64,000 nucleotides of DNA from Dehalococcoidia bacterium (GTDB lineage: Bacteria; Chloroflexota; Dehalococcoidia; Lucifugimonadales; UBA826): NCBI GenBank assembly GCA_029936675.1, contig JAPYSB010000009.1, positions 1-64,000 of the forward strand, given 5' to 3'. How positions within the stretch are numbered: the stretch's first letter is position 1; every line of letters starts with the position of its first letter. A program made the position numbers and the translations under genes. The notes under the pieces are model-generated. The model did not search any database. It had not been told where the DNA came from and saw nothing but the letters and a program-made list of their open reading frames with translations. Shown here piece by piece: positions 1 through 64,000 of the stretch.

Positions 1-46
1 ACTCTTAATCAGTAGGTTCACGGTTCAAGTCCGTGGCGGGTCACCA
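1..46 (+). tRNA. tRNA-Lys (CTT), 3' portion only
   Basis: The window opens inside a tRNA. Positions 2-8 form an anticodon loop with CTT at 4-6, which reads lysine codons. The T arm is CACGG (19-23), loop TTCAAGT (24-30), CCGTG (31-35). The 3' acceptor strand is GCGGGTC at 36-42, followed by A and an encoded CCA at 44-46. The D arm and 5' acceptor strand lie before the window, so the identity rests on the anticodon alone. Confidence 0.82.
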
Positions 47-182
47 ACCATTTTCTTTCAAAAATACCTCCGAATTTATAGCTAAGTGTCTGCTGTAATG
101 AACAACAGGGTTATACGAATTGCTCTGGCAAGTAAAATGAAATCCCCACCAGATCCCCATCCTTTTTTAAACTTACTTTAAA
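47..182 (+). repeat. degenerate direct repeat units A and B, left copies
   Basis: Two short units here recur, diverged, on the other side of the FKBP gene. Unit A (about 58-108) contains AATACCTCCGAATTTATAGC and resembles 870-921. Unit B (about 139-180) contains ATCCCCACCAGATCCCC and resembles 731-773. The units are in the same orientation on both sides but in swapped order (A-B, then B-A). They lie directly after the 3' end of a tRNA gene, a common integration site, so they may be scars of an old insertion. No integrase gene is visible. Confidence 0.45.
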
Positions 183-277
183 GGATCGTCGATGTAATAT
201 GTTTCAGTCCACGTTTTCACTGTAGACTTGAGTTTCAACAAAATTGTGACTATTGAATTATTAGCAAAGGAGATAAT

Positions 278-616
278 ATGGCGGAAATGATCACCACTGA
301 TTCAGGACTGCAGTATGAAGTTTTAGTAGAAGGTGCTGGAGCAACACCCGGACCTACGGGCACAGTATCGGCTCATTATCACGGAACCTTCGAGGACGGT
401 CGTGTATTTGATAGTTCAGTTGAGCGCGGTGAACCAATCGATCTTCCAGTTAATGGAGTTATTGCTGGCTGGCAAGAGGCACTTCAAATGATGAAGGAAG
501 GCGATAAATGGCGTTTGGTGGTCCCACCTGAACTCGGCTATGGTGTTGCAGGTGTTGGTTCTATTCCGGGGAATACCACTTTAATCTTTGAGGTTGAGTT
601 GATAAAAGTTAGGTAG
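278..616 (+). CDS. FKBP-type peptidyl-prolyl cis-trans isomerase
   Basis: A 112-residue single-domain FKBP that would catalyse cis-trans isomerisation of proline peptide bonds during folding. Residues 30-47 carry the first strand block with the acidic FD of the active site. Residues 51-69 hold the GVIAGWQEAL segment that lines the pocket, PPELGYG follows at 83-89, and IPGNTTLIFEVEL at 96-108 closes the sheet. There is no signal peptide, so a cytoplasmic location is likely. The start is ATG at 278 with AAGGAG six bases upstream. A 9-bp hairpin (611-636) overlaps the stop codon. Confidence 0.93.
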   Translation: MAEMITTDSGLQYEVLVEGAGATPGPTGTVSAHYHGTFEDGRVFDSSVERGEPIDLPVNGVIAGWQEALQMMKEGDKWRLVVPPELGYGVAGVGSIPGNTTLIFEVELIKVR

Positions 617-636
617 TTGGAGTCGTTCGACTACCT
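611..636 (+). other. hairpin at the FKBP gene end
   Basis: AGGTAGTTG (611-619) pairs with CGACTACCT (628-636), with one G-U pair and an 8-nt loop. It overlaps the FKBP stop codon. No T-tract follows, so it is a weak terminator candidate and could instead be an mRNA 3' end stabiliser. Confidence 0.35.
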
Positions 637-981
637 CGCAGCAATTCACACGGTGAGTTTCTTAGCAGATAGCTTTAGTTCGAGTTAGGCAGAGTAAAAG
701 GTTCCAGGACAATGGTCGAGTAGGGTGGAAAAACCCCCACCAAATCCCCACCTTTTTCTTTTAACTTAATTCCACCTAGTTCCATCAAAACAGTAAAATT
801 CACATGATTTGTAACTAGAAGCGTCCGTAAATTCTACTTAATTACACATAATTATGGACACTTTTTACCCACCAAAATACCCTTGAATCCGTAGCTAAAT
901 ATCCATCAACCCAAACAACACAGTAAACTGATTTTAGTAATTTTAAAAATAGGGTCCACTTACTTTTTCAATTTAATATGA
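617..981 (+). other. 365-bp gene-free spacer with right-hand repeat copies
   Basis: No open frame of note is present on either strand. Unit B recurs at about 731-773 (CCCCACCAAATCCCCACC followed by a T-rich run and TTAACTTA). Unit A recurs at about 870-921 (AATACCCTTGAATCCGTAGC). Apart from these repeats and the hairpin at the FKBP end I see only AT-rich spacer and the leader of the next gene. Confidence 0.5.
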
Positions 982-1902
982 TTGGACTCAGTTCAATTAA
1001 TAGAGGTTACCCCAATAAAATTCGCAATAATTGCCAATCCCCATAGCGGGAAAAAGGAAAGTAGCAAGATTCTAGACCTTGTGAGGCCTGTTTTTGATTC
1101 AGAGCATTCAGAGTTATCTATTTTAGTCACCGCTTTTCCAGGCCATGCAGAAGAGCTAGCAGGCAGTTTGGATTTCAGTATCTATGACGGGTTATTGGTC
1201 CTTGGAGGTGACGGTACTTTCCATGAAGTCGTAAATGGAGTTCTTAAACGGGCTGACAAAAAAACGCTTCCTATAGGATTGCTTCCAGCAGGATCGGGAA
1301 ATTCTATACTCCACGACCTGTCTCTCACTGACCCACTAGTAGCTGCTAAAGCCATAATAGGGGGCAGAACCCAATTCATTGACGTAGCACAAATTAAAGG
1401 GGATCTAACTCTAAGGTATTCGATTAACCTGATTGGGTGGGGATTAGTCACAGATGTGGGCGAGAGGGCGGAAACACTTCGCTGGCTAGGCCCCCGTCGC
1501 TATACGGTTTCCAGTGTTATTGAGATTTTGCGAAGAAAAACTCGACGAGCGAACCTGGTTCTAGATGGAAAGGTTATCGTTGATGATTTTACTTTTGTCG
1601 CTGCCTGTAATTCAATTCATATCGGGAAAGGAATGAAAATGGCACCCTCTGCAAAGCTAGATGATGGACTCATAGACCTTGTCGTTGTTAGAGGCAGCAT
1701 AAATCGACAAAGGTTGTTTTCAGTTCTTCCAAAACTTTTTGATGGCTCACATATTGAGGAGCCCGAAGTCGCCTATTACCAAGTTCCCAGTTTTTCTCTC
1801 TCCTCGGAAACAAAAGATAACCTAAACATTGACGGTGAAATGGTTGGGACTACCCCCATCGATGTAGAGATCCTCAAACAGGTTATTGAGATATTCGTGT
1901 AA
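982..1902 (+). CDS. diacylglycerol/lipid kinase family protein
   Basis: A 306-residue protein of the DAGK catalytic family (diacylglycerol, sphingosine and related lipid kinases), which transfer phosphate from ATP to a lipid hydroxyl at the membrane. The nucleotide-binding signature GGDGTFHEVVNG is at 75-86 and GLLPAGSGNSI at about 99-109. The C-terminal half has the DGLIDLVVV and NIDGE strands of the second beta-domain. The only suitable start is TTG at 982; the first conserved strand (KFAIIANPHSGK) begins at residue 13. The lipid substrate cannot be told from sequence. A distant second GGDGT protein lies at 42284-43285. Confidence 0.85.
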   Translation: MDSVQLIEVTPIKFAIIANPHSGKKESSKILDLVRPVFDSEHSELSILVTAFPGHAEELAGSLDFSIYDGLLVLGGDGTFHEVVNGVLKRADKKTLPIGLLPAGSGNSILHDLSLTDPLVAAKAIIGGRTQFIDVAQIKGDLTLRYSINLIGWGLVTDVGERAETLRWLGPRRYTVSSVIEILRRKTRRANLVLDGKVIVDDFTFVAACNSIHIGKGMKMAPSAKLDDGLIDLVVVRGSINRQRLFSVLPKLFDGSHIEEPEVAYYQVPSFSLSSETKDNLNIDGEMVGTTPIDVEILKQVIEIFV

Positions 1903-1952
1903 TTGGGAAAAGAACCCCTGAATTCCAATTTTTCATCTGTAGTGATCAGGAA

Positions 1953-2849
1953 TTAAACGTGTAGGATTCCTTTACTTACGAGGACACTATTTCCACCTAT
2001 CCAGACCCCGGTAATTTCTCCATTCCTTTTCTGAGTCCTTCCGTATAAAACACTTGGACGACCAATTTCAGTCCCTTGCGAAATCTTCCATTTGCAGTCT
2101 GAGTCAGAGCCCGAATCATAGTGAGTTAACAATGCTATAAGAGCACAATTTGCACTACCTGTTGCCGGGTCCTCAAAAACTCCGTCTAGCGGAGCAAACA
2201 TGCGAGCCCTTATATCAAAGCCCTCTACCTTCCTGCAGTAGAGATGTATGTATGAAGGCACTTTCTTCTTGATCAGTTTGTCTAATTCGCTAGTATTTAT
2301 TTGAGCAGTTTGTAAGGCAGAAAGCGATGCGATTTCTACAAACAAAAACGGTAGTCCAACTGAAGCTACTTCAGGCGAGTGAGTATTTGTAACGATATCA
2401 ACTTCGTTTAATGACAGTGTTTTGGCCACCATAACTGCAGGCATAAAATCTCCGATGGTTAGTGGTTCTGGTGCTGAGAGTTCACACCAAATCTGGTTGG
2501 ATGAATCTAAAGTTATAGTAACGGGAACTAAACCAGCCTTCTCCTCAAATATAACTTCCACTGTTTCCTTGATGTCTCCGAATAAACCCTCATTAGCCAA
2601 CGCGAAAGCAGTCCCGATGTTTGGGTGACCGGCAAAAGGCACTTCAGTAGTGGGTGTGAAAATACGTACTTTCCTTGTTTGGCCATATTCCGGAGGGAAT
2701 ACAAAGGTTGTCTCAGAAAAATTGAACTCTTTTGCAATAGCTTGCATTTGGAGTTCAGACAAACCTTGAGCATCAGGAAAAACTGCGAGTTGGTTCCCTT
2801 CAAACCTTTGGTGGGTGAAAACATCGCATATGAAATATTTATATCGCAA
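1953..2849 (-). CDS. PhzF family isomerase/epimerase
   Basis: A 298-residue member of the PhzF fold, two diaminopimelate-epimerase-like halves that isomerise small unsaturated or amino acids. The catalytic Glu is in NFSETTFV (E46). The conserved [10 protein letters not shown] lies at 72-81 and [11 protein letters not shown] begins at D227. The length is usual for the family. The start is TTG at 2849, since no ATG occurs before the conserved FICDVFT segment. The gene is convergent with the lipid kinase and divergent from the monooxygenase at 2931. Most bacterial PhzF paralogues have unknown substrates; phenazine genes are absent here. Confidence 0.88.
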
Positions 2850-2930
2850 TAAATTCCCTAACCTTCTGCTATTGGTAATAATATTGGGTCGGCTGTATAT
2901 TAAATCAAACTGAGACCAAACAGGAACTGA

Positions 2931-4571
2931 ATGAAAGCTATTAAAAAAGCCGTCACTAAATCAGTAAGAAAGATTGAGTTTGATTACGATGCCATTGTAA
3001 TAGGGGCCGGTATTTCTGGTCTCTATCAGTTGCTCAAATTAAGAGAAGCGGGATTAAATGTACGTGCCTTTGAGGCAGGTACCGGAGTCGGTGGCACCTG
3101 GTACTGGAACAGATATCCAGGAGCCAGGTTTGATTCAGAAAGTTATTCTTATGCGTATTCTTTCTCGCAAGAACTCTTGGATGAATGGAATTGGTCTGAA
3201 CATTTCGCCTCCCAACCTGAAATTCTCAGCTACTTACAATACGTAGCAGACAAATTTGATCTCTTAAAGGACATTCAATTTTCGAGTGACGTGAAGTCAG
3301 CCGTATATGATGAGCCCGCTAGAGGTTGGAAAATTACCCTAGGTGACGGTAAACAGTACAGAAGTAGATTTTTGATAGCGGGGGTAGGGTTACTATCCCA
3401 GCCAACAATGCCAAATATCGAAGGTATCGGTGATTTTGAAGGTCCTTCTTTCCATACCTCTCGCTGGCCCCATAGACCGGTAGATTTTGCTGGCAAAAAA
3501 GTAGCTATCATCGGAACCGGTGCGAGTGGTGTTCAGGCCATCCAAGAAATTTGCAAAAATGTCGGATATCTTACTGTGTTTCAAAGAAGGCCTAACTGGT
3601 GTGCCCCCCTGCATAACGCTGAAATTGATCCAGAAGAGATGAAGCGAATTAGATTGGGATACGATGAGATGTTTGACCGTTGTGACCAAACCCAGGCAGG
3701 ATTCCTCCACACTGTCGATCCAAGAGGTGCTTTCGAGGTCGCAGAAAAAGAACGATACGAATTTTGGGAACATCTTTATGCCAGCAAAGGTTTTGGGATT
3801 TGGCAGGGTAATTTCAAAGATGTTCTGAGTGAACTTAAGGCCAATGAGGCTATGTCAGGTTTTGTAGCAGATAAGATTCGGGATCGCGTGAATGATCAAG
3901 ATGTCGCAGAGAAATTGATCCCTAAAGATCATGGGTTTGGAACAAGGCGGGTCCCATTAGAGACTAACTATTATGAATCTTACAACCAAGAGAACGTTGA
4001 ACTGTTAGATATCAATGAAACTCCTATTCAGAGAATCACTCAAAAAGGAATATTGACCACAGAAAAGGAATTTGAGTTCGACCTCATAATATATGCCACA
4101 GGTTTCAACGCTATCCTTGGTAGCTATGACAGAATCGATATCAGAGGAATTGGTGGGCATAGCTTAAAGGAGCAATGGAATCAGGAATTATCCACCTTTC
4201 TCGGGCTCCAAATCAATAATTTCCCAAATCTTTTTATGATATTAGGCCCTCACGCACTCTTAGGAAACAATCCCCGTAGTATTGAATACAATGTCGAATG
4301 GATAACAGACCTAATTCAATATATGAGGGACCGAGGTTTGACTCGTGCAGAAGCTACCCTCGAGGCAGTTGAAAGTTGGTATGAATATGTATTAGAACAA
4401 GGGGAAGGTCTCTTATCCAACAAAGTGGATTCTTGGATGACTGGAGTTAACAGTAACCTGGAAGGTAGACAAACCAGAATCATCGCGAGGTACAGTGGCA
4501 GCCAAGCCTCCTACAGAAGTAGGTGTGATGGAGTTGCAACCAGCGGTTATAAAGAACTTAACCTAACTTAA
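2931..4571 (+). CDS. flavin-containing monooxygenase, Baeyer-Villiger type
   Basis: A 546-residue class B flavoprotein monooxygenase expected to use FAD, NADPH and O2 to insert oxygen next to a carbonyl. The first Rossmann motif GAGISG is at 25-30, followed by the GGTWYWNRYPGARFD block typical of cyclohexanone-monooxygenase relatives. The Baeyer-Villiger fingerprint FEGPSFHTSRWP runs from F169 to P180. The second nucleotide site GTGASG is at 195-200. The ATGFN motif precedes the C-terminal domain. ATG at 2931 has AGGAAC upstream. The aldolase and amidohydrolase genes follow on the same strand, suggesting a ring-opening catabolic unit. Such enzymes are numerous in SAR202 genomes. The substrate is unknown. 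Confidence 0.9.
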   Translation: MKAIKKAVTKSVRKIEFDYDAIVIGAGISGLYQLLKLREAGLNVRAFEAGTGVGGTWYWNRYPGARFDSESYSYAYSFSQELLDEWNWSEHFASQPEILSYLQYVADKFDLLKDIQFSSDVKSAVYDEPARGWKITLGDGKQYRSRFLIAGVGLLSQPTMPNIEGIGDFEGPSFHTSRWPHRPVDFAGKKVAIIGTGASGVQAIQEICKNVGYLTVFQRRPNWCAPLHNAEIDPEEMKRIRLGYDEMFDRCDQTQAGFLHTVDPRGAFEVAEKERYEFWEHLYASKGFGIWQGNFKDVLSELKANEAMSGFVADKIRDRVNDQDVAEKLIPKDHGFGTRRVPLETNYYESYNQENVELLDINETPIQRITQKGILTTEKEFEFDLIIYATGFNAILGSYDRIDIRGIGGHSLKEQWNQELSTFLGLQINNFPNLFMILGPHALLGNNPRSIEYNVEWITDLIQYMRDRGLTRAEATLEAVESWYEYVLEQGEGLLSNKVDSWMTGVNSNLEGRQTRIIARYSGSQASYRSRCDGVATSGYKELNLT

Positions 4572-4670
4572 TAAAACGGGAAATATCGCCCGGAACCTAT
4601 TATCCAAATCGGATTGAAAACACCATGTTTTAGTTCGATACCTTAAATGAGTTATTTGTAAGGAAGAACA

Positions 4671-5459
4671 ATGCAAAAAAACCTAACTAAAGAAAAACTC
4701 GAAAATGGGCTTCCCGTCTTCGGAGCCATAATCCATGAATACTCTCCGGGGGCCGTTGAGCTTTTTGGCGCTATTGGTTACGACTTCGTTATGATCGATT
4801 GTGAACACGGCTCTATGTCGGTTGATCAGGTCGAAAATATGGTGAGGGGAGCAGAGGTGTTTGGGATAACGCCTATTGCTCGTATTCCCAACCATGAGGA
4901 CTCCACAATTTTAAGGTTTCTAGACCGAGGTGTTCAGGGAATAATAATCCCCCATGTGAACACCCGGGCTCAGGCTGAAGCTGTGGCAAAGGCTGCAAGA
5001 TACCATCCTGAAGGCCATCGGGGGATAGGGGGTGGTAGGTCTCACGATTATGGTGTGAATATATCTAGGGACGAGTCGATAAAATTTGTAAATGAAAATA
5101 TTCTCGTTATCCCTATGATCGAAGAGGTGGAAGCGGTATCAAATGTGGAGGAAATTTGCTCAGTTAAAGGAGTCGATGTTTTGCATGTTGCCCCTGGCGA
5201 CCTTGGTCAAAGTATGAGTAATGCATCTCAGGCTGAAATAAGGGAGGTAATGGATAGGGTAGTTCCAAAAATACGAGCCGCTGGCAAATGGGTCGGAGTA
5301 GGAGGAAATTCCCCAAACGATATAAACAGGGTGTCTGATTTGATAGTAACCGGCGCAAACCTGATAACCATTGCATCCCATGGGCTGATGAAAAGTGGAG
5401 CTGAATCGTTCCGAAAATCAGTAGAAGGCCAGTTAAAAGAATCCTCACTCAATAATTAG
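4671..5459 (+). CDS. HpcH/HpaI family aldolase
   Basis: A 262-residue class II (metal-dependent) aldolase of the HpcH/HpaI family, which splits 2-keto-3-deoxy or 4-hydroxy-2-oxo acids to pyruvate plus an aldehyde. IDCEHG at 42-47 holds the catalytic His and acidic residues. ARIPN, a GVQGIIIPHV strand and the later IPMIEEVEA and HVAPGDL segments match the barrel's substrate and metal sites. ATG at 4671 is preceded by AAGGAAG. The amidohydrolase start follows 21 bases after the stop codon, so the two are probably co-transcribed. The exact substrate is not deducible. Confidence 0.9.
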   Translation: MQKNLTKEKLENGLPVFGAIIHEYSPGAVELFGAIGYDFVMIDCEHGSMSVDQVENMVRGAEVFGITPIARIPNHEDSTILRFLDRGVQGIIIPHVNTRAQAEAVAKAARYHPEGHRGIGGGRSHDYGVNISRDESIKFVNENILVIPMIEEVEAVSNVEEICSVKGVDVLHVAPGDLGQSMSNASQAEIREVMDRVVPKIRAAGKWVGVGGNSPNDINRVSDLIVTGANLITIASHGLMKSGAESFRKSVEGQLKESSLNN

Positions 5460-5480
5460 CTTTGTTTTGGAGGCTATCCG

Positions 5481-6857
5481 ATGAAATATTTGATTCGAGA
5501 TTCGACTGTTGTTACAGGAAGTTTAAATCGGCTGGTTCTCTATAAATCAGCTATTTTTATTCAAAATGGGATTATTCAAGATATCGGTGAAAGCCTTTTG
5601 CTTGAAAAACAATACCCTTCTGCAACAAGAATAGATGGAACAGGTAAAGTCATTTTCCCTGGCCTAATCAATTGCCATACGCATCTTTTAGCCACAGCTG
5701 ACAAAGGTATTTTGGAAGACTTCGGATTCCCCACAACTTTAAAGTTTCCAACAACTGGTCGCGGCTTGCTGGATCAAGACGAACGGAATGTGTTTGCAAG
5801 CCTGGCCTGTATCGAAGCAATTAAAAGTGGGACTACTACCTTGCTTGAGATATCAAATGATATTACAGAATATGCCCAAACTTTGGATTCGACCGGTCTA
5901 CGTGTTTTCCTAGGTGAGAACATGAATGACGTTGATGATTCTAAGTTACAAGAGGGTATATTCGAATATTCCTCCCATAAACGTGACACGGCTATCGGGA
6001 AGGCATCCGATTTATTCGATAATTGGGATGGTAAATCAAATGGCAGAATCAAAGGCTTTGTCGCTCCCCATGCTCCAGAGACCGTTTCCCCAGAGTTGTT
6101 GAGAGCTTCAAGAGATTTAGCTGAGAAATATAGACTTGGATATACGATTCATTTGTCCCAAAGCTATAAGGAAATTGAAGCTATTAAACGTATCAGAGGG
6201 GTTCTGCCAACGCATTATCTTTTCGCCAACGAGTTTTTGAGTGATCGCCTGGTTGCCGCTCATTGTAGGTATGTCGACAGCTCTGAGATGGCATTGCTGG
6301 GTCAAAAAAATGCCGGAATATCTCATAATGCTGCTATAGGCGCCCGCAGGGGGGCAGCGGCACCAATTGGCGAACTCTTATCGTCCGGCTGTTCGGTTGG
6401 TCTGGGATCCGACAACATGGCGGAAGACATGGTGGAGGTGATGAGGGCTGCTCTTTTTCATGAAAGGGTTCGGAGAAATGATGAGATGAATCCCCAACCT
6501 GAAGACGTACTAGAGTGGGGGACAATTGGTGGAGCTAGAACGCTGGGTATTGCTGATGAGTTGGGATCACTTGAGAAAGGTAAGAAGGCCGATCTATTTA
6601 TGATCGATTTTAGAAAAGCCCATTTAGTACCAACCCTCCGGATTGTTTCATCGTTTATTCACAATGGAATTTCTTCAGATGTGACAGATGTAATGGTCGA
6701 TGGAAAATGGGTAATGCAGGATTCTTCAATTAAAAGCATAAATGAAGCTAAGGTCATCGAACAAGCAGAAGAAATAGGACACCGAGTCTGGAACCAGTTA
6801 GTTAAAGAAAATCCCAACGTGCCATTCCCAATTAATTTACCGCCTGGCCCTCTGTAA
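5481..6857 (+). CDS. amidohydrolase, TRZ/ATZ (chlorohydrolase/deaminase) family
   Basis: A 458-residue metal-dependent hydrolase of the group containing S-adenosylhomocysteine/methylthioadenosine deaminase and atrazine chlorohydrolase. The metal ligands are visible: HTH at H66 and H68, H224 in HLSQS, H261 in AAHCRY, and D311 in GLGSDN. The N- and C-terminal strands (DSTVVTG; KADLFMIDF) form the small beta domain. ATG at 5481 follows GGAGG. The third gene after the monooxygenase and aldolase, it may remove an amino or amide group from a degradation intermediate. This role is inferred from position; the family also serves purine salvage. Confidence 0.87.
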   Translation: MKYLIRDSTVVTGSLNRLVLYKSAIFIQNGIIQDIGESLLLEKQYPSATRIDGTGKVIFPGLINCHTHLLATADKGILEDFGFPTTLKFPTTGRGLLDQDERNVFASLACIEAIKSGTTTLLEISNDITEYAQTLDSTGLRVFLGENMNDVDDSKLQEGIFEYSSHKRDTAIGKASDLFDNWDGKSNGRIKGFVAPHAPETVSPELLRASRDLAEKYRLGYTIHLSQSYKEIEAIKRIRGVLPTHYLFANEFLSDRLVAAHCRYVDSSEMALLGQKNAGISHNAAIGARRGAAAPIGELLSSGCSVGLGSDNMAEDMVEVMRAALFHERVRRNDEMNPQPEDVLEWGTIGGARTLGIADELGSLEKGKKADLFMIDFRKAHLVPTLRIVSSFIHNGISSDVTDVMVDGKWVMQDSSIKSINEAKVIEQAEEIGHRVWNQLVKENPNVPFPINLPPGPL

Positions 6858-6869
6858 CCTGGGGCAGAA

Positions 6870-7709
6870 TCATTGGAAGATATCTATCCCTTTGGCCGCC
6901 AAATTGGGCAAATGTATTCGTGTGCTCTGCTGATTAAAGGAATCTCCCTCAATATCTAGATATCGGAGATTTGGTAAAGAATTAATAGGACTTATATCCC
7001 TTATGTTATTAAATGCCAGGCCTAACCAATTTAGGGTAGTTATTTTTGACAAGGCGTCAATATTGGTGACTCGGTTGTGCCCGACATCTAGTGAGCCCAA
7101 GGATTTCAGGGTAGTGAGTGGGCTTAGATCTTGAATGTTGTTTCTAGAGGCGTGTATCCATGCCACTTCGTTAATAGAAGACAGTGGATCCAAATTAGAT
7201 ACCTCGTTACCTTCTATGTCCAAACTCTTTAATTGATCCAAACCGGAAATAGGATTTAAATCATCTATATTATTATCATTCAGATTTAAATCTGAAAGCA
7301 TTCCCAAGTTATTTAATGGCGAAAGGTCATCTAAATCACAATTTTTCAATCTCAGAGTTTTTAATTTCTTTAAGAGTGAAATATGTGATAAATCTGCTAT
7401 CTGTGAATCACTCACATCGAGCGTTCTTAGATTGTCTAAATGCTGAAGGGGGAAGAAGTTTTCTAGGTTAGCATTCCTTATTTTCAATGTATCCAGTAAA
7501 GGCAGCTCCGCCAGGGGAGATAAATCTATATCCCCTTCACAAATAACTACCAGATGAATAAGGCTAGATGTGAAGCGAAGATCCTCAAGATCTTCTTGAG
7601 ACGTCCGGTTTATCCGCAAAGAGGTCAATTTTGAGAGCTGGGTTGAAGTTATATCGCCCCTGTAGCCGCCCATTTTAGCTCGTACTGTCTTTTCAAAATG
7701 GTTGTTCAT
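6870..7709 (-). CDS. leucine-rich-repeat protein, internalin-like repeats
   Basis: A 279-residue protein made almost entirely of 22-residue leucine-rich repeats of the bacterial L..L..L.L..N.I.DL.PL type, about ten in number from residue 25 to the end. Residues 5-32 resemble the capping segment that precedes such arrays in other bacteria (VRAKMGGYRGDIT, then a helix and KLTSL). I see no signal peptide, transmembrane helix or sorting motif, so it may be cytoplasmic and act as a protein-binding scaffold. ATG at 7709. Its neighbours give no functional link, and convergence with the amidohydrolase leaves a 12-bp gap. Confidence 0.85.
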   Translation of the reverse strand: MNNHFEKTVRAKMGGYRGDITSTQLSKLTSLRINRTSQEDLEDLRFTSSLIHLVVICEGDIDLSPLAELPLLDTLKIRNANLENFFPLQHLDNLRTLDVSDSQIADLSHISLLKKLKTLRLKNCDLDDLSPLNNLGMLSDLNLNDNNIDDLNPISGLDQLKSLDIEGNEVSNLDPLSSINEVAWIHASRNNIQDLSPLTTLKSLGSLDVGHNRVTNIDALSKITTLNWLGLAFNNIRDISPINSLPNLRYLDIEGDSFNQQSTRIHLPNLAAKGIDIFQ

Positions 7710-8035
7710 TATTTTTTATTTGACACCCAGACGAAAACAAATTTAAGTTGCCCATTGAATTATATGGGAAACCTCCTGCTATGTGCTTATAAAAAAGAAA
7801 CCCTAAGTGTCAGTTTTTCTTTTCGAGTTCATGTTTTAACTTTGATTTCAAAAACCCAAATCGTTTCGCCGCTGGCCCAGATCCATCACAGGCAGCACCT
7901 TCAACGGGCCCAGGCCAAAGTGGTGTTCAAAAGGTTCAGCCATTGCTTCATTCCTTTGAGTTTTAATTTTCAAGATGATATAAATCGTTATTAACAAACA
8001 ATAAGGGAAATTTTCAAAATTAACGGAGGTGGATT
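7710..8035. other. 326-bp spacer between divergent genes
   Basis: The spacer separates the LRR gene (minus) from the CoA-transferase (plus). It is AT-rich except for a GC-rich patch at about 7865-7925, which coincides with a 31-codon minus-strand reading frame listed separately. The right end has GGAGGT at 8025-8030, the ribosome binding site of the CoA-transferase. No clear promoter hexamers or terminator could be fixed. Confidence 0.5.
7848..7943 (-). CDS. candidate 31-residue small protein
   Basis: An ATG at 7943 opens a 31-codon frame ending in TGA at 7848. AAAGGA lies eight bases before the ATG, a well-spaced ribosome binding site. The peptide begins MAEPFEHHFGLGPLK and is soluble with a basic C-terminal stretch. 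The frame sits in a patch markedly richer in G and C than its flanks. It lies 138 bp upstream of the LRR gene on the same strand. I recognise no homologue; it could be a real small protein, a gene fragment or chance. Confidence 0.3.
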   Translation of the reverse strand: MAEPFEHHFGLGPLKVLPVMDLGQRRNDLGF

Positions 8036-9289
8036 ATCAGCCACAACAGCCCCGAGTCGGAAGTTAATGGACCTCTTACAGGAATAAAAGTTTTAGACTG
8101 GACTATATGGCAGTTCGGACCGGTTAGTACCTCAATGATGGGAGACATGGGAGCAGACGTCATAAAAATTGAATCCTTAGACGGGGACCCATCGAGAGGC
8201 CTTTCCCGGGCATCTAGTCTGAAAATGGACCTCGGTGAAGGCAGAATCGCTTATTTTGAAACCTGCAATAGGAATAAGAGGAGCATTGCGGTTAATTTAA
8301 AAACTCCAGAAGGCCGGCAAGTTGTTTACGACCTTTGTAAGGATGCTGATGTATTTGTTCAAAATTTCAGGTCAGGCGTCGCTGAGAGACTTGGTTTAGG
8401 CTACGAAACCCTACGAGAAATAAATCCCCGATTAATTTACGGGTCTGCAAATGGGTATGGGCCACTTGGCCCCGACGCAGATCAACCATCCTTTGATGGC
8501 TGCGGGCAAGCCCGATCTGGCTTAATGATGTCGGCAACGAAGGCTGATCAAGATTATCCAACCCAGGTAACGCAAGGAGTATCTGATCAGATCGGAGGCA
8601 TTATGTTGTGCCAAGGCGTTTTGGCAGCTTTGGTGTCAAGGAGCATAAGAGGCACAGGTCAGAAGGTTGAAACCTCACATTTGAGTGCCAATATGTGGCT
8701 CCAAGGACTGGGGGTCACTATGAGCTTGTTACAAGGCGGGTTGGGGTTTTCCCCCTATAATCGTTATGAGCCAGTAAACCCTCTATCTAATGTTTATAAG
8801 ACCTCCGACGGACGTTTCATAATGATGATGCACCTGCAGCCAGATCAATACTGGGAACCTCTAATGGAAGCTATGAACCTTAGGGAGTTTATTGGCGACC
8901 CTAGATACTCAGACATGAGCAATAGATCAGATCACTCAGCAGAAGTTGTTGCCTTCCTCGATAAAAGGTTTGCCGAGAAAACTGCAGAGGAATGGGATTC
9001 TATATTCAGAAAGTTTTCTACAGATTTTATTTACTCTCTGGTACAAACAGTGCAGGACTTACCTTATGATCCTCAAGTGATTGCGAATGACTTTATCACC
9101 ACCTTTGACCACCCCGTACTTGGAGAGGTTCAAATGTGTAACCACCCGACAATATATAGTGACACACCGGCCGGTATTTGGAAGGAAGCCCCAGAAGTTG
9201 GTCAGCATACAGAGCAGGTCTTGGTGGATGAACTGGGATACGGTTGGGACGACATCAAGAAGCTGCAAAGCACCGGTACAATTTTGTAA
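8036..9289 (+). CDS. CaiB/BaiF family CoA-transferase
   Basis: A type III CoA-transferase that moves CoA between carboxylic acids. An ATG-initiated frame begins only at 8135, but family-typical sequence continues in frame upstream (PLTGIKVLDWTIWQFGPVST), so the protein starts earlier. The only start candidates near GGAGGT (8025-8030) are ATT at 8033 and ATC at 8036. I chose ATC at 8036 (5-nt spacer), giving 417 residues, normal for the family. The catalytic Asp is D154 in PSFDGCGQA. The gene heads a run with a TPP lyase (23-bp gap) and a MaoC-like protein, reminiscent of the formyl-CoA transferase/oxalyl-CoA decarboxylase pair. Confidence 0.88.
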   Translation: MSHNSPESEVNGPLTGIKVLDWTIWQFGPVSTSMMGDMGADVIKIESLDGDPSRGLSRASSLKMDLGEGRIAYFETCNRNKRSIAVNLKTPEGRQVVYDLCKDADVFVQNFRSGVAERLGLGYETLREINPRLIYGSANGYGPLGPDADQPSFDGCGQARSGLMMSATKADQDYPTQVTQGVSDQIGGIMLCQGVLAALVSRSIRGTGQKVETSHLSANMWLQGLGVTMSLLQGGLGFSPYNRYEPVNPLSNVYKTSDGRFIMMMHLQPDQYWEPLMEAMNLREFIGDPRYSDMSNRSDHSAEVVAFLDKRFAEKTAEEWDSIFRKFSTDFIYSLVQTVQDLPYDPQVIANDFITTFDHPVLGEVQMCNHPTIYSDTPAGIWKEAPEVGQHTEQVLVDELGYGWDDIKKLQSTGTIL

Positions 9290-9312
9290 CAATAAGTCAT
9301 GAGGGAGAAAAC

Positions 9313-10977
9313 ATGGGACAGATAGACGGCGGCCATTTATTTGCCAAAGCCCTGAAAAAAGAGGGAGTTGAGTATGTGTTTACCTTAAATGGTGGCCATA
9401 TTTACAACCTTTATGAAGGCTGCGCTGATGAAGGTATAGAGCTAATAGATTTCAGGCATGAACAAGTGGCGGCCCATGCAGCCGAAGGGTGGGCCAAGGT
9501 AACCGGTAAACCGGGGGTTTGCATAGTGACCGCCGGTCCAGGGGTAACTGATGCTGTCACCGGTATTGCTAACGCCTTCCAAGCACCTAGCCCCATGATA
9601 ATGGTTGGAGGTAACGCCGGGATATTTGACCATCTAAGAGGAGGTCTTCAGGATTTTGATAGTGCAACATTCTTGAAACCTGTAACTAAATTTTCAGAAC
9701 AAGTAAAAAGGGTGGAAAGAATTCCTGAATATGTGTCGAATGCATTTCGAGCTGCTACCAGCGGAATACCTGGGCCTGCCTATCTGGAAATTCCTATTGA
9801 CATCGTAAATGGTGTAACAGAAGAGGAAAATGTTAAGTATCCAGACAGGTACAGAACTGAATCAAGAGCTTTTGGAGACCCAGAATATATTCAAAAGATC
9901 GTAGACATTCTTAAAGATGCAGAACGCCCGATGGTTTTAGCCGGCTCTGATGTTTGGTGGTGTGACGCCTCCGAAGAATTAAGACAGTTTGTAGAAAAGA
10001 TCAACGCACCGGTTTTCTTAAATGCTATGGGTAGAGGAAGTCTCCACTCCAGCCACCCAAATTTGGGGAGTTTGGGAAGACGCTATGGACTTGTAAAATC
10101 AGACGCGGTTGTCTTAATTGGGACTCCAATTGATTTCAGACTTAGCTATGGTGAAGACCGACTCTTCCCTCAGAATCCCAAGTTAATAGAGATCATGATG
10201 GACGCAAATAAAATTGGTCAAAACAGGGCGGTAGATGTGGGGGTTGTAGGAGACGTCGGTGCCATTATGAACCAGATGATGGAATCTCTCGATGATTCTA
10301 GTTACCAATCGAAAGGCACGGCTTGGGTGGAAGAGGTTATGACGGAGGATAAGGCGTTAAAAGAAGCCGATACCGAAATGATGGCAAGTGATTCATCTCC
10401 TATACATCCTATGAGACTTGTTAAAGAATTAAGGGATGTTCTAGATGAAGATGCCACAGTCATTGGAGATGGTGGCGATATTGTCACTTTTGCTGCCAGG
10501 GTATTAAACATCAACAAGCCTGGACATTGGCTGGACCCAGGACAATTCGGGTGTTTGGGGGCAGGTAGTGGATTCGCTGCCGCGGCACAACTCGCCAGGC
10601 CCGGCAAACAGGTTTGCATCGTGTACGGGGATGGGGCATTTGGTTTGACAGGGTTTGATGTTGAATCCTTTGTCCGATTTAAGCTCCCAATCGTTTGTGT
10701 CCTTGGAAATAATGGTGCTTGGAATCAGACAACCCAGGGTGTTTTGGGAAGAGGAGGTAGAGCTTTGGCAACTTTCCTTTCTCAAGACACTGACTACGCC
10801 AAAATCATGGAAGGTATGGGAGGGCATTCTGAAAGGGTAACTGATCCCAACGAAATAAAACCAGCATTGGAAAGAGCATTTGCCTCAGGCAAGCCGGCTC
10901 TTTTAGATGTTGTCATTGACCCTAACATTTCCTATGGAAGCATGGGGGGGCGTTCAAGACAGCAAAGACAATATTAG
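9313..10977 (+). CDS. thiamine-diphosphate-dependent lyase/decarboxylase (acetolactate synthase / 2-hydroxyacyl-CoA lyase superfamily)
   Basis: A 554-residue enzyme with the three-domain architecture of the acetolactate synthase superfamily. The N-terminal pyrimidine-binding domain has the catalytic Glu E50 in FRHEQVAAHAAEGWA. A central domain follows, and the C-terminal domain has the TPP-Mg motif GDGAFG (from G439) through GNNGAWN. ATG at 9313 has GAGGGAG just upstream; a longer frame opening at 9244 overlaps the previous gene and is rejected. Between a CoA-transferase and a hotdog protein, the best guess is an oxalyl-CoA decarboxylase or 2-hydroxyacyl-CoA lyase relative; acetolactate synthase proper is less likely. 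Confidence 0.85.
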   Translation: MGQIDGGHLFAKALKKEGVEYVFTLNGGHIYNLYEGCADEGIELIDFRHEQVAAHAAEGWAKVTGKPGVCIVTAGPGVTDAVTGIANAFQAPSPMIMVGGNAGIFDHLRGGLQDFDSATFLKPVTKFSEQVKRVERIPEYVSNAFRAATSGIPGPAYLEIPIDIVNGVTEEENVKYPDRYRTESRAFGDPEYIQKIVDILKDAERPMVLAGSDVWWCDASEELRQFVEKINAPVFLNAMGRGSLHSSHPNLGSLGRRYGLVKSDAVVLIGTPIDFRLSYGEDRLFPQNPKLIEIMMDANKIGQNRAVDVGVVGDVGAIMNQMMESLDDSSYQSKGTAWVEEVMTEDKALKEADTEMMASDSSPIHPMRLVKELRDVLDEDATVIGDGGDIVTFAARVLNINKPGHWLDPGQFGCLGAGSGFAAAAQLARPGKQVCIVYGDGAFGLTGFDVESFVRFKLPIVCVLGNNGAWNQTTQGVLGRGGRALATFLSQDTDYAKIMEGMGGHSERVTDPNEIKPALERAFASGKPALLDVVIDPNISYGSMGGRSRQQRQY

Positions 10978-11005
10978 ATCTTATACTTAAAAAGGAGGGA
11001 CAAGA

Positions 11006-11872
11006 ATGACTTTGGAACAACACCAGCCAGATGAAGCATTTGTCGGTAAGGAGTTACAACCACGTTTATTTGAGATATCCGAAAAAAGCGTCGACGATTA
11101 CTTTGAGGGCTTGCGGGTCGATCGATCCATTTACGAAAACATCGCATTAGAAGACAAACTCATAACCCCATCCATGGTAATCATAGATGCGGAGTCTATT
11201 AAAGGGGCAAGTTTTAGAAATAATTTTGGAAACCTGTGGATGCGTCAAGAAGTTGATTTCCATGCACCTCTGCCGGCAGAGGCAAAATTAAACGTCCGTT
11301 CCAAGGTGTTGGATATTTATGAGTGGAGAAACAGGACTGTAGTACTGCAGGAATCTGAAATATTTAACGAGAAAGATGAATTATTGGGTGCGATGCGTCA
11401 CCACCAAAGCTATTTACTAGAACAAAATTCAGGGAAGGTCACCCTAAGAAAACCGTCTGAAAAAGAAGGCGTTAGAAAATTTGATGTCCCAAAGGGAGAA
11501 TCCTTAAAACCAGTATCGAGTCAAATAGACCTTGAGATGTGCGGAACTTTTTTCCATGGAAATAAGAGTTACCACACTGACAAAAGAGCATCTGAAGAAC
11601 TGGGATTTGAAGAAGTAGTAGTCGGAGGTAAAATGACGATCTCCTATATTGGAGATATGCTTGATAGAGCGTTTGGGGACCGGTGGTATAGTGGCGGTAA
11701 GCTGGACGTTAAATTTACAAACATCGTATGGCCTGGAGACAAAGTGACGGCAAAAGGTGTAATTGCCGACGAATCCAATTCCTCTGAAGGTACCACCGAG
11801 ATAAGAGTTTGGATGGAAAAGGAAGACGGAACCGTAACTATTGTTGGGAATGCATATCTTCCAGAAGATTAG
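11006..11872 (+). CDS. MaoC-like (hotdog-fold) dehydratase domain protein
   Basis: A 288-residue protein that reads as two hotdog-fold halves, as in double-hotdog MaoC-like hydratases and thioesterases acting on acyl-CoA. The N-terminal half has the NLWMRQEVDFHAPLPAEAKL strand pair. The C-terminal half has a KMTISYIGDMLDRAFGD helix and a LDVKFTNIVWPGDKVTAKG strand, typical of the second repeat. AAGGAGGG precedes ATG at 11006. It is the third gene of the CoA-transferase/TPP-lyase run and probably hydrates or dehydrates the acyl-CoA handled there. The exact reaction is not deducible. Confidence 0.78.
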   Translation: MTLEQHQPDEAFVGKELQPRLFEISEKSVDDYFEGLRVDRSIYENIALEDKLITPSMVIIDAESIKGASFRNNFGNLWMRQEVDFHAPLPAEAKLNVRSKVLDIYEWRNRTVVLQESEIFNEKDELLGAMRHHQSYLLEQNSGKVTLRKPSEKEGVRKFDVPKGESLKPVSSQIDLEMCGTFFHGNKSYHTDKRASEELGFEEVVVGGKMTISYIGDMLDRAFGDRWYSGGKLDVKFTNIVWPGDKVTAKGVIADESNSSEGTTEIRVWMEKEDGTVTIVGNAYLPED

Positions 11873-11974
11873 ATTCTTTTTTGAAACGAAACCCACGGAG
11901 ATTCCTCTGATTCCCATATGCCTATATCCCAAGGTGGTTAATCTAAGGGAAAGCCCGTACCCCATCCGGTCAAG

Positions 11975-12008
11975 TAGGCAGCCACCATCACTAGGCAGCC
12001 ACCATCAC
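11975..12008. repeat. perfect 17-bp tandem duplication
   Basis: TAGGCAGCCACCATCAC occurs twice head to tail, at 11975-11991 and 11992-12008, without mismatch. Because 17 is not a multiple of three, it would shift any reading frame across it. An exact duplication in a diverged spacer suggests a recent slippage event or an assembly artefact. Confidence 0.9.
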
Positions 12009-12173
12009 AATGTACCCGAGGCTCCCATGATTCAAATTCAATCAGGGAAGCCGTACCACTAATCTTATAGTCATCGTTTTTGATAGAGCACGCAATTTCA
12101 CAATCCTGAATAAGTGTTACTTTTTGAGGGGCGGAATTTACAATTAAGGAACTACACAGCTATTTTCACTCAT

Positions 12174-12203
12174 AAAAAAGGACCAGATCCAAAGATCTGA
12201 TCC
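12174..12203 (-). terminator. intrinsic terminator of the minus-strand membrane gene
   Basis: Read on the minus strand, GGATCAGATC, loop TTTG, GATCTGGTCC forms a 10-bp stem with one G-U pair, followed by six T's (plus-strand A's at 12174-12179). It lies about 100 bp beyond the stop codon of the membrane protein gene. Confidence 0.8.
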
Positions 12204-12305
12204 CTTCACTCCGAAAAATTCTGCTTTTTAACTATGCCTTTTTCATAAGGTCCAATCCTAAGGTAGCTGTCCATATAGATACAATTAAATAGGTGATTGG
12301 AGTAA

Positions 12306-12894
12306 TTATGAAGGGGCTTCCCAAGTGGAAGTGTCTACGAAGTTTATAAAGCTGGCAACAATGTTGATTAATCCAATTACAGCAACGATGTAGGCTAATA
12401 TTTTTTGCACCCCGTTCCGATTAGAGGACACAGCTAAGGCAATCAAGGTGAACCCGATTGAAAAAATCAGCCCTGTATACGACTGGGTAGCCCCGCCAAT
12501 GGGATTGATTGTATATTGATATCCTGTCGGCAGGCCTGAAAGGCCGTCGAATTGTGTCGCGCTATTCAGGCTTGTGCTTAAAACAATACCTAGAATTCCA
12601 AAAAAAACACCCATAGAACCTAAACGAAACAATGCCTCGTTTTGTCCATTCTTTTTGATGTCGTTCCCCAGAGCATTTAATCCATACAGGAAAAATATTA
12701 ATGAAATACCCGGTAAAAGTCCTAGGAAATGGGCTAGGGAAGATTGTTTATCAAAGGTAGCCTCAAAATTTCTCGGGTCTCCTGATCCTGTGGTACCAAG
12801 GACCATAAAAACCACTAAAAAAAACAAGAGCGGCGAAACCTGGATCCACTAAAAGACCCAGTCCTCCCAATTTGTTAGCAGATATACTACCCAT
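12306..12894 (-). CDS. integral membrane protein interrupted by a T8 frameshift
   Basis: Translation should begin at ATG 12894 (AAGGAGTA upstream on the minus strand) and gives MGSISANKLGGLGLLVDPGF, then ALVFF. At a run of eight T's (12817-12824) the frame goes off; removing one T joins it exactly to a 173-residue open frame ending at 12306. The joined protein is 195 residues with about five hydrophobic segments and no recognised family. Either the T-run is a sequencing or assembly error, RNA polymerase slips there, or this copy is a fresh pseudogene. The frame beginning at TTG 12827 has no good ribosome site and starts inside the first membrane helix. Confidence 0.65.
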
Positions 12895-12916
12895 GTTTAC
12901 TCCTTATGTAACTAAT

Positions 12917-12941
12917 GTGCCTAGATAAGCATCTAGTGCAC
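12917..12941. promoter_or_regulatory. inverted repeat upstream of the membrane-protein gene
   Basis: CTAGAT (12921-12926) and ATCTAG (12931-12936) flank a 4-nt loop, and outer bases GTGC/GCAC extend the symmetry with one bulged base. It lies just upstream of the ribosome site of the minus-strand membrane gene and is either an operator or a 5'UTR hairpin. Confidence 0.4.
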
Positions 12942-13007
12942 ATATACGTTAGATCAAGTAAAAGGGTGAGTCACGCGGTTTGGTTTTGGGCTTTTTTCAA
13001 ATATTGA

Positions 13008-13049
13008 TTAACCAAACATACAATACTAACTGCCTATACGTTTGGTTAA
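13008..13049. promoter_or_regulatory. 10-bp inverted repeat between two minus-strand genes
   Basis: TTAACCAAAC (13008-13017) and GTTTGGTTAA (13040-13049) are perfect inverted copies separated by 22 bp. The pair lies just past the selenoprotein gene. No T-tract follows on the minus strand, so a factor-binding site is more likely than an intrinsic terminator. Confidence 0.4.
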
Positions 13050-13079
13050 AACAGGGAAACATTAAGTAGATAGAGTCCG

Positions 13080-14279
13080 CTATCTGGCAATACCGAAAGC
13101 TACGGCTTTAATTTCCTTGTCCTCAGAATCATTCATGACTTCAGCAAGTTCGCCCAATAGGTCGCTCAAGGCAGTTTCAGACCAAAGCCAGCGGTACAAT
13201 TCATTCATAGATGCTTTAGGATCCACTGCAATCCTGGATTCTAGATAGTATGATTTTAAGTCGTCAACACAATACCGTATGAAGTGCGCAATACTGAATT
13301 GTTCAGGGCGTATTTCAGAGTCATGGGTCTTGCCTTCTATAAATTCTTTCAAAAATTCTACGACGGCAGGGAATTGATCAATTCCAATGTTACTCAATCC
13401 CACGGCAGTTCTACCTTTGTTCATTCCCAACCACTTTTCATAATTGGCTTTTATATTCGCCAGCTCTACGAAGGTATCTTCCTTTTTCTTGGAAACTGCG
13501 GCTGTTTTTACCTCTGAACGAGATAAAACCACTCTTTCTATCTCATCAGTCTCGAAAATTTCCAGGACTGGGCCTTCTGGTCTATCTAGCAGATCAAAGG
13601 TCGCTTCTAGTATTTCATGCTGAAAGCTTGGGTTATTTACTTCCCCTAGAGTGTTCCCAAAGTTGAATGGAACTGACAATATACGAGGTGGTTTTATCTT
13701 TCTTGCATGTTCTTCCACCAGGGCAATGCCAGTACTGACTAATCCAGCTTCTTCCAAGACCCGCGCGATAACGCTTACAGCGTTGGTACAGGCCGGTCAA
13801 GTAGGAGTTAGTAGCACTACATCAACTTGCTCATCCAACAAACTCTTGGCTACCTCAGGGCCATACTCGTCAATTAACCCAGAAATGTTTCTTAAAGCTC
13901 CCATGAAGGAATAGTAGTTATCAGAAAGTGACCCGATTTTTCCCAGTGCCACGAGTTCATTAAGCCTGTCAATTGGGAAGGTGATGTTAATGTCTTTGTA
14001 GATGCTAGTACGATCAAAACCTATACTCGTGTGGCTTTGAACAATATCCGCTGGGTCAGTAACCCTAGGTATCACACGAAAAGAAGCATCCCCACCGTTT
14101 TTCGCTGTGGTGAAAGGTTTATCCCCTCTAACATGGAGCCCGGCAGTGGTTACTAAAGCAACTTTACATTCTGACAAAGGTTTGATCATCGGGGTCCAGG
14201 GAGAATCTTCATTTTCCGGACTTGGCCAGTTAAGAAGCATTTCCCTTTGCGGTTCGCTTAATATTTCAAGTTTCGGCAT
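13080..14279 (-). CDS. GrdB-family (glycine/sarcosine/betaine reductase B-like) selenoprotein with in-frame TGA as Sec
   Basis: Two minus-strand open segments in the same frame are separated only by a TGA at 13797-13799. Reading TGA as selenocysteine gives one 399-residue protein related to selenoprotein B of glycine/betaine/D-proline reductases. The junction reads VDVVLLTPT-U-PACTNAVSV, a redox UxxC motif (Sec161, Cys164), and family features continue on both sides. A SECIS-like hairpin follows at the right distance. In classical reductases GrdB binds the substrate amine. Here no GrdA, GrdC or thioredoxin gene is nearby, so the protein may be a stand-alone thiol/selenol oxidoreductase. ATG at 14279. 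The next genes upstream on the same strand are a flavoprotein and an acylase. Confidence 0.85.
13770..13799 (-). promoter_or_regulatory. bacterial SECIS-like element after the Sec TGA
   Basis: In the mRNA sense, TGA (13799-13797) is followed 12 nt later by AACGCT-GTA-AGCGTT (13784-13770), a perfect 6-bp stem with a 3-nt loop. The loop begins with G and lies 18 nt after the TGA. A G among the first two loop bases and a spacing in the high teens are the known requirements for SelB recognition in bacterial SECIS elements. Lower pairing (GACC with GGTC) can extend the stem. Confidence 0.75.
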
Positions 14280-14387
14280 TAATTTACCTTTTTAATTTTG
14301 TGGTTTGATTTCCTGGCATATCCGAATTCGGGAAAGCTGAACCCTCAGTATAATAGGCAAAAGTGTAAACTTGAAGGAGTAGTAGCT

Positions 14388-15644
14388 TTACGCTACAAGT
14401 CCTGCAGCGTGGCCAGAGGCCCAGGCCCACTGAAAATTAAAACCTCCCAACTGACCAGTCACATCTAATACTTCACCGACAAAATAGAGGCCGCGGTGCT
14501 TTTTGGCCTCCATCGTCTGGGAGCTTATACCATCTGTGTTTACGCCACCGACTGTGACTTCGGCTGTTCGGTAGCCCTCTGTGCCGGAAGGTTTCAAACG
14601 CCAAACATTTAATTTCTCACCTATGTTTCCAAGCATCTTGCTGTTTATTTGGGTGATCGGTACCTCAGACAAATCTTGCCACCAAACGGATTGAAGTTCC
14701 AAAACGAGAGCCCTAGGCAAATATTTGTTTAAATAGGATCTGATTAACCTTTTATCCGACTGTTTTCTCAATTCAATCAATTCCTCACCTATGTCGGCCT
14801 CCGGAATGAGATTTATCTTTAATTCATCTCCCGGGTTCCAGTAATTGGATATTTGCAGCATTGCTGGGCCACTCAACCCTCTATGAGTAAACAGCACGCT
14901 ATCCTCAAAGAAATAGCCATTGGACTCAACTTCAATCAAAGTAGAGATCCCTGAAAGTCTGGAAAACACCGATTTCAATGGTTCTGAAAACATGAAAGGA
15001 ACTAATCCCGCAGATTTTTTTGTAACCGAAAGATCAAACTGCTCAGCAATATCATATCCGTACCCGCTCCCTCCAAGAGTAGGGATGGATAAAGCTCCAG
15101 TTGCAATAATCAAAGAATTGCACCTAATTTCAACGTGGCGACTTGAACATTTCATTTCCGATAGGCCTTTAATCAAAAAGGGTGCTCTTGATTTATCGGA
15201 GATACCAGTATTACTTGGTTCATTAACAATATTCTTGATCTCAGTATCGGTTTGAATATGCACTCCCGCCAATTTACATTCTCTCAACAGCATATTTAAT
15301 ATGTCTTTAGATGACCCTAGGCAGAAGAATTGGTTCTTCTTTCTTATTTCATATTCAATATCGTGTTGTTCAACTAGGTCCACAAAATCCCTAGATGTGA
15401 ATCTGCTCAATGCCGATTTACAGAAATGAACATTCCTTGAAAGAAAATTCTCTGATTCCACCAATTCGTTGGTAAAATTACATCGTCCACCACCGGACAT
15501 CAAAATTTTTTTCCCAACCTTATTGGATTTTTCAATTACAAGTACTTTTCGACCCCTTTTACCAGCGATGAAAGCAGCCATGAGACCAGCTGCTCCTGCT
15601 CCCAACACAACTACATCGTAGTTTTGATCCATAGAGTCTTTCAC
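14388..15644 (-). CDS. BaiN/HI0933-like FAD-dependent oxidoreductase
   Basis: A 418-residue flavoprotein of the HI0933/YhiN/BaiN family (often annotated as aminoacetone oxidase family). The N-terminal FAD motif GAGAAG is at 15-20, followed by KKILMSGGGRCNFTN, the family hallmark. Near the C-terminus come the TVGGVNTDGI, LYFVGEVLDV and GGFNFQWAWASGHAAG blocks. ATG at 15644, with a second ATG four codons on. The gene begins 11 bp after the stop of the penicillin acylase, so the two are likely one transcript, possibly extending to the selenoprotein 108 bp further. The physiological substrate of the family is largely unknown. Confidence 0.88.
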   Translation of the reverse strand: MKDSMDQNYDVVVLGAGAAGLMAAFIAGKRGRKVLVIEKSNKVGKKILMSGGGRCNFTNELVESENFLSRNVHFCKSALSRFTSRDFVDLVEQHDIEYEIRKKNQFFCLGSSKDILNMLLRECKLAGVHIQTDTEIKNIVNEPSNTGISDKSRAPFLIKGLSEMKCSSRHVEIRCNSLIIATGALSIPTLGGSGYGYDIAEQFDLSVTKKSAGLVPFMFSEPLKSVFSRLSGISTLIEVESNGYFFEDSVLFTHRGLSGPAMLQISNYWNPGDELKINLIPEADIGEELIELRKQSDKRLIRSYLNKYLPRALVLELQSVWWQDLSEVPITQINSKMLGNIGEKLNVWRLKPSGTEGYRTAEVTVGGVNTDGISSQTMEAKKHRGLYFVGEVLDVTGQLGGFNFQWAWASGHAAGLVA

Positions 15645-15655
15645 TGGGAATGTGT

Positions 15656-18001
15656 CTACTTCATTACTGGAATTAAATGCTGTTGGGTTACAGTGATCTC
15701 TTGAACAGCCTGTGAAGAATAAGCCATCTTTATTACCTCAATTTTAGACCACTTCTCTGTCTGGTCTGCATAATGGGGACTACCGGGATGCCCAGATGAT
15801 CCAAGCGGAACTATCCAACGTGAATTATCCCAATCAGATGGGTCGAAAACGTATCGTGCGACAGACATTCCTGTCATGACGAACGGATTTGACATGGCAA
15901 AGCTACCTGCTTGAGGAGTATCACCATCTCCTCCCATCGAAACCGATGGCGGATTCAGCAAATCTTTACAAGATCCATATATTTCGGCCAACGTGTGGGT
16001 CGGATTTGTAAAATGAAGCTTGCCCCATTCCCAATTTTCAGCCTCGTCCCCAACGGTTTCTTCTAAATATTTTATTGCCTCTGAAAAGGCTTTGGATATA
16101 GCTATCGGCCACGTTTCTTCGTCGGGTAATAGTGAGGCATCCTGATTCTTAAGACCCTCCATTAACCGAATAGCAAGATGATTCACGTGGGTTGGGGCAC
16201 CACGTCCCCCGGAAACTAGAGCCTGATCAGCTAATGATCCCAGTAAAGATCCAATAACCCTTACGTGCAATTTCCATCTAAATGCTGAATATATTGTTGC
16301 CGCAGGGGAGTCGGGGTCCATTTGATAGGTCCAATTTTTGAGAAGGTCCTGGGCCTTAGCTTCAAGCGGATCTAAATTATCGAGGTTTAGTATATGAGGA
16401 ACATAAACTGAGGCGGGTATCGAGGTTCGTTCCGAATGGATAGAAATCATATCTTCAACTGTTGCTTTTTCAAGTGCCTCAATTCTTTCAAGGATACGTC
16501 TTGCTCTAAATTCAGGAGCGTAATCTAATGCCATATAGTAGGGAAACTGTTCTCCGATTATCTTGTTATTAGCGGTCACTATGAATCCGTTTTTCGGGTT
16601 AGTTGATCTTGGCATTTTTTCGAAAGGAATATTGCCTTGCCATTCATGTTTGCCTGTCCAACCAGGAACGGGAAGCCATGCGTTTTCAATACCCCTTATT
16701 GGAATCTGGCCTCTATTAAGGTATTGGATATCACCATGAATATCGACAAGCATGTAGTTATTACATGGATCTACCCATTTTTCCATAGCCTGTTCCGCAC
16801 CAGATACCGAATCAGCGGTCATCTGTGGAAGGAGTGCTTCAAAACCATGGTTTGTGTCCGTGGTAGAAGTGTATTTGAAGGCAATGCCCCTTGTCCCGGA
16901 GGGATTTTCAGATATGATTGGCCCGTGCTTTGTCGCCTTTAATGTAATTTGATGGTCAGGCAGACCTGCCACTTTTATTGACTCTTCCTTCCATTCAACT
17001 TCTAACGTATCTCCCTTCCACTCATAAGTAGCGCCGACAGAATTAGATTCTATCTTTTCAACGTACAAGTCTTGATAATCTGCCATGGCGTGCGTTACAC
17101 ACCATGCGACTTTTTCATTATGGCCAAAATGTGGAAATCCCGGACAACCAGGGAATGAGAGGCCTACCACATCAAAATCTGGACATGTGACCTGATTCTG
17201 ATAATAGCAATTTGGGGTATCAAGACCTCTATGTGGATCTCCTGCCAATAAGGGTTTACCTGAATTTGTCTTATTACCGTGTAAAGCCCAACTATTGCTA
17301 CCAGCCTCAGGATCTTCTTGCATCCATCGAATGGATTCAATTGATGCCTGTAAACTTTCAAGGCCCTGCAAACCGGGTCCGGTATAGGTATCTAGTGGCG
17401 GAGTAATCAATAAATGGCCTGGCTGGTAACCTTTTACTAAATCGGCTGTTCGCTCTGGACCTAAATGGTTTAAGAGTTGGGCACGCCAATACTTTCCTTC
17501 AAAAACGCCCATCATAATATGTCTGACTTTATACACCGCTAAACAATCTTTCGGCGACCAAGGTTCAGGCTTCGCATTTGTGAGCTTGTATTCGACGGGT
17601 AGAGAAGAAGTGCTGTTGATAAAAGCATTTACTCCATCTGAATAGGCCGTTAGCATCAGGATGGTTTCAGAATTTAAGTGTGTTAGATCATCAATTACCG
17701 AATCTTCTATCTGGAATTTTCGCATCGTTATGTCTGACTCCAATCCCGGTTCACCCACTAATTCCGCCCATCTGCCGAAGGCCTTACGCCTGTCAAATTC
17801 CATGTGCCATAGCCGATCTTGAGCGGTTGCAAACCCCTGGCCGAAAAAAGCATCATAGCTGTTCGAACCCGTTACATGAGGAATTCCATGTATATCTCTT
17901 GTTATGGAAACCTCATTTTTTATATGACCCGTCTGAATGTCTGAAGTCGTGTCAGGCAAAGAAGCCTGCAGATCGGACTGAGTGATTTGAATTGTACTCA
18001 T
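15656..18001 (-). CDS. penicillin acylase family (Ntn) amidohydrolase
   Basis: A 781-residue N-terminal-nucleophile hydrolase of the penicillin acylase family. These precursors cut themselves in front of a Ser that becomes the catalytic residue; here EAGSNSWAL puts it at S235. The downstream FPGCPGFPHFGHNEKVAWCVTHA-type block and an Asn-rich NNYMLVDIHGDIQYLNRG segment match the beta subunit. Family members hydrolyse amides of acyl-amino acids, homoserine lactones or beta-lactams. ATG at 18001 has AAGGAGAGG just upstream. Unlike classical acylases it has no signal peptide (MSTIQITQSDLQ), suggesting a cytoplasmic enzyme. Confidence 0.9.
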   Translation of the reverse strand: MSTIQITQSDLQASLPDTTSDIQTGHIKNEVSITRDIHGIPHVTGSNSYDAFFGQGFATAQDRLWHMEFDRRKAFGRWAELVGEPGLESDITMRKFQIEDSVIDDLTHLNSETILMLTAYSDGVNAFINSTSSLPVEYKLTNAKPEPWSPKDCLAVYKVRHIMMGVFEGKYWRAQLLNHLGPERTADLVKGYQPGHLLITPPLDTYTGPGLQGLESLQASIESIRWMQEDPEAGSNSWALHGNKTNSGKPLLAGDPHRGLDTPNCYYQNQVTCPDFDVVGLSFPGCPGFPHFGHNEKVAWCVTHAMADYQDLYVEKIESNSVGATYEWKGDTLEVEWKEESIKVAGLPDHQITLKATKHGPIISENPSGTRGIAFKYTSTTDTNHGFEALLPQMTADSVSGAEQAMEKWVDPCNNYMLVDIHGDIQYLNRGQIPIRGIENAWLPVPGWTGKHEWQGNIPFEKMPRSTNPKNGFIVTANNKIIGEQFPYYMALDYAPEFRARRILERIEALEKATVEDMISIHSERTSIPASVYVPHILNLDNLDPLEAKAQDLLKNWTYQMDPDSPAATIYSAFRWKLHVRVIGSLLGSLADQALVSGGRGAPTHVNHLAIRLMEGLKNQDASLLPDEETWPIAISKAFSEAIKYLEETVGDEAENWEWGKLHFTNPTHTLAEIYGSCKDLLNPPSVSMGGDGDTPQAGSFAMSNPFVMTGMSVARYVFDPSDWDNSRWIVPLGSSGHPGSPHYADQTEKWSKIEVIKMAYSSQAVQEITVTQQHLIPVMK

Positions 18002-18106
18002 TACCTCTCCTTAAGTTATCGCTAAGAAAATTGCCTATTACTTTGATAACTGTAGGAAACATCGGTGAATTTCACAAGTTACTCCCTCTAATTAATACAC
18101 CTAATG

Positions 18107-18112
18107 TATAAT
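18107..18112 (+). promoter_or_regulatory. -10 element of tRNA-Leu
   Basis: TATAAT lies 11 bp before the mature tRNA-Leu 5' end. No convincing -35 hexamer is found at the usual distance. Confidence 0.5.
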
Positions 18113-18123
18113 TCACCTCTTTC

Positions 18124-18208
18124 GGGGAAGTGTCGGAATTGGTAGACGAGCTAGATTTAGGATCTAGTGCCGAGAGGCGTGTGGGTTCGAGTCCCTCCTT
18201 CCCCACCA
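18124..18208 (+). tRNA. tRNA-Leu (TAG)
   Basis: Acceptor strand GGGGAAG (18124-18130) pairs with CTTCCCC (18198-18204), followed by A and an encoded CCA. The anticodon arm is CTAGA, loop TTTAGGA, TCTAG, so the anticodon is TAG. The long variable arm (GTGCCGAGAGGCGT region) and the T-loop GGTTCGAGTCC confirm a class II leucine tRNA. Confidence 0.96.
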
Positions 18209-18238
18209 TATCGGCCCACACTCCCTTTAATTTATCCG

Positions 18239-18267
18239 TTGACACTCTTATTTCACTGACCTAGTAT
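18239..18267 (+). promoter_or_regulatory. sigma70-type promoter of the SRP RNA
   Basis: TTGACA (18239-18244), a 17-bp spacer and TAGTAT (18262-18267) sit six bases before the predicted 5' end of the SRP RNA at 18274. This is a near-consensus housekeeping promoter. Confidence 0.85.
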
Positions 18268-18273
18268 GGATGT

Positions 18274-18543
18274 GGGTCGTGCTAGGCGGGGAGTTAGCGG
18301 TGCCCTGTATTCGCAAACCGCTCTAGCGAGGCTGAATTCCTATCATAGGTGCGTCAGAAACTGCCTCTTGCAATTTGTATAGGTGTTGATAGTCGGGTCC
18401 TACGCGGCGAGAGACTGCGAACTCCGTCAGGTTCGGAAGAAAGCAGCGGTAAACAGATACTCTCGGGTGCCGTAGGGAAGCCTGATTAGAGCCATGCCAA
18501 TTGTATATGTTGTTTCTTCACATCAAAGAAAGGTGCACGGCCC
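18274..18543 (+). ncRNA. ffs: signal recognition particle RNA, large bacterial type
   Basis: An RNA of about 270 nt with both SRP domains. The 5' Alu part contains GTGCTAGGCGGGGAGTTAGC and the CGCTCTAGC element as in the Bacillus scRNA. The S domain has the SRP54-binding helix 8 signature, GTCAGGTTCGGAAG and then AAGCAGC. The ends close a helix: GGGTCGTGC (18274-18282) pairs with GCACGGCCC (18535-18543). It partners with Ffh in co-translational membrane targeting; the Alu domain is thought to slow elongation. It has its own promoter after tRNA-Leu. Confidence 0.93.
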
Positions 18544-18588
18544 GTTTATGAAAACATGATATTTTCCTCTTAATCACATTTGAATGAT

Positions 18589-19413
18589 ATGGCTCACTTA
18601 ATTAACCCAGCAAAAAAATCCCTAGGCCAACATTTTCTCCACGACGGCACCGTATTAAGGAAGATTGTGACTGCCGCCAAAGTGAATGAAAATGATCACA
18701 TTTTGGAAATAGGTCCGGGAAAAGGACATCTGACCAAAAGGCTCTTATTGGAAGGATGTTTTGTAACAGCAATAGAATTGGATCATGACTTAATAATCGG
18801 GCCCTTGAAGGACATAGCTTCAAATCCCAAATTAGAAATTGTCGAAGGGGATGCTCGCAAGGTTGATCTAAGAAATTTCATAGCTAGCACAACTCGATAT
18901 AAATTGGTCGCCAATTTGCCTTACAATGCGGGTACCAATATTCTGAGAAATATCTTGCTCTCTGATCTGCCTCCTCAATTGAGTGTTGTAATGTTGCAGA
19001 AGGAAGTTGCTCGAAATATCACGGCAACCCAAGGCAAATCCAATATTTTATCTAGTTTTTTTCAAGCCTATTATCATACCAATTTCCATTTCAATGTTCA
19101 GCCTAGATCCTTTTCCCCACAACCGAAGGTTGTATCTGGAGTAGTATCATTGGAAAGGAAAGAGAGTCCCCTGCTGCCTAAATGCCTCCAGCATGATTAT
19201 TTTATGTTTTTAACCTGCGGCTTTGCTGCTCCCAGAAAACAGTTGCATAATTCCCTATCCCAAGGATTGAGAATAAGCATCCAAGAAGTTAAAGACGTTA
19301 GTTCTCAATTAGGTCTTAATAGCGAACTGAGACCGGCGGCTTTAAGCGTTGAAGAATGGGTTGCCGTGTTTAAAAAATTTCATAATAGAAAGTACCTCTT
19401 CAAACCTCAATAA
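18589..19413 (+). CDS. rsmA: 16S rRNA (adenine-N6)-dimethyltransferase RsmA/KsgA
   Basis: A 274-residue methyltransferase that dimethylates two adenines near the 3' end of 16S rRNA during 30S maturation. SLGQHFL near the N-terminus, the SAM motif EIGPGKGHLT, and the NLPYN catalytic motif are all present, with the C-terminal FAAPRKQLHNSL helix. I take ATG at 18589; TTG at 18580 in frame would add three residues, and neither has a strong ribosome site. ispE follows after 12 bp, a common rsmA-ispE pairing. Confidence 0.93.
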   Translation: MAHLINPAKKSLGQHFLHDGTVLRKIVTAAKVNENDHILEIGPGKGHLTKRLLLEGCFVTAIELDHDLIIGPLKDIASNPKLEIVEGDARKVDLRNFIASTTRYKLVANLPYNAGTNILRNILLSDLPPQLSVVMLQKEVARNITATQGKSNILSSFFQAYYHTNFHFNVQPRSFSPQPKVVSGVVSLERKESPLLPKCLQHDYFMFLTCGFAAPRKQLHNSLSQGLRISIQEVKDVSSQLGLNSELRPAALSVEEWVAVFKKFHNRKYLFKPQ

Positions 19414-19425
19414 CAATTTAAAGAT

Positions 19426-20289
19426 ATGCAGATCAAAGCCCCAGCCAAGTTGAATTTAAGTTTAGAAATTCTAGGTAAGAGACGGGATGGATTTCACGAT
19501 ATATCCTCCATAATCCAAACAATATCCTTATTCGATAATTTGCAAATTGAGATCGATGATCACCTTACTTTGGAAAGCCCTGGTTTTGATTTGGACCCAA
19601 ATGAAAATATTGTTTATCTAGCTGCAAAAAATATGCGCAAACAATATGCTGTGAATGTTGGGGCTAGAATGGTTTTACAGAAGCAAATCCCTGTATCAGC
19701 TGGGCTGGGAGGTGGTAGTAGCGATGCTGCTGCAACTATAAAAATTCTTAATAAAATTTGGAGTTTAAATCTTCCATTTACCGAACTAATTGCATTTGCA
19801 TCTACTATTGGATCAGATGTACCTTTTTTTCTGGAGGGAGGCACTTCTTTTGTCCATGGCAGGGGAGAACTAATTCGGAGACTACCCGATTGTGAAGTAG
19901 GTTGGATTGTTATTATTGTGCCTGACTTTAAAATGAAAGCGAAAACAAAATCGATGTACTCTTACCTGGGAGAAGATAGCTATACCTCCGGCGGCCTGTC
20001 TCGAAAACTTGAGGCGCGCATAAGAAACGGGGGAGATTGCCCTCCTCAATTAATGTTCAATGGCTTTCTGGATGTCGCAAAGAAGACCATTCCGAGTATA
20101 AAAGAGGCGCTTTCTGTTTTCAATAAAGTAGGGGTACAAGAAATTCACTTAACAGGCAGTGGCCCCTCTTTATTCACAATAGTCAAACGTAAAGAGATAG
20201 CGACTGCACTATCTTTGTTAATAACTCATAAACATCAATTGGAATCTTATGTTGTTGACAATGTTTCCCGGGATAAATTTCAGGTTTAG
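19426..20289 (+). CDS. ispE: 4-diphosphocytidyl-2-C-methyl-D-erythritol kinase
   Basis: A 287-residue GHMP kinase that phosphorylates CDP-methylerythritol in the MEP isoprenoid pathway, so this organism makes isoprenoids by the non-mevalonate route. APAKLNLSLEI at 5-15 starts the family fold. The ATP-binding glycine loop PVSAGLGGGSSDAA is at 89-102, and LTGSGPSLF lies in the C-terminal domain. ATG at 19426. The length is as expected for IspE. Confidence 0.94.
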   Translation: MQIKAPAKLNLSLEILGKRRDGFHDISSIIQTISLFDNLQIEIDDHLTLESPGFDLDPNENIVYLAAKNMRKQYAVNVGARMVLQKQIPVSAGLGGGSSDAAATIKILNKIWSLNLPFTELIAFASTIGSDVPFFLEGGTSFVHGRGELIRRLPDCEVGWIVIIVPDFKMKAKTKSMYSYLGEDSYTSGGLSRKLEARIRNGGDCPPQLMFNGFLDVAKKTIPSIKEALSVFNKVGVQEIHLTGSGPSLFTIVKRKEIATALSLLITHKHQLESYVVDNVSRDKFQV

Positions 20290-20292
20290 TTG

Positions 20293-20706
20293 GTGAATAT
20301 CATAATAGCAGGAGCGGCATCCGGATTACTGTTTGCTTCGATGTCGATTGCCTTTGGATGTTTTGCCATTTTCGTTATGTATAGAAACGGCATAGGGGCT
20401 ATACACGATATGTTCAGCACACTAGCTCCTTCCAAAATTATATTTTCTTCGATAATGATTTGGAACCCTACCTGCGTGGTGATAGGCATATTGTTTGCCC
20501 TTCTATTCTCATATTTATCGAATATGAGGCCGGGATCGGGTTTTTTTAGCCCTAATTTTTTTTACACCTTCTTCGTGATCGGTATTTCCCTTCTATTTCT
20601 AGTTATATCCTATAAATTCCTTTCACTGATTTTCCGACCAATGCTAGGTATAGTAGGAGGGTTTCTCTTAATTTTCGGGTGGTTGATACCATATTTGGCT
20701 ATATGA
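20293..20706 (+). CDS. uncharacterised four-helix membrane protein
   Basis: A small hydrophobic protein of 137 residues with four predicted transmembrane helices (roughly 3-30, 50-75, 85-110, 112-136). GTG at 20293 is preceded by AGG at a suitable distance; TTG at 20290, abutting the ispE stop, is an alternative. It is evidently co-transcribed with rsmA and ispE. I recognise no family or catalytic motif. Confidence 0.7.
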   Translation: MNIIIAGAASGLLFASMSIAFGCFAIFVMYRNGIGAIHDMFSTLAPSKIIFSSIMIWNPTCVVIGILFALLFSYLSNMRPGSGFFSPNFFYTFFVIGISLLFLVISYKFLSLIFRPMLGIVGGFLLIFGWLIPYLAI

Positions 20707-20784
20707 ATTCATTTATTCCCAATTAAGACTTGAATCGCCCCAGACCTCAATTTAGAATGTATAGGTTGGCACAAAGGTTTATGT

Positions 20785-21483
20785 TTGTTTAATTTTGATC
20801 TTCACGTTCATACAGTCAAAGGAAGTACCGATAGTGGGCTACTGCCAGAACAGCTAATCGCAGAAGCTAAAAGAATTGGTCTTAACGGTGTTTTCCTATC
20901 AGAGCATGGTGGAGGATGGACATCAACTCAAATTGAAGCGGAATTCGGTGAAGCCGATCTGACTGTGGCTACTGGCTTAGAAGTTAACACTGATATGGGG
21001 CATATAATAGCTATTGGTCTGGATTCCTATGTCAGTGGTATTCATAAACTAAAGGTGTTAAGAGAAAAAATAGATGAAGTGGGCGGTATTTTGATAGCCG
21101 CCCACCCATTAAGAAATTTTTTCAATCGGCCTCCATACAATGTTAATTTGCTTTTTGGTGGATGGAAAGTTCCCCCTGAAACTCCTGAACAAGCGGCGGA
21201 ACACGAATTGTTTTCTTTGGTGGACTGTATTGAAGTGACCAATGGCGCTAACAGTGAAAAGGAAAATTCATTTACGCTCGACATAGCGAATCATCTGAAT
21301 ATGCCAGCCTCTGGTGGCAGTGACTCACACTCTATTCAGGGCATTGGAAGAAGTTTCACTATATTTGAAAACAATATTCCTGATCGGGAAACTCTTATTG
21401 CGGAGATAAGAGCAGAAAGGTTTTATCCTGCTGAAGGGCTGAATATTGGGAAGGTTCGAAAATTTCAAAATGCGAATTCTTAG
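20785..21483 (+). CDS. PHP-domain metal-dependent phosphoesterase
   Basis: A 232-residue PHP domain. Metal ligands are visible as DLHVHT (H7, H9), SEHGG (E40, H41), AAHPLRN and GGSDSHSI near the C-terminus. PHP proteins hydrolyse phosphoesters such as nucleoside phosphates, histidinol phosphate or DNA ends using three metals. TTG at 20785 is the only start before the first metal motif, and AAAGG lies just upstream. It stands alone, so the substrate is unknown. Confidence 0.87.
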   Translation: MFNFDLHVHTVKGSTDSGLLPEQLIAEAKRIGLNGVFLSEHGGGWTSTQIEAEFGEADLTVATGLEVNTDMGHIIAIGLDSYVSGIHKLKVLREKIDEVGGILIAAHPLRNFFNRPPYNVNLLFGGWKVPPETPEQAAEHELFSLVDCIEVTNGANSEKENSFTLDIANHLNMPASGGSDSHSIQGIGRSFTIFENNIPDRETLIAEIRAERFYPAEGLNIGKVRKFQNANS

Positions 21484-21605
21484 CTGATTCATTGCTATGA
21501 ATATCTCCAATAATATGATCCTCAAATATCTTTAAATCCCCCTTCTTAAGTTTTAACCTTTTATCGTGCTTAATTTTCACTGAGATATAAAGGGTTTGTT
21601 TTTAT

Positions 21606-22997
21606 ATGCTCAATTCCATTATTGGTAACCTAGCAAGACCTCTGGGAACCACCGAAGACATAGACCAAAAGGTTTATTCTTTGTCCTCCCATATGGAATC
21701 AAAGAATAGGGGAACAGCATTATTCTCGTTTCTTTCTCTTCCCTCAGCGGACCAGGCCGATGTGATCCTACGATTAAATCGAGAACATCAATTAAATTTA
21801 ATCTCCTGGGTCAAGCCAGCTGATTTCGCCTTAATTGCAGAAGAATTAGAAACGAGCGAATTCATACATTTAATGACCGACATACCTCTATCGGACGTAT
21901 CACGCATCTTAGAACTGACTTCACCTCCAATCGCTGCCGACATACTAAAGAATTTTTCTCAATCGGATTCGTATCTTCTGACCCAGCATATGCGCCATGC
22001 GGACGAGATATTGGCATTAATGTCTTATGATGCCAAAGATGCCGGTGGCCTTATGACCACTTCTTTTCTTAGTGTTAATCAATCGATGACGGTGGGGGCG
22101 GCAACTGAGTATATCCGTAGTTTCTCCTATACTGATCTTGACGACGTATCTAGTGTTCTTGTGGTAGATGATAAAGAATTTTTAGTTGGTATTTTCAACA
22201 TAACAAGACTGGTTACAGCACCTTTAGGGGATCCTGTCTCTTCCATAATTTTCCCGAGCATAATTTCTGTAGCGGCGGATACCGACAGAGAAGAATGCGC
22301 TCGAATTATGGAACGGTACAATTTACTTACCTTGCCGGTCACTGACGAGTTTGGTCGTCTTGTAGGTACACTGAAAATAGAGGACATGATTTTCGTATTA
22401 CAGGAAGAAGCTACAGAAGATATGTATCGGATGGTGGGAGTAGATGAAGAAGAAAAACTTCTAGGCCCAATATGGGTTTCAATCAAAGGTCGTTTTCCTT
22501 GGTTGTTCATTAATCTGATCACCGTCGGCTTTGCAGCCGGAGTAATAACTCTATTCCAGTCAACCTTGTCACAGGTTTTGGTTTTAGCAGTTTTTATTCC
22601 CGTTATAGCAGGGCAGGGTGGCATAGCAGGTACTCAAACTTTGACACTGGTAGTGAGATCAATGGCTCTAGGGGAGATCCGAAAATCTGATTCTGCCCGC
22701 CTTTTAGGTAAAGAAATAGGTATAGGCTTAATTCATGGTGTCATGCTTGGATTGGTTGCAGGAATTGTCGCTTATTACTGGCACGGCAGTGAATATATTG
22801 GCGCGGTGGTAGGTGTTGCTATGCTAGGAAATTTGATTGTGGCAAGCATTAGTGGGGTATCACTTCCCCTAATTCTAAAGGCTTTGAATATAGATCCAGC
22901 TCTAGCCTCTGCAGTTGCTGTCACCACGCTAACTGATGTCATAGGATTGGTTTTATATCTCGGATTGGCAACAATCCTACTTCCAGTTATAACCTGA
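21606..22997 (+). CDS. mgtE: magnesium transporter MgtE
   Basis: A 463-residue MgtE-type Mg2+ channel. Residues up to about 135 form the helical N domain. Two CBS domains follow (about 138-260) with the TLPVTDEFGRLVGTLKIEDM segment, and then five transmembrane helices. The pore region GQGGIAGTQTLTLVVRSMALGEI is clear. Cytosolic Mg2+ binding between the N and CBS domains gates the channel in characterised homologues. ATG at 21606. I see no M-box riboswitch in the 122-bp spacer upstream. Its 3' end overlaps the convergent PAP2-like gene by 11 bp. Confidence 0.94.
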   Translation: MLNSIIGNLARPLGTTEDIDQKVYSLSSHMESKNRGTALFSFLSLPSADQADVILRLNREHQLNLISWVKPADFALIAEELETSEFIHLMTDIPLSDVSRILELTSPPIAADILKNFSQSDSYLLTQHMRHADEILALMSYDAKDAGGLMTTSFLSVNQSMTVGAATEYIRSFSYTDLDDVSSVLVVDDKEFLVGIFNITRLVTAPLGDPVSSIIFPSIISVAADTDREECARIMERYNLLTLPVTDEFGRLVGTLKIEDMIFVLQEEATEDMYRMVGVDEEEKLLGPIWVSIKGRFPWLFINLITVGFAAGVITLFQSTLSQVLVLAVFIPVIAGQGGIAGTQTLTLVVRSMALGEIRKSDSARLLGKEIGIGLIHGVMLGLVAGIVAYYWHGSEYIGAVVGVAMLGNLIVASISGVSLPLILKALNIDPALASAVAVTTLTDVIGLVLYLGLATILLPVIT

Positions 22998-23604
22998 CTA
23001 TTTTTAACCCTTTCCATTTTTCAACTAGCAACAATAAAAGATACAGTTGTTTTGAAAAAAGGTTCATCAGAAGGGTCGACAAAAAAAATGAGACTAATGC
23101 CGTTAGTATTCCGCCAAGTACATCACCAGGAAAGTGAATGCCCACATATATCCTGCAGAATGCTAAGCATAAACTAGACCATAACATCAAACAGCCTATC
23201 TTTCTGTAAGTTTTAAGAACAGGAATGGTGAGTGCCACTACAGCCGCTACAGAGTTTGATGGGAACGAAGAGTCTGTTGGCGCATAGAAAATCAAATTTG
23301 CTTCTATCAAGTTAAACGGTCTTTCTCTAAACAAAATTTGATTTAACATAATAACAATTAAACAGGCCACCACAAGGGTGAAAATACTATTCAAGACCGT
23401 GAGTCGGGTTTTTAATCTCCTGAGGGTAGAGTTTTCTTTGTACCAAAGGAAAATTAGCATCAACGACAGAAAAACGGGAACCAAATAATCGCTGCCAATA
23501 ATCCTAGCCGACGAGTCAATGATAGAAGAAGTTCCAACCTTGGAATTAATGGCTAGGAACAATCTCTGGTCAAAATCAATAATGGTATAAATGAAATCTT
23601 GCAT
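22987..23604 (-). CDS. PAP2-like membrane protein with altered catalytic motifs
   Basis: A 205-residue membrane protein of the PAP2 phosphatase superfamily, with about five or six helices. Motif 3, CRIYVGIHFPGD, is intact and carries the nucleophilic His. Motif 1 reads NQILFRERP, with Asn where Lys is usual. Motif 2 reads SFPSNSVA, with Ser where the general-acid His of PSGH/PSDH is expected. Normal members dephosphorylate lipid phosphates such as undecaprenyl pyrophosphate; this one may be inactive or altered. ATG at 23604, five bases after the small membrane gene upstream, so probably one transcript. Confidence 0.78.
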   Translation of the reverse strand: MQDFIYTIIDFDQRLFLAINSKVGTSSIIDSSARIIGSDYLVPVFLSLMLIFLWYKENSTLRRLKTRLTVLNSIFTLVVACLIVIMLNQILFRERPFNLIEANLIFYAPTDSSFPSNSVAAVVALTIPVLKTYRKIGCLMLWSSLCLAFCRIYVGIHFPGDVLGGILTALVSFFLSTLLMNLFSKQLYLLLLLVEKWKGLKIVRL

Positions 23605-23609
23605 CAGAA

Positions 23610-23912
23610 TTAATTGGAATTGTTTCGGATTATCTTTTTCCCCGCTGAAAATAGCTTACGAATTATTAAAGCTGTAAGAGTCGACAAAGCAAAGAGGACA
23701 GTCTGCTCATTTGCATCTAATCCGCCTTGATAGTCATTAACTATCCTGTTGTCTGTACTAAAAAACAGAATCGCTGCAGTCAACATCAAAATGATACCAA
23801 GATAATACGGCATAACCGCTGCTGAGGAATTGCGGTTGGCCGTAGCGGTGAATAACAAACCAGAAACGGCTATCACACAGCAAAGATAATAGTCTAAGTG
23901 GAATCCAAACAT
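23610..23912 (-). CDS. small membrane protein upstream of the PAP2-like gene
   Basis: A 100-residue protein with three hydrophobic stretches (about 8-24, 34-51, 68-87) and a basic C-terminus. ATG at 23912 and the 5-bp gap to the PAP2-like gene indicate co-transcription and perhaps a joint membrane complex. I recognise no family. Confidence 0.65.
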   Translation of the reverse strand: MFGFHLDYYLCCVIAVSGLLFTATANRNSSAAVMPYYLGIILMLTAAILFFSTDNRIVNDYQGGLDANEQTVLFALSTLTALIIRKLFSAGKKIIRNNSN

Positions 23913-23942
23913 TTCAAATTTATCAAAATTGTAATTAGGGGC

Positions 23943-24869
23943 CTAGTTTACCGATACCTCTGTACACCAACCGCGATACTTAGGATTCTCACCTCGTATT
24001 GCCTTTTGATATATCTCGTTTATAGCCAAGGTATACTCTCCGGTTTCCCCATCAGCTATATTCCTACTATCTAGCCTACCTACGGCCTGAATATGGGCAG
24101 CTGTACCAGTTAAAAACACTTCATCGGCAAAATAAAGCTCGCTTCTCCTAATCCTCCTCTCAAGGACCTCCATCCCTAGGTCTTCTTTGGCGATAGTAAT
24201 TGCAGAGTCTCTTGTAATGCCAGTCAGATTATTGTCAGAGACTGGTGGTATAACTAATATTCCATCATTAATCATAAACAAATTCTCACCAGAACCTTCT
24301 GAGACGAATCCATCTGGGGTTAACATAACAGCCTCGTCAAATCCTGCCAGAGTAGCTTCGGTTTTTGCCAGTATGCTATTCACGTAGTGGCCTGAAATTT
24401 TGACACGTGGAGGTATGATCGTATCATCCACCCTACGCCATGAGGAAGTGCAACAATTTAAAGCTCCGTCAGATTCTAAATAGGCCCCAAACGGGACCAT
24501 TATCAAAGTGAAATCGCTGCTGAGGTCTTGCAATTTTAGATTGGCAATTAGTTCTTCGCTTTTGTAGGCTAGAGGTCTGATGTATAAATCTTGTTTGTAG
24601 CCGCAATCTTTTATCAAATTTTCAGTAATGTCGCAGAGTTCATCTGCTGTTTTACCTATGTCCATCATCAACATTCGGCAGCCTTGCAACAATCTTATGT
24701 AATGTTCTCGCATTCGGTAGACAAACATCTTCTCCTCAGAGTCGCTCCAATTACCTCTGATACCTTCAAAGACAGCCGTTCCATAATGTAATGCATGTGT
24801 CATGACATTCACGTTTGCTTGCTCAATAGGAACTATCTGTCCTCGGAAGTAGGCAAGGGATTGTGACAT
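23943..24869 (-). CDS. ilvE: branched-chain amino acid aminotransferase
   Basis: A 308-residue fold-type IV PLP aminotransferase that interconverts leucine, isoleucine and valine with their 2-oxo acids. Family marks are HALHYGTAVFEGIR near residues 25-38, the PLP lysine K169 in SILAKTEA, and VSEGSGENLFMI. TGITRDS lies in the C-terminal domain. ATG at 24869. It is the last large gene of a minus-strand series after pheS, pheT and moeA. Confidence 0.92.
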   Translation of the reverse strand: MSQSLAYFRGQIVPIEQANVNVMTHALHYGTAVFEGIRGNWSDSEEKMFVYRMREHYIRLLQGCRMLMMDIGKTADELCDITENLIKDCGYKQDLYIRPLAYKSEELIANLKLQDLSSDFTLIMVPFGAYLESDGALNCCTSSWRRVDDTIIPPRVKISGHYVNSILAKTEATLAGFDEAVMLTPDGFVSEGSGENLFMINDGILVIPPVSDNNLTGITRDSAITIAKEDLGMEVLERRIRRSELYFADEVFLTGTAAHIQAVGRLDSRNIADGETGEYTLAINEIYQKAIRGENPKYRGWCTEVSVN

Positions 24870-24938
24870 TTAGGTCTCCTCTATATCCACAAAATTGTCG
24901 CTTATTATAATCCGTAATTGATCTCAATTACAGCAATA

Positions 24939-26216
24939 TCAATCGTTGAGCATAATGACTGTTACTATATCACCTGGCTCTTTGCTTTCTTCTTCCTCTG
25001 GGCATATGGCGAGACCATTTGCATGAACCATGGAAGTTAGGATATTTGAATCTTGATGGCCGGTAGTTATAGCCGTGTAACCATCCTCAGTTTGTTTAAC
25101 TATTACTCTTGCGTAAACACGGCGTGAATCGTAGTTCACTATCGAATCTTTTAATACGGCCTGGATAGTGGGTCGATGCATGTTAGTTTTACCCATCATT
25201 TTCAGAATTGCTGGCCTGCAAAATTGCTCAAAAGCCACGAGGGAACTGACAGGATTACCAGGTAATCCGATTAACGGCACGGATGTCTTGGAATCTTTAT
25301 TCAATGTGCCAAAAGCCAATGGCTTGGCCGGTCTCATTCGGACAGACCAGAACTGTAAATCCCCATGCTCTGACATTACATCTTTAACCATGTCATAATC
25401 ACCTTTGGAAACACCGGCCGAGGAAATAACTAAATCACTTTCCATCGCTTCGCTAAGCTTGTCACGGACTGATTCCATCTCATCTCGGGCTATCCCAATG
25501 TACTTTGGTATGGCTCCAAGCTGACTTACAGAAGCAATAATGGAGCTCGAATTACTATCAAATATTTTGCCCTCAGCAGGTTTTTCCCCAGGGGTAAGCA
25601 ATTCATTCCCGGTTGAAAGTATTGAAACCACAGGCTTTCTAATAGCTCGGACATGAGACATACCCATAGAGGCTAGAACTCCAACAGTAGCCGCTGTGAT
25701 TATATGACCTCCCAGCAACACGGAATCACCCTTCATTATGTCCTTGCCTTTGGATCTTACGTTAGTGCCCGGAAATGCAGGTATTCTTATGCCTATTTCG
25801 GCCAATTCACCAGATTTTGAAAATTCTTTTTCTGTTGTGTCTTCAAAAGGTATAACTGCGTCACAATGCTCTGGAATAGGTGCTCCCGTCATAATTCTTG
25901 AAGCTGTTCCGGGTCTCAATATTTTTCTTGGTAGAGACCCTGCGGGGATAGTTTCCAGTATTTCAAGCATTACTGGATGTTGATATGTTGCCGTTGATAC
26001 GTCAGCTGACCGGACTGCATATCCATCCATTGCAGAATTATCCAAGGGAGGAATATTTATCCCAGACCTAATCTGATCTGCAATCACCAATCCTAATGCG
26101 TCAGTGATTGGGAAATTTTGAGCATCAAGAACTCCGATTTGATTCAAAATATGATCTCTAGCATCCTCAACGCTAAGCATATCTTCGTGATGATGTCCGT
26201 GATGATGTGTGACCAT
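24939..26216 (-). CDS. moeA: molybdopterin molybdenumtransferase MoeA
   Basis: A 425-residue MoeA, which inserts molybdate into adenylated molybdopterin to form Mo cofactor. PPLDNSAMDGYAV in domain III, MTGAPIP, STGNEL, and GLPGNPVSS with MRPAKPLAFG of the active site are all present. The chosen ATG at 26216 gives a His-rich tail, MVTHHHGHHHEDM; a second in-frame ATG at 26180 (MLSVEDARDH) matches the usual start of the family better. Neither has a strong ribosome site. No other Mo-cofactor gene is in the window. Confidence 0.92.
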   Translation of the reverse strand: MVTHHHGHHHEDMLSVEDARDHILNQIGVLDAQNFPITDALGLVIADQIRSGINIPPLDNSAMDGYAVRSADVSTATYQHPVMLEILETIPAGSLPRKILRPGTASRIMTGAPIPEHCDAVIPFEDTTEKEFSKSGELAEIGIRIPAFPGTNVRSKGKDIMKGDSVLLGGHIITAATVGVLASMGMSHVRAIRKPVVSILSTGNELLTPGEKPAEGKIFDSNSSSIIASVSQLGAIPKYIGIARDEMESVRDKLSEAMESDLVISSAGVSKGDYDMVKDVMSEHGDLQFWSVRMRPAKPLAFGTLNKDSKTSVPLIGLPGNPVSSLVAFEQFCRPAILKMMGKTNMHRPTIQAVLKDSIVNYDSRRVYARVIVKQTEDGYTAITTGHQDSNILTSMVHANGLAICPEEEESKEPGDIVTVIMLND

Positions 26217-26242
26217 TGGGATAAATCGCTTTATTTTTTGCT

Positions 26243-28678
26243 TCAGGAATACCGTTCTGAAATTTTGTATCGGTGTTCGAGGGATTTGATTATTTGAATA
26301 TGAGCCCTATCTATCTCCTTTGCAGATAAGGTTTTTTCATTTGACTGAAATATGATTCTTACTGTTAGGGACTGTTTTCCGTCCGGCACTTCGACACCCA
26401 CGTATTTATCTATGGGGAATGAATCAGCCACAAGTTTGTTTTCCATGATGGTGCTCACAATCGACTCAGAATCGACTTCTTTGTTAGATATCAAAGCCAA
26501 ATCCCTAAAAGAAGATGGGTACCGACTAGGTTCGGAGTAGTTTATAAATTGGACCTGTGCCACTGTTTGAATGGCCTCCAGAGAAAGGTGAAAAATTACA
26601 ACAGGGCTAGTAGAAAGATCAAAAAATTCACTTAGATCAGATTTCAGTTCACCGATTTGCCCGATCAAAACTTCATTAAGAAAAATATCCGCCTTTTTAC
26701 CTGTTTCATACATGGTTCCATCATTTTTGGTAAACGACAAAACCCCGCTCAACCCACGGAATGTATGCTCAACGATGCCTTTCGCGTCGAAAAAATCCAT
26801 AAGCCGGCCTGATTCCGACCATAAATCCGTGGAAGTGCTAAATCCTGTGATGGCACCAACGATTTCCTCTTTTTCCACAGGCATAGAGTCAATTTCATCT
26901 GTCTGTAAAGGAAGAAATACTCGCCCGATTTCAAACAACCTAAGCCCGTTTTGCTGGTCTGTACGCCTGTTTCTAGACAATGTTTCAAGAACATTGGGTA
27001 CCAATGTGGGTCGGAGATATTTTTTGGAGGCGTCCATCGGATTCGCAATTGATATAGGCTGCTGATCATTAGGAATTGAATCAAACAAATTTATGGTCTC
27101 AAGATCTGTAATGGAGTATGAAATGGTCTCGTTCATTCCGGCAGAAACGAGCCTATCTCTAATATGCTCCCTCACTGTCTGAGGGTTTTCGGAACCCTGG
27201 CTTGGAATCGGGGAGGCTAAATTGCTAGTGGGCAAATTATCATACCCATATATACGAGCATATTCTTCTATAATGTCGTCTTGTATTGAAATATCTGACC
27301 TCCAGAATGGAGGGGTCACATTAATGGTCTGGGTCAAATCCTCTTCTATTTTCTCAAAGCCAAGTCTCTTTATAATATTCCATATATCTTTCATGGACAC
27401 CGAAACACCCAGTATCTTTTCAAATCGGGTTTCAGTAATTTCTATTGTTTTAATATGGTGAGGCGCATTGAAAGTATCTATGATTCCTTCGGCCGGTATC
27501 CCACCACACAATTGGCTAATGAGATAAGTGGCCCTTTTCAATGCGACGGGGGCGAGTTCATGTCGTATTTCCCGCTCAAACCGATATGAGGCTTCTGTAT
27601 TGAGCCCGAGGGCGCTTCTTGTAGCCCTAGTATTAGCAGCATTGAAATTAGCCGCCTCCAGAAATATGTCTGTTGTCTCTTCATCTATTTCAGTATTTAT
27701 GCCTCCCATAATTCCGGCGAGCCCAATAGGTTTGGAGGTATCAGCTATAACTAGCATTGGAGGGGTAAGGGTTTTCAGCTGAGAATCAAGAGTTTCCAAT
27801 GATTCACATTCAACAGCCTGTCTAACTATAATTTCATCTCCTTCCAACTTGTTAAAGTCAAATGCGTGCAACGGCTGACCATATTCCAACATCACATAGT
27901 TAGTTATATCTACTATGTTGTTAATTGGTCGCTGCCCTGATTTAACTAATATATCCTGAAGCCATAGAGGCGAAGGGGCAACCGTAACTTTTTCGATAAA
28001 TGATCCTGTGTACCTTGGGCAGTTAAAAGGATCTTGTATTGACACCTTTATGCGGTCATCTACCTTAGTATCCCCACTTTGGTACGAAGATTCCGGTTTA
28101 GTAATATTTGTGCCAAGCAGAGCTGCAATTTCGTATGCGGTACCGATGACCGACAAACAATCAGGGCGATTTGGCGTTAGTTCAGTGTCAAGAATTGAAT
28201 CAGACAGCAACTCTTTAACCGGAGTACCCGTAACAGATGCGTCATCCAACACCAGTATCCCACCATTGTCTTCTCCAATACCCAATTCTAGAGCCGAGCA
28301 AACCATTCCTTTCGATTCAATTCCCCGAATATTGGCACCTTTTAAAATTTCATGTTTCCCTGACCTTGGGTTAAAAAGGTTCGCGCCTTCTTTTGCGAAG
28401 ACTATTTTTTGTCCAATTTCTAAATTTGGGGCACCGCAGACTACTTTCGCCTTTTCTCCTTTCCCGAGGTCTAACGTAGGCAGTCTGAGTCGATCTGCAT
28501 TGGGATGCGGCTCTAATTGGATAACTTGGGCCACAACCAAAGAGTCAGAATCCCACTTATTGCCAATGTGTTCTATAGAACCGACTTCTAAACCTGCCAT
28601 TGTTAACGAGTGGGCTAAATCTGTGACATCAGAGTCTATTTCGACGTAGTTGCGTAACCAAGAAAGTGGAATTTTCAT
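26243..28678 (-). CDS. pheT: phenylalanine-tRNA ligase beta subunit
   Basis: An 811-residue PheT with the usual bacterial domain order: tRNA-binding (EMAP-like) domain at about 40-150, B3/B4 editing domain, B5, catalytic-like core and the C-terminal anticodon-binding (ferredoxin-like) domain ending in HRYKISERYS. Together with PheS it forms the alpha2-beta2 enzyme that charges tRNA-Phe; PheT also edits mischarged tyrosine. ATG at 28678, 13 bp after the pheS stop codon, so co-transcription is clear. Confidence 0.95.
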   Translation of the reverse strand: MKIPLSWLRNYVEIDSDVTDLAHSLTMAGLEVGSIEHIGNKWDSDSLVVAQVIQLEPHPNADRLRLPTLDLGKGEKAKVVCGAPNLEIGQKIVFAKEGANLFNPRSGKHEILKGANIRGIESKGMVCSALELGIGEDNGGILVLDDASVTGTPVKELLSDSILDTELTPNRPDCLSVIGTAYEIAALLGTNITKPESSYQSGDTKVDDRIKVSIQDPFNCPRYTGSFIEKVTVAPSPLWLQDILVKSGQRPINNIVDITNYVMLEYGQPLHAFDFNKLEGDEIIVRQAVECESLETLDSQLKTLTPPMLVIADTSKPIGLAGIMGGINTEIDEETTDIFLEAANFNAANTRATRSALGLNTEASYRFEREIRHELAPVALKRATYLISQLCGGIPAEGIIDTFNAPHHIKTIEITETRFEKILGVSVSMKDIWNIIKRLGFEKIEEDLTQTINVTPPFWRSDISIQDDIIEEYARIYGYDNLPTSNLASPIPSQGSENPQTVREHIRDRLVSAGMNETISYSITDLETINLFDSIPNDQQPISIANPMDASKKYLRPTLVPNVLETLSRNRRTDQQNGLRLFEIGRVFLPLQTDEIDSMPVEKEEIVGAITGFSTSTDLWSESGRLMDFFDAKGIVEHTFRGLSGVLSFTKNDGTMYETGKKADIFLNEVLIGQIGELKSDLSEFFDLSTSPVVIFHLSLEAIQTVAQVQFINYSEPSRYPSSFRDLALISNKEVDSESIVSTIMENKLVADSFPIDKYVGVEVPDGKQSLTVRIIFQSNEKTLSAKEIDRAHIQIIKSLEHRYKISERYS

Positions 28679-28691
28679 AAATATGAGCCTA

Positions 28692-29753
28692 TTAAGAAAA
28701 TTGTTTCAAAAATTTCATATCATTCGAATAAAAATGCCTGATATCGTCAATTCCATACTTTAGCATTGCTATTCGTTCAGCCCCCATACCCCAAGCAAAA
28801 CCGCTGTATATTTCAGGGTCATAACCCACCCCTGCCAGGACCTTTGGGTGCACCATACCGGCTCCCATAATTTCGATCCATCCCGTATTACCACACACTC
28901 GGCAGCCATTACCTCCGCATTTAAAACAATCGATGGAAACTTCAGCTCCTGGTTCTACAAAAGGGAAAAAATCACATCTAAATCTGGCTTTTCTCTTATC
29001 ACCGAAAATTCTTCTTGCAAACTCTTCCAGAGTACCTTTTAGATTGGCAAAAGTTATATCTTTATCGACCGCTAAGCCTTCTATCTGGCAAAACTGCCAT
29101 TCGTGAGTAGCATCTGTTGCCTCGTATCTGTAGGTTTTCCCGGGAACCACCACCCGAACTGGAGGGGACTGCGATTCCATGGTCCTAATTTGCATTGGTG
29201 AGGTATGGGTCCGCAAGAGTAGTGGGCGAGAGCCGTCGGCCAACTCCCTATCAATCCATAAGCTATTCCACATGTCCCTCGCTGGGTGCTCTTCTGGAAT
29301 GTTTAGTTTTTGAAAATTGTATATGTCTAATTCCACTTCAGGTCCTTCGATGGTCTGGAAACCCATTGATTCAAAGACCTGGCATATTTCCCTAACAACG
29401 GCTGTTGTTGGATGGAGACTTCCTAATGCTATATTTCTTCCGGGTAAGGTAACGTCCAAAAAGTCAGATTCGTTTTCCGTTTGAATACTGTCACTGTTTT
29501 CAATATCAGCTTTATGATCTTCGTATTTTTTTGTTAAAATATCTTTTAAAGAATTAGCTTCACTGCCTGCTTCTTTTCGGCTGTCAACAGGTAAATCAGA
29601 AATTCCCCGTAACAACCCAGTGACTGTTCCGTTACGTCCGAGTGTGTCAATTCTCCAAGACTCGAGATCGTCCACGGTCCGGATTTGAGAAAGTGAAGAT
29701 AAGGCCTTCTGTTCTATTTGGGTCCGTGTGTCAATGTATGCTTTTTCGTCCAT
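28692..29753 (-). CDS. pheS: phenylalanine-tRNA ligase alpha subunit
   Basis: A 353-residue class II synthetase subunit with an N-terminal coiled-coil of about 100 residues and the catalytic domain. Motif 2 (TYRYEATDATHEWQFCQIEG) and motif 3 (GFAWGMGAERIAML) are intact. A CFKCGGNGCRVCGNTGW stretch carries four cysteines, as in some PheS with a zinc-like knuckle. ATG at 29753. The 223-bp leader shows no recognisable T-box or attenuator. Confidence 0.95.
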   Translation of the reverse strand: MDEKAYIDTRTQIEQKALSSLSQIRTVDDLESWRIDTLGRNGTVTGLLRGISDLPVDSRKEAGSEANSLKDILTKKYEDHKADIENSDSIQTENESDFLDVTLPGRNIALGSLHPTTAVVREICQVFESMGFQTIEGPEVELDIYNFQKLNIPEEHPARDMWNSLWIDRELADGSRPLLLRTHTSPMQIRTMESQSPPVRVVVPGKTYRYEATDATHEWQFCQIEGLAVDKDITFANLKGTLEEFARRIFGDKRKARFRCDFFPFVEPGAEVSIDCFKCGGNGCRVCGNTGWIEIMGAGMVHPKVLAGVGYDPEIYSGFAWGMGAERIAMLKYGIDDIRHFYSNDMKFLKQFS

Positions 29754-29976
29754 TAGTCAATCTGGCAATTCATATGTTTCAATTCAACAAAATATAGGCG
29801 CAAATTATACCTCACAACTGAATTACTATCGGATAGTCGTTCTGAAACAGGTTAGAGAAAAGTAATAATTCTCTGTTTCCCAGATTTTAATAAATTCGGC
29901 TAAAGCTGAGCAACAAGATTTCAATTGTAGCCTTATAATACCCAATGTAATCCTAAATTTGTGAACGGTAATTAGA

Positions 29977-31104
29977 ATGGATATAGACCAATTAACTGAT
30001 TCTTCCTTCATCGGGGCCATAGCAGCCGGCCTCATTTTAGCTGCTTTTGTGACGTTAGCCATACTCCTTCGGGTAATATTGGCTATTTTGACAAAACGCT
30101 CAAACAAGGATAAAGCTGACCGACTGTTGTTGGTGATAGTCGGTTCTATTAAAGGCCCCGTTGTTTTATTCGTCATAACTTTAGGATTGCTGTTCGGATA
30201 TTTCACTATTTCAAGAATAGAGGAGGGGATATTCACCTCTCTGAACGGAACGAGCGAATATGCTTTCCAGCTCTGGAAGGTCTTGGCAATTTTCATCGCA
30301 ACCTTCACTACTTCCCACCTCGCTGATCGAACAATCAGGTGGTATTTAAGAAATGTGGCAATGAATACGGCCACGACACTGGATGACACTTTGCTCCCCA
30401 TACTCAGAAGAATATTGCCGATAACGATATATGCAATAGGTGGCCTAGTCGCTATAGACAGTTTAGGAATATCGGCCAGTCCAATACTAGCGGGTTTGGG
30501 GATAGGCGGCTTGGCCGTCGCTTTGGCGGTTCAACCGACATTAAGTAATTTTTTTGCAGGGACATACGTCGTCACTGAAGGAGAATTAAAGACAGGTGAT
30601 TTTATAGAATTAGACGGTGGGCCAGCGGGTTATGTGGAAAGCGTGGGTTGGCGAAGTACCAAAATTCGGACCCGGTTTAATAATCTGGTGATTATCCCAA
30701 ACTCTCGTATGGCGGGAAGTATTGTAACTAACTATTTCAGTCCCACCCCAGCGATGAACATAATAGTTACTTGTGGGGTAAGCTATGAATCTGATTTAAG
30801 TCACGTGGAGACCATTGCCTTGGAAGAGGCCGCATCCCTGATAAAAGAGTCTCCTCATTCCGTTAAAGATGTTGATCCATTTTTCGGGTTCTCAAATTTC
30901 GGTGATTCGAATGTAGATTTTTATATCTTTTTACAAGCCGTGGATCGTCAGGGCACTTTCACATTAAAAAGCGAGCTTATGAAAAGAATACACGCTAGGT
31001 TCGCTTCTGAAGGAATCGAAATAAATTATCCCGTTAGAAAACTTGTGATGCCAGAGGAATTTAATCCCGAGGAATTTATTGTTCAATCAAAGCCTGAAAA
31101 TTAA
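29977..31104 (+). CDS. MscS-family mechanosensitive channel
   Basis: A 375-residue small-conductance mechanosensitive channel. Four hydrophobic segments precede the pore helix GLGIGGLAVALAVQPTLSNF, the conserved Gly/Ala-rich TM3 of MscS. The beta domain follows with GDFIELDGGPAGYVESVGWR and VIIPNSRM. It probably releases solutes on hypo-osmotic shock; ATG at 29977. TATAAT at 29934-29939 could be its -10 box, but a matching -35 is not evident. Confidence 0.92.
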   Translation: MDIDQLTDSSFIGAIAAGLILAAFVTLAILLRVILAILTKRSNKDKADRLLLVIVGSIKGPVVLFVITLGLLFGYFTISRIEEGIFTSLNGTSEYAFQLWKVLAIFIATFTTSHLADRTIRWYLRNVAMNTATTLDDTLLPILRRILPITIYAIGGLVAIDSLGISASPILAGLGIGGLAVALAVQPTLSNFFAGTYVVTEGELKTGDFIELDGGPAGYVESVGWRSTKIRTRFNNLVIIPNSRMAGSIVTNYFSPTPAMNIIVTCGVSYESDLSHVETIALEEAASLIKESPHSVKDVDPFFGFSNFGDSNVDFYIFLQAVDRQGTFTLKSELMKRIHARFASEGIEINYPVRKLVMPEEFNPEEFIVQSKPEN

Positions 31105-31126
31105 ATTATTCCACCTAATTCCGATG

Positions 31127-31984
31127 TTAAATTAGCCTTCTTTGGTGAAAAAGATACTGATTGGCATATCCGGCGAATTCACCGAAACGGTTTTGAGCCC
31201 AATCTCGAAGTTTATTGTCTGGAATAGATTCGTCAGATTCGTTGAGATAATTTTCCCGTAGAACACGTTTTATCCATACGTCAACTGGAAACGCTTGAAG
31301 TTTATCCATTGAAAATAACAAAACACAGTTGGCTACCTTATCTCCCACCCCGGGAAATTTAAGTAATTCAGTCAACGCTTCCTGGTATTCCAAAAACCTG
31401 AAGCTTTTAAGGTCTATTTCGTTTCTAGCTACCATATCGGCTACTTTTGCCACGTACTTGGCGCGAAAGCCTAACCCGATCTCCCTCAAGCCTAACTCCC
31501 CAACCTCTGAAATAGAAACTGGATTGGGGAAGGAGTAAAAGTAGCCAAATTGGTCTTTGATTTTTTCTCCGCAGGATTCAGATATCCCCTTCACCAAAGA
31601 TTTAATTCTGGGAATATTATTGTTCGCCGAACAAATGAATGTTACCAGGCATTCCCAAGGGTCCTGCCTTAAAATATGAAGCCCTTGATACAAATCTTTT
31701 GACAGAGTGAAATAGGTATCCGATGATAATTTGGAATAAATTAGTGGTAAATCATCCTCTATCCGAAGATATTTTTTAATAACCTCTTCGTTGAACGAGC
31801 CCTCACACCCTGCACTACAGTGTATCCCGTCTTCTTTTTGACTTAACCTTACTCTGACCCCGTCTAGAATCCCTTCATGCACCTCTCCATTTAGTATGGG
31901 ATCCCACCTGAAGGCCTGTCCGCTATAAAGAGTCTCGGCAAGGGCGTATGGATATTTGGAAGTCAGTATCAACTTAGAGGCCAA
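31127..31984 (-). CDS. 8-oxoguanine DNA glycosylase, OGG1 family
   Basis: A 285-residue HhH-GPD glycosylase/AP lyase resembling OGG1, which removes 8-oxoguanine paired with C. SGQAFRW (21-27) and FICSANNNIPRI (117-126) are OGG1-type signatures. The helix-hairpin-helix PGVGDKVANCVLLFS has the catalytic lysine K216, and FPVDVW gives the activating D235. ATG at 31984 overlaps the end of the DinG-like gene by 11 bp, so the two DNA-maintenance genes form one transcript. Confidence 0.92.
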   Translation of the reverse strand: MASKLILTSKYPYALAETLYSGQAFRWDPILNGEVHEGILDGVRVRLSQKEDGIHCSAGCEGSFNEEVIKKYLRIEDDLPLIYSKLSSDTYFTLSKDLYQGLHILRQDPWECLVTFICSANNNIPRIKSLVKGISESCGEKIKDQFGYFYSFPNPVSISEVGELGLREIGLGFRAKYVAKVADMVARNEIDLKSFRFLEYQEALTELLKFPGVGDKVANCVLLFSMDKLQAFPVDVWIKRVLRENYLNESDESIPDNKLRDWAQNRFGEFAGYANQYLFHQRRLI

Positions 31985-34778
31985 GCCAGCTGGAAACTAT
32001 ACTTTCGACCTCGTCTGATTTCGGGCGTTGAATTTCCATTTTAGGCAAAGCTTTGATGAATTTATGTCCATACCTGCTGTTGACTACTCGGCTATCTAAA
32101 ATAAAAACCGCTCCTCGGTCTTTGCTCGAACGGACTAATCTTCCAAACCCTTGGCGAAAACGGATAATAGCACTCGGGAGAGCGTATTCCATAAATGGGT
32201 TTGAGTATTTTTCAGCTCGAGCTGCATAGATCGGATCAGTAGGCACATCGAAAGGTAATCGTGTTATCACTAACACTTGCAGGGCATCTCCCCGGAGGTC
32301 TATTCCTTCCCAAAAGGATGCAGTTCCCAGTAACACTGTTTCAGGATGTTTTTTCATCCTCTCTATCAATTGCCTTGGAGTTCCTGACATACCCTGGGCC
32401 AGTATGTCCAAATGATCTCCAGAATATTTATCTTTAAGGAATTGGAATACTGTTTTCAAAGAGGAATATGACGTGAATAATGCAATGGTGCGGCCGCCTG
32501 CAGCCATGGCAGCTTGGTATATATTCTTAGCAACCATTTCTTCATAATAGGGTTCCCTCGGATCCGGTATATCTGTTGGCATCACTACAGTTGCCAAATC
32601 CTCATAAGGGAAAGGGGATCCTAACAGCAACTGGTACTCTGGATTTATTCCTAATCTTTGGTTGATATGCTGAAAAGAGCCGTCTGTGCTCAAAGTGGCA
32701 CTTGTTATTATCACAGAAAATTGTTGGTCAAACAGTTGGTTTTTTAGTTGGTCACCAACCTCAATAGGCGCTCCAGACAATGTGGAATAGTCAGGGTTAT
32801 GGTCCAGTGATATCCAATAAACATAATTTTCTGTCCGCTCAAAAAGAAAATGCTGAATGATATTATTTACCTCACTAATAGAATTTTGAGTATTCTGAAT
32901 ATCTCCCAAAACCTCGACGATGCTATGATGGTTGTCATATTTTTCCAAGATTCTGTTCGCTGCAATCAATCCTTTGGATATAGCGGAAACCTTTTCTTCA
33001 ATTTCTCGTCCCAGCGAACACAGATCGTCCCACAATGGTGGCTCCTCGCCAATCTTGATTCGGTACTTATCCGATGGTAGGAAAGCTGACTTATGGACAG
33101 TTGATTGTTTCATAATTTCCGTGGCAGAGGAAAAAAGAGTATTGAAGCTATCCTGCAAATTTTTTAGTGATAAGGCAACAGATTCACTTGAGTTTGATAA
33201 TCCTCTTACATCTTCCGCATTCATTTTCAGTGGCGCAAATAAGGTCTCTATATTTGAGAATATCGAATCTCGGCCTCTCAACGATGAAAGGGTTTCACCA
33301 GCAAGACCGTGGGAAACCTGAAACCCGAACGCCTGAGTCGCTTGATCCTCAAGATGATGAGCCTCATCTATCACCAAAGCTCCGAATTCTGGGAGTAGGG
33401 ACCTACCAGATTTAAGATCCGCCATAAGGAGCGAATGATTTACGACAACTAAATCTGAAGTACTTGCTTCCTCTCGAGCCTGTTTTAAAAAACATTTCCC
33501 GTTGTACCCCCCACACATAAAGGCTCCTTCAGCGTTCAACCTTGACCAGAGAAACCTGTGTTGGGTTCTAGATAAATTTAATTCCGCCTGATCTCCTGTT
33601 AAAGTAGTATCCAACCAAACTAGAATTTTCGCTATTAAAATAGTTTCAGTTTTATCCAGTTGTTCTCTTGAGGCGAAGTAGCGGAATTTTTTAAGGCATA
33701 GGTAATTGCGCCTACCCTTTAATACGGAGTATCTAACATCACTAGTCGCATCAGGTTTATGAGCTGCCCTCACTACCCAAGCCGCAATTGGTAAATCTTC
33801 TTCCATCAATTGATCTTGCAGGTTTATTGTGTTGGTCGAAATCACCACCCGCGTATCGTTGTCTTTTGCGTACTGGATTGCAGGAATCAAATACGCCATA
33901 GATTTACCTACCCCCGTTCCTGCTTCTATGACTGAAGTGCTGTTATTTTCAATTGTTTCTTTCACCATCACTGCCATATCCAATTGCTCTTGTCGCTCCT
34001 CAAAGGCAGTCAAAAAGTAAGCCAGAGCGCCATGGTCGGAGAAAATTTCTTGCAAATCAGTAGAAAACATTTGATCTTTTGTTTGAACTTCTGTGTGAGA
34101 CTCTGCCGAAGGCTCTCTCTCCGGTGGGAGGGCATTTTTGTTAGTTTTCTCAGATAATAACCTTTCAGATAACAATCCCTGCAAAACAGGGAGGCTTTCC
34201 CATGATCCCTTTGTTGCCATGTTGTTGATTTGTGCAAAAGTTTGAAGTTTCAAATTTTTTATTGTGGTGATTAAATTCATGAAAAGATTCATCGTGTTTT
34301 CACAATCTGCCATGGCTCTATGGGCATTTGAGATATCCAAATCCAAAAACAAACTAAGTCCAGTTAGACTGTAATCTAATTGGGTAGGGTGAATAACATA
34401 AGATAAATCCAGAGTGTCGAATATGGTTCCTTCAAAATTAAATCCGAATTCCCTAAGGAACCCAACATCAAACCCAACGTTATGTCCGACCAATATTGAG
34501 TCCCCGATAAATTCTTTCAATTTTGGGATGATCGTATTGAATTCAGGAGCTACTAGAACATCTTTGTCAAAAATACCGGTGAGATCACTTATAAAGGGCG
34601 GTATTTTTCTTCCAGGATTCACAAAAGTTTGATAGGTTTCAGATATACCGTCAAAATCAAATTTAATGGCAGCTATTTCAATTATTGCGTCGGTATGGTT
34701 GTCCAAACCGGTGGTTTCAAGATCTATTACACAGTAATTATTTTTGATTTGAGTGCTATTTTGAGTGAGTTGTGTCAT
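31974..34778 (-). CDS. DinG-type helicase with N-terminal DnaQ-like 3'-5' exonuclease
   Basis: A 934-residue fusion like the DinG of Gram-positive bacteria. Residues 13-175 form a DEDD exonuclease: D19 and E21 in IDLETTG, GHNVGFDVGFL, and HRAMADCENT. After a linker comes an XPD/DinG superfamily 2 helicase with Walker A GTGVGKSMAY, the DEAH box VIDEAHHLEDQ and FRQGFGRLVRSSKDRG near the end. Only three cysteines are visible in the segment where four bind an iron-sulfur cluster in E. coli DinG, so the cluster is uncertain. The exonuclease acids are intact, so both activities are plausible. ATG at 34778. Confidence 0.9.
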   Translation of the reverse strand: MTQLTQNSTQIKNNYCVIDLETTGLDNHTDAIIEIAAIKFDFDGISETYQTFVNPGRKIPPFISDLTGIFDKDVLVAPEFNTIIPKLKEFIGDSILVGHNVGFDVGFLREFGFNFEGTIFDTLDLSYVIHPTQLDYSLTGLSLFLDLDISNAHRAMADCENTMNLFMNLITTIKNLKLQTFAQINNMATKGSWESLPVLQGLLSERLLSEKTNKNALPPEREPSAESHTEVQTKDQMFSTDLQEIFSDHGALAYFLTAFEERQEQLDMAVMVKETIENNSTSVIEAGTGVGKSMAYLIPAIQYAKDNDTRVVISTNTINLQDQLMEEDLPIAAWVVRAAHKPDATSDVRYSVLKGRRNYLCLKKFRYFASREQLDKTETILIAKILVWLDTTLTGDQAELNLSRTQHRFLWSRLNAEGAFMCGGYNGKCFLKQAREEASTSDLVVVNHSLLMADLKSGRSLLPEFGALVIDEAHHLEDQATQAFGFQVSHGLAGETLSSLRGRDSIFSNIETLFAPLKMNAEDVRGLSNSSESVALSLKNLQDSFNTLFSSATEIMKQSTVHKSAFLPSDKYRIKIGEEPPLWDDLCSLGREIEEKVSAISKGLIAANRILEKYDNHHSIVEVLGDIQNTQNSISEVNNIIQHFLFERTENYVYWISLDHNPDYSTLSGAPIEVGDQLKNQLFDQQFSVIITSATLSTDGSFQHINQRLGINPEYQLLLGSPFPYEDLATVVMPTDIPDPREPYYEEMVAKNIYQAAMAAGGRTIALFTSYSSLKTVFQFLKDKYSGDHLDILAQGMSGTPRQLIERMKKHPETVLLGTASFWEGIDLRGDALQVLVITRLPFDVPTDPIYAARAEKYSNPFMEYALPSAIIRFRQGFGRLVRSSKDRGAVFILDSRVVNSRYGHKFIKALPKMEIQRPKSDEVESIVSSWLGL

Positions 34779-34877
34779 GTTATTTGTACTACGTTACTAT
34801 AATCCTATGTTATCTATGTAAAAAGTCTCTGTCGTATATTATGTATGTGAGAAAGAAATAGGTTCAGGTACCGCTAT

Positions 34878-36254
34878 ATGAGCAGCAAAAAAGATCAAAA
34901 CCCAGTTATTAAAGAGCTATCAGACAAGGTCGGAGACTTTACCGTCTCCTTGCATTATGATCGACGGTTGTACAAACAGGACATAAAAGGCTCTATTGTT
35001 CATGCTTCTATGCTTTGCAATCAAAAAATAATAACTTTGCCTGATAGGGATGCTATTCTCACGGGATTACTAGAGATAGAATCGGAAATTGAGACTGGCA
35101 ATTTTACCTGGCGGCCAGAATTGGAAGATATTCACATGAATATTGAAAACCGGTTGCATGAAAAAATAGGTTCCGTGGCCGGTAAACTCCATACTGCCCG
35201 TTCCAGAAATGATCAAGTCTCGTTAGACATGCGAATGTATGTTAAAGATTCGATAAATATTGTTATAGGACAACTTACAGTTCTCCAGCGCGTTTTATTG
35301 GATCTTGCATCCCAATATAACAACATAATCATTCCTGGATACACCCATTTACAAAAAGCACAGCCTGTGCTTCTTGCCCATCATTTAATGGCGTATTTTG
35401 AAATGCTCACAAGGGATAAAACTAGATTTAAAGAGGCATATCAAAGAACTGATATTTTACCGCTGGGAAGTGGGGCCTTGGCTGGACTCCCATATGATTT
35501 GGACCGTTCTTACGTTGCCAGGGAATTAGGATTCTCGGGGATTTCTGGAAATAGTATGGATGCCGTTTCGGACAGGGATTTTGTAATTGATTATTTATCC
35601 GCAGCGTCAATATGTATGATGCATATTTCTAGGCTCTCTGAAGAACTGATTCTTTGGACAACAGAAGAGTTTTCGCTTATTAAATTACCGGCAGAATACA
35701 CTACCGGAAGCAGTATCATGCCGCAAAAGAGAAACCCTGATTTTGCTGAGATTTCAAGAGGTAAAACCGGACGGGTGTACGGTAACTTAATTTCTATGCT
35801 GACAGTTTTGAAAGGCTTGCCGATGACTTACAATCGGGATTTGCAGGAAGATAAAGAAGGATTTTTCGATAGTCATGATACTTTAACATCCGTCTTGGAA
35901 GTTTTTGTCGGGATGCTACCCGGTATATATGTAAATTCAGAAAAAGCTCGACACTCTGCCGAAGGCGGTATGGTTCTAGCTACTGACCTCGCTGATTATT
36001 TAGTAATTAAAGGAGCTCCGTTTCGAGAAGCTCATGGAATAATTAGCGAGTTATCAGACTACGCTTCCATTAACCATAAAATGTTCAGTGAGGTTTCTTT
36101 AGAAGAGTATAGAAATTTTTCTACGTTATTTGACGAAGACGTCTACGAAATCAGCGTAGAGTCTTCGATTAGTTCCCGAAACACTGTAGGTGGTACGTCC
36201 TTCAGGATGGTGCAGCAAGCTATTAAAGCCGGCTATCAAAAACTGGATGGATAA
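34878..36254 (+). CDS. argH: argininosuccinate lyase
   Basis: A 458-residue fumarase/aspartase-superfamily lyase that splits argininosuccinate to arginine and fumarate, the last step of arginine synthesis. DIHMNIENRL, HTARSRNDQV and the catalytic-loop signature GSSIMPQKRNPDFAE are present. ATG at 34878. It heads an argH-rpe-tsaD series; argC lies separately at 44112. Confidence 0.95.
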   Translation: MSSKKDQNPVIKELSDKVGDFTVSLHYDRRLYKQDIKGSIVHASMLCNQKIITLPDRDAILTGLLEIESEIETGNFTWRPELEDIHMNIENRLHEKIGSVAGKLHTARSRNDQVSLDMRMYVKDSINIVIGQLTVLQRVLLDLASQYNNIIIPGYTHLQKAQPVLLAHHLMAYFEMLTRDKTRFKEAYQRTDILPLGSGALAGLPYDLDRSYVARELGFSGISGNSMDAVSDRDFVIDYLSAASICMMHISRLSEELILWTTEEFSLIKLPAEYTTGSSIMPQKRNPDFAEISRGKTGRVYGNLISMLTVLKGLPMTYNRDLQEDKEGFFDSHDTLTSVLEVFVGMLPGIYVNSEKARHSAEGGMVLATDLADYLVIKGAPFREAHGIISELSDYASINHKMFSEVSLEEYRNFSTLFDEDVYEISVESSISSRNTVGGTSFRMVQQAIKAGYQKLDG

Positions 36255-36255
36255 G

Positions 36256-36918
36256 ATGACCGAATTTAAGCTGTATCCATCCATACTGTCCGCCGATTTT
36301 TCTCAGTTGGAAAAACAAATTCACGATGCCGAAACTTGCGGGGCTGACGGCATTCATATCGATGTTATGGACGGGCATTTTGTCCCTTCGATCACATTTG
36401 GGACCCCGATTATAAAAGCTGTGAGAAGTTTGTCTTTTTTACCATTAGATGTCCACATGATGACCATGCATCCTGAAAATCATTTTTCTGAATTTGCGCT
36501 TGCAGGAGCTGATTCGGTTACAGTTCATTACGAGGCCTGCCCGACATTGGCGGACACATTAGTGGAACTGGATAAATTTGATGTTATGAAATGTGTAGCG
36601 GTAAATCCTAGTACCCCCATTGAAAAGGTGTTCGGTATTCTTCACACGGTCGACCGAATATTGATTATGTCAGTAGAACCAGGCGCTGGAGGGCAAAGTT
36701 TTATACCAGAAAGCCTAAAAAAGATTCAAACCCTTTCTAAGGAAATAAAATCTCAAGGACTCTCCATACCCGTACAGGTCGATGGCGGGATAAATCCAGA
36801 CACTACCTTGGCGGCGGTACGGAGTGGAGCCAATATATTGGTAGCGGGCAGTGCAGTTTTTAATGATAATTTTTCCGTATGTGACAGTATATCTAAAATG
36901 AGAAATTCGTCATCATGA
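36256..36918 (+). CDS. rpe: ribulose-phosphate 3-epimerase
   Basis: A 220-residue TIM barrel that interconverts ribulose-5-phosphate and xylulose-5-phosphate in the pentose phosphate pathway. YPSILSADF at the N-terminus, HIDVMDGHFVPS with metal ligands, and the C-terminal VQVDGGI and VAGSAVF phosphate site are clear. The start at ATG 36256 lies one base past the argH stop codon; an in-frame extension back to 36190 lies inside argH and is rejected. The stop codon overlaps the tsaD start as ATGA. Confidence 0.94.
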   Translation: MTEFKLYPSILSADFSQLEKQIHDAETCGADGIHIDVMDGHFVPSITFGTPIIKAVRSLSFLPLDVHMMTMHPENHFSEFALAGADSVTVHYEACPTLADTLVELDKFDVMKCVAVNPSTPIEKVFGILHTVDRILIMSVEPGAGGQSFIPESLKKIQTLSKEIKSQGLSIPVQVDGGINPDTTLAAVRSGANILVAGSAVFNDNFSVCDSISKMRNSSS

Positions 36919-37952
36919 ATGTTTTGGGAATAGAAACTTCTTGCGATGACACTGCGGCAGCCGTGGTAACGGATGGAACATCAATTCGGGCAAACATAGT
37001 GGCATCCCAATCGGAGATGCATAAGAAATATGGGGGCATCATCCCTGAAATAGCTTCAAGGGAACATTTCACATCTCTTATTCCAGTTGTTAATGAAGCT
37101 CTAAATACAGCTGAAATGACTCACAGGGATATCGATGCAATTGCCGTCACATATGGCCCAGGCTTAGCAGGTTCTCTTTTGATAGGTGTGAATTCAGCAA
37201 AGGGTTTATCGATGTCTTGGGACAAACCTTTAATAGGAATAAACCACCTGGAAGGGCATATTTATTCAGCCTGGCTTGAAAACTTGGAGCCGGACTCCAA
37301 GGCGGGGTTCCCCATAGTTTGCCTAATAGCATCGGGAGGTCATACCGACCTAATATTAATGAAGAATCACTTAGAATATGAATTGCTAGGCAAAACCCGC
37401 GACGATGCTGCAGGAGAAGCCTTTGATAAAGCTGCTAGAGTGCTTGGGTTAGGTTTCCCTGGGGGACCTGAAATTCAAAAAATGTCGGAGGGAGCTAAAG
37501 ATGAAATAAACTCCTTGCCCAGACCTCAAATAAAGGATTCTTTGGATTTCAGTTTTAGTGGTCTTAAAACAGCGTTGGTAAGGCGGGCCGAGTCTGAAGG
37601 GTTTTATCCCGTTGTTGACAACAAAGGCCCAAGTGTCTACCAAACAAAAGAATATTCTTTTGCTTTTCAAGAAGCTATCGTCGATTGCCTAATAAGAAAT
37701 ACGAAACAAGCAGTTCTTGAAAGCAATAGTAAGGCAGTCATTCTTGGTGGCGGTGTCGCGGCCAATAGTCGGTTAAGGAAAAGAATGAAGGAAGTTATAG
37801 ATGTACCCATCTTTGTACCACGTGCTCCACTTTGTACCGACAACGGAGCTATGATAGGGGCTGCCGCATTTTTTAACCTCAAAAATGGGTTCCCTCTACA
37901 GCTGGACATGGATGCCGTACCAAACCTGAGAATAGGAATTACCGCGGAATAA
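36915..37952 (+). CDS. tsaD: tRNA N6-threonylcarbamoyladenosine transferase TsaD
   Basis: A 345-residue ASKHA-fold protein that, with TsaB and TsaE, attaches threonylcarbamoyl to A37 of ANN-decoding tRNAs. GIETSCDDTAAAVV at the N-terminus is the phosphate-binding loop. HLEGHIYSAW supplies the metal histidines, and FSFSGLKTAL and GGGVAANSRLR follow. ATG at 36915 overlaps the rpe stop by 4 bp. The 3' end overlaps the convergent hypothetical gene by 14 bp. Confidence 0.95.
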   Translation: MNVLGIETSCDDTAAAVVTDGTSIRANIVASQSEMHKKYGGIIPEIASREHFTSLIPVVNEALNTAEMTHRDIDAIAVTYGPGLAGSLLIGVNSAKGLSMSWDKPLIGINHLEGHIYSAWLENLEPDSKAGFPIVCLIASGGHTDLILMKNHLEYELLGKTRDDAAGEAFDKAARVLGLGFPGGPEIQKMSEGAKDEINSLPRPQIKDSLDFSFSGLKTALVRRAESEGFYPVVDNKGPSVYQTKEYSFAFQEAIVDCLIRNTKQAVLESNSKAVILGGGVAANSRLRKRMKEVIDVPIFVPRAPLCTDNGAMIGAAAFFNLKNGFPLQLDMDAVPNLRIGITAE

Positions 37953-38412
37953 AAACCCTATTTACACTGGCGTGTGTAAAATTATCAGCGTTCACATATT
38001 CCAGGATTGTTCCCATCAAATTTTTCAATTCATAGTCGGCCAAATCTTTCTCAAGGGGAAATCTCGCCGAAAATCCGTTAGATTGGATTACAAGGCACGG
38101 CTGATTTTCTTGAGAATAGTGATCAAACAAGAGAAAAGATCCCATTAAAGTGAGTACAGATAAGGCAATGACTTTTATGAAAAACCCCTCTAAGGCGATC
38201 ATAGCTATAAAGATTAAAATCACTAACATTGCGAGCCAAATAAAAGTGAATCTTGATTGGCTACTGATGGATTCAACGTAAACAGATTCTACAGAATCAT
38301 ATTTTATAAAACCTTCCCTCTTCCCGTCCTTCCCGGTAATGGTGTAAGAAAGGCCGTTTTCTGAGGGGTATATTTGGTGAGTTCCCTGCGTGTGCGCTGT
38401 AAAAGGCTCCAT
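37939..38412 (-). CDS. uncharacterised protein with two transmembrane helices
   Basis: A 157-residue protein if started at ATG 38412 (MEPFTAHTQGTHQIYP); a longer frame back to 38484 would overlap the divergent gene at 38471. A soluble N-terminal beta-rich part of about 60 residues is followed by two adjacent helices and a C-terminal soluble domain. The layout resembles bacterial photosystem- or PH-like membrane proteins, but I cannot assign a family. Confidence 0.6.
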   Translation of the reverse strand: MEPFTAHTQGTHQIYPSENGLSYTITGKDGKREGFIKYDSVESVYVESISSQSRFTFIWLAMLVILIFIAMIALEGFFIKVIALSVLTLMGSFLLFDHYSQENQPCLVIQSNGFSARFPLEKDLADYELKNLMGTILEYVNADNFTHASVNRVFIPR

Positions 38413-38470
38413 ATATATGAAGGTACCTCTTTCTGATATATTAATCGATATACTTTCAAGGACATTATAA

Positions 38471-39526
38471 ATGGAAAGACCCACATCAAAACCTATCGGT
38501 CATCATTATCTCGAATTAGACACTCCAACCATGGTGATAAATACCGACCTTTTAAAGTCCAATATAAAGAATGCACAATCCTCCTTAAATGGTACGTCCT
38601 GTAAACTGATTCCCAACGTTGGCACACACGGGACAGCCGAAATTGCCCGATATCAAACAAATTCTGATCACGACCTTCCAGTGTTTGTTGATACCTTTCA
38701 GCAGGCGCAGTCTTTTGTAAATCATGGTTTTAAAAATATAATCATTGAATCCCCACCGGTTGGTGTCGGTAAAGTTGAATCTTTACATCGACTGGTCAAC
38801 ACAGCCCATATAACGGTGTCTCTTTCCAGTTTGGCGCATTTAAATTTCCTAAAATATCTTTCCATGGAAAACCTCTCTGTCCTGCTCAGGATCCCGAATA
38901 AATCGGACTCAGTTGGAATAGGAACTCATCAGGAATTAATAGAGCTTGTAAAACTACTCGTGGAGCATTTCAAAATTTATTGGAAAGGGCTGATCACGGT
39001 CTCTAAAGGTAGTGACGGTTTAGAAGAGTCTTTTAAGGGAATATTGTCTGCAGAAGCCCTTCTTCAATCCCATTCTTTCACCTCAAATGAATTGTTAATA
39101 AACACTTCAAATCAACCATTGTCGAAAGTTCAATCGAACCTACCGCCAGAGATAACTGGTTTGATATCTGGAAATTATCCCTTCGAGGTGAATGGCTCTG
39201 TCCCAACCTGCTCGGTAGTGTCAACAGTTATGAGCACCCCCGAGCCGGGGCGGGCATACATAGATTGTGGGCAAAAAGGTATTAGCATAGATCGGGGAGT
39301 TCCATTCGTCGTCAATTATGAAAACGCTGTGATAGAGAAAATGAGCGCCGAACATGGATACCTTGTTTTTGATGCTGTCGAAATGAATTTGAAAATCGGT
39401 GACAAAATTTTACTCAGGCCGGCCAACTACTCAGACACCTTTAATCTTTACGATTTTGTAAACCTCATAAAAAATGACCGGCTGGAATCAGTTATTGAAA
39501 CGGCTGCGCGCGGGGCATTCAAATAA
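38471..39526 (+). CDS. alanine-racemase/D-threonine-aldolase-fold protein lacking the PLP lysine (probable pseudoenzyme)
   Basis: A 351-residue relative of the D-threonine aldolase/D-serine dehydratase (DSD1) family, alignable along its length with the next gene. At the PLP site the family reads like RPHAKTHK and the neighbour reads RQHAKNIK; this protein reads IPNVGTHG, with G51 in place of the lysine. A C-terminal EHGYL survives, but the zinc pair (PNHxC in D-serine dehydratases) is replaced by PANYS. It is therefore unlikely to bind PLP covalently. ATG at 38471 with AAGGAC upstream. Fifteen bases separate it from its paralogue, suggesting a regulatory or heteromeric role. Confidence 0.78.
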   Translation: MERPTSKPIGHHYLELDTPTMVINTDLLKSNIKNAQSSLNGTSCKLIPNVGTHGTAEIARYQTNSDHDLPVFVDTFQQAQSFVNHGFKNIIIESPPVGVGKVESLHRLVNTAHITVSLSSLAHLNFLKYLSMENLSVLLRIPNKSDSVGIGTHQELIELVKLLVEHFKIYWKGLITVSKGSDGLEESFKGILSAEALLQSHSFTSNELLINTSNQPLSKVQSNLPPEITGLISGNYPFEVNGSVPTCSVVSTVMSTPEPGRAYIDCGQKGISIDRGVPFVVNYENAVIEKMSAEHGYLVFDAVEMNLKIGDKILLRPANYSDTFNLYDFVNLIKNDRLESVIETAARGAFK

Positions 39527-39541
39527 AGTCAGGAAAATATT

Positions 39542-40639
39542 ATGCAAACATATCGTCCAAACCTAGGCGCCACAATTGATTTGATAGAAACTCCAAGTCT
39601 TCTTATTGATTTGGAGTCAATGGAATCAAATTTTTCTGTTATTGCAGAAACTTATTCCAATACCACCTGTAAAATGCGTCAACATGCAAAGAACATAAAA
39701 TGCCCCGATATATTGTGGCGCCAAATAGAAATTGGTGGCACTTTAAACGGAGTGTGCACAGCCAAAATTTCAGAGGCCGAAGTCATGGTAGAAGGTGGCA
39801 TAAGGGATATTCTAGTCACCAGCGAAATTGTAGGTGAAGATAAACAAAAAAGGTTGGCATACCTAGCAAAAAGAGCGGATGTGAAAGTTTGCATCGACAA
39901 TAAGGCAAATTTAAATGCTTTGTCTTTTGTTGCCCAAGAAATAGGTTCTGAAATTGGAGTCTTGATAGAAGTTGACACCTCCATGGGTCGGGCAGGCATT
40001 CGGACCCCCGAGCAAGGAGTTGAACTAGCAAAATTGGCGGAATCACTGGCTTCAGTAAAGTTTTTGGGCGTTATGAGTCATCAAACTGTCGATGGCTTCG
40101 CAGATAAGGAAACACGGTTCATAGAAGGTAAACGGTATATTGACAAATGTCTGGAAGTTAAAACCGCGATTGAAGATCATGGAATTGAAGTGGCAATCGT
40201 TTCGTCAGGGGAAACTTTTTCTTACGACGTTGCTCCTCAAATAGAAGGTGTCACCGAAGTAGAGGGGGGCACCTATGCTCTCATGAGCGGCCCCACAAAA
40301 TATATGGAAGAATTTTCTCTAGCAGGAAAGGTTTTAACAACTGTTATTGACATGACTGAATCTGAGATTGTAATAGATGCAGGATTGCGGTGCTTAGGAG
40401 GACCTCTTGGTTCAACACCAACCATCGAAGGGCAAGACAATCTAGGCTTCTCAGAAATGCAGGATTCCTATAGTGTCCTCACAGTAGAAGGGAAAAATAT
40501 TTTCGAAATCGGGCAAACTATGCTTATTTGTACCTCCCAGCAGGATATATTGGTTAACAGATGGGATAATTTTATTGGAGTTCGTGATGGCGTGGTGGAA
40601 GTTGTTTGGGACATACCAGCCAGAGGGTGTCATCACTGA
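39542..40639 (+). CDS. D-threonine aldolase/D-serine dehydratase-like PLP protein
   Basis: A 365-residue fold-type III PLP enzyme. The PLP lysine is K50 in CKMRQHAKNIKCPD. EVDTSMGRAGI, VMSHQTVDGF, SSGETFSYD and EGGTYALM follow the family's barrel strands. The C-terminal beta domain ends WDIPARG, typical of the family. The zinc His/Cys of D-serine dehydratase are not visible (ICTSQQD), so D-threonine-aldolase-like or other chemistry is possible. ATG at 39542 has AGGAAA upstream. It follows a paralogue that lost the lysine and precedes a methyltransferase. Confidence 0.85.
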   Translation: MQTYRPNLGATIDLIETPSLLIDLESMESNFSVIAETYSNTTCKMRQHAKNIKCPDILWRQIEIGGTLNGVCTAKISEAEVMVEGGIRDILVTSEIVGEDKQKRLAYLAKRADVKVCIDNKANLNALSFVAQEIGSEIGVLIEVDTSMGRAGIRTPEQGVELAKLAESLASVKFLGVMSHQTVDGFADKETRFIEGKRYIDKCLEVKTAIEDHGIEVAIVSSGETFSYDVAPQIEGVTEVEGGTYALMSGPTKYMEEFSLAGKVLTTVIDMTESEIVIDAGLRCLGGPLGSTPTIEGQDNLGFSEMQDSYSVLTVEGKNIFEIGQTMLICTSQQDILVNRWDNFIGVRDGVVEVVWDIPARGCHH

Positions 40640-40651
40640 GTTAACCAAACA

Positions 40652-41266
40652 ATGTCTATATCTAAATGGTTCTTCGCTGAATGGTACGATGTTTTAAATT
40701 CAATTGTTGAATCCAAAGTCATCCCTTACCGGCATTTAACAGCGGGTAAAAGCCAAGGTAAAACGCTAGAAGTCGGCGGTGGAACGGGAGCAAATCTGCC
40801 ATATTTTCAAAAAGCTAATCCTCTAACCATAGTCGAACCGGACGCTCACATGAGAAATAAACTTAACCAGAGGGTCAATCATTTCAACAAAGATATATCA
40901 ATCGTAAAATCATTTGGAGAAACACTGCCATTCGAGGACAACACATTTGATTCAGTTGTCACAACTTTGGTTCTCTGTATGGTCCATGATGTTGAAAAAG
41001 TTATATTGGAAATTTATAGGGTCCTTAAGCCTGGTGGAAATTTTTTTTTCTATGAACATACTGTTGCGGAAAGTTTCTCTGGAAAATTACTACAGCAACT
41101 CCTAGACCCTATATGGATTTTTGCCACCACTGGATGCCATCTTAAGAGAGACATACTAGGTGCCATAAAAGTTTCTCCGTTTACCAAATTAGAATATGAC
41201 ATATTCAACCTCAATGTGGGGATCCCGATCACTATTCCCAACATTGTAGGTTCGGTGGCCAAATGA
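40652..41266 (+). CDS. class I SAM-dependent methyltransferase
   Basis: A 204-residue methyltransferase. Motif I EVGGGTGANLPYF at about 41-53 binds SAM, EPDAHM is motif II, and LPFEDNTFDSVVTTLVLC and VLKPGGNFFFYEH are later motifs. The overall pattern resembles METTL7/UbiE-like proteins with a hydrophobic C-terminal part. The substrate is unknown. ATG at 40652, 12 bp after the racemase-fold gene; its stop overlaps the Nudix start by 4 bp. Confidence 0.85.
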   Translation: MSISKWFFAEWYDVLNSIVESKVIPYRHLTAGKSQGKTLEVGGGTGANLPYFQKANPLTIVEPDAHMRNKLNQRVNHFNKDISIVKSFGETLPFEDNTFDSVVTTLVLCMVHDVEKVILEIYRVLKPGGNFFFYEHTVAESFSGKLLQQLLDPIWIFATTGCHLKRDILGAIKVSPFTKLEYDIFNLNVGIPITIPNIVGSVAK

Positions 41267-41784
41267 CAAGATCCGAACCGATGTATAAATATCCAGTTGA
41301 TTGTCGCGGTACCCCTTTGCGAAAAGGTCCCGATGAAATCGGAATTTCAGCCTCGGGAATAATCTATGACCGATTTGGGCACGTGCTTCTTCAAAAACGA
41401 ACTGATATAGGTTGGTGGGGTCTACCAGGAGGTCGTCTAGAAATAGGGGAAAATTTGACCACCTGTGTAGTAAGAGAGGTCCTGGAGGAAACTAATATCA
41501 TAGTGAGCGCAAAGGCATTCATAAAATTGTATTCTGACCTTGCGGAATACACTGCTATCGAATACCCAAACGGAAAACTGGTCCAATATGTGACCGCATT
41601 GTTTCTTTGTGAAAAAATTTCAGGGTATTTAATTATGTCAAATGAAAGCACTGATTTAGGATATTACGACCCTCAAAATTTCCCGCCAAACACCCTGCTC
41701 TCTACCAGACTGAGGGTAAAAGATGCCCAAGAATTCTCTATATCAGATAAAGGATCTTCTAATGTCATTGAATTGGAAAAATGA
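41263..41784 (+). CDS. Nudix hydrolase
   Basis: A 173-residue Nudix protein. The Nudix box GGRLEIGENLTTCVVREVLEETNI is complete from residue 65 or so, with the REVLEE metal-binding helix. Such enzymes hydrolyse nucleoside diphosphates linked to another moiety. The first 25 residues carry a CRGTPLRKGPDEIGISASG lead-in seen in sugar-nucleotide or ADP-ribose-type members. ATG at 41263 overlaps the methyltransferase stop. Confidence 0.87.
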   Translation: MTRSEPMYKYPVDCRGTPLRKGPDEIGISASGIIYDRFGHVLLQKRTDIGWWGLPGGRLEIGENLTTCVVREVLEETNIIVSAKAFIKLYSDLAEYTAIEYPNGKLVQYVTALFLCEKISGYLIMSNESTDLGYYDPQNFPPNTLLSTRLRVKDAQEFSISDKGSSNVIELEK

Positions 41785-42280
41785 TCCCGACTTAAGTTCC
41801 AAAAGTGATATGGATTACCTACAGGATTTGATCGAGTCCCTAACCTCTCTTTTGCATTCCACTCCAGAAGATATAGTTTTATTGTTTCGCAGGGGCAATG
41901 CATACCTAGATAAAGGAAAGTATGAAGAAGCTATATCGGACTTTTCGACAATAATAGGCGTTGATCCATTAGATTCTATTTCATTGAATAATAGAGGGAT
42001 TTGCCTACGATGCCTTGGTGAACCCGACAATGCAATCAGGGATTTCAATAAAGCAATCGAATTAAACAACAAATATAGGGATGCATATAATAATCGCGGA
42101 ATGGCACTCTCAGATAAAAAGGAATTCACGAACGCTATCGAGGATTTCACACAAGCCATAGAAATTGATAGTGAATATTGGTATGCATATAACAACCGTG
42201 GCATGGCGCTTTGGGCTATCGGGGAGAAGGATTCTGCCGTTGATGACTATAACAAAGTAAGCTCATTAATTGGTTCTTAA
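41762..42280 (+). CDS. tetratricopeptide-repeat protein
   Basis: A 172-residue protein with about four TPR units from residue 40 on (for example AYNNRGMALSDKKEFTNAIEDF, repeated with variations), a scaffold for protein contacts. No signal peptide. ATG at 41762 has AAAGGAT nearby; the longer frame beginning at 41723 lies within the Nudix gene. The 3' end of the Nudix gene overlaps its start by 23 bp, so it is the last gene of the 38471-42280 operon. Confidence 0.82.
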   Translation: MSLNWKNDPDLSSKSDMDYLQDLIESLTSLLHSTPEDIVLLFRRGNAYLDKGKYEEAISDFSTIIGVDPLDSISLNNRGICLRCLGEPDNAIRDFNKAIELNNKYRDAYNNRGMALSDKKEFTNAIEDFTQAIEIDSEYWYAYNNRGMALWAIGEKDSAVDDYNKVSSLIGS

Positions 42281-42283
42281 ATA

Positions 42284-43285
42284 CTAATCCACAAAATACA
42301 ATCTATTTTGACCGACTATTTTTAAGGTTTTGTGAGGGTCTATTACGGGAGGACCATCCCCAGTTAAAACAATCGTGACTGAATCCCCATACCGTAAAGG
42401 AATGGATCGCTCACCATCTAAAGCGATGGTGCAGGGAGTCTTTTTTACGACATATGGATGGTTCGGCACCATGTTAGAAATATTCTTGATTCCAACTTTG
42501 GCTATATTGCCTGCAGTCAGAGGAGCAGAAACATACTTGGAACCGACTGGTTTGTCTATTTCAATGTGAAGTCCATGGGAATCCGTTGCAGATATTGGTT
42601 TCGTAAGTCCCCCGATAGAGGAAAGACCTATGCTGTCAGGTTTAGCGATGGCCAAAAACACCTCCGACACTGTGTTTATATCCCAAATAGCCCGTGCACC
42701 AACATAGCTTTCTGTTGAGATAGCGATGTCCACTAAAGCCGTATCAACCAGGTCCATAGCCATATCTCGACTTTTATAGACACTCATTTTTTTACACCTA
42801 GGGGCACATAACTTTGTGTCGACTAGATGACATGCCACCGTTCCTGCTGCCATTCCGGCCAAGGTTCCTTCAATCAAGAATGGAAACACATTATTGGTGC
42901 CTGTGGACAATGGCATAATCGGAACCTCGCATGTGCCTAGAGCCACCGCACGATTGGTACCGTCACCTCCTAATGTGACAATGGCAGAAACCCCTTGCTT
43001 TTGCATCAATTTTGCTGCGGCAATGGTATCTTGTTCGGAATTTAGGATTGTCATTTCAAGAAATTTTACAGAAATAGCCTCTTGCAAATTGGAGACAGCT
43101 TCTTGTGCGATATGGCCATAATCTGGCATAAGTAATACTTCATTTACTCCAACTCCAGAAAGTCCTTTAATGACTCTCCGTAGAAGATTCACCTTTTCTT
43201 GATTTGAAACGAATCTGCTTTGAGAAATAAGTCGTCTTATATCTTTACCAGCCGATGGGTTCGCTATTATTCCAACTGTAGTCAT
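42284..43285 (-). CDS. AcoX-like/ATP-NAD kinase-fold protein
   Basis: A 333-residue protein of the NAD-kinase/diacylglycerol-kinase fold, most like AcoX of acetoin catabolism clusters. GGDGTNR and STGTNNVFP are the nucleotide-binding motifs, and GDGPPVIDP lies near the C-terminus. AcoX-type proteins have no firmly known reaction. No acetoin dehydrogenase gene is in the window. ATG at 43285; it converges on the TPR gene with a 3-bp gap. Confidence 0.8.
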   Translation of the reverse strand: MTTVGIIANPSAGKDIRRLISQSRFVSNQEKVNLLRRVIKGLSGVGVNEVLLMPDYGHIAQEAVSNLQEAISVKFLEMTILNSEQDTIAAAKLMQKQGVSAIVTLGGDGTNRAVALGTCEVPIMPLSTGTNNVFPFLIEGTLAGMAAGTVACHLVDTKLCAPRCKKMSVYKSRDMAMDLVDTALVDIAISTESYVGARAIWDINTVSEVFLAIAKPDSIGLSSIGGLTKPISATDSHGLHIEIDKPVGSKYVSAPLTAGNIAKVGIKNISNMVPNHPYVVKKTPCTIALDGERSIPLRYGDSVTIVLTGDGPPVIDPHKTLKIVGQNRLYFVD

Positions 43286-43356
43286 TTACCAGGTGCCTAA
43301 CATCTTTACTTTTCTATGAAGCAGATTATAGTGTTTCGCAAGGATTGTTTGTTGAT

Positions 43357-44043
43357 ATGATTGGAATTAGAAATGGATCGAAAACAAAAAAGCTGAAAGT
43401 TAAAGCGGTTTCCGAATTGCTTTCCGGTATTTATGGGTCTATCCCATGGAAACCCCGATACAATGCCGCCGAAGAACTGGTCTATACCATTTTGTCTCAA
43501 CACACCTCGGACATCAATTCCGAAAGAGCTTTTCATAATCTATTGGCTGTATTCGGTGATTTGAATCACATAGCCGATGCTGACGTTGATGACATTGAAG
43601 TTGCTATAAGACGTGGTGGTCTCTCAAAAACAAAGGCTCCGCGGATAAAGTCGGTACTAAACGAAATCAGAAAAAGCTTGGGCTCTTTTGATCTTAGTTT
43701 CCTCGCTGAAATGCCCCTCAAAGAGGCAAAGGCTTGGCTTATAAAACTAAAGGGGGTTGGTCCTAAAACTGCGGCCATCATTCTCTGTTTTTCATTCGGA
43801 ATGCCTGCTATGCCCGTAGACACGCACATTTACAGAGTGGCCCAAAGACTATCTTTGATAGGGAAAAAGATATCAGCTGAGAAAGCCCACGATGTTTTGG
43901 AATCCTTAGTGGAACCTGAAGAGGTTTTCCAATTCCATATGTATTTAATTAAGCATGGACGAGACACTTGCAAGGCCCAAAAACCCAAATGCAATCAATG
44001 TTCTCTCACTGAGCTATGCCCTTCATTCAAAAGGTATCAATAG
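43357..44043 (+). CDS. endonuclease III-like DNA glycosylase
   Basis: A 228-residue HhH-GPD base-excision enzyme. The helix-hairpin-helix LKGVGPKTAAIIL supplies the catalytic Lys, and PVDTHIYRVAQRL the Asp. The C-terminal CKAQKPKCNQCSLTELC has the C-x6-C-x2-C-x5-C pattern of the iron-sulfur cluster. It should remove oxidised pyrimidines and cut abasic sites. I take ATG at 43357; TTG at 43345 would sit only one base after AAGGA. Confidence 0.9.
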   Translation: MIGIRNGSKTKKLKVKAVSELLSGIYGSIPWKPRYNAAEELVYTILSQHTSDINSERAFHNLLAVFGDLNHIADADVDDIEVAIRRGGLSKTKAPRIKSVLNEIRKSLGSFDLSFLAEMPLKEAKAWLIKLKGVGPKTAAIILCFSFGMPAMPVDTHIYRVAQRLSLIGKKISAEKAHDVLESLVEPEEVFQFHMYLIKHGRDTCKAQKPKCNQCSLTELCPSFKRYQ

Positions 44044-44111
44044 GATGCGAATGCCATTAATGTACTAGAATATATCTCCGTAAATTATTGAAAATATACC
44101 GAAGGTTTACT

Positions 44112-45143
44112 ATGAAAGTAGGAATTATCAATGTTACTGGTTATGCGGGAGCTGAGGTTGCCCGTATTTTAAGTGGGCACAAAGAGGTCGATATTACTTG
44201 CGTAACTGGCCGAAGTGGAGCCGGTAAAAATATTTCTGACATCTTTCCTCATTTGGCTAATTTAGATATAGAAATATCACCAACTCTGGACAAAAGTGTA
44301 GATTTTGTGTTTTCTGCATTACCCCATGCTGCCAGTGCTGAGGCTTTAAAGGAAGTAGTCCACTCTGGAATAAAAAGCGTAGATATCAGTGCGGACTTTC
44401 GTATTCGGGACCTGGACACTTATTCGGAATGGTATAACGTAGAACATCCTTGTCCGGAACTGTTGGAGTCGAGTGCGTATGGATTACCAGAACTGCACCG
44501 TTCAGCAATCAAAGATTGTCGAATTGCTGCCAACCCGGGGTGCTATCCGACTGCCTCCATATTAGGCCTCGCACCAGCCTTGAAGGCAGGGATTATAGAA
44601 CCGGAGGTCATTGTTGATGCTAAATCTGGAGTATCAGGAGCTGGAAGGGGTCTTTCACTCAAAATCCATTATTCAGAAGTAAATGAAAATGTGAGTGCAT
44701 ATGGGGTGGATGGTCATCGCCACATGCCAGAAATTTCACAGGAATTAGATTTACTTTCTAACCAACATATCAACCTCACTTTCCTACCTCACCTGATCCC
44801 AATGACACGAGGTATATTAGCTTCTTGCTACGCACCATTAAAGAATAGTTTCATCGAAACAGGAGTGGACCTCAAATCAGAAGTAAAAGCTCTTTATAAA
44901 GACTTTTACAAAGATGAAATATTTACTCACGTTGTTGATTCTCCTCCAATGACAAAACAAACTCTCGGAGGTAATGATTGCGTCATATATCCAACGGTCG
45001 ACGTGAGGGCAGGTAGATTGATGGTAATCAGTTGTATAGACAACCTCGTGAAGGGTGCTGCAGGCCAGGCCATTCAAAACATGAACATCATGTGTGAAAT
45101 GCCTGAAGACTTGGGATTAACCCAATTGGCGATATATCCATAG
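44112..45143 (+). CDS. argC: N-acetyl-gamma-glutamyl-phosphate reductase
   Basis: A 343-residue NADPH-dependent reductase of arginine synthesis. GIINVTGYAGAEV at the N-terminus is the nucleotide site, ANPGCYPTA has the catalytic C144, and the later HRHMPEI and VRAGRLMVISCIDNLVKGAAGQA blocks are typical. ATG at 44112 with AAGG upstream. The 24-bp extension back to 44088 has no ribosome site and is not preferred. Confidence 0.95.
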   Translation: MKVGIINVTGYAGAEVARILSGHKEVDITCVTGRSGAGKNISDIFPHLANLDIEISPTLDKSVDFVFSALPHAASAEALKEVVHSGIKSVDISADFRIRDLDTYSEWYNVEHPCPELLESSAYGLPELHRSAIKDCRIAANPGCYPTASILGLAPALKAGIIEPEVIVDAKSGVSGAGRGLSLKIHYSEVNENVSAYGVDGHRHMPEISQELDLLSNQHINLTFLPHLIPMTRGILASCYAPLKNSFIETGVDLKSEVKALYKDFYKDEIFTHVVDSPPMTKQTLGGNDCVIYPTVDVRAGRLMVISCIDNLVKGAAGQAIQNMNIMCEMPEDLGLTQLAIYP

Positions 45144-45202
45144 GGTTATTTTTCATCTAAATAATCGTTGCTCTATCCCAACTGAGGACATAGACTGTTT
45201 AG

Positions 45203-45218
45203 TGTTGTTTAAACAACA
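45203..45218. promoter_or_regulatory. 16-bp palindrome between argC and tRNA-Glu
   Basis: TGTTGTTTAAACAACA is a perfect palindrome 22 bp before tRNA-Glu and 59 bp after argC. A T6 run follows eight bases later, so it could act as a weak argC terminator (6-bp stem, TTAA loop) or as a binding site over the tRNA promoter. Confidence 0.4.
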
Positions 45219-45240
45219 GACGATTTTTTGAAACTAACAT

Positions 45241-45317
45241 GGCCCCATCGTCTAGCGGTCTAGGACACCGCCCTTTCAAGGCGGAGATCGCGGGTTCGAA
45301 TCCCGCTGGGGTCACCA
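45241..45317 (+). tRNA. tRNA-Glu (TTC)
   Basis: Acceptor strand GGCCCCA (45241-45247) pairs with TGGGGTC (45307-45313), then A and an encoded CCA. The anticodon arm is CCGCC, loop CTTTCAA, GGCGG, so the anticodon is TTC. The T-loop GGTTCGAATCC is standard. Confidence 0.96.
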
Positions 45318-45344
45318 TGACCATTTATTTTAGGAAGGTTTTTT

Positions 45345-46625
45345 TTGGAATTTAACGACCTCGGCCTCGACAAACGTCTAATGGCGGGCATTCGATCAGC
45401 TGGATACACGACTCTTACCCCAATACAAAATAAAGCTATCCCACTTTCAATAGAAGGCCGGGATTTATTAGGCTTAGCACAAACTGGAACTGGAAAGACT
45501 GCTGCTTTTGCAATTCCATTATTACAAAAATTATCGGCTGGTTATACAGGCAAAATTAGAGCTTTAGTAATAGCCCCCACCAGAGAACTAGCTGACCAAA
45601 TCGACCAACATATATCTCAACTGAGCTCAGGGTTGAAGATCAGGTCCATTACCTTGTATGGAGGAGTTTCCAAAATTCGTCAGGACGAAAAATTGCGAAA
45701 AGGTGTAGACATAGTAGTTGCTTGCCCTGGTCGCCTGTTGGATCACATCAGAGAATCAACTATCGAATTGTCAACTTTAGACACGTTGGTGTTGGATGAA
45801 GCCGACACAATGTGCGACATGGGTTTCCTTCCTGATATACGAAAAATAATCACTCATTTACCATCTAAGAGGCAAACTCTATTTTTTGCCGCTACTATGC
45901 CAAGTGATATTAGAAATTTGGCCAAAGACATTTTGGTTAACCCAACTGAAGTTCAAATAGGAGTTATAGCTCCAGCAAAGACGGTTGCTCATTCTCTTTA
46001 TCCAGTCACAGAAAAGCTTAAGAGCCAGTTGTTTTTTCGGCTAATAGACTCGACAGCAACAGGCCAAGTAATAGTTTTTACTAGAACAAAACATAGAACC
46101 AAAAGGCTATTTGCTGAGCTAGATAAGAGAAAATACAACGCAGCAGCCCTCCAAGGTAACATGTCGCAAAATAAGAGAACTCAGGCCATAGATGGTTTCC
46201 GAAGAGGTAAATTTGACTTTTTAGTGGCTACTGACATCGCCTCTCGTGGAATTGATATTCCGGAAATTTCACATGTAATAAACTATGATATGCCAAACAC
46301 TGTAGATGCATATATTCACAGGATCGGCCGCACAGGAAGAGCAGAAAATCTTGGTGAAGCCATAACTCTTTCAATCCCCGAAGACGCATCAATGATTACC
46401 CGAATTGAAAAAATCCTGAAATCACAGATTGAGAGAAAAACTGTTACTGATTTTGACTACGGAACTTCGTTTGATCCCGACAGGCGATCTGCTCCCAGTA
46501 AGAATTCAAACCCTCAAAATTCACGGAATCATCCTAGACGTTCATCCAGCTGGAAAAGAAGGAAAGGATCGGGAACCAATTATGGCTCTGCAAATGCCCG
46601 GGTGAAATCAGTTCGGTCTAATTAA
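45345..46625 (+). CDS. DEAD-box RNA helicase
   Basis: A 426-residue ATP-dependent RNA helicase with the full motif series: Q motif (FNDLGL...TPIQ), Walker A AQTGTGKT, PTREL, GG, TPGR as ACPGRLL, DEAD in VLDEADTM, SAT as AATMP, and HRIGRTGRA. The last about 60 residues are a basic, disordered tail (RNHPRRSSSWKRRKGS) typical of cold-adaptation or ribosome-assembly helicases. TTG at 45345 follows AGGAAGG; an ATG overlapping the tRNA CCA end (45316) runs into a stop and is not used. It starts 28 bp after tRNA-Glu. Confidence 0.93.
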   Translation: MEFNDLGLDKRLMAGIRSAGYTTLTPIQNKAIPLSIEGRDLLGLAQTGTGKTAAFAIPLLQKLSAGYTGKIRALVIAPTRELADQIDQHISQLSSGLKIRSITLYGGVSKIRQDEKLRKGVDIVVACPGRLLDHIRESTIELSTLDTLVLDEADTMCDMGFLPDIRKIITHLPSKRQTLFFAATMPSDIRNLAKDILVNPTEVQIGVIAPAKTVAHSLYPVTEKLKSQLFFRLIDSTATGQVIVFTRTKHRTKRLFAELDKRKYNAAALQGNMSQNKRTQAIDGFRRGKFDFLVATDIASRGIDIPEISHVINYDMPNTVDAYIHRIGRTGRAENLGEAITLSIPEDASMITRIEKILKSQIERKTVTDFDYGTSFDPDRRSAPSKNSNPQNSRNHPRRSSSWKRRKGSGTNYGSANARVKSVRSN

Positions 46626-47827
46626 TCCGATAAAGCGGAATACACCAGCGAACGTAATTCTCTTCGAACATTGTATGTACTGGAAGGTATTAACTGAGTC
46701 AGAAAAACTACAGCCATGTCTTCTAAAGGATCTATCCAAAAAGCTGTACTAGCGGCTCCACCCCAAGCTAATTCACCCTTACTGCCAGAAATCTGCGAGG
46801 CTGCAGGGTCCAGCAAAACTGAAAATCCCAAACCAAAGCCTATCCCAGTATATGAGGTTTCACTCCACCTACCATACGCACAACTCCTTAAATCCTTTCC
46901 GTTAGTAAGATGATTAGAACTCATCAAATCTAAAGTTTTTCGACTTAATATTCTGTGTCCCTCTAGGGCCCCTTTTCCTAAAATCATTTTACAAAACGCC
47001 ATATAATCATCCAATGTTGATACGAGACCTCCTCCACCAGAAAGAAGGGTAGGAGAATTGATGTAAGACCCAGAATTAGCGTCATCAACCAATATCGGCT
47101 CTTTCCCTTCTCTATACTCGTAATTGGACGACAAACGCTGGGTTTTGATGGGGGGAACGTAGAAGCCGGTATCGGGCATCCCTAAAGGTTGGAATATTTC
47201 TTCTTCAAAGAAGCTATCTAAAGATTTACCTGATATGACTTCTATCAGATAACCACAAACATCTGTTGAAACAGAATAATTCCAAGCCATACCCGGTGAA
47301 AATTCCAATGGAATGGTACTTAACACATTCACGAATTTTTCGAGGTTTTCCTGTGACTCCTTTTCGATACCAAGTTCTCGATATGCAGCGTCAACATTCG
47401 TTCGTTCCATAAACCCGTAAGTTAATCCAGATTGATGACTAAGTAGATCTCTTATTGTCATTTCTCTATCAGGATAGTTCGTTTTGTAGTTTCCAGGAAT
47501 TCCTTCTGCGTAAACCTTCAGGTCTTTGAAGGATGGGATATATTCCGAGACAGGGTCGTCTAACTGGAACAAACCCTTTTCATACAAAGACATCAAAGCT
47601 ACAGAAGTTATTGGTTTTGTCATTGAATATATTCGAAATATGGTATCCCGTTCAACGGGTTTACGGGACTCCCTGTCCATTAACCCTAGAGTGGATATGA
47701 ATCCTATTTGACCGTTCCTATATATTCCAGTAAGAGTCCCTACATACCTATTAGTATCTATGTATTTTTCCTGCAAGTAAGATTCGATGTTTTTCAGTTT
47801 CTCTGCTGAAAATCCAAAGGTGCCCAT
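46622..47827 (-). CDS. serine hydrolase of the class C beta-lactamase/esterase fold
   Basis: A 401-residue penicillin-recognising serine hydrolase. The nucleophile motif SMTK is at S68-K71, and the second motif is the YSV in AWNYSVSTDVCGYL. A Gly-rich LAWGGAASTAFWIDP segment takes the KTG position. This pattern is like EstB-type esterases and related beta-lactamase-fold proteins. No signal peptide is seen. ATG at 47827. Its stop overlaps the DEAD-box gene end by 4 bp. Confidence 0.88.
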   Translation of the reverse strand: MGTFGFSAEKLKNIESYLQEKYIDTNRYVGTLTGIYRNGQIGFISTLGLMDRESRKPVERDTIFRIYSMTKPITSVALMSLYEKGLFQLDDPVSEYIPSFKDLKVYAEGIPGNYKTNYPDREMTIRDLLSHQSGLTYGFMERTNVDAAYRELGIEKESQENLEKFVNVLSTIPLEFSPGMAWNYSVSTDVCGYLIEVISGKSLDSFFEEEIFQPLGMPDTGFYVPPIKTQRLSSNYEYREGKEPILVDDANSGSYINSPTLLSGGGGLVSTLDDYMAFCKMILGKGALEGHRILSRKTLDLMSSNHLTNGKDLRSCAYGRWSETSYTGIGFGLGFSVLLDPAASQISGSKGELAWGGAASTAFWIDPLEDMAVVFLTQLIPSSTYNVRRELRSLVYSALSD

Positions 47828-47974
47828 GTAAATTTGACCTCTATTTTATTGGTATTTGAAGGTTAATTGTTCCTTACATTAATGCAATACATCCTCATAC
47901 TGTTTCATTTTCCCCATTAAAAGTCCCATCCAAACTTGAACCTCCTGTAGACTTTCGCAAGTCCCTCAGGTGAC

Positions 47975-47992
47975 AATACTACCTATAGTATT
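47975..47992. promoter_or_regulatory. inverted repeat upstream of the trypsin-like lipoprotein
   Basis: AATACTA (47975-47981) and TAGTATT (47986-47992) flank CCTA about 45 bp before the TTG start at 48037. It contains TATAGT, so it may overlap a -10 box. The evidence is only the symmetry. Confidence 0.3.
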
Positions 47993-48036
47993 TTGGCTGA
48001 CCCGTTTTGATAACAAATCCTTTATGAGTACTCGAA

Positions 48037-49158
48037 TTGTACAAAAAGTTCATTTACATATTTTTCGTTGGTTTCGCTTTGATCTCATGTCAGATAGATT
48101 CAAGCCCGGATATTACCAATAATTCACTTACACAGAATGATGAAACAGTCACTCCGTTTGTACCAATTTTTGAAGACTTAGATAAAATTGTCAGAGCAAC
48201 TGTAGAGGCTAGGTTAGACAATTTTGAAATTAGCCGTGAGGTTGACAGTCAGCTTTCTATTGCTTTGACGGCAACATCCATCGCGGTATATGGTACCGCC
48301 ACAAAAACCAACACTCCTCAACCAACTTCTATACCAACCCCGCTTCCTACAATAACTAACACCCCAAGTCCTTTTCCTACATATACTCCACTTCCTACAT
48401 ATACTCCACTTCCAACATATACTACAGTACCCACCACCACCTCCATACCGCCCACAAATACTCCAGCGCCGACCATTACGCCTTCACCTTTACCTACCAG
48501 CACTCCAACTTATACTCCTATACCAACCCTTTCACCGACAATAACACCAACCCCAACAATCACCGCAATAGATGTGTTAGCCCAAGCAACAAAAAAAGTA
48601 GTGAAAATCCTGTCTGGAGCAAGCGGGGGGAGTGGGGTTATGGTGTCAGGAAACGATCTCTTAACAACGCTCATAATCACAAATGAACACGTCATTGAAA
48701 ATCCATCTAGTGTGCTAATAGAGCTCTATAATGGAAATAAATACGAAGGAAAAGTCATATTTGAAGATGAAGAGATAGATATAGCAATTATTGAAATAAA
48801 TGCTTTTGATTTAGAAATATTTGATATACCTCTTGTTGGTCCTCCTTCAGTTGGTTTGGAAGTTTATGCCTTGGGGTATCCATTAAATGAAAACTACTCC
48901 GTTACTTCAGGAATAGTCTCAGCCAACCTTTATGAAGAAGATACTGGTATTCAGATGGTACAAACTGACGCGGCTCTCAACCCCGGTAGCAGCGGAGGAG
49001 CTTTGATCAACAGGGATGGGGCCCTGATCGGTATTAATACCAGCAGAAAGGAAAAAACTGGGTCTGGGCGTATTGTGACGAATATGGGATATGCAACTCT
49101 AATTGACGAGGTGTATCAAAAAAGTCCCCACCTTTTTAGCGTGGACATTCAAAAGTGA
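48037..49158 (+). CDS. lipoprotein trypsin-like serine protease with Pro/Thr-rich linker
   Basis: A 373-residue exported protease. Residues 1-18 are a lipoprotein signal (hydrophobic core, lipobox LISC, C18). Residues about 88-180 are a Pro/Thr-rich spacer (TPLPTYTPLPTYT and similar) of the type common in Chloroflexota surface proteins. The C-terminal domain is a Deg/trypsin-like protease with H218 in NEHVIEN, D248 in EIDIAII and S319 in NPGSSGGAL. No PDZ domain follows. TTG at 48037 is the only start before the signal sequence. It probably acts in envelope quality control. Confidence 0.88.
   Translation: MYKKFIYIFFVGFALISCQIDSSPDITNNSLTQNDETVTPFVPIFEDLDKIVRATVEARLDNFEISREVDSQLSIALTATSIAVYGTATKTNTPQPTSIPTPLPTITNTPSPFPTYTPLPTYTPLPTYTTVPTTTSIPPTNTPAPTITPSPLPTSTPTYTPIPTLSPTITPTPTITAIDVLAQATKKVVKILSGASGGSGVMVSGNDLLTTLIITNEHVIENPSSVLIELYNGNKYEGKVIFEDEEIDIAIIEINAFDLEIFDIPLVGPPSVGLEVYALGYPLNENYSVTSGIVSANLYEEDTGIQMVQTDAALNPGSSGGALINRDGALIGINTSRKEKTGSGRIVTNMGYATLIDEVYQKSPHLFSVDIQK
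48376..48423. repeat. 18-bp tandem repeat coding the P/T linker
   Basis: CCTACATATACTCCACTT is repeated exactly at 48376-48393 and 48394-48411, followed by a partial copy with one change. It encodes the PTYTPL units of the linker and is explained by coding constraint. Confidence 0.85.
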
Positions 49159-49180
49159 AGATCACACTATGTCCCGATTT

Positions 49181-51712
49181 CTATTCCGCTAACAGTTCCG
49201 ACTGACGTTTCATCCTATTAGAATGCTCGCTCGCGAATTTGGCAACCGATTGAAAAATTGTATCGGGGTCCAACCTCGCCTCTTTCAAAACTTCACCTTC
49301 GGACCCTCCAGTTAACCACATATCATCGTGATCCGAGACTAATGAATACTCTTCCGTTAGGGGCCCGACCCCTGTGACAGGCCACATTCTTTTGGTTCCG
49401 GTACTTATGATCATCATATTGTACTTGGCCGAAGCAGGTAGCACATGATCCTTATATTCTTGAGATTGCCGATTAAATAGCTCTTCTGAAACAGCGGATA
49501 TTATACGGACGTTATGACCTTCGGATTCAATCTGTTCCATTTGATTTACCAAATTACTAGTGCATGAAGAGCCTTGTACTACAACATAACCTTCCTTGGG
49601 TTTAGATGTATCAAAATCCTTCAATATATAAAAACCCTTGGCCGCAGCTTTGATGTCCTGATCAGCCAATTTACTTCTATCTACCACCGGAAAATCTGGC
49701 CTTGCTACCTCTAAAACTATGACTCCCACTTTAGGATCTCTAGCTGCTATTTCTGCCGCTGCCAGATATCCTGGGGCGACATCGTTATAGTCCCAGAAAT
49801 TAAGGTTTATCACTTGACCTCTTGGGAACAGTTTCCATACTTGTGGAGAAAATATGCCAAAGTGTGTGCGGGCATCGGCTGCAGTTTCAGGGCCAGAGTG
49901 CCCTGCAAGAATATTCAAAACTCCTAATCTGAAGGGGCTATCTTGGTTTTGCTGGCTCCAGACTCTCACCGGCAAGTACATAAGTGGTGTAAAAGCACCA
50001 TAAGTACCACTCAGTGCCCAAACTCCCGAATGTTTTCTAGGGTCAAGTGAAGCTGATTGGCTCACTAATCCAATTGCCGTTGATACATTGCCAGCCTCCT
50101 GTATTGCAGATCGGAGGCGAACCCCAGCCGGATTTGTGAGTGGGTCAAATTCTCCCCATATTGAGCCTTTCTCAACGTTGATAGAGTCAGCAAGATCAGC
50201 GGCCGCTAAGACTAGCCTATTATCTGTCACGTAATTGACCCATTTAACGATTTCCGATATAGCCCTCCTGCTTCCCTTAGGAACTCCAGGTTCCTCAAAC
50301 ATTTTAATTTCTAGCTCTTTCTTTTCTCCCGAAACGGGGTTTGTTGCAGTTACTGTCTGTGGTTCCAGCGAAAGGGTCCTATAGTCTAATCTTTCATCCA
50401 GAAAAGGATCGATGCTTGTATCGACTCGGGTTGGAATTTGATCCTTCACTTGCTCCCCGATTTTCACCAACCTGTCAGCTACCCAATCCCCTAAACCATT
50501 CTCATCCAACACTGACATTACAATATCAATATTCTCTTTATACTGAATCAAGCGTTCTCTTTCATCCGAAATTGGTCCATCTGAAATACCTTTAAATTTC
50601 ACATCAAATCGATTTTCGAAGGTCGCTGCAAGAGCCAAGAAATATTCGGAATTCATTGCGAAAGTGTAAGGGTGGCTTTGAAAACTTGTAATCTGGTTCC
50701 CATATCCTGGTATTTGTCCATTTTCCGCGCCAGGCCACCAGCCTTTGGTAGTCTTTCCTATTAAGATCATCGGTCTACGGTCAGAAGGGTCAGTATCCTC
50801 CATGGCTTTGAATGCCGCCACTACCTGGCCCATATCATTAGCATCATCTACAGAAAATACATTCCAGCCATATGAAGTCCATTGATCTACGATCCTATAG
50901 GATTCGTATTGAGGCTGTATAACTCCACCAATTAATTCATCGTCAATCCCAGCGTTGTTGTAAGACATAAGAATCCTCAGTCTTTTCCCGACTTGTTGGG
51001 CAACCGCTTGGGTCTTCATCTCTTGCGAATGACCAGATGTCATTGCAAACTCACCCTCCACTGCCATCACTTTCGGTGATTCGGAAGCACCTATAATATC
51101 CCAGAATGTAGCTTTACCCGCAGCTGTAGCAATCCCTATTCCAGAAGGCCCTCCATTCACATCATTGGTCACGTCTGTACTCTCAGAATGTCCCGACAAT
51201 GCACGTATACCTCTCACCTTAGCCTGTGCCATCGCTGGATGTTCAACCAGCCCATTTTGTTTAAGAATGGTTTGCATTCCCTGGTTAGATCTTCTAAATC
51301 CTAGGCAATCAATTGGAAGTAATGTTTGGCTGTAATCTGCCAGATATTTCTTATCTCCAGTGTTTTGGTATTTCTTGTATAAGGCCTCCCCTAAGACCAT
51401 CCAAAGAGCGTATGTAACTGGAGCATTATGTCCTCCGGCCAGCATGAACTTGTCTGAATAGGGATGCTTCGGCCTTCGATAATCGTATTTAAGGCCACCT
51501 AATTCGGGGCCAATTAAGTGAGTGGCAACCGTATAAGGTGTGTAGGCCAACGGCCCGCCAAAATGACCTGTCTGGCAATAGTTACCCATCATAACTAATG
51601 TCATGGCTGTCACAAATGCCACATCATCTAGATGTTGTCTATCGAAATCGGGCAGAGTCACTTCACGGGCATCAAGAATTGATGACAAGGTGACCGTGTT
51701 TACTTTAGGCAT
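49181..51712 (-). CDS. transketolase/pyruvate-dehydrogenase-E1-like TPP enzyme
   Basis: An 843-residue protein with the transketolase-superfamily layout. The N-terminal TPP domain has GGHNAPVTYAL and, where GDGE is usual, VEGEFAMTSGHSQE followed by SYNNAGID. A pyrimidine-binding domain (about 500-690) and a C-terminal domain follow. It is nearest in layout to single-chain E1 (AceE) and phosphoketolase-sized enzymes, but no substrate can be named. The start ATG at 51712 has only a weak ribosome site. The neighbouring amidase is on the same strand 173 bp away, and the spacer holds no clear signal. Confidence 0.78.
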   Translation of the reverse strand: MPKVNTVTLSSILDAREVTLPDFDRQHLDDVAFVTAMTLVMMGNYCQTGHFGGPLAYTPYTVATHLIGPELGGLKYDYRRPKHPYSDKFMLAGGHNAPVTYALWMVLGEALYKKYQNTGDKKYLADYSQTLLPIDCLGFRRSNQGMQTILKQNGLVEHPAMAQAKVRGIRALSGHSESTDVTNDVNGGPSGIGIATAAGKATFWDIIGASESPKVMAVEGEFAMTSGHSQEMKTQAVAQQVGKRLRILMSYNNAGIDDELIGGVIQPQYESYRIVDQWTSYGWNVFSVDDANDMGQVVAAFKAMEDTDPSDRRPMILIGKTTKGWWPGAENGQIPGYGNQITSFQSHPYTFAMNSEYFLALAATFENRFDVKFKGISDGPISDERERLIQYKENIDIVMSVLDENGLGDWVADRLVKIGEQVKDQIPTRVDTSIDPFLDERLDYRTLSLEPQTVTATNPVSGEKKELEIKMFEEPGVPKGSRRAISEIVKWVNYVTDNRLVLAAADLADSINVEKGSIWGEFDPLTNPAGVRLRSAIQEAGNVSTAIGLVSQSASLDPRKHSGVWALSGTYGAFTPLMYLPVRVWSQQNQDSPFRLGVLNILAGHSGPETAADARTHFGIFSPQVWKLFPRGQVINLNFWDYNDVAPGYLAAAEIAARDPKVGVIVLEVARPDFPVVDRSKLADQDIKAAAKGFYILKDFDTSKPKEGYVVVQGSSCTSNLVNQMEQIESEGHNVRIISAVSEELFNRQSQEYKDHVLPASAKYNMMIISTGTKRMWPVTGVGPLTEEYSLVSDHDDMWLTGGSEGEVLKEARLDPDTIFQSVAKFASEHSNRMKRQSELLAE

Positions 51713-51885
51713 GTGCTAAATACGTCCTATTTATTATTTACCGTCAAATTACACGTCATGTCTTCCACAATGAAAAATATACCTGTAGCGAGTCCAGCAG
51801 ATATATTTTTTAACCAGAAAGGCAAAAACCGGCTAGTGAATCTTATTGGAGGTAAGTGTTTCAGTCAACCAAAAAAGCCTAACAA

Positions 51886-53295
51886 TTAGCCTTGTAGATC
51901 AGGATGGAAATCTGTAAGGCCCAAGCTCTTTTCATAGGTCCGAGCGATTCTGCAAAGCATCGATTCCGATAAAGGATGTCCTGACACTTGAACACTGAGT
52001 GGAAGCCCCTCCTCATTGAGCCCAGACGGGGCAGATACCGTAGGGTAGCCATTGTAATCGAAGGGAACCGTAAATCTTTGGAAGGATGTCCCTCTCCTAT
52101 CATCCATAGGTCCATAACTTATGGAATCATCAACATAGTGAGGAGGCCTTATTACCGTGGGAGATATCATTGCATCTATGCCGACAAAGGATTTTCTTAA
52201 CTTGCCATTGCACAAGGCTCGCTGGCGAGATGCATCTATATATTCTTGACTAGTCACAGATAAACCATGTTCTAACCACCCTTTGAACCACAAGCCATAT
52301 TCTAATGCTCTTTCTGGGAAGAAGGAGGAATGAGCATTCAAGGCCTCAGCGGTACATAGCGTTTTCCAAGCGGGAAGGAAGGAATCAATGTCATCTAGTT
52401 CAATATTTTTTATTGTGGCACCATGGTGCTGCAAAATTTCTAAAACATTTCGAGTGGCTTTAATGACCTCTCCATCCACCCCTTCCTCTGAATAGTGTTC
52501 TGAATAACCTATCGTTACACCATCTAAATTCGTATTCTCAATATCGTTAAAATTCAGGGCCATAGCCGGAACCGTAGTTAAATCATTTTCATCAATTCCG
52601 GAAATCGCAGCCAGTATTAGGGCTGCATCTCTAACATCACGGGTCATAGGACCCACATGGTCAAGTGTCTGTGCTAAATCTAGGACGCCGAATCGGCTTA
52701 CACGCCCGTAAGTCGGTTTAATTCCAACCAGTCCGCATGCCGACGAGGGAAACCTAATAGATCCTCCAGTGTCACTACCAAGGGAACCCGTGCAAAGGCC
52801 CAAGGCTGTGGCTACTCCAGACCCACTTGACGATGAACCAGCCCATTTGTCGGTATCCCAAGGGTTTTTAGGTATAGATCTTTTGGGGTTGTATCCTCCC
52901 ATGGCTCCTTCAGTTAGGTTCAATTTACCTAAAATAACCGCCCCCGCAGTCTTTAATCGTGAAACAACAGTCGAATCATAGTCAGGAATGTTTTCTTCAA
53001 GAACAGCTGTACCTCCCATAGTTCTAACCCCTTTCGTGTAACACAAATCCTTAACTGCTACGGGAATGCCATGTAATGGCCCACGTATTTGCCCATCTCG
53101 CAGTTCCTTAGATAATGTTTCAGCTTGTTCAAGAGCCTGATCTGCCATAACAGTTGCGTAACTTAAATAGCTGGAATCCAAAGAATCCATTCTTGCGAGA
53201 AAATGCTGAACTACACTAACCGGCGTCTCTTCACCACCAAGGTATAACTCAGTGATTTCTTGAATGTTTTGATAATGAATCGGTGATTTAATCAC
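51886..53295 (-). CDS. amidase signature family hydrolase
   Basis: An amidase of the GatA-like family, 469 residues from GTG at 53295. The Ser-cisSer-Lys triad is visible as VAVKDLCY (Lys), the GSSSSGSG loop and GSDTGGSIR (nucleophile). It hydrolyses amides, but the full GatCAB partners are not here. A longer frame back to 53337 overlaps the 64-residue gene; GTG at 53295 lies four bases after that gene's stop, a typical operon junction. The C-terminal VSAPSGLNEEGLPLSVQV matches non-Gat amidases. Confidence 0.9.
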   Translation of the reverse strand: MIKSPIHYQNIQEITELYLGGEETPVSVVQHFLARMDSLDSSYLSYATVMADQALEQAETLSKELRDGQIRGPLHGIPVAVKDLCYTKGVRTMGGTAVLEENIPDYDSTVVSRLKTAGAVILGKLNLTEGAMGGYNPKRSIPKNPWDTDKWAGSSSSGSGVATALGLCTGSLGSDTGGSIRFPSSACGLVGIKPTYGRVSRFGVLDLAQTLDHVGPMTRDVRDAALILAAISGIDENDLTTVPAMALNFNDIENTNLDGVTIGYSEHYSEEGVDGEVIKATRNVLEILQHHGATIKNIELDDIDSFLPAWKTLCTAEALNAHSSFFPERALEYGLWFKGWLEHGLSVTSQEYIDASRQRALCNGKLRKSFVGIDAMISPTVIRPPHYVDDSISYGPMDDRRGTSFQRFTVPFDYNGYPTVSAPSGLNEEGLPLSVQVSGHPLSESMLCRIARTYEKSLGLTDFHPDLQG

Positions 53296-53299
53296 ATTT

Positions 53300-53494
53300 T
53301 TACCCGCAGTGTCGGCATCTCGCGTTTTCACTCGCAAATATCAATTGGGCATCGAGTTCTTCCATCGCATAGTCTATCAGGATGCGAAGGGCTTTCGAAT
53401 CATCCGGCAACCCAAACTCGGCGGTTTGCTCAGTGAGCCATTCGGCTTGATCGGTTTCAATGGTCGCGGCCAAGTCTGTCTTTTCATGAGCCAT
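53300..53494 (-). CDS. 64-residue conserved-type protein with C-terminal CxxC
   Basis: ATG at 53494 has AGAGAGG upstream. The protein has a helical middle (DDSKALRILIDYAMEELDA) and ends RCRHCG, with cysteines spaced CxxC. The KALRILIDYAME region resembles a ribbon-helix-helix or antitoxin-like segment, which is a guess. It is directly upstream of the amidase (4-bp gap) and probably co-transcribed. Though overlooked by simple gene finders because of an overlapping longer frame, its ribosome site and junction support it. Confidence 0.68.
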   Translation of the reverse strand: MAHEKTDLAATIETDQAEWLTEQTAEFGLPDDSKALRILIDYAMEELDAQLIFASENARCRHCG

Positions 53495-53617
53495 AATTTC
53501 CTCTCTGTTTCAATTTGACCTATTATAACCGGAAGGAGCAAACCATTTAAGGCTGCTCATAGATCAATAGAGAGAGCTCTATAATGTATGGTCACGAGAG
53601 ACATAAGGAGGCATCAA

Positions 53618-54649
53618 ATGTCGAACGAAGATCAAAATTGGGAATTCGGGGTAAGGGATGACGGTCATTCTATCGTTAGCGAGACTGATACAGCACCGGC
53701 TGTATTAGGGGAAGGGAATTTTCGTTACCAAGTTTCGGGGCAAAATTGGGGTACTCTACCTGAAGGGTGGGTGTATAAAGAAGCTACAGCAGTAGATGTC
53801 GATTCCAAAGACAGGGTGTATGTTTTCAATAGAGGAACCACACCAATGATTGTATTCGACCCAGAGGGAAACGTCATCGATACGTGGGGAGATGGTGTAT
53901 TTTCAAATCCACACGGCGTCACAGTCGGGCCCGATGATGAAGTGTACTGTGTAGACAATGGAGACCATACTGTCAGGAAATTTACATCAGATGGAAAATT
54001 ACTTTTAACCGTCGGAACTCCTGGTAAATCAGCAGCGCCTATGAGCGGCATACCTTTCGCCAGACCTACCCATGTTGCCATCGAGCCCAATACAGGTAAT
54101 TTCTATGTAGCAGACGGCTATACAAATGCTAGTGTTCATAAATTCTCACCTGACGGTGAATTATTGCTTTCATGGGGGGAATCCGGAACTAATCCTGGGC
54201 AGTTCAATATTGTCCACGGGGTCAACGTAGATTCAAATGGCTGGGTCTATATAGCCGATAGAGAAAATCACCGAATCCAGGTATTTGATAGCAATGGAAA
54301 TTTCGAGACCCAGTGGGTAAATTTATCGCGAACCGCGATAAGCACCATCGATTCTGGCACTGGTGAAGAGTTGATGTACGTGGGTGAATATTTTGCAGGT
54401 ATCGGATCAAACGACATGGGCACAGACCTAGGCCCAAGAATCTCAGTTCTTAATTTAAAGGGCGAGGTTCAAGCTCGAATCGGAAGGCAAAGCTATGGTG
54501 AGCAAAGCGGTAGATTTTTCTCACCACATGGCATTGCGGTTGACTCTAAAGGCGATATTTATGTGGCTGAAGTTTCATGGAGTGATTACGGCAGTAGTAT
54601 GGATCCGCCAAGAGAGTTGCGATCAATGCAAAAGCTTGTCAAAGTTTAA
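53618..54649 (+). CDS. NHL-repeat beta-propeller protein
   Basis: A 343-residue propeller with about six NHL-type blades (repeated HGVTVGPDDEVYCVD, VAIEPNTGNFYVADG, NVDSNGWVYIADRENHRIQVF). It resembles peptidyl-alpha-hydroxyglycine alpha-amidating lyase-like and SMP-30-like proteins, which bind metals and hydrolyse or split small molecules. No signal peptide. ATG at 53618 has AAGGAGG; the longer frame from 53588 is rejected. Convergent with the dehydratase, so a joint role in sugar-acid breakdown is possible but unproven. Confidence 0.82.
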   Translation: MSNEDQNWEFGVRDDGHSIVSETDTAPAVLGEGNFRYQVSGQNWGTLPEGWVYKEATAVDVDSKDRVYVFNRGTTPMIVFDPEGNVIDTWGDGVFSNPHGVTVGPDDEVYCVDNGDHTVRKFTSDGKLLLTVGTPGKSAAPMSGIPFARPTHVAIEPNTGNFYVADGYTNASVHKFSPDGELLLSWGESGTNPGQFNIVHGVNVDSNGWVYIADRENHRIQVFDSNGNFETQWVNLSRTAISTIDSGTGEELMYVGEYFAGIGSNDMGTDLGPRISVLNLKGEVQARIGRQSYGEQSGRFFSPHGIAVDSKGDIYVAEVSWSDYGSSMDPPRELRSMQKLVKV

Positions 54650-54700
54650 TTCTGTCTTCCGGGTCCTAAATAATCGGACCCGGATTGCCCCTGATAGAGA

Positions 54701-56698
54701 TTAAATATTTTCTAAGACAGCCTGGCCTGCTTCCAAAGTTTTTACAATATCATCCACATCAAAAACACATCCTCCCCATGTTCCTCCAGAAGCGGATTGT
54801 AGTGCAGCCCAAAGTCTTGTATCTTCCGGCAATTTAGGATGAGGTGACAAATCCCCGGGAATCGGTCTTTTAGAAAGTTCTTTATCGCCCCAATCAGGCC
54901 CCATATCATTACCTAATTCACCAACGAGATTTATACTCCCAATTAGGTTAATACGGTCAATTATAATCTCGATTTGATCCCCATCTTTCAATTTTGCGAT
55001 CGGACCGCCTGCCAGAGCTTCCGGTCCCACGTGTCCTATACAAGCGCCAGTGGACACCCCGGAAAATCTGGCATCTGTTATCAAGGCAACATGTTTACCG
55101 TAGGAAAGATGTTTTAATGCGGCGGTGATTTGATAGAGTTCTTCCATACCGGTACCTTGGGGTCCTGCGCATTTCACAACCATAATATCTCCGGCCTGGA
55201 TTTTCGATTTATCATCAGTGCTTTTGATTGCCTTTATGGCCTCATTTTCAGAAGAGAAAACCCTGGCAGGTCCAGTTTTTCTGTATATCCCGTCTTTATC
55301 CACCACCGATGGGTCTATTGCCGTGCTTTTGATTACGGAGCCCTGAGGGGCAATGTTCCCCATTGGAAAAGTAACCGTACTTGTTAAGCCCCTTTTCTTT
55401 GCATCCTCAGGGGTCATGATCACATGATCCGGATTTACAGAATTGATTTCTGACAGTCTTTTTCTAACATCATGCCTCCTTTCAGAATCTTCCCACCAAT
55501 CCAGGTTTTCTCCTAAATTTTGGCCCGTTACTGTTTTGACATTAGTGTCCAATAGACCCATGGCACGAAGATGCAGCATCACCTCTGGCACTCCACCTGC
55601 AGTATAAAGTTCCGAAGTTGGAAACCCTACTGGCCCATTTGGAAGGACATCGACTATTCTAGGAGTGTTTTTATTTACCATGTTCCAATCATCGACAGTC
55701 ATCCTAGTCCTACCCGCAGCATGAGCTATTGCGGGAAGATGCAACAAAAGGTTAGTAGACCCTCCGCAAGCAGCATGTACAACCATGGCATTCCTAAGGG
55801 CGGCGTCAGTGATAATGTCAGAGGACAATGTGTTTTCGGATTCCATGAGCAGCAATGCTCTTGCGCTACGTTGGGCCACATTTTTCCAAGCAGTTGTACC
55901 CGACGGGCATAAAGCACTGTGGGGAATAGCTAGTCCCAATGATTCAGCTATAACTTGTGATGTTCCCGCTGTACCAAGAAAGTGGCATCCCCCTCCAGGT
56001 GAAGCGCAAGCCTTACAGCCAACGTCCTGAGCATAGTCCAATGTCACTTCCCCTTGAGCAAACCTTGCCCCAATGGACTGGATCATTCCAGTATCTTCTC
56101 CTTCACGGACAGCCAAGGTCGAACCTCCCGGGACCACAACTACTGGCAAATCCCTAAGTCCCGCCAACGCCATCATCATTGCTGGAAGCCCTTTGTCGCA
56201 AGATGCAATCCCTAAAATACCTTTGGCCGTTGGCAAGGATCGAGCCTGCCTCCTAAAAACCTGCGCCGCGTCATTCCTGTATGGAAGTGAATCCATCATT
56301 CCCGTGGTACCCTGCGTGCGTCCATCACATGGATCCGAGCACATGAGGGAAAATGGGATTGTCTTGGCAAGTTTAAATTCCCGAGCCGCAGCTTCGACCT
56401 GCAATGCTAATTCAAAGTGGCCGGTGTGAAGGCCAAGGGCAATTGGTGAGCCATCTTGATCTCTTAGTCCACCTGAAGTCGACAAAATCAAAAAATGTTT
56501 TCTCAACAATTCGGCCGGGTTCCAGCCCATCCCAGCATTTTGGCTCATACCGAAATGAAACCCACTTGATTCATTAACAAGAATCTCTTCTGTAAACGGT
56601 AAAGTCCCCGAAGGTCCATCAGAATGGGTATCGAAAGCCCAGGTGGAATCTTTTGGATCTATAACGTCACCAATACTAAAAGATGTTTGATCTGCCAT
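54701..56698 (-). CDS. IlvD/Edd family dehydratase, YjhG/YagF (D-xylonate dehydratase) type
   Basis: A 665-residue iron-sulfur dehydratase, about 100 residues longer than IlvD and matching the YjhG/YagF branch whose E. coli members dehydrate D-xylonate. [54 protein letters not shown] and the C-terminal [17 protein letters not shown] are all present. Cysteines for the cluster are in the first three. ATG at 56698. Its natural substrate could be another sugar acid. No aldolase partner is adjacent, though the HpcH-type aldolase at 4671 handles related keto acids. Confidence 0.88.
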
Positions 56699-56785
56699 TT
56701 GAACTCCTCCGCAAGATTAGTTTGAGCGAATAGTGTACCAATTCAGTTATTATTAATTGAATATACAACTAGAGGTGTTAGTTAG

Positions 56786-57562
56786 TTGGAAACTCCAAAA
56801 CATATCGTCGGTGTTCAACATGGCTGGAATTTAATGTCTGCTAATTACCAGTCTGAAAGCGATATATCAGTAGACGAGGTGCATTATGCACCTTTGTCCT
56901 ATGGGGAAAATTCTTTGAATTTATTAGACGATGTTACTGGTAAAAATTTAGTGGAGCTTGGTAGCGGTGGTTCACAGAATGCGATGGCTTTAGCAAAATT
57001 GGGAGCAAGGGTAACTGCTGTAGATTTTTCGCCCAGTCAATTATCACATGCCGTTTCTGAATCGGTAAAACAAAAAACAACCATAGATTTTCTTCAAGCC
57101 GATATTCAAAATCTAACCTACTTTCGGGATAGGACATTCGACGGTATAATTTCCGTTTTTGCCCTAGAATTTATAGAACACCTTGATGTTTTTTTCAGTG
57201 AATGCAACCGAATTCTTAAAAAAGGGGGGCAATTAATATTGAGCACCACGCACCCTCTTGGGGCTTTCGAATGGGATGCTGATACAAGTACATTGAACGT
57301 CACCGATTACTTTAACCCCCCTGTGGAGATGTGGAAGGAGGATGATCAAGAGTATTTTGGAGTAACTTATTTCAGAACCGTAGAAGAGCTGTTTACCAAC
57401 GTTGTCGATAACGGATTTACAGTAAAAGTGCTCCTTGAGCCAAAACCACTAGAATTTGATAAAGAGCACCTCAGCCCATATAAAGGTAACTACTGGACCG
57501 AATATAGAGATAGGGTAAATTCAGTACCCTTTGCCATCGTAATTAAGGCGCTTAAACAATAA
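56786..57562 (+). CDS. class I SAM-dependent methyltransferase
   Basis: A 258-residue methyltransferase with the SAM loop VELGSGGSQNAMALAKLGARVTAVDFS, a TFDGIISVFALEFIEHL segment and ILKKGGQLILSTTHP. The family resembles small-molecule or ubiquinone-type methyltransferases; the substrate is unknown. TTG at 56786 is preceded by AGAGGTG at a good distance. It converges on thiS with a 12-bp gap. Confidence 0.84.
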   Translation: METPKHIVGVQHGWNLMSANYQSESDISVDEVHYAPLSYGENSLNLLDDVTGKNLVELGSGGSQNAMALAKLGARVTAVDFSPSQLSHAVSESVKQKTTIDFLQADIQNLTYFRDRTFDGIISVFALEFIEHLDVFFSECNRILKKGGQLILSTTHPLGAFEWDADTSTLNVTDYFNPPVEMWKEDDQEYFGVTYFRTVEELFTNVVDNGFTVKVLLEPKPLEFDKEHLSPYKGNYWTEYRDRVNSVPFAIVIKALKQ

Positions 57563-57574
57563 ATCGAATTCCTT

Positions 57575-57781
57575 CTAACCACCCCCGCCTATAGCTCTCA
57601 CGATTTCAAGTGAATCACCTTCATTCAGGATTATTTCTTCATATCTTTCACGAGAAAGAACCTCCCCATTGAAAGCTATTGCAATTGCTTTCCTTCCAGT
57701 AAGTCCCAAATCATCAATCAGTGCAGTCAGAGATGACCCTGAATTGATTTCGTGGATTTTGCCATTGAGGTTGATATTCAT
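57575..57781 (-). CDS. thiS: thiamine biosynthesis sulfur carrier ThiS
   Basis: A 68-residue ubiquitin-like carrier whose C-terminal GG is adenylated and thiocarboxylated to donate sulfur for the thiazole. It ends RAIGGGG. The N-terminal MNINLNGKIHEI strand and the VLSRERYEEI region fit ThiS. ATG at 57781. It is the last gene of the thiG-thiE-thiS operon. No ThiF or ThiI is in the window. Confidence 0.9.
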   Translation of the reverse strand: MNINLNGKIHEINSGSSLTALIDDLGLTGRKAIAIAFNGEVLSRERYEEIILNEGDSLEIVRAIGGGG

Positions 57782-57792
57782 TGGGTCAAACT

Positions 57793-58422
57793 TTAAATGG
57801 TACTTATATTTTCTAAAATTATCTGGGATTCCAACCTAGGGTCATCAGCCTCAGAAATCGCTCCAATGACTGCAACACCTGAAGCCCCAGAATCAATCAC
57901 TTTTTGACAATTTTGACTCGATATCCCGCCAATACCTATTAGAGGAACCGATACCTTTCTACTTATATCCTCTATTATCTTAGTCCCGCTAGATCGCCCT
58001 TGAGGGTGGGATTTAGATGGAAATAAAGTGCCAACAATCAAATAATCGATACCTTCTGACGCAGCTTTTGTAGCCATTTCTAGGCTATGCACTGACTTAC
58101 CGAGTATAAAACTCTTCTTCAATTTTTCACTATCTGCATCAAAAACATGTTTTTCAGGAAAATGGATGCCATCAGCTCTGACTTTCTTTGCCAAATCAAC
58201 ATCTCCATTTACAATAAAAAGAGCTTTATTCTCAGTTATTTCTCTCAACTTAACCGCAACATGCAACCTATCAGCTTCTTGCATATCTCTATCCCGAAAT
58301 TGAATCATGTTCGTTCCACCTTCAACTGCCTGTCTAACCACGGCTTCTAAACCTCTTCGAGACGTGCGATTCCTATTAGTTACCAGACATAGTAGTGGAC
58401 TTCTTTGGATATCGATAATCAC
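57793..58422 (-). CDS. thiE: thiamine-phosphate synthase
   Basis: A 209-residue TIM barrel that joins the pyrimidine diphosphate and thiazole phosphate to make thiamine phosphate. MIQFRDRDMQEADRL, KVRADGIHFPEKHV, IVGTLFPSKSHPQGRSSGT and LIGIGGIS with GVAVIGAIS are family marks. ATG at 58422 is three bases after the thiG stop. ThiS follows after 11 bp. Confidence 0.94.
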   Translation of the reverse strand: MIIDIQRSPLLCLVTNRNRTSRRGLEAVVRQAVEGGTNMIQFRDRDMQEADRLHVAVKLREITENKALFIVNGDVDLAKKVRADGIHFPEKHVFDADSEKLKKSFILGKSVHSLEMATKAASEGIDYLIVGTLFPSKSHPQGRSSGTKIIEDISRKVSVPLIGIGGISSQNCQKVIDSGASGVAVIGAISEADDPRLESQIILENISTI

Positions 58423-58425
58423 CTT

Positions 58426-59199
58426 CTAACCAGAATTTACCCCTGCACCGGGGCTGCTTGATATTGCCCCTCTTCTATCAATTCGGCCTGCCAGAAAGGC
58501 CTTACGGCCGGCAGCCACTCCTAATTTGAAAGATTCTCCCATTGCCGCAGGATCGTTAGCTTGAGCAATGGCCGTATTTACTAATACAGCGTCCGCCCCT
58601 GCTTCTAATGCTTTAGATGCATCAGAAGGAACAGCCAAACCTGCGTCTACCACCACAGGAACCTCCACATCGCTAATAATCATTTCAATTTCTTCCATGG
58701 TCAATATACCTTGCCCTGAGCCAATAGTTGACCCCAAAGGCATTACTGTTGCACACCCCAGTTCAGCTAATCTATGGGCCAGCACCGGATCTGCATGAAT
58801 ATAAGGCAGCACATCAAATCCATCCTTGATCAGTTCTTTCGCAGCATCGTAAGTCCCAATTGGGTCTGGTAGTAAATGGCTAATATCAGGAATAACTTCA
58901 AGCTTGACCCAGGAAGAACCTGTCACTTCTCGGGCTAACCGAGCCGTCAGTACGGCTTCTTCTGAAGTTTTACTGCCGGCAGTATTCGGTAAAATTGTGT
59001 AGTTATCCCAATCGAAATAGTCCAAAATGGTTTTTTCATTAACATCTTGTAAATTCAGCCTACCTATAGCCACGGTTATTATCTGTGCACCGGAGGCTCT
59101 CACTGAATCTATCATTTCCTGCATAGTTCTATGGCGCCCGGTCCCGACCATCAGCCTGGAGCTAAATTCCTTACCTGCTATAACTAAAGGATCTTCCAT
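58426..59199 (-). CDS. thiG: thiazole synthase
   Basis: A 257-residue barrel that builds the thiazole of thiamine from DXP, dehydroglycine and ThiS thiocarboxylate. LMVGTGRHRT near residues 16-25, the Schiff-base lysine K99 in WVKLEVI, MPLGSTIGSGQG, and VVVDAGLAVPSDASKALEAGADAVLVNTAI are diagnostic. ATG at 59199. First gene of the thi operon, immediately downstream of the TPP riboswitch. The glycine oxidase or ThiH partner is not in the window. Confidence 0.95.
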   Translation of the reverse strand: MEDPLVIAGKEFSSRLMVGTGRHRTMQEMIDSVRASGAQIITVAIGRLNLQDVNEKTILDYFDWDNYTILPNTAGSKTSEEAVLTARLAREVTGSSWVKLEVIPDISHLLPDPIGTYDAAKELIKDGFDVLPYIHADPVLAHRLAELGCATVMPLGSTIGSGQGILTMEEIEMIISDVEVPVVVDAGLAVPSDASKALEAGADAVLVNTAIAQANDPAAMGESFKLGVAAGRKAFLAGRIDRRGAISSSPGAGVNSG

Positions 59200-59233
59200 T
59201 TAATATCTCCTTGGTCATCTAAATTATTCAGAC

Positions 59234-59259
59234 AAAAAAAATCACCCATGGAGGGTGAT
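59234..59259 (-). terminator. riboswitch expression-platform terminator
   Basis: On the minus strand ATCACCC, loop TCCAT, GGGTGAT is a 7-bp stem followed by eight T's. It lies between the TPP aptamer and thiG, the arrangement of a transcription-attenuating riboswitch. Confidence 0.88.
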
Positions 59260-59275
59260 CCGAGATTTGATCCAT

Positions 59276-59352
59276 AACTCCCTCCGCTGGCATTATCCAG
59301 TTCAGGTCTCGGGTCGGCATTAAAGTACCCTCTCAGCCATTTGAGGCTCCCC
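59276..59352 (-). promoter_or_regulatory. TPP (THI-box) riboswitch aptamer
   Basis: Read on the minus strand, the conserved GGGGAGCC, CTGAGAGGGTA, GACCTGA and CTGGATAATGCCAGCG-type elements occur in order between 59352 and 59276. Binding of thiamine pyrophosphate should favour the terminator just downstream and switch off thiG-thiE-thiS when the vitamin is sufficient. Confidence 0.94.
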
Positions 59353-59493
59353 ATTTACGCGTATTTCGCTCGGCAAGAATATATGCAAGATACGTGTTAA
59401 AGTCAATGTTGGAAGCTACATGGACTTAATGACAACCCATTTTAACTTCAAAAACAAAGCGAGTGGCTTTACGGAGATAATTCATCGATTTTA

Positions 59494-59976
59494 ATGCGTC
59501 ATTACACTGCTACTGGATATGTCGTATGGGACCGGGGTGTTCTACTACACTGGCATAAAAAGATAAAATTGTGGCTACCACCAGGAGGCCATGTGGAGCC
59601 GAATGAGGATCCGGTCGAAGCGGTATTGCGAGAAATTCTTGAAGAAACAGCATTGGTGTCAAAAATATCTAAAAATCCTAATGTACCGACTTTGAATTTT
59701 GATTACCCTGAAATTATTGAACCACCAAGACATATATTAATCGAGGATATCGATGATCCAGAGGACGGACATCATCAACACATTGACATGATTTATTATT
59801 GCTACCCCGTTGATGGAGTAATGGGCTTATCCCCGGGTTGGTCTCTCTTTTCATATAAGGTGCTTAAAAATGCGCTCAAAGTCCATCAACTTGGAAAAGA
59901 ATATCTGGATCCCTCAATATACCCTCCGCTAGATGTATTAACATTCGGGGTAGAGGCTATTGACGCAACTATATGA
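59494..59976 (+). CDS. Nudix hydrolase
   Basis: A 160-residue Nudix protein with the box GGHVEPNEDPVEAVLREILEETAL from about residue 30. The sequence around it (LLHWHKKIKLWLPPGGHVE) resembles the group of Nudix proteins acting on mutagenic or damaged nucleotides, but the substrate is not deducible. ATG at 59494; GGAGATAA occurs 15-20 bases upstream, rather far. Divergent from the riboswitch-controlled thi operon. Confidence 0.86.
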   Translation: MRHYTATGYVVWDRGVLLHWHKKIKLWLPPGGHVEPNEDPVEAVLREILEETALVSKISKNPNVPTLNFDYPEIIEPPRHILIEDIDDPEDGHHQHIDMIYYCYPVDGVMGLSPGWSLFSYKVLKNALKVHQLGKEYLDPSIYPPLDVLTFGVEAIDATI

Positions 59977-60063
59977 ATACCTTTTGGGTATAAAAACCCT
60001 GATCATTTCAGGTATTATTTTACGGCTCCAAAAATCATTAGTGGTAAGGTGTAACTAAATAAG

Positions 60064-61131
60064 ATGGCTCAGAATAATATTGCTGTAATCCGAGGAGATG
60101 GTATAGGCATTGAAGTAGTAGAGGAAGGAATAAAGGTTTTAGACGCGGTCTCAGAAAACTATGACTTTGAACTTTCCTTCAGTGAATACCCTTGGAGTTC
60201 TAAATTTTATATGGATACTGGGTCCATGATGCCTTCGGATGGTCTCGATACTTTGTCTAATTACGATGCGATTTTCCTAGGGGCTGTAGGTCACCCTGAC
60301 ATTCAAGACCATATAACCCTTAACGGCCTATTACTTCCTATTCGAAGAAAATTTGACCAATACGTATGTGAACGGCCTAGTGTCCTATATGAGGGTATTG
60401 AATCACCGCTGTCGGGGAAAAAACCATTCGATATCGATATGGTAGTGATCCGGGAAAATACAGAAGGGGAATATGCAAACGTCGGAGGATTCCAGTATTT
60501 GGATTTTCCGGAAGAAGTGGGTATTCAAACCGGGGTTTTTACAAGGAAAGGTTGTGAGAGGGTAATCCGCTACTCCTTTGAATTGGCCCGCAGGAGAAAT
60601 AAAAAGAAACACCTAACCTCTATCACCAAATCTAATGCGCAAGGATACGGAATGTTGGTATGGGACAGGGCCTTTGAAAGGATATCTGTAGAATATCCGG
60701 ATATATCTACAGATTCCTTATTGGTGGACGCAGCGGCAATGGATTTCATTAGAAAACCGGAATATTTTGACGTGGTTGTTGCTAGTAATCTTTTTGGAGA
60801 TATTTTGACAGACATTGCCGCAATAATCACTGGAAGTATGGGGCTAGCATCAAGTGCTAATTTAGACCCAAAACGAAGATATCCTTCAATGTTCGAACCT
60901 GTGCATGGCAGTGCTCCAGATATCATGGGTAAAGGTATTGCTAACCCAATGGCCCAAATTCTTACTGGGGCTATGCTTCTCCGACACCTAGGCCATGTAG
61001 ATGCTGCAACCGATGTAGAGAAGGCTGTATTATCAGTCCTTTCCGAAGGAGAAATTTTAACCCCAGATTTGTATGGTTCTTCAACGACGTCTTCTGTTGG
61101 AGATGCCATAGTATCCGCCCTGGGCAAATAG
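60064..61131 (+). CDS. tartrate/D-malate dehydrogenase-like decarboxylating dehydrogenase
   Basis: A 355-residue enzyme of the isopropylmalate/isocitrate dehydrogenase superfamily. IAVIRGDGIG begins the fold, and LNGLLLPIRRKFDQYVCERP and RENTEGEYANVGG place it nearer to tartrate/D-malate dehydrogenase (TtuC/DmlA) than to LeuB. NLFGDILTDIAA and FEPVHGSAPDIMGKG are the metal and NAD regions. ATG at 60064. A true leuB starts at 63650, so this is the second member of the superfamily in the window. leuS lies between them. Confidence 0.83.
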   Translation: MAQNNIAVIRGDGIGIEVVEEGIKVLDAVSENYDFELSFSEYPWSSKFYMDTGSMMPSDGLDTLSNYDAIFLGAVGHPDIQDHITLNGLLLPIRRKFDQYVCERPSVLYEGIESPLSGKKPFDIDMVVIRENTEGEYANVGGFQYLDFPEEVGIQTGVFTRKGCERVIRYSFELARRRNKKKHLTSITKSNAQGYGMLVWDRAFERISVEYPDISTDSLLVDAAAMDFIRKPEYFDVVVASNLFGDILTDIAAIITGSMGLASSANLDPKRRYPSMFEPVHGSAPDIMGKGIANPMAQILTGAMLLRHLGHVDAATDVEKAVLSVLSEGEILTPDLYGSSTTSSVGDAIVSALGK

Positions 61132-61158
61132 CTGAAAAATCGAGAAGAGATAATTTAG

Positions 61159-63621
61159 ATGCCAATCAAAATAATAGAAACGCGCTTCCCTCATGAAAGT
61201 ATAGAGCCTAAGTGGCAAAGTCGATGGCGCGATTCCCAAATATATAAAGTTGACGACAACGATCCTAGACCTAAGTGGTATGAATTAACAATGTACCCCT
61301 ACCCCTCAGGAGACCTACATGTTGGGCATTGGTATGCAATGACTGGGGCAGATATACATGCAAGATTTAGAAATATGCAAGGATACAATGTTCTCCACCC
61401 AATGGGGTTCGATGCATTTGGTCTGAATGCAGAAAACGCGGCCATACAACGAGGTATCCATCCGCATTCCTGGACAATGGACAACATTGGAAGGATGCGC
61501 CAACAACTGGCTTCTATGGGCCCGATGTATGATTGGGAGAGGGAAGTAGTTACATGCCTACCAGAATATTACAAATGGAATCAATGGTTTTTCTTGCAGT
61601 TCTACCAAAACGGGTTAGCTTATCGCGATTTTGCTCCTGTCAACTGGTGTCCCTCATGTGTGACCGTTCTAGCAAATGAGCAGGTAATAGACGGGGTATG
61701 TGAAAGGTGTGACACTACTGTGACTCATAGAGATATGAACCAGTGGTTCTTCCGTATCACCGCATACGCTGAGGAATTATTGGATCAGTCGAAAATGGAC
61801 TGGCCAGACCGCATAAATACGATGCAAACAAATTGGATTGGGAAAAGTGAAGGAGTGGAATTCGGTTTTGATATCTCGGAATACAAACTAGACTCCGAAA
61901 CATTAGTTACGTTTACTACCCGAATTGATACTGTTTACGGAGTTACTTTCGTGGTATTGGCACCAGAGCACCAATTAGTAGAGGCTTTAACTGCCCCCGA
62001 GCAAGAAGATTCTGTAAAGGCCTATATAAATAGTGCTCGGAAAGCCACTGAAGTCGAACGATTAGCCATCGATAGGGAAAAGACAGGAGTGTTCTTAGGC
62101 ACCTACTGTGTCAATCCTCTTACCCAGGATCGAATACCTATACTGATAGGCGACTATGTGCTAAACACATATGGAACCGGAATCGTAATGGGTGTTCCGG
62201 CACACGATACAAGAGATTTTACATTTGCAAAAAAATACGATCTCCCAATCAAAATAGTTGTAGCACCCCCAGAGTGGGATGGCAACGAATTAGATGAGGC
62301 ATATGTAGCTCCAGGGACACAGGTAAATTCACTAGAATTTAACGGTTTGAGCAATAGTGAAGGCCGACTGAGAATAGCAGATCATATCGAAGACAGGAAC
62401 CTGGGTACTAAAACTGTCAACTATAGGATGAGAGACTGGCTTATTTCCCGACAGAGATATTGGGGCACACCAATACCCATAATTTACTGTAATGATTGCG
62501 GCGTTGTACCTGTCAAGAAAGAGGATCTTCCTGTGTTACTGCCAGAAGATGCTGAATTTCTACCAACAGGCGAGTCTCCCTTGGCCCTACATAACGAATT
62601 CGTTAATGCCGAGTGCCCTGATTGCGGTAAACCTGGCAAGAGAGAAACAGACACTATGGATACCTTTGTGGACTCATCATGGTATTTTCTAAGGTATGCA
62701 AGCCCAAAGCATTCGGCCGCCGCATTTGATGAAAAATCTGCTCAACTCTGGAATCCCGTGGATCAATACACTGGCGGAGTAGAACATGCCGTAATGCATT
62801 TGCTGTATTCAAGGTTCTTCGTCAAGGCCGCACGTGATCTTGGCTTGATCAAATACGATGAACCGTTTAAAAGGCTGTTCAATCAAGGAACAATAATTTA
62901 CAAAGGCGCGAAGATGAGTAAGTCTCGCGGAAATGTGATCGCCCCGGACGATTACGTTTCTGTAGTTGGAGCGGATACGGTTAGAACTTATTTAATGTTT
63001 ATCGGACCCTGGGAGCAAGGCGGCGAATGGAATGATTCTGGGATTAATGGAGCCGCTCGCTGGCTCAATAAAGTTTGGGACATATCCAATTACGATCCCG
63101 GCACTTTTGCACAAAATTCTAACCTCGACTCAAAAAAAGAACTAAACAGGCTTTTACATAAAACCATTATGAGGGTAGGAGAGGATATAGAAAAATTCAA
63201 ATACAACACTGCCATATCCGCTCTTATGGAATTCACAAATTCTCTAGCTGAAAGTCATATACCCCAGAAGATCAGCTACATAGACTGGTTGCGTTTTACT
63301 CGCGATCTTTACGTAATGATGGCACCAATTGTCCCCCATTTAGCCGAGGAATTATGGGAAATCTCAGGTATGGAATTTAGCATACACACTCAGTTGTGGC
63401 CTGTATATGATGAATCCCTGGCCCAAGACGAGGAGTTTACATTGGTGGTACAAATCAATGGGAAAGTTCGAGCGAAAATACCTGCTCCTGCAAACATAAC
63501 TGAATCCGATGCAAATCAACTCGCCTTGCAAAATTCCAGTATCGAGAAACATATAACAGGATTAGCGATAAGAAAGACAATTTATGTTCCAGGAAAATTA
63601 CTAAATATTGTGGCCAATTAA
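61159..63621 (+). CDS. leuS: leucine-tRNA ligase
   Basis: An 820-residue class I synthetase. [13 protein letters not shown] contains the HIGH-type signature and KMSKSRGNV is the KMSKS motif. The CP1 editing domain with [13 protein letters not shown] and [11 protein letters not shown] lies in between; two CxxC pairs (CPSC, CERC) occupy the zinc-finger region. The C-terminal anticodon domain ends [18 protein letters not shown] at 61159 with GAAGAGA upstream, 27 bp after the preceding dehydrogenase. Confidence 0.96.
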
Positions 63622-63649
63622 ACCAAAATCTAAAGAAGCGGAGGGCACT

Positions 63650-64000
63650 ATGAACATATCTATAGCAGTATTACCAGGAGATGGAATAGGGCCAGAAGTA
63701 GTTACTGAGTCGATAAAAGTTTTAGAAGCAATAGGTAATCGATTCGGCCACGAATTCCAAATTAAGTCGGGCAGGGTAGGGGGCAATGCTATTGATGATT
63801 ACGGAACACCGTTGCCTCAGGAAACCATGGACACTTGCATTGACTCAGATGCGATTTTATTCGGTGCCGTTGGCGGCCCAAAATGGGATGACCCAAATGC
63901 TGATGTACGCCCAGAAGATGGCATATTGGCTATTCGAAAATCCTTAGATTTATTTGCTAATTTAAGACCAGTCAAAGTTTACCCCTCGCTAATAAATTCA
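63650..64000 (+). CDS. leuB: 3-isopropylmalate dehydrogenase, 5' part
   Basis: The window ends within this gene after 117 codons. [13 protein letters not shown] starts the decarboxylating-dehydrogenase fold, and [15 protein letters not shown] and [20 protein letters not shown] are typical of LeuB. It should oxidise 3-isopropylmalate in leucine synthesis. ATG at 63650 has GGAGGG upstream. It follows leuS by 28 bp. Confidence 0.93.

Follow-up and report, generated by a model that had tools for sequence, protein, structure and literature searches.

In the clostridia, selenium enzymes of the GrdB/PrdB type degrade glycine and proline during anaerobic amino-acid fermentation. In the known enzymes, the amine is activated by a carbonyl group carried on a partner, GrdE or PrdA. 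As proposed for the superfamily, the Sec selenolate attacks the carbon beside the activated amine, NH3 leaves, and a thiolate then cleaves the selenoether to give a selenenylsulfide, which is reduced by a dithiol (PMC10298544). For FarB, a relative of GrdB, attack on the C-F bond of fluoroacetate has been proposed, where no Schiff base is possible (PMC10838667). Marine selenoproteins of the PrdB type with a UxxC motif have been known since 2005; in the Sargasso Sea they ranked third in abundance among known families, with 42 Sec forms and one Cys form (PMC1088965), and the GOS data gave 235 Sec and 110 Cys forms (PMC2398784). One paper that mentions both SAR202 and selenocysteine notes SelA and SelB in sponge symbionts, and among open-access full texts nothing was found joining SAR202 and a selenoprotein, a weak negative given that scope.

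Here we describe a gene related to these families, encoded in a 64-kb stretch of DNA (referred to as the window; coordinates without a locus name are positions in it). The source genome, in which the window corresponds to contig C44, is a draft of 2.19 Mb in 53 contigs, 96.5% complete, and its named relatives are SAR202-cluster Chloroflexota MAGs; the host is a deep-ocean SAR202 bacterium (Chloroflexota). With two COX1 genes, it has at least the equipment to respire aerobically, in keeping with the aerobic-type genome suggested in a preliminary description of this DNA. The features of the locus are as follows.

13080..14279, minus strand: selenoprotein gene, long-form GrdB/PrdB-like (ATG 14277-14279, stop 13080-13082; 399 aa, one Sec)
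13797..13799, minus strand: in-frame TGA, read as Sec161 in the motif TPT-U-PAC-T from the sequence and the sel machinery in the genome
13788..13790, minus strand: codon for Cys164, presumed to act as resolving thiol in the U-x-x-C pair and without variation across the 45-member long-form alignment
14287..14290, minus strand: AAGG, a weak candidate ribosome-binding site 7 nt 5' of the ATG, proposed from the sequence
13762..13792, minus strand: predicted SECIS stem-loop directly 3' of the UGA (core 6-bp stem 13770-13784, apical G-U-A)
13533..14183, minus strand: N-terminal alpha/beta domain of Rossmann-like type, covering residues 33-249 and sharing homology with PrdB and with the C-terminal portion of GrdB
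13083..13532, minus strand: C-terminal all-helical domain, residues 250-399, seen solely fused to the selenoprotein domain

The gene spans 400 codons, and its single interruption is the TGA at 13797-13799. Read through, the frame encodes 399 residues (160 + U + 238, both parts in the same frame), with VVLLTPT-U-PACTNAVSV around Sec161. The preliminary description had joined two same-frame minus-strand segments across a lone TGA into a protein with a TPT-U-PACT motif, and this reading of the ORFs, coordinates included, was correct. Ordinary annotation gives two ORFs for the frame, as if the TGA were a sequencing error, the gene a pseudogene, or the downstream half a separate gene starting from the TTG at 13757. 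Such accounts are barely credible. The identical TGA recurs in a paralogue and across dozens of genomes that were assembled independently, and this, like the covariation in the SECIS stem described below, speaks against an error or a pseudogene. Against three orthologues, pN/pS is 0.14/0.07/0.11 before the TGA and 0.20/0.18/0.16 after it; these ratios point to purifying selection on both halves of the gene, at odds with a pseudogene or a split gene. The downstream half, moreover, was never found with another N-terminus, which argues against its being a gene of its own.

Matches to the selenoprotein occur in 52 of the 118 genomes of the order, with TGA in all among the matches listed, and in 94 of 400 genomes of the phylum, with TGA in most. 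Direct reading of the homologous codon gives TGA for every long form and for nearly all members of a short form (about 240-290 aa) that lacks the C-terminal helical domain and occurs widely across the phylum. The alignment of 45 long forms shows no variation at Sec161 or Cys164, and in distant homologues U aligns with Cys, the pairing that the preliminary description had proposed to look for. Two short forms of family f81 (L128 and L129, genomes G419 and G458) encode Cys (TGT/TGC) at the Sec position and lack a SECIS stem; with the UGA members they make a natural Sec/Cys pair for comparison. The source genome holds a second long-form UGA paralogue, 59% identical, with TGA at the equivalent site. 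This paralogue lies at G000:C49:55638-56831 (L094 8639-9835, L002) in an unrelated neighbourhood. Elsewhere in the class, one locus (L115, G505:C27; 7380-12327, minus strand) contains three long-form UGA genes in tandem. No relative was found in the viral contigs searched, and no match in the anti-phage defence library searched.

The sel genes that the preliminary description would have had searched for, selA, selB, selC (tRNA-Sec) and selD, are all found in the source genome. SelA scores 529.8 bits, SelB 351 and SelD 384, each above its curated cut-off, and the tRNA-Sec reaches 65.5 bits, where the cut-off is 47, and is called by ARAGORN as tRNA-SeC with anticodon TCA (UCA). The SelD of this genome (L143, G000:C10:144035-144958, minus strand) is itself a selenoprotein, with UGA in CAGUASK. 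Across the source genome and its relatives, tRNA-Sec is above cut-off in 20 of 21 genomes; the exception, the same-genus draft G005 (88% complete), has the UGA gene and no tRNA-Sec above the Rfam cut-off, probably because sequence is missing. SelA, SelB, SelD and tRNA-Sec would decode the UGA as Sec, directed by the hairpin immediately 3' of it. An inserted residue cannot be shown from sequence alone, and a non-Sec amino acid, supplied through a change of code or general read-through, might be supposed instead. Nevertheless, a tRNA-Sec with anticodon UCA is encoded together with selA, selB and selD, distant members (L128, L129) carry Cys (TGT/TGC) rather than Trp or Gly at this position, and among the members examined the SECIS is confined to those with UGA, all of which makes such decoding improbable in the extreme. 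The UGA at 13797-13799 is thus almost certainly read as Sec, judging from the gene and the machinery encoded with it.

The RNA 3' of the UGA can pair as AACGCU-GUA-AGCGUU, which places the apical loop 18 nt past the UGA, and the stem register is identical in 75 distinct UGA sequences. Since the single-sequence MFE z-score of -1.4 was not decisive, covariation was used. In the 75 sequences, 92.9% of core-stem cells are paired, as against 28-41% in six slid registers (one arm moved 1-3 bases); shuffling the columns gives a mean of 68% and a maximum of 74%, with none of 1000 shuffles reaching 92.9%. Further pair types number 16, versus 7-8 in the slid registers. The stem is kept even though long and short forms differ in their residues (N/H/Q/R, A/T/S, V/G, S/G/C and V/L). 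The cleanest covariation signal comes from synonymous third bases: where an AGY (Ser) codon stands at +24, its third base is C facing G (17 sequences) or U facing A (11), complementary in 28 of 28 (Fisher p = 5e-8, a value that does not remove relatedness). Pair 18/26 has undergone at least 15 changes on the tree and co-changes in 5 of 5 independent tip pairs, a number too small to give 0.05 in a sign test, and pair 15/29 has too few events in the independent-pair test. Both Cys homologues examined (n=2) are without the stem. In the 64-kb window, a hairpin in the same register is found at 3 of 2452 TGA sites, and of these three the TGA at 13797-13799 alone has open frames of more than 150 codons on both sides. 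Together, the comparisons point to a SECIS with G/U in the apical loop and compensatory changes at synonymous positions.

The preliminary description took the protein for a full-length member of the GrdB family. The Pfam GRDB model (PF07355) does match, at 49.8 bits against a gathering score of 22, but the best match is to PrdB (TIGR04483), which at 160 bits misses the equivalog cut-off of 300; the NCBIfam models score 64 bits for GrdF, 57 for GrdH and 49.5 for GrdB. Equivalog scores for TIGR01917, NF040794 and NF040795 (49-64 bits) fall short of cut-offs of 602-800. Residues ~250-399 form a domain absent from both PrdB and GrdB. All 45 long forms match PF07355, and their Pfam and NCBIfam scores are alike. 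That the selenoprotein belongs to the GrdB/PrdB superfamily we regard as virtually certain, and by these scores it is nearer to PrdB than to GrdB. PrdB (D-proline reductase) is the top-scoring described family, covering the whole N-terminal domain with a similar shared-domain length and the same U-x-x-C motif; unlike PrdB, however, the selenoprotein is under the equivalog cut-off, carries 150 extra C-terminal residues in a helical domain, comes from a genome without a PF09338-type partner, and belongs to a host with aerobic terminal oxidases.

The comparison with GrdB, GrdF and GrdH (glycine, sarcosine and betaine reductase; PF07355) is similar in kind. Besides the score above the Pfam gathering threshold, seven residues (H83, D89, D96, P102, G127, U161 and R199) are common to the selenoprotein and the true GrdB of the same order (L105). 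In contrast, the N-terminal half of GrdB, some 200 residues, is missing from the selenoprotein, whose UPACTNA keeps only the second Cys of UxxCxxC and not the third; its genome has neither GrdA nor GrdE. The GrdB of L105 reads UGTSTRS, with Ser at the expected motif cysteines. An AlphaFold2 model built with the 45-row alignment (pLDDT 89.6, pTM 0.90) places Sec161 after a central strand (154-158), at the N-terminus of helix 162-177. Foldseek searches of the model against PDB and BFVD gave E > 0.001 throughout, and a sequence search against solved structures returned no relevant match. As candidate relatives of the N-terminal domain, microcystinase C (7ylq; VIA-align Z 8.0, rmsd 4.0, 157 aligned) and an ABC-type binding protein (4p98; Z 8.0, rmsd 3.5, 131 aligned) were set aside as background-level matches. 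The structural matches listed, all at that level, include no thioredoxin.

The helical domain of ~150 residues, folded alone, is predicted with a pLDDT of 92.7, and sequence comparison with Pfam, NCBIfam and PDB gave no match for it. Cohesin SA2, its top structural candidate (VIA-align Z 5.7, rmsd 4.3, 87 aligned), was again at background level. Searched against the 118 genomes, a profile of the domain picks up nothing beyond the C-terminal parts of these selenoproteins and a single fragment of 31 residues, which ties the extra domain to the selenoprotein.

The preliminary description called the gene stand-alone from its surroundings, and this extends genome-wide: GrdA (PF04723) and the GrdE type (PF09338) are absent from the whole source genome, and from the genus and family members searched. 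That such searches work is indicated by other genomes of the order, where PF04723 occurs in 8 of 118 and PF09338 in 10 of 118. The PrdA model TIGR04480 gave no match in the source genome, but none in controls either. The selenoprotein gene is present in 4 of the 8 genomes with GrdA and in 48 of the 110 without (Fisher p = 0.73), so the selenoprotein is very probably independent of glycine reductase. In genome G015 (locus L105, G015:C1:1206700-1223900, about 2969-9176), a long-form homologue lies 48 nt 5' of grdC-grdA-grdE-grdB; standing beside a full grd cluster, it makes a functional link possible in some lineages. As a general guide to function this link was rejected, being a single case with no association across the 118 genomes.

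These data also bear on whether the protein is simply the GrdB/PrdB subunit that binds the substrate in a classical reductase of glycine, sarcosine or proline, its partners having been missed in an incomplete assembly. The GRDB match above cut-off, the G015 homologue followed by grdC, grdA, grdE and grdB, and the draft state of the source genome (96% complete, 53 contigs) fit such a subunit, yet GrdA and GrdE-type genes are absent from the source genome and from all genus and family members searched, its frequency in the 118 genomes is the same whether GrdA is present or not, and its scores fall far short of the equivalog cut-offs. We therefore regard a classical subunit as very unlikely.

Operon context was discarded as a functional guide, as the neighbours of long and short forms alike are not conserved beyond the genus. 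Within the genus, a penicillin acylase and an HI0933 flavoprotein are conserved upstream, and a protein of 173 aa that has hydrophobic stretches and matches nothing in Pfam (window 12306-12827, minus strand) is conserved downstream. Consecutive genes for a CoA-transferase of family III, a TPP enzyme and a MaoC-like protein (window 8135-11872, plus strand) resemble a cluster of the oxalate or formyl-/oxalyl-CoA type. A zinc-type alcohol dehydrogenase found near L099, L101, L102, L104, L128 and L133 varies in strand and distance and was judged too weak a lead; these neighbours span long and short forms from different lineages.

The lack of a GrdE/PrdA-type partner counts against a simple reuse of GrdB/PrdB chemistry. 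Sec, the resolving Cys and the GrdB residues are kept and no carbonyl-bearing partner was found, which favours a stand-alone reductase for a molecule that is already electrophilic. A Sec-decoded, stand-alone selenolate/thiol reductase of the GrdB/PrdB superfamily is accordingly the explanation we put forward as a whole, with moderate confidence. The Sec161 selenolate would act as nucleophile on a small electrophilic substrate, the bond attacked being C-N, C-X or one to a heteroatom. Resolution of the Se adduct by Cys164 would leave a selenenylsulfide, which a dithiol of the cell, of the thioredoxin or lipoyl type, would reduce again. The helical C-terminal domain would replace the missing partner subunits, in active-site closure or oligomerisation. 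From the comparisons above we infer how the redox cycle runs, what class of substrate is used and what the extra domain does, and adduct-type chemistry at Sec161, taken by itself, is close to an even call, if slightly below one. FarB offers a partial parallel: it too is a GrdB relative with a divergent Cys pattern and a proposed selenolate attack on an electrophilic carbon, although its operon also encodes a transporter, a radical-SAM protein and its partner FarE, and its host is anaerobic (monofluoroacetate reduction; PMC10838667).

The main rival explanation holds that the same selenoprotein is an ordinary thioredoxin-like UxxC redox or repair enzyme, acting on a disulfide, peroxide or sulfoxide with no carbon-selenium adduct. 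The U-P-x-C at the N-terminus of a helix that follows a strand would suit such an enzyme, as would weak similarity to Thioredoxin_3 and PDO_seleno_TRX around the U-x-x-C motif and the benefit of antioxidant selenoproteins to an aerobic host with two COX1 genes. The thioredoxin scores are nevertheless under their cut-offs (Thioredoxin_3 in Pfam: 16.7 bits against 24.8) and the whole domain is GrdB/PrdB-like. Furthermore, H83, D89, D96 and P102, conserved and common with true GrdB, are kept besides U-x-x-C, and a plain thioredoxin-like centre needs none of them. We consider a thioredoxin-like enzyme a tentative but serious possibility. More specific than the stand-alone reductase, and rather unlikely in that exact form, is a partner-free descendant of the reductases in one polypeptide, cleaving C-N, C-halogen or similar bonds reductively with its selenolate and having the helical domain in place of the pyruvoyl subunit. 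If true, a protein derived from the selenoproteins of glycine/proline reductase would be carrying out such cleavage in aerobic deep-ocean bacteria.

PrdB-like UxxC selenoproteins are already documented as an abundant marine family, so the Sec protein itself is of a known kind and its novelty is lowered accordingly. The marine PrdB selenoproteins share with it the U-x-x-C motif, PF07355 and abundant Sec forms in seawater, and they probably include the present family; they differ in being environmental reads, and the sections devoted to them do not describe partner loss, a long form or SAR202 (PMC1088965, PMC2398784). The new part is the variant: a partnerless long form with a ~150-residue helical C-terminal domain, of which we found no description. 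Thus a GrdB/PrdB Sec subunit has been kept, and sometimes duplicated, in SAR202 bacteria that have terminal oxidases and lack the other subunits, and selection in SAR202 for Sec over Cys is strong. This may help explain why PrdB is among the commonest selenoprotein families in seawater, though proline reductase is an enzyme of fermentation. The long form is a defined, expressible target, which makes the function of the new domain testable.
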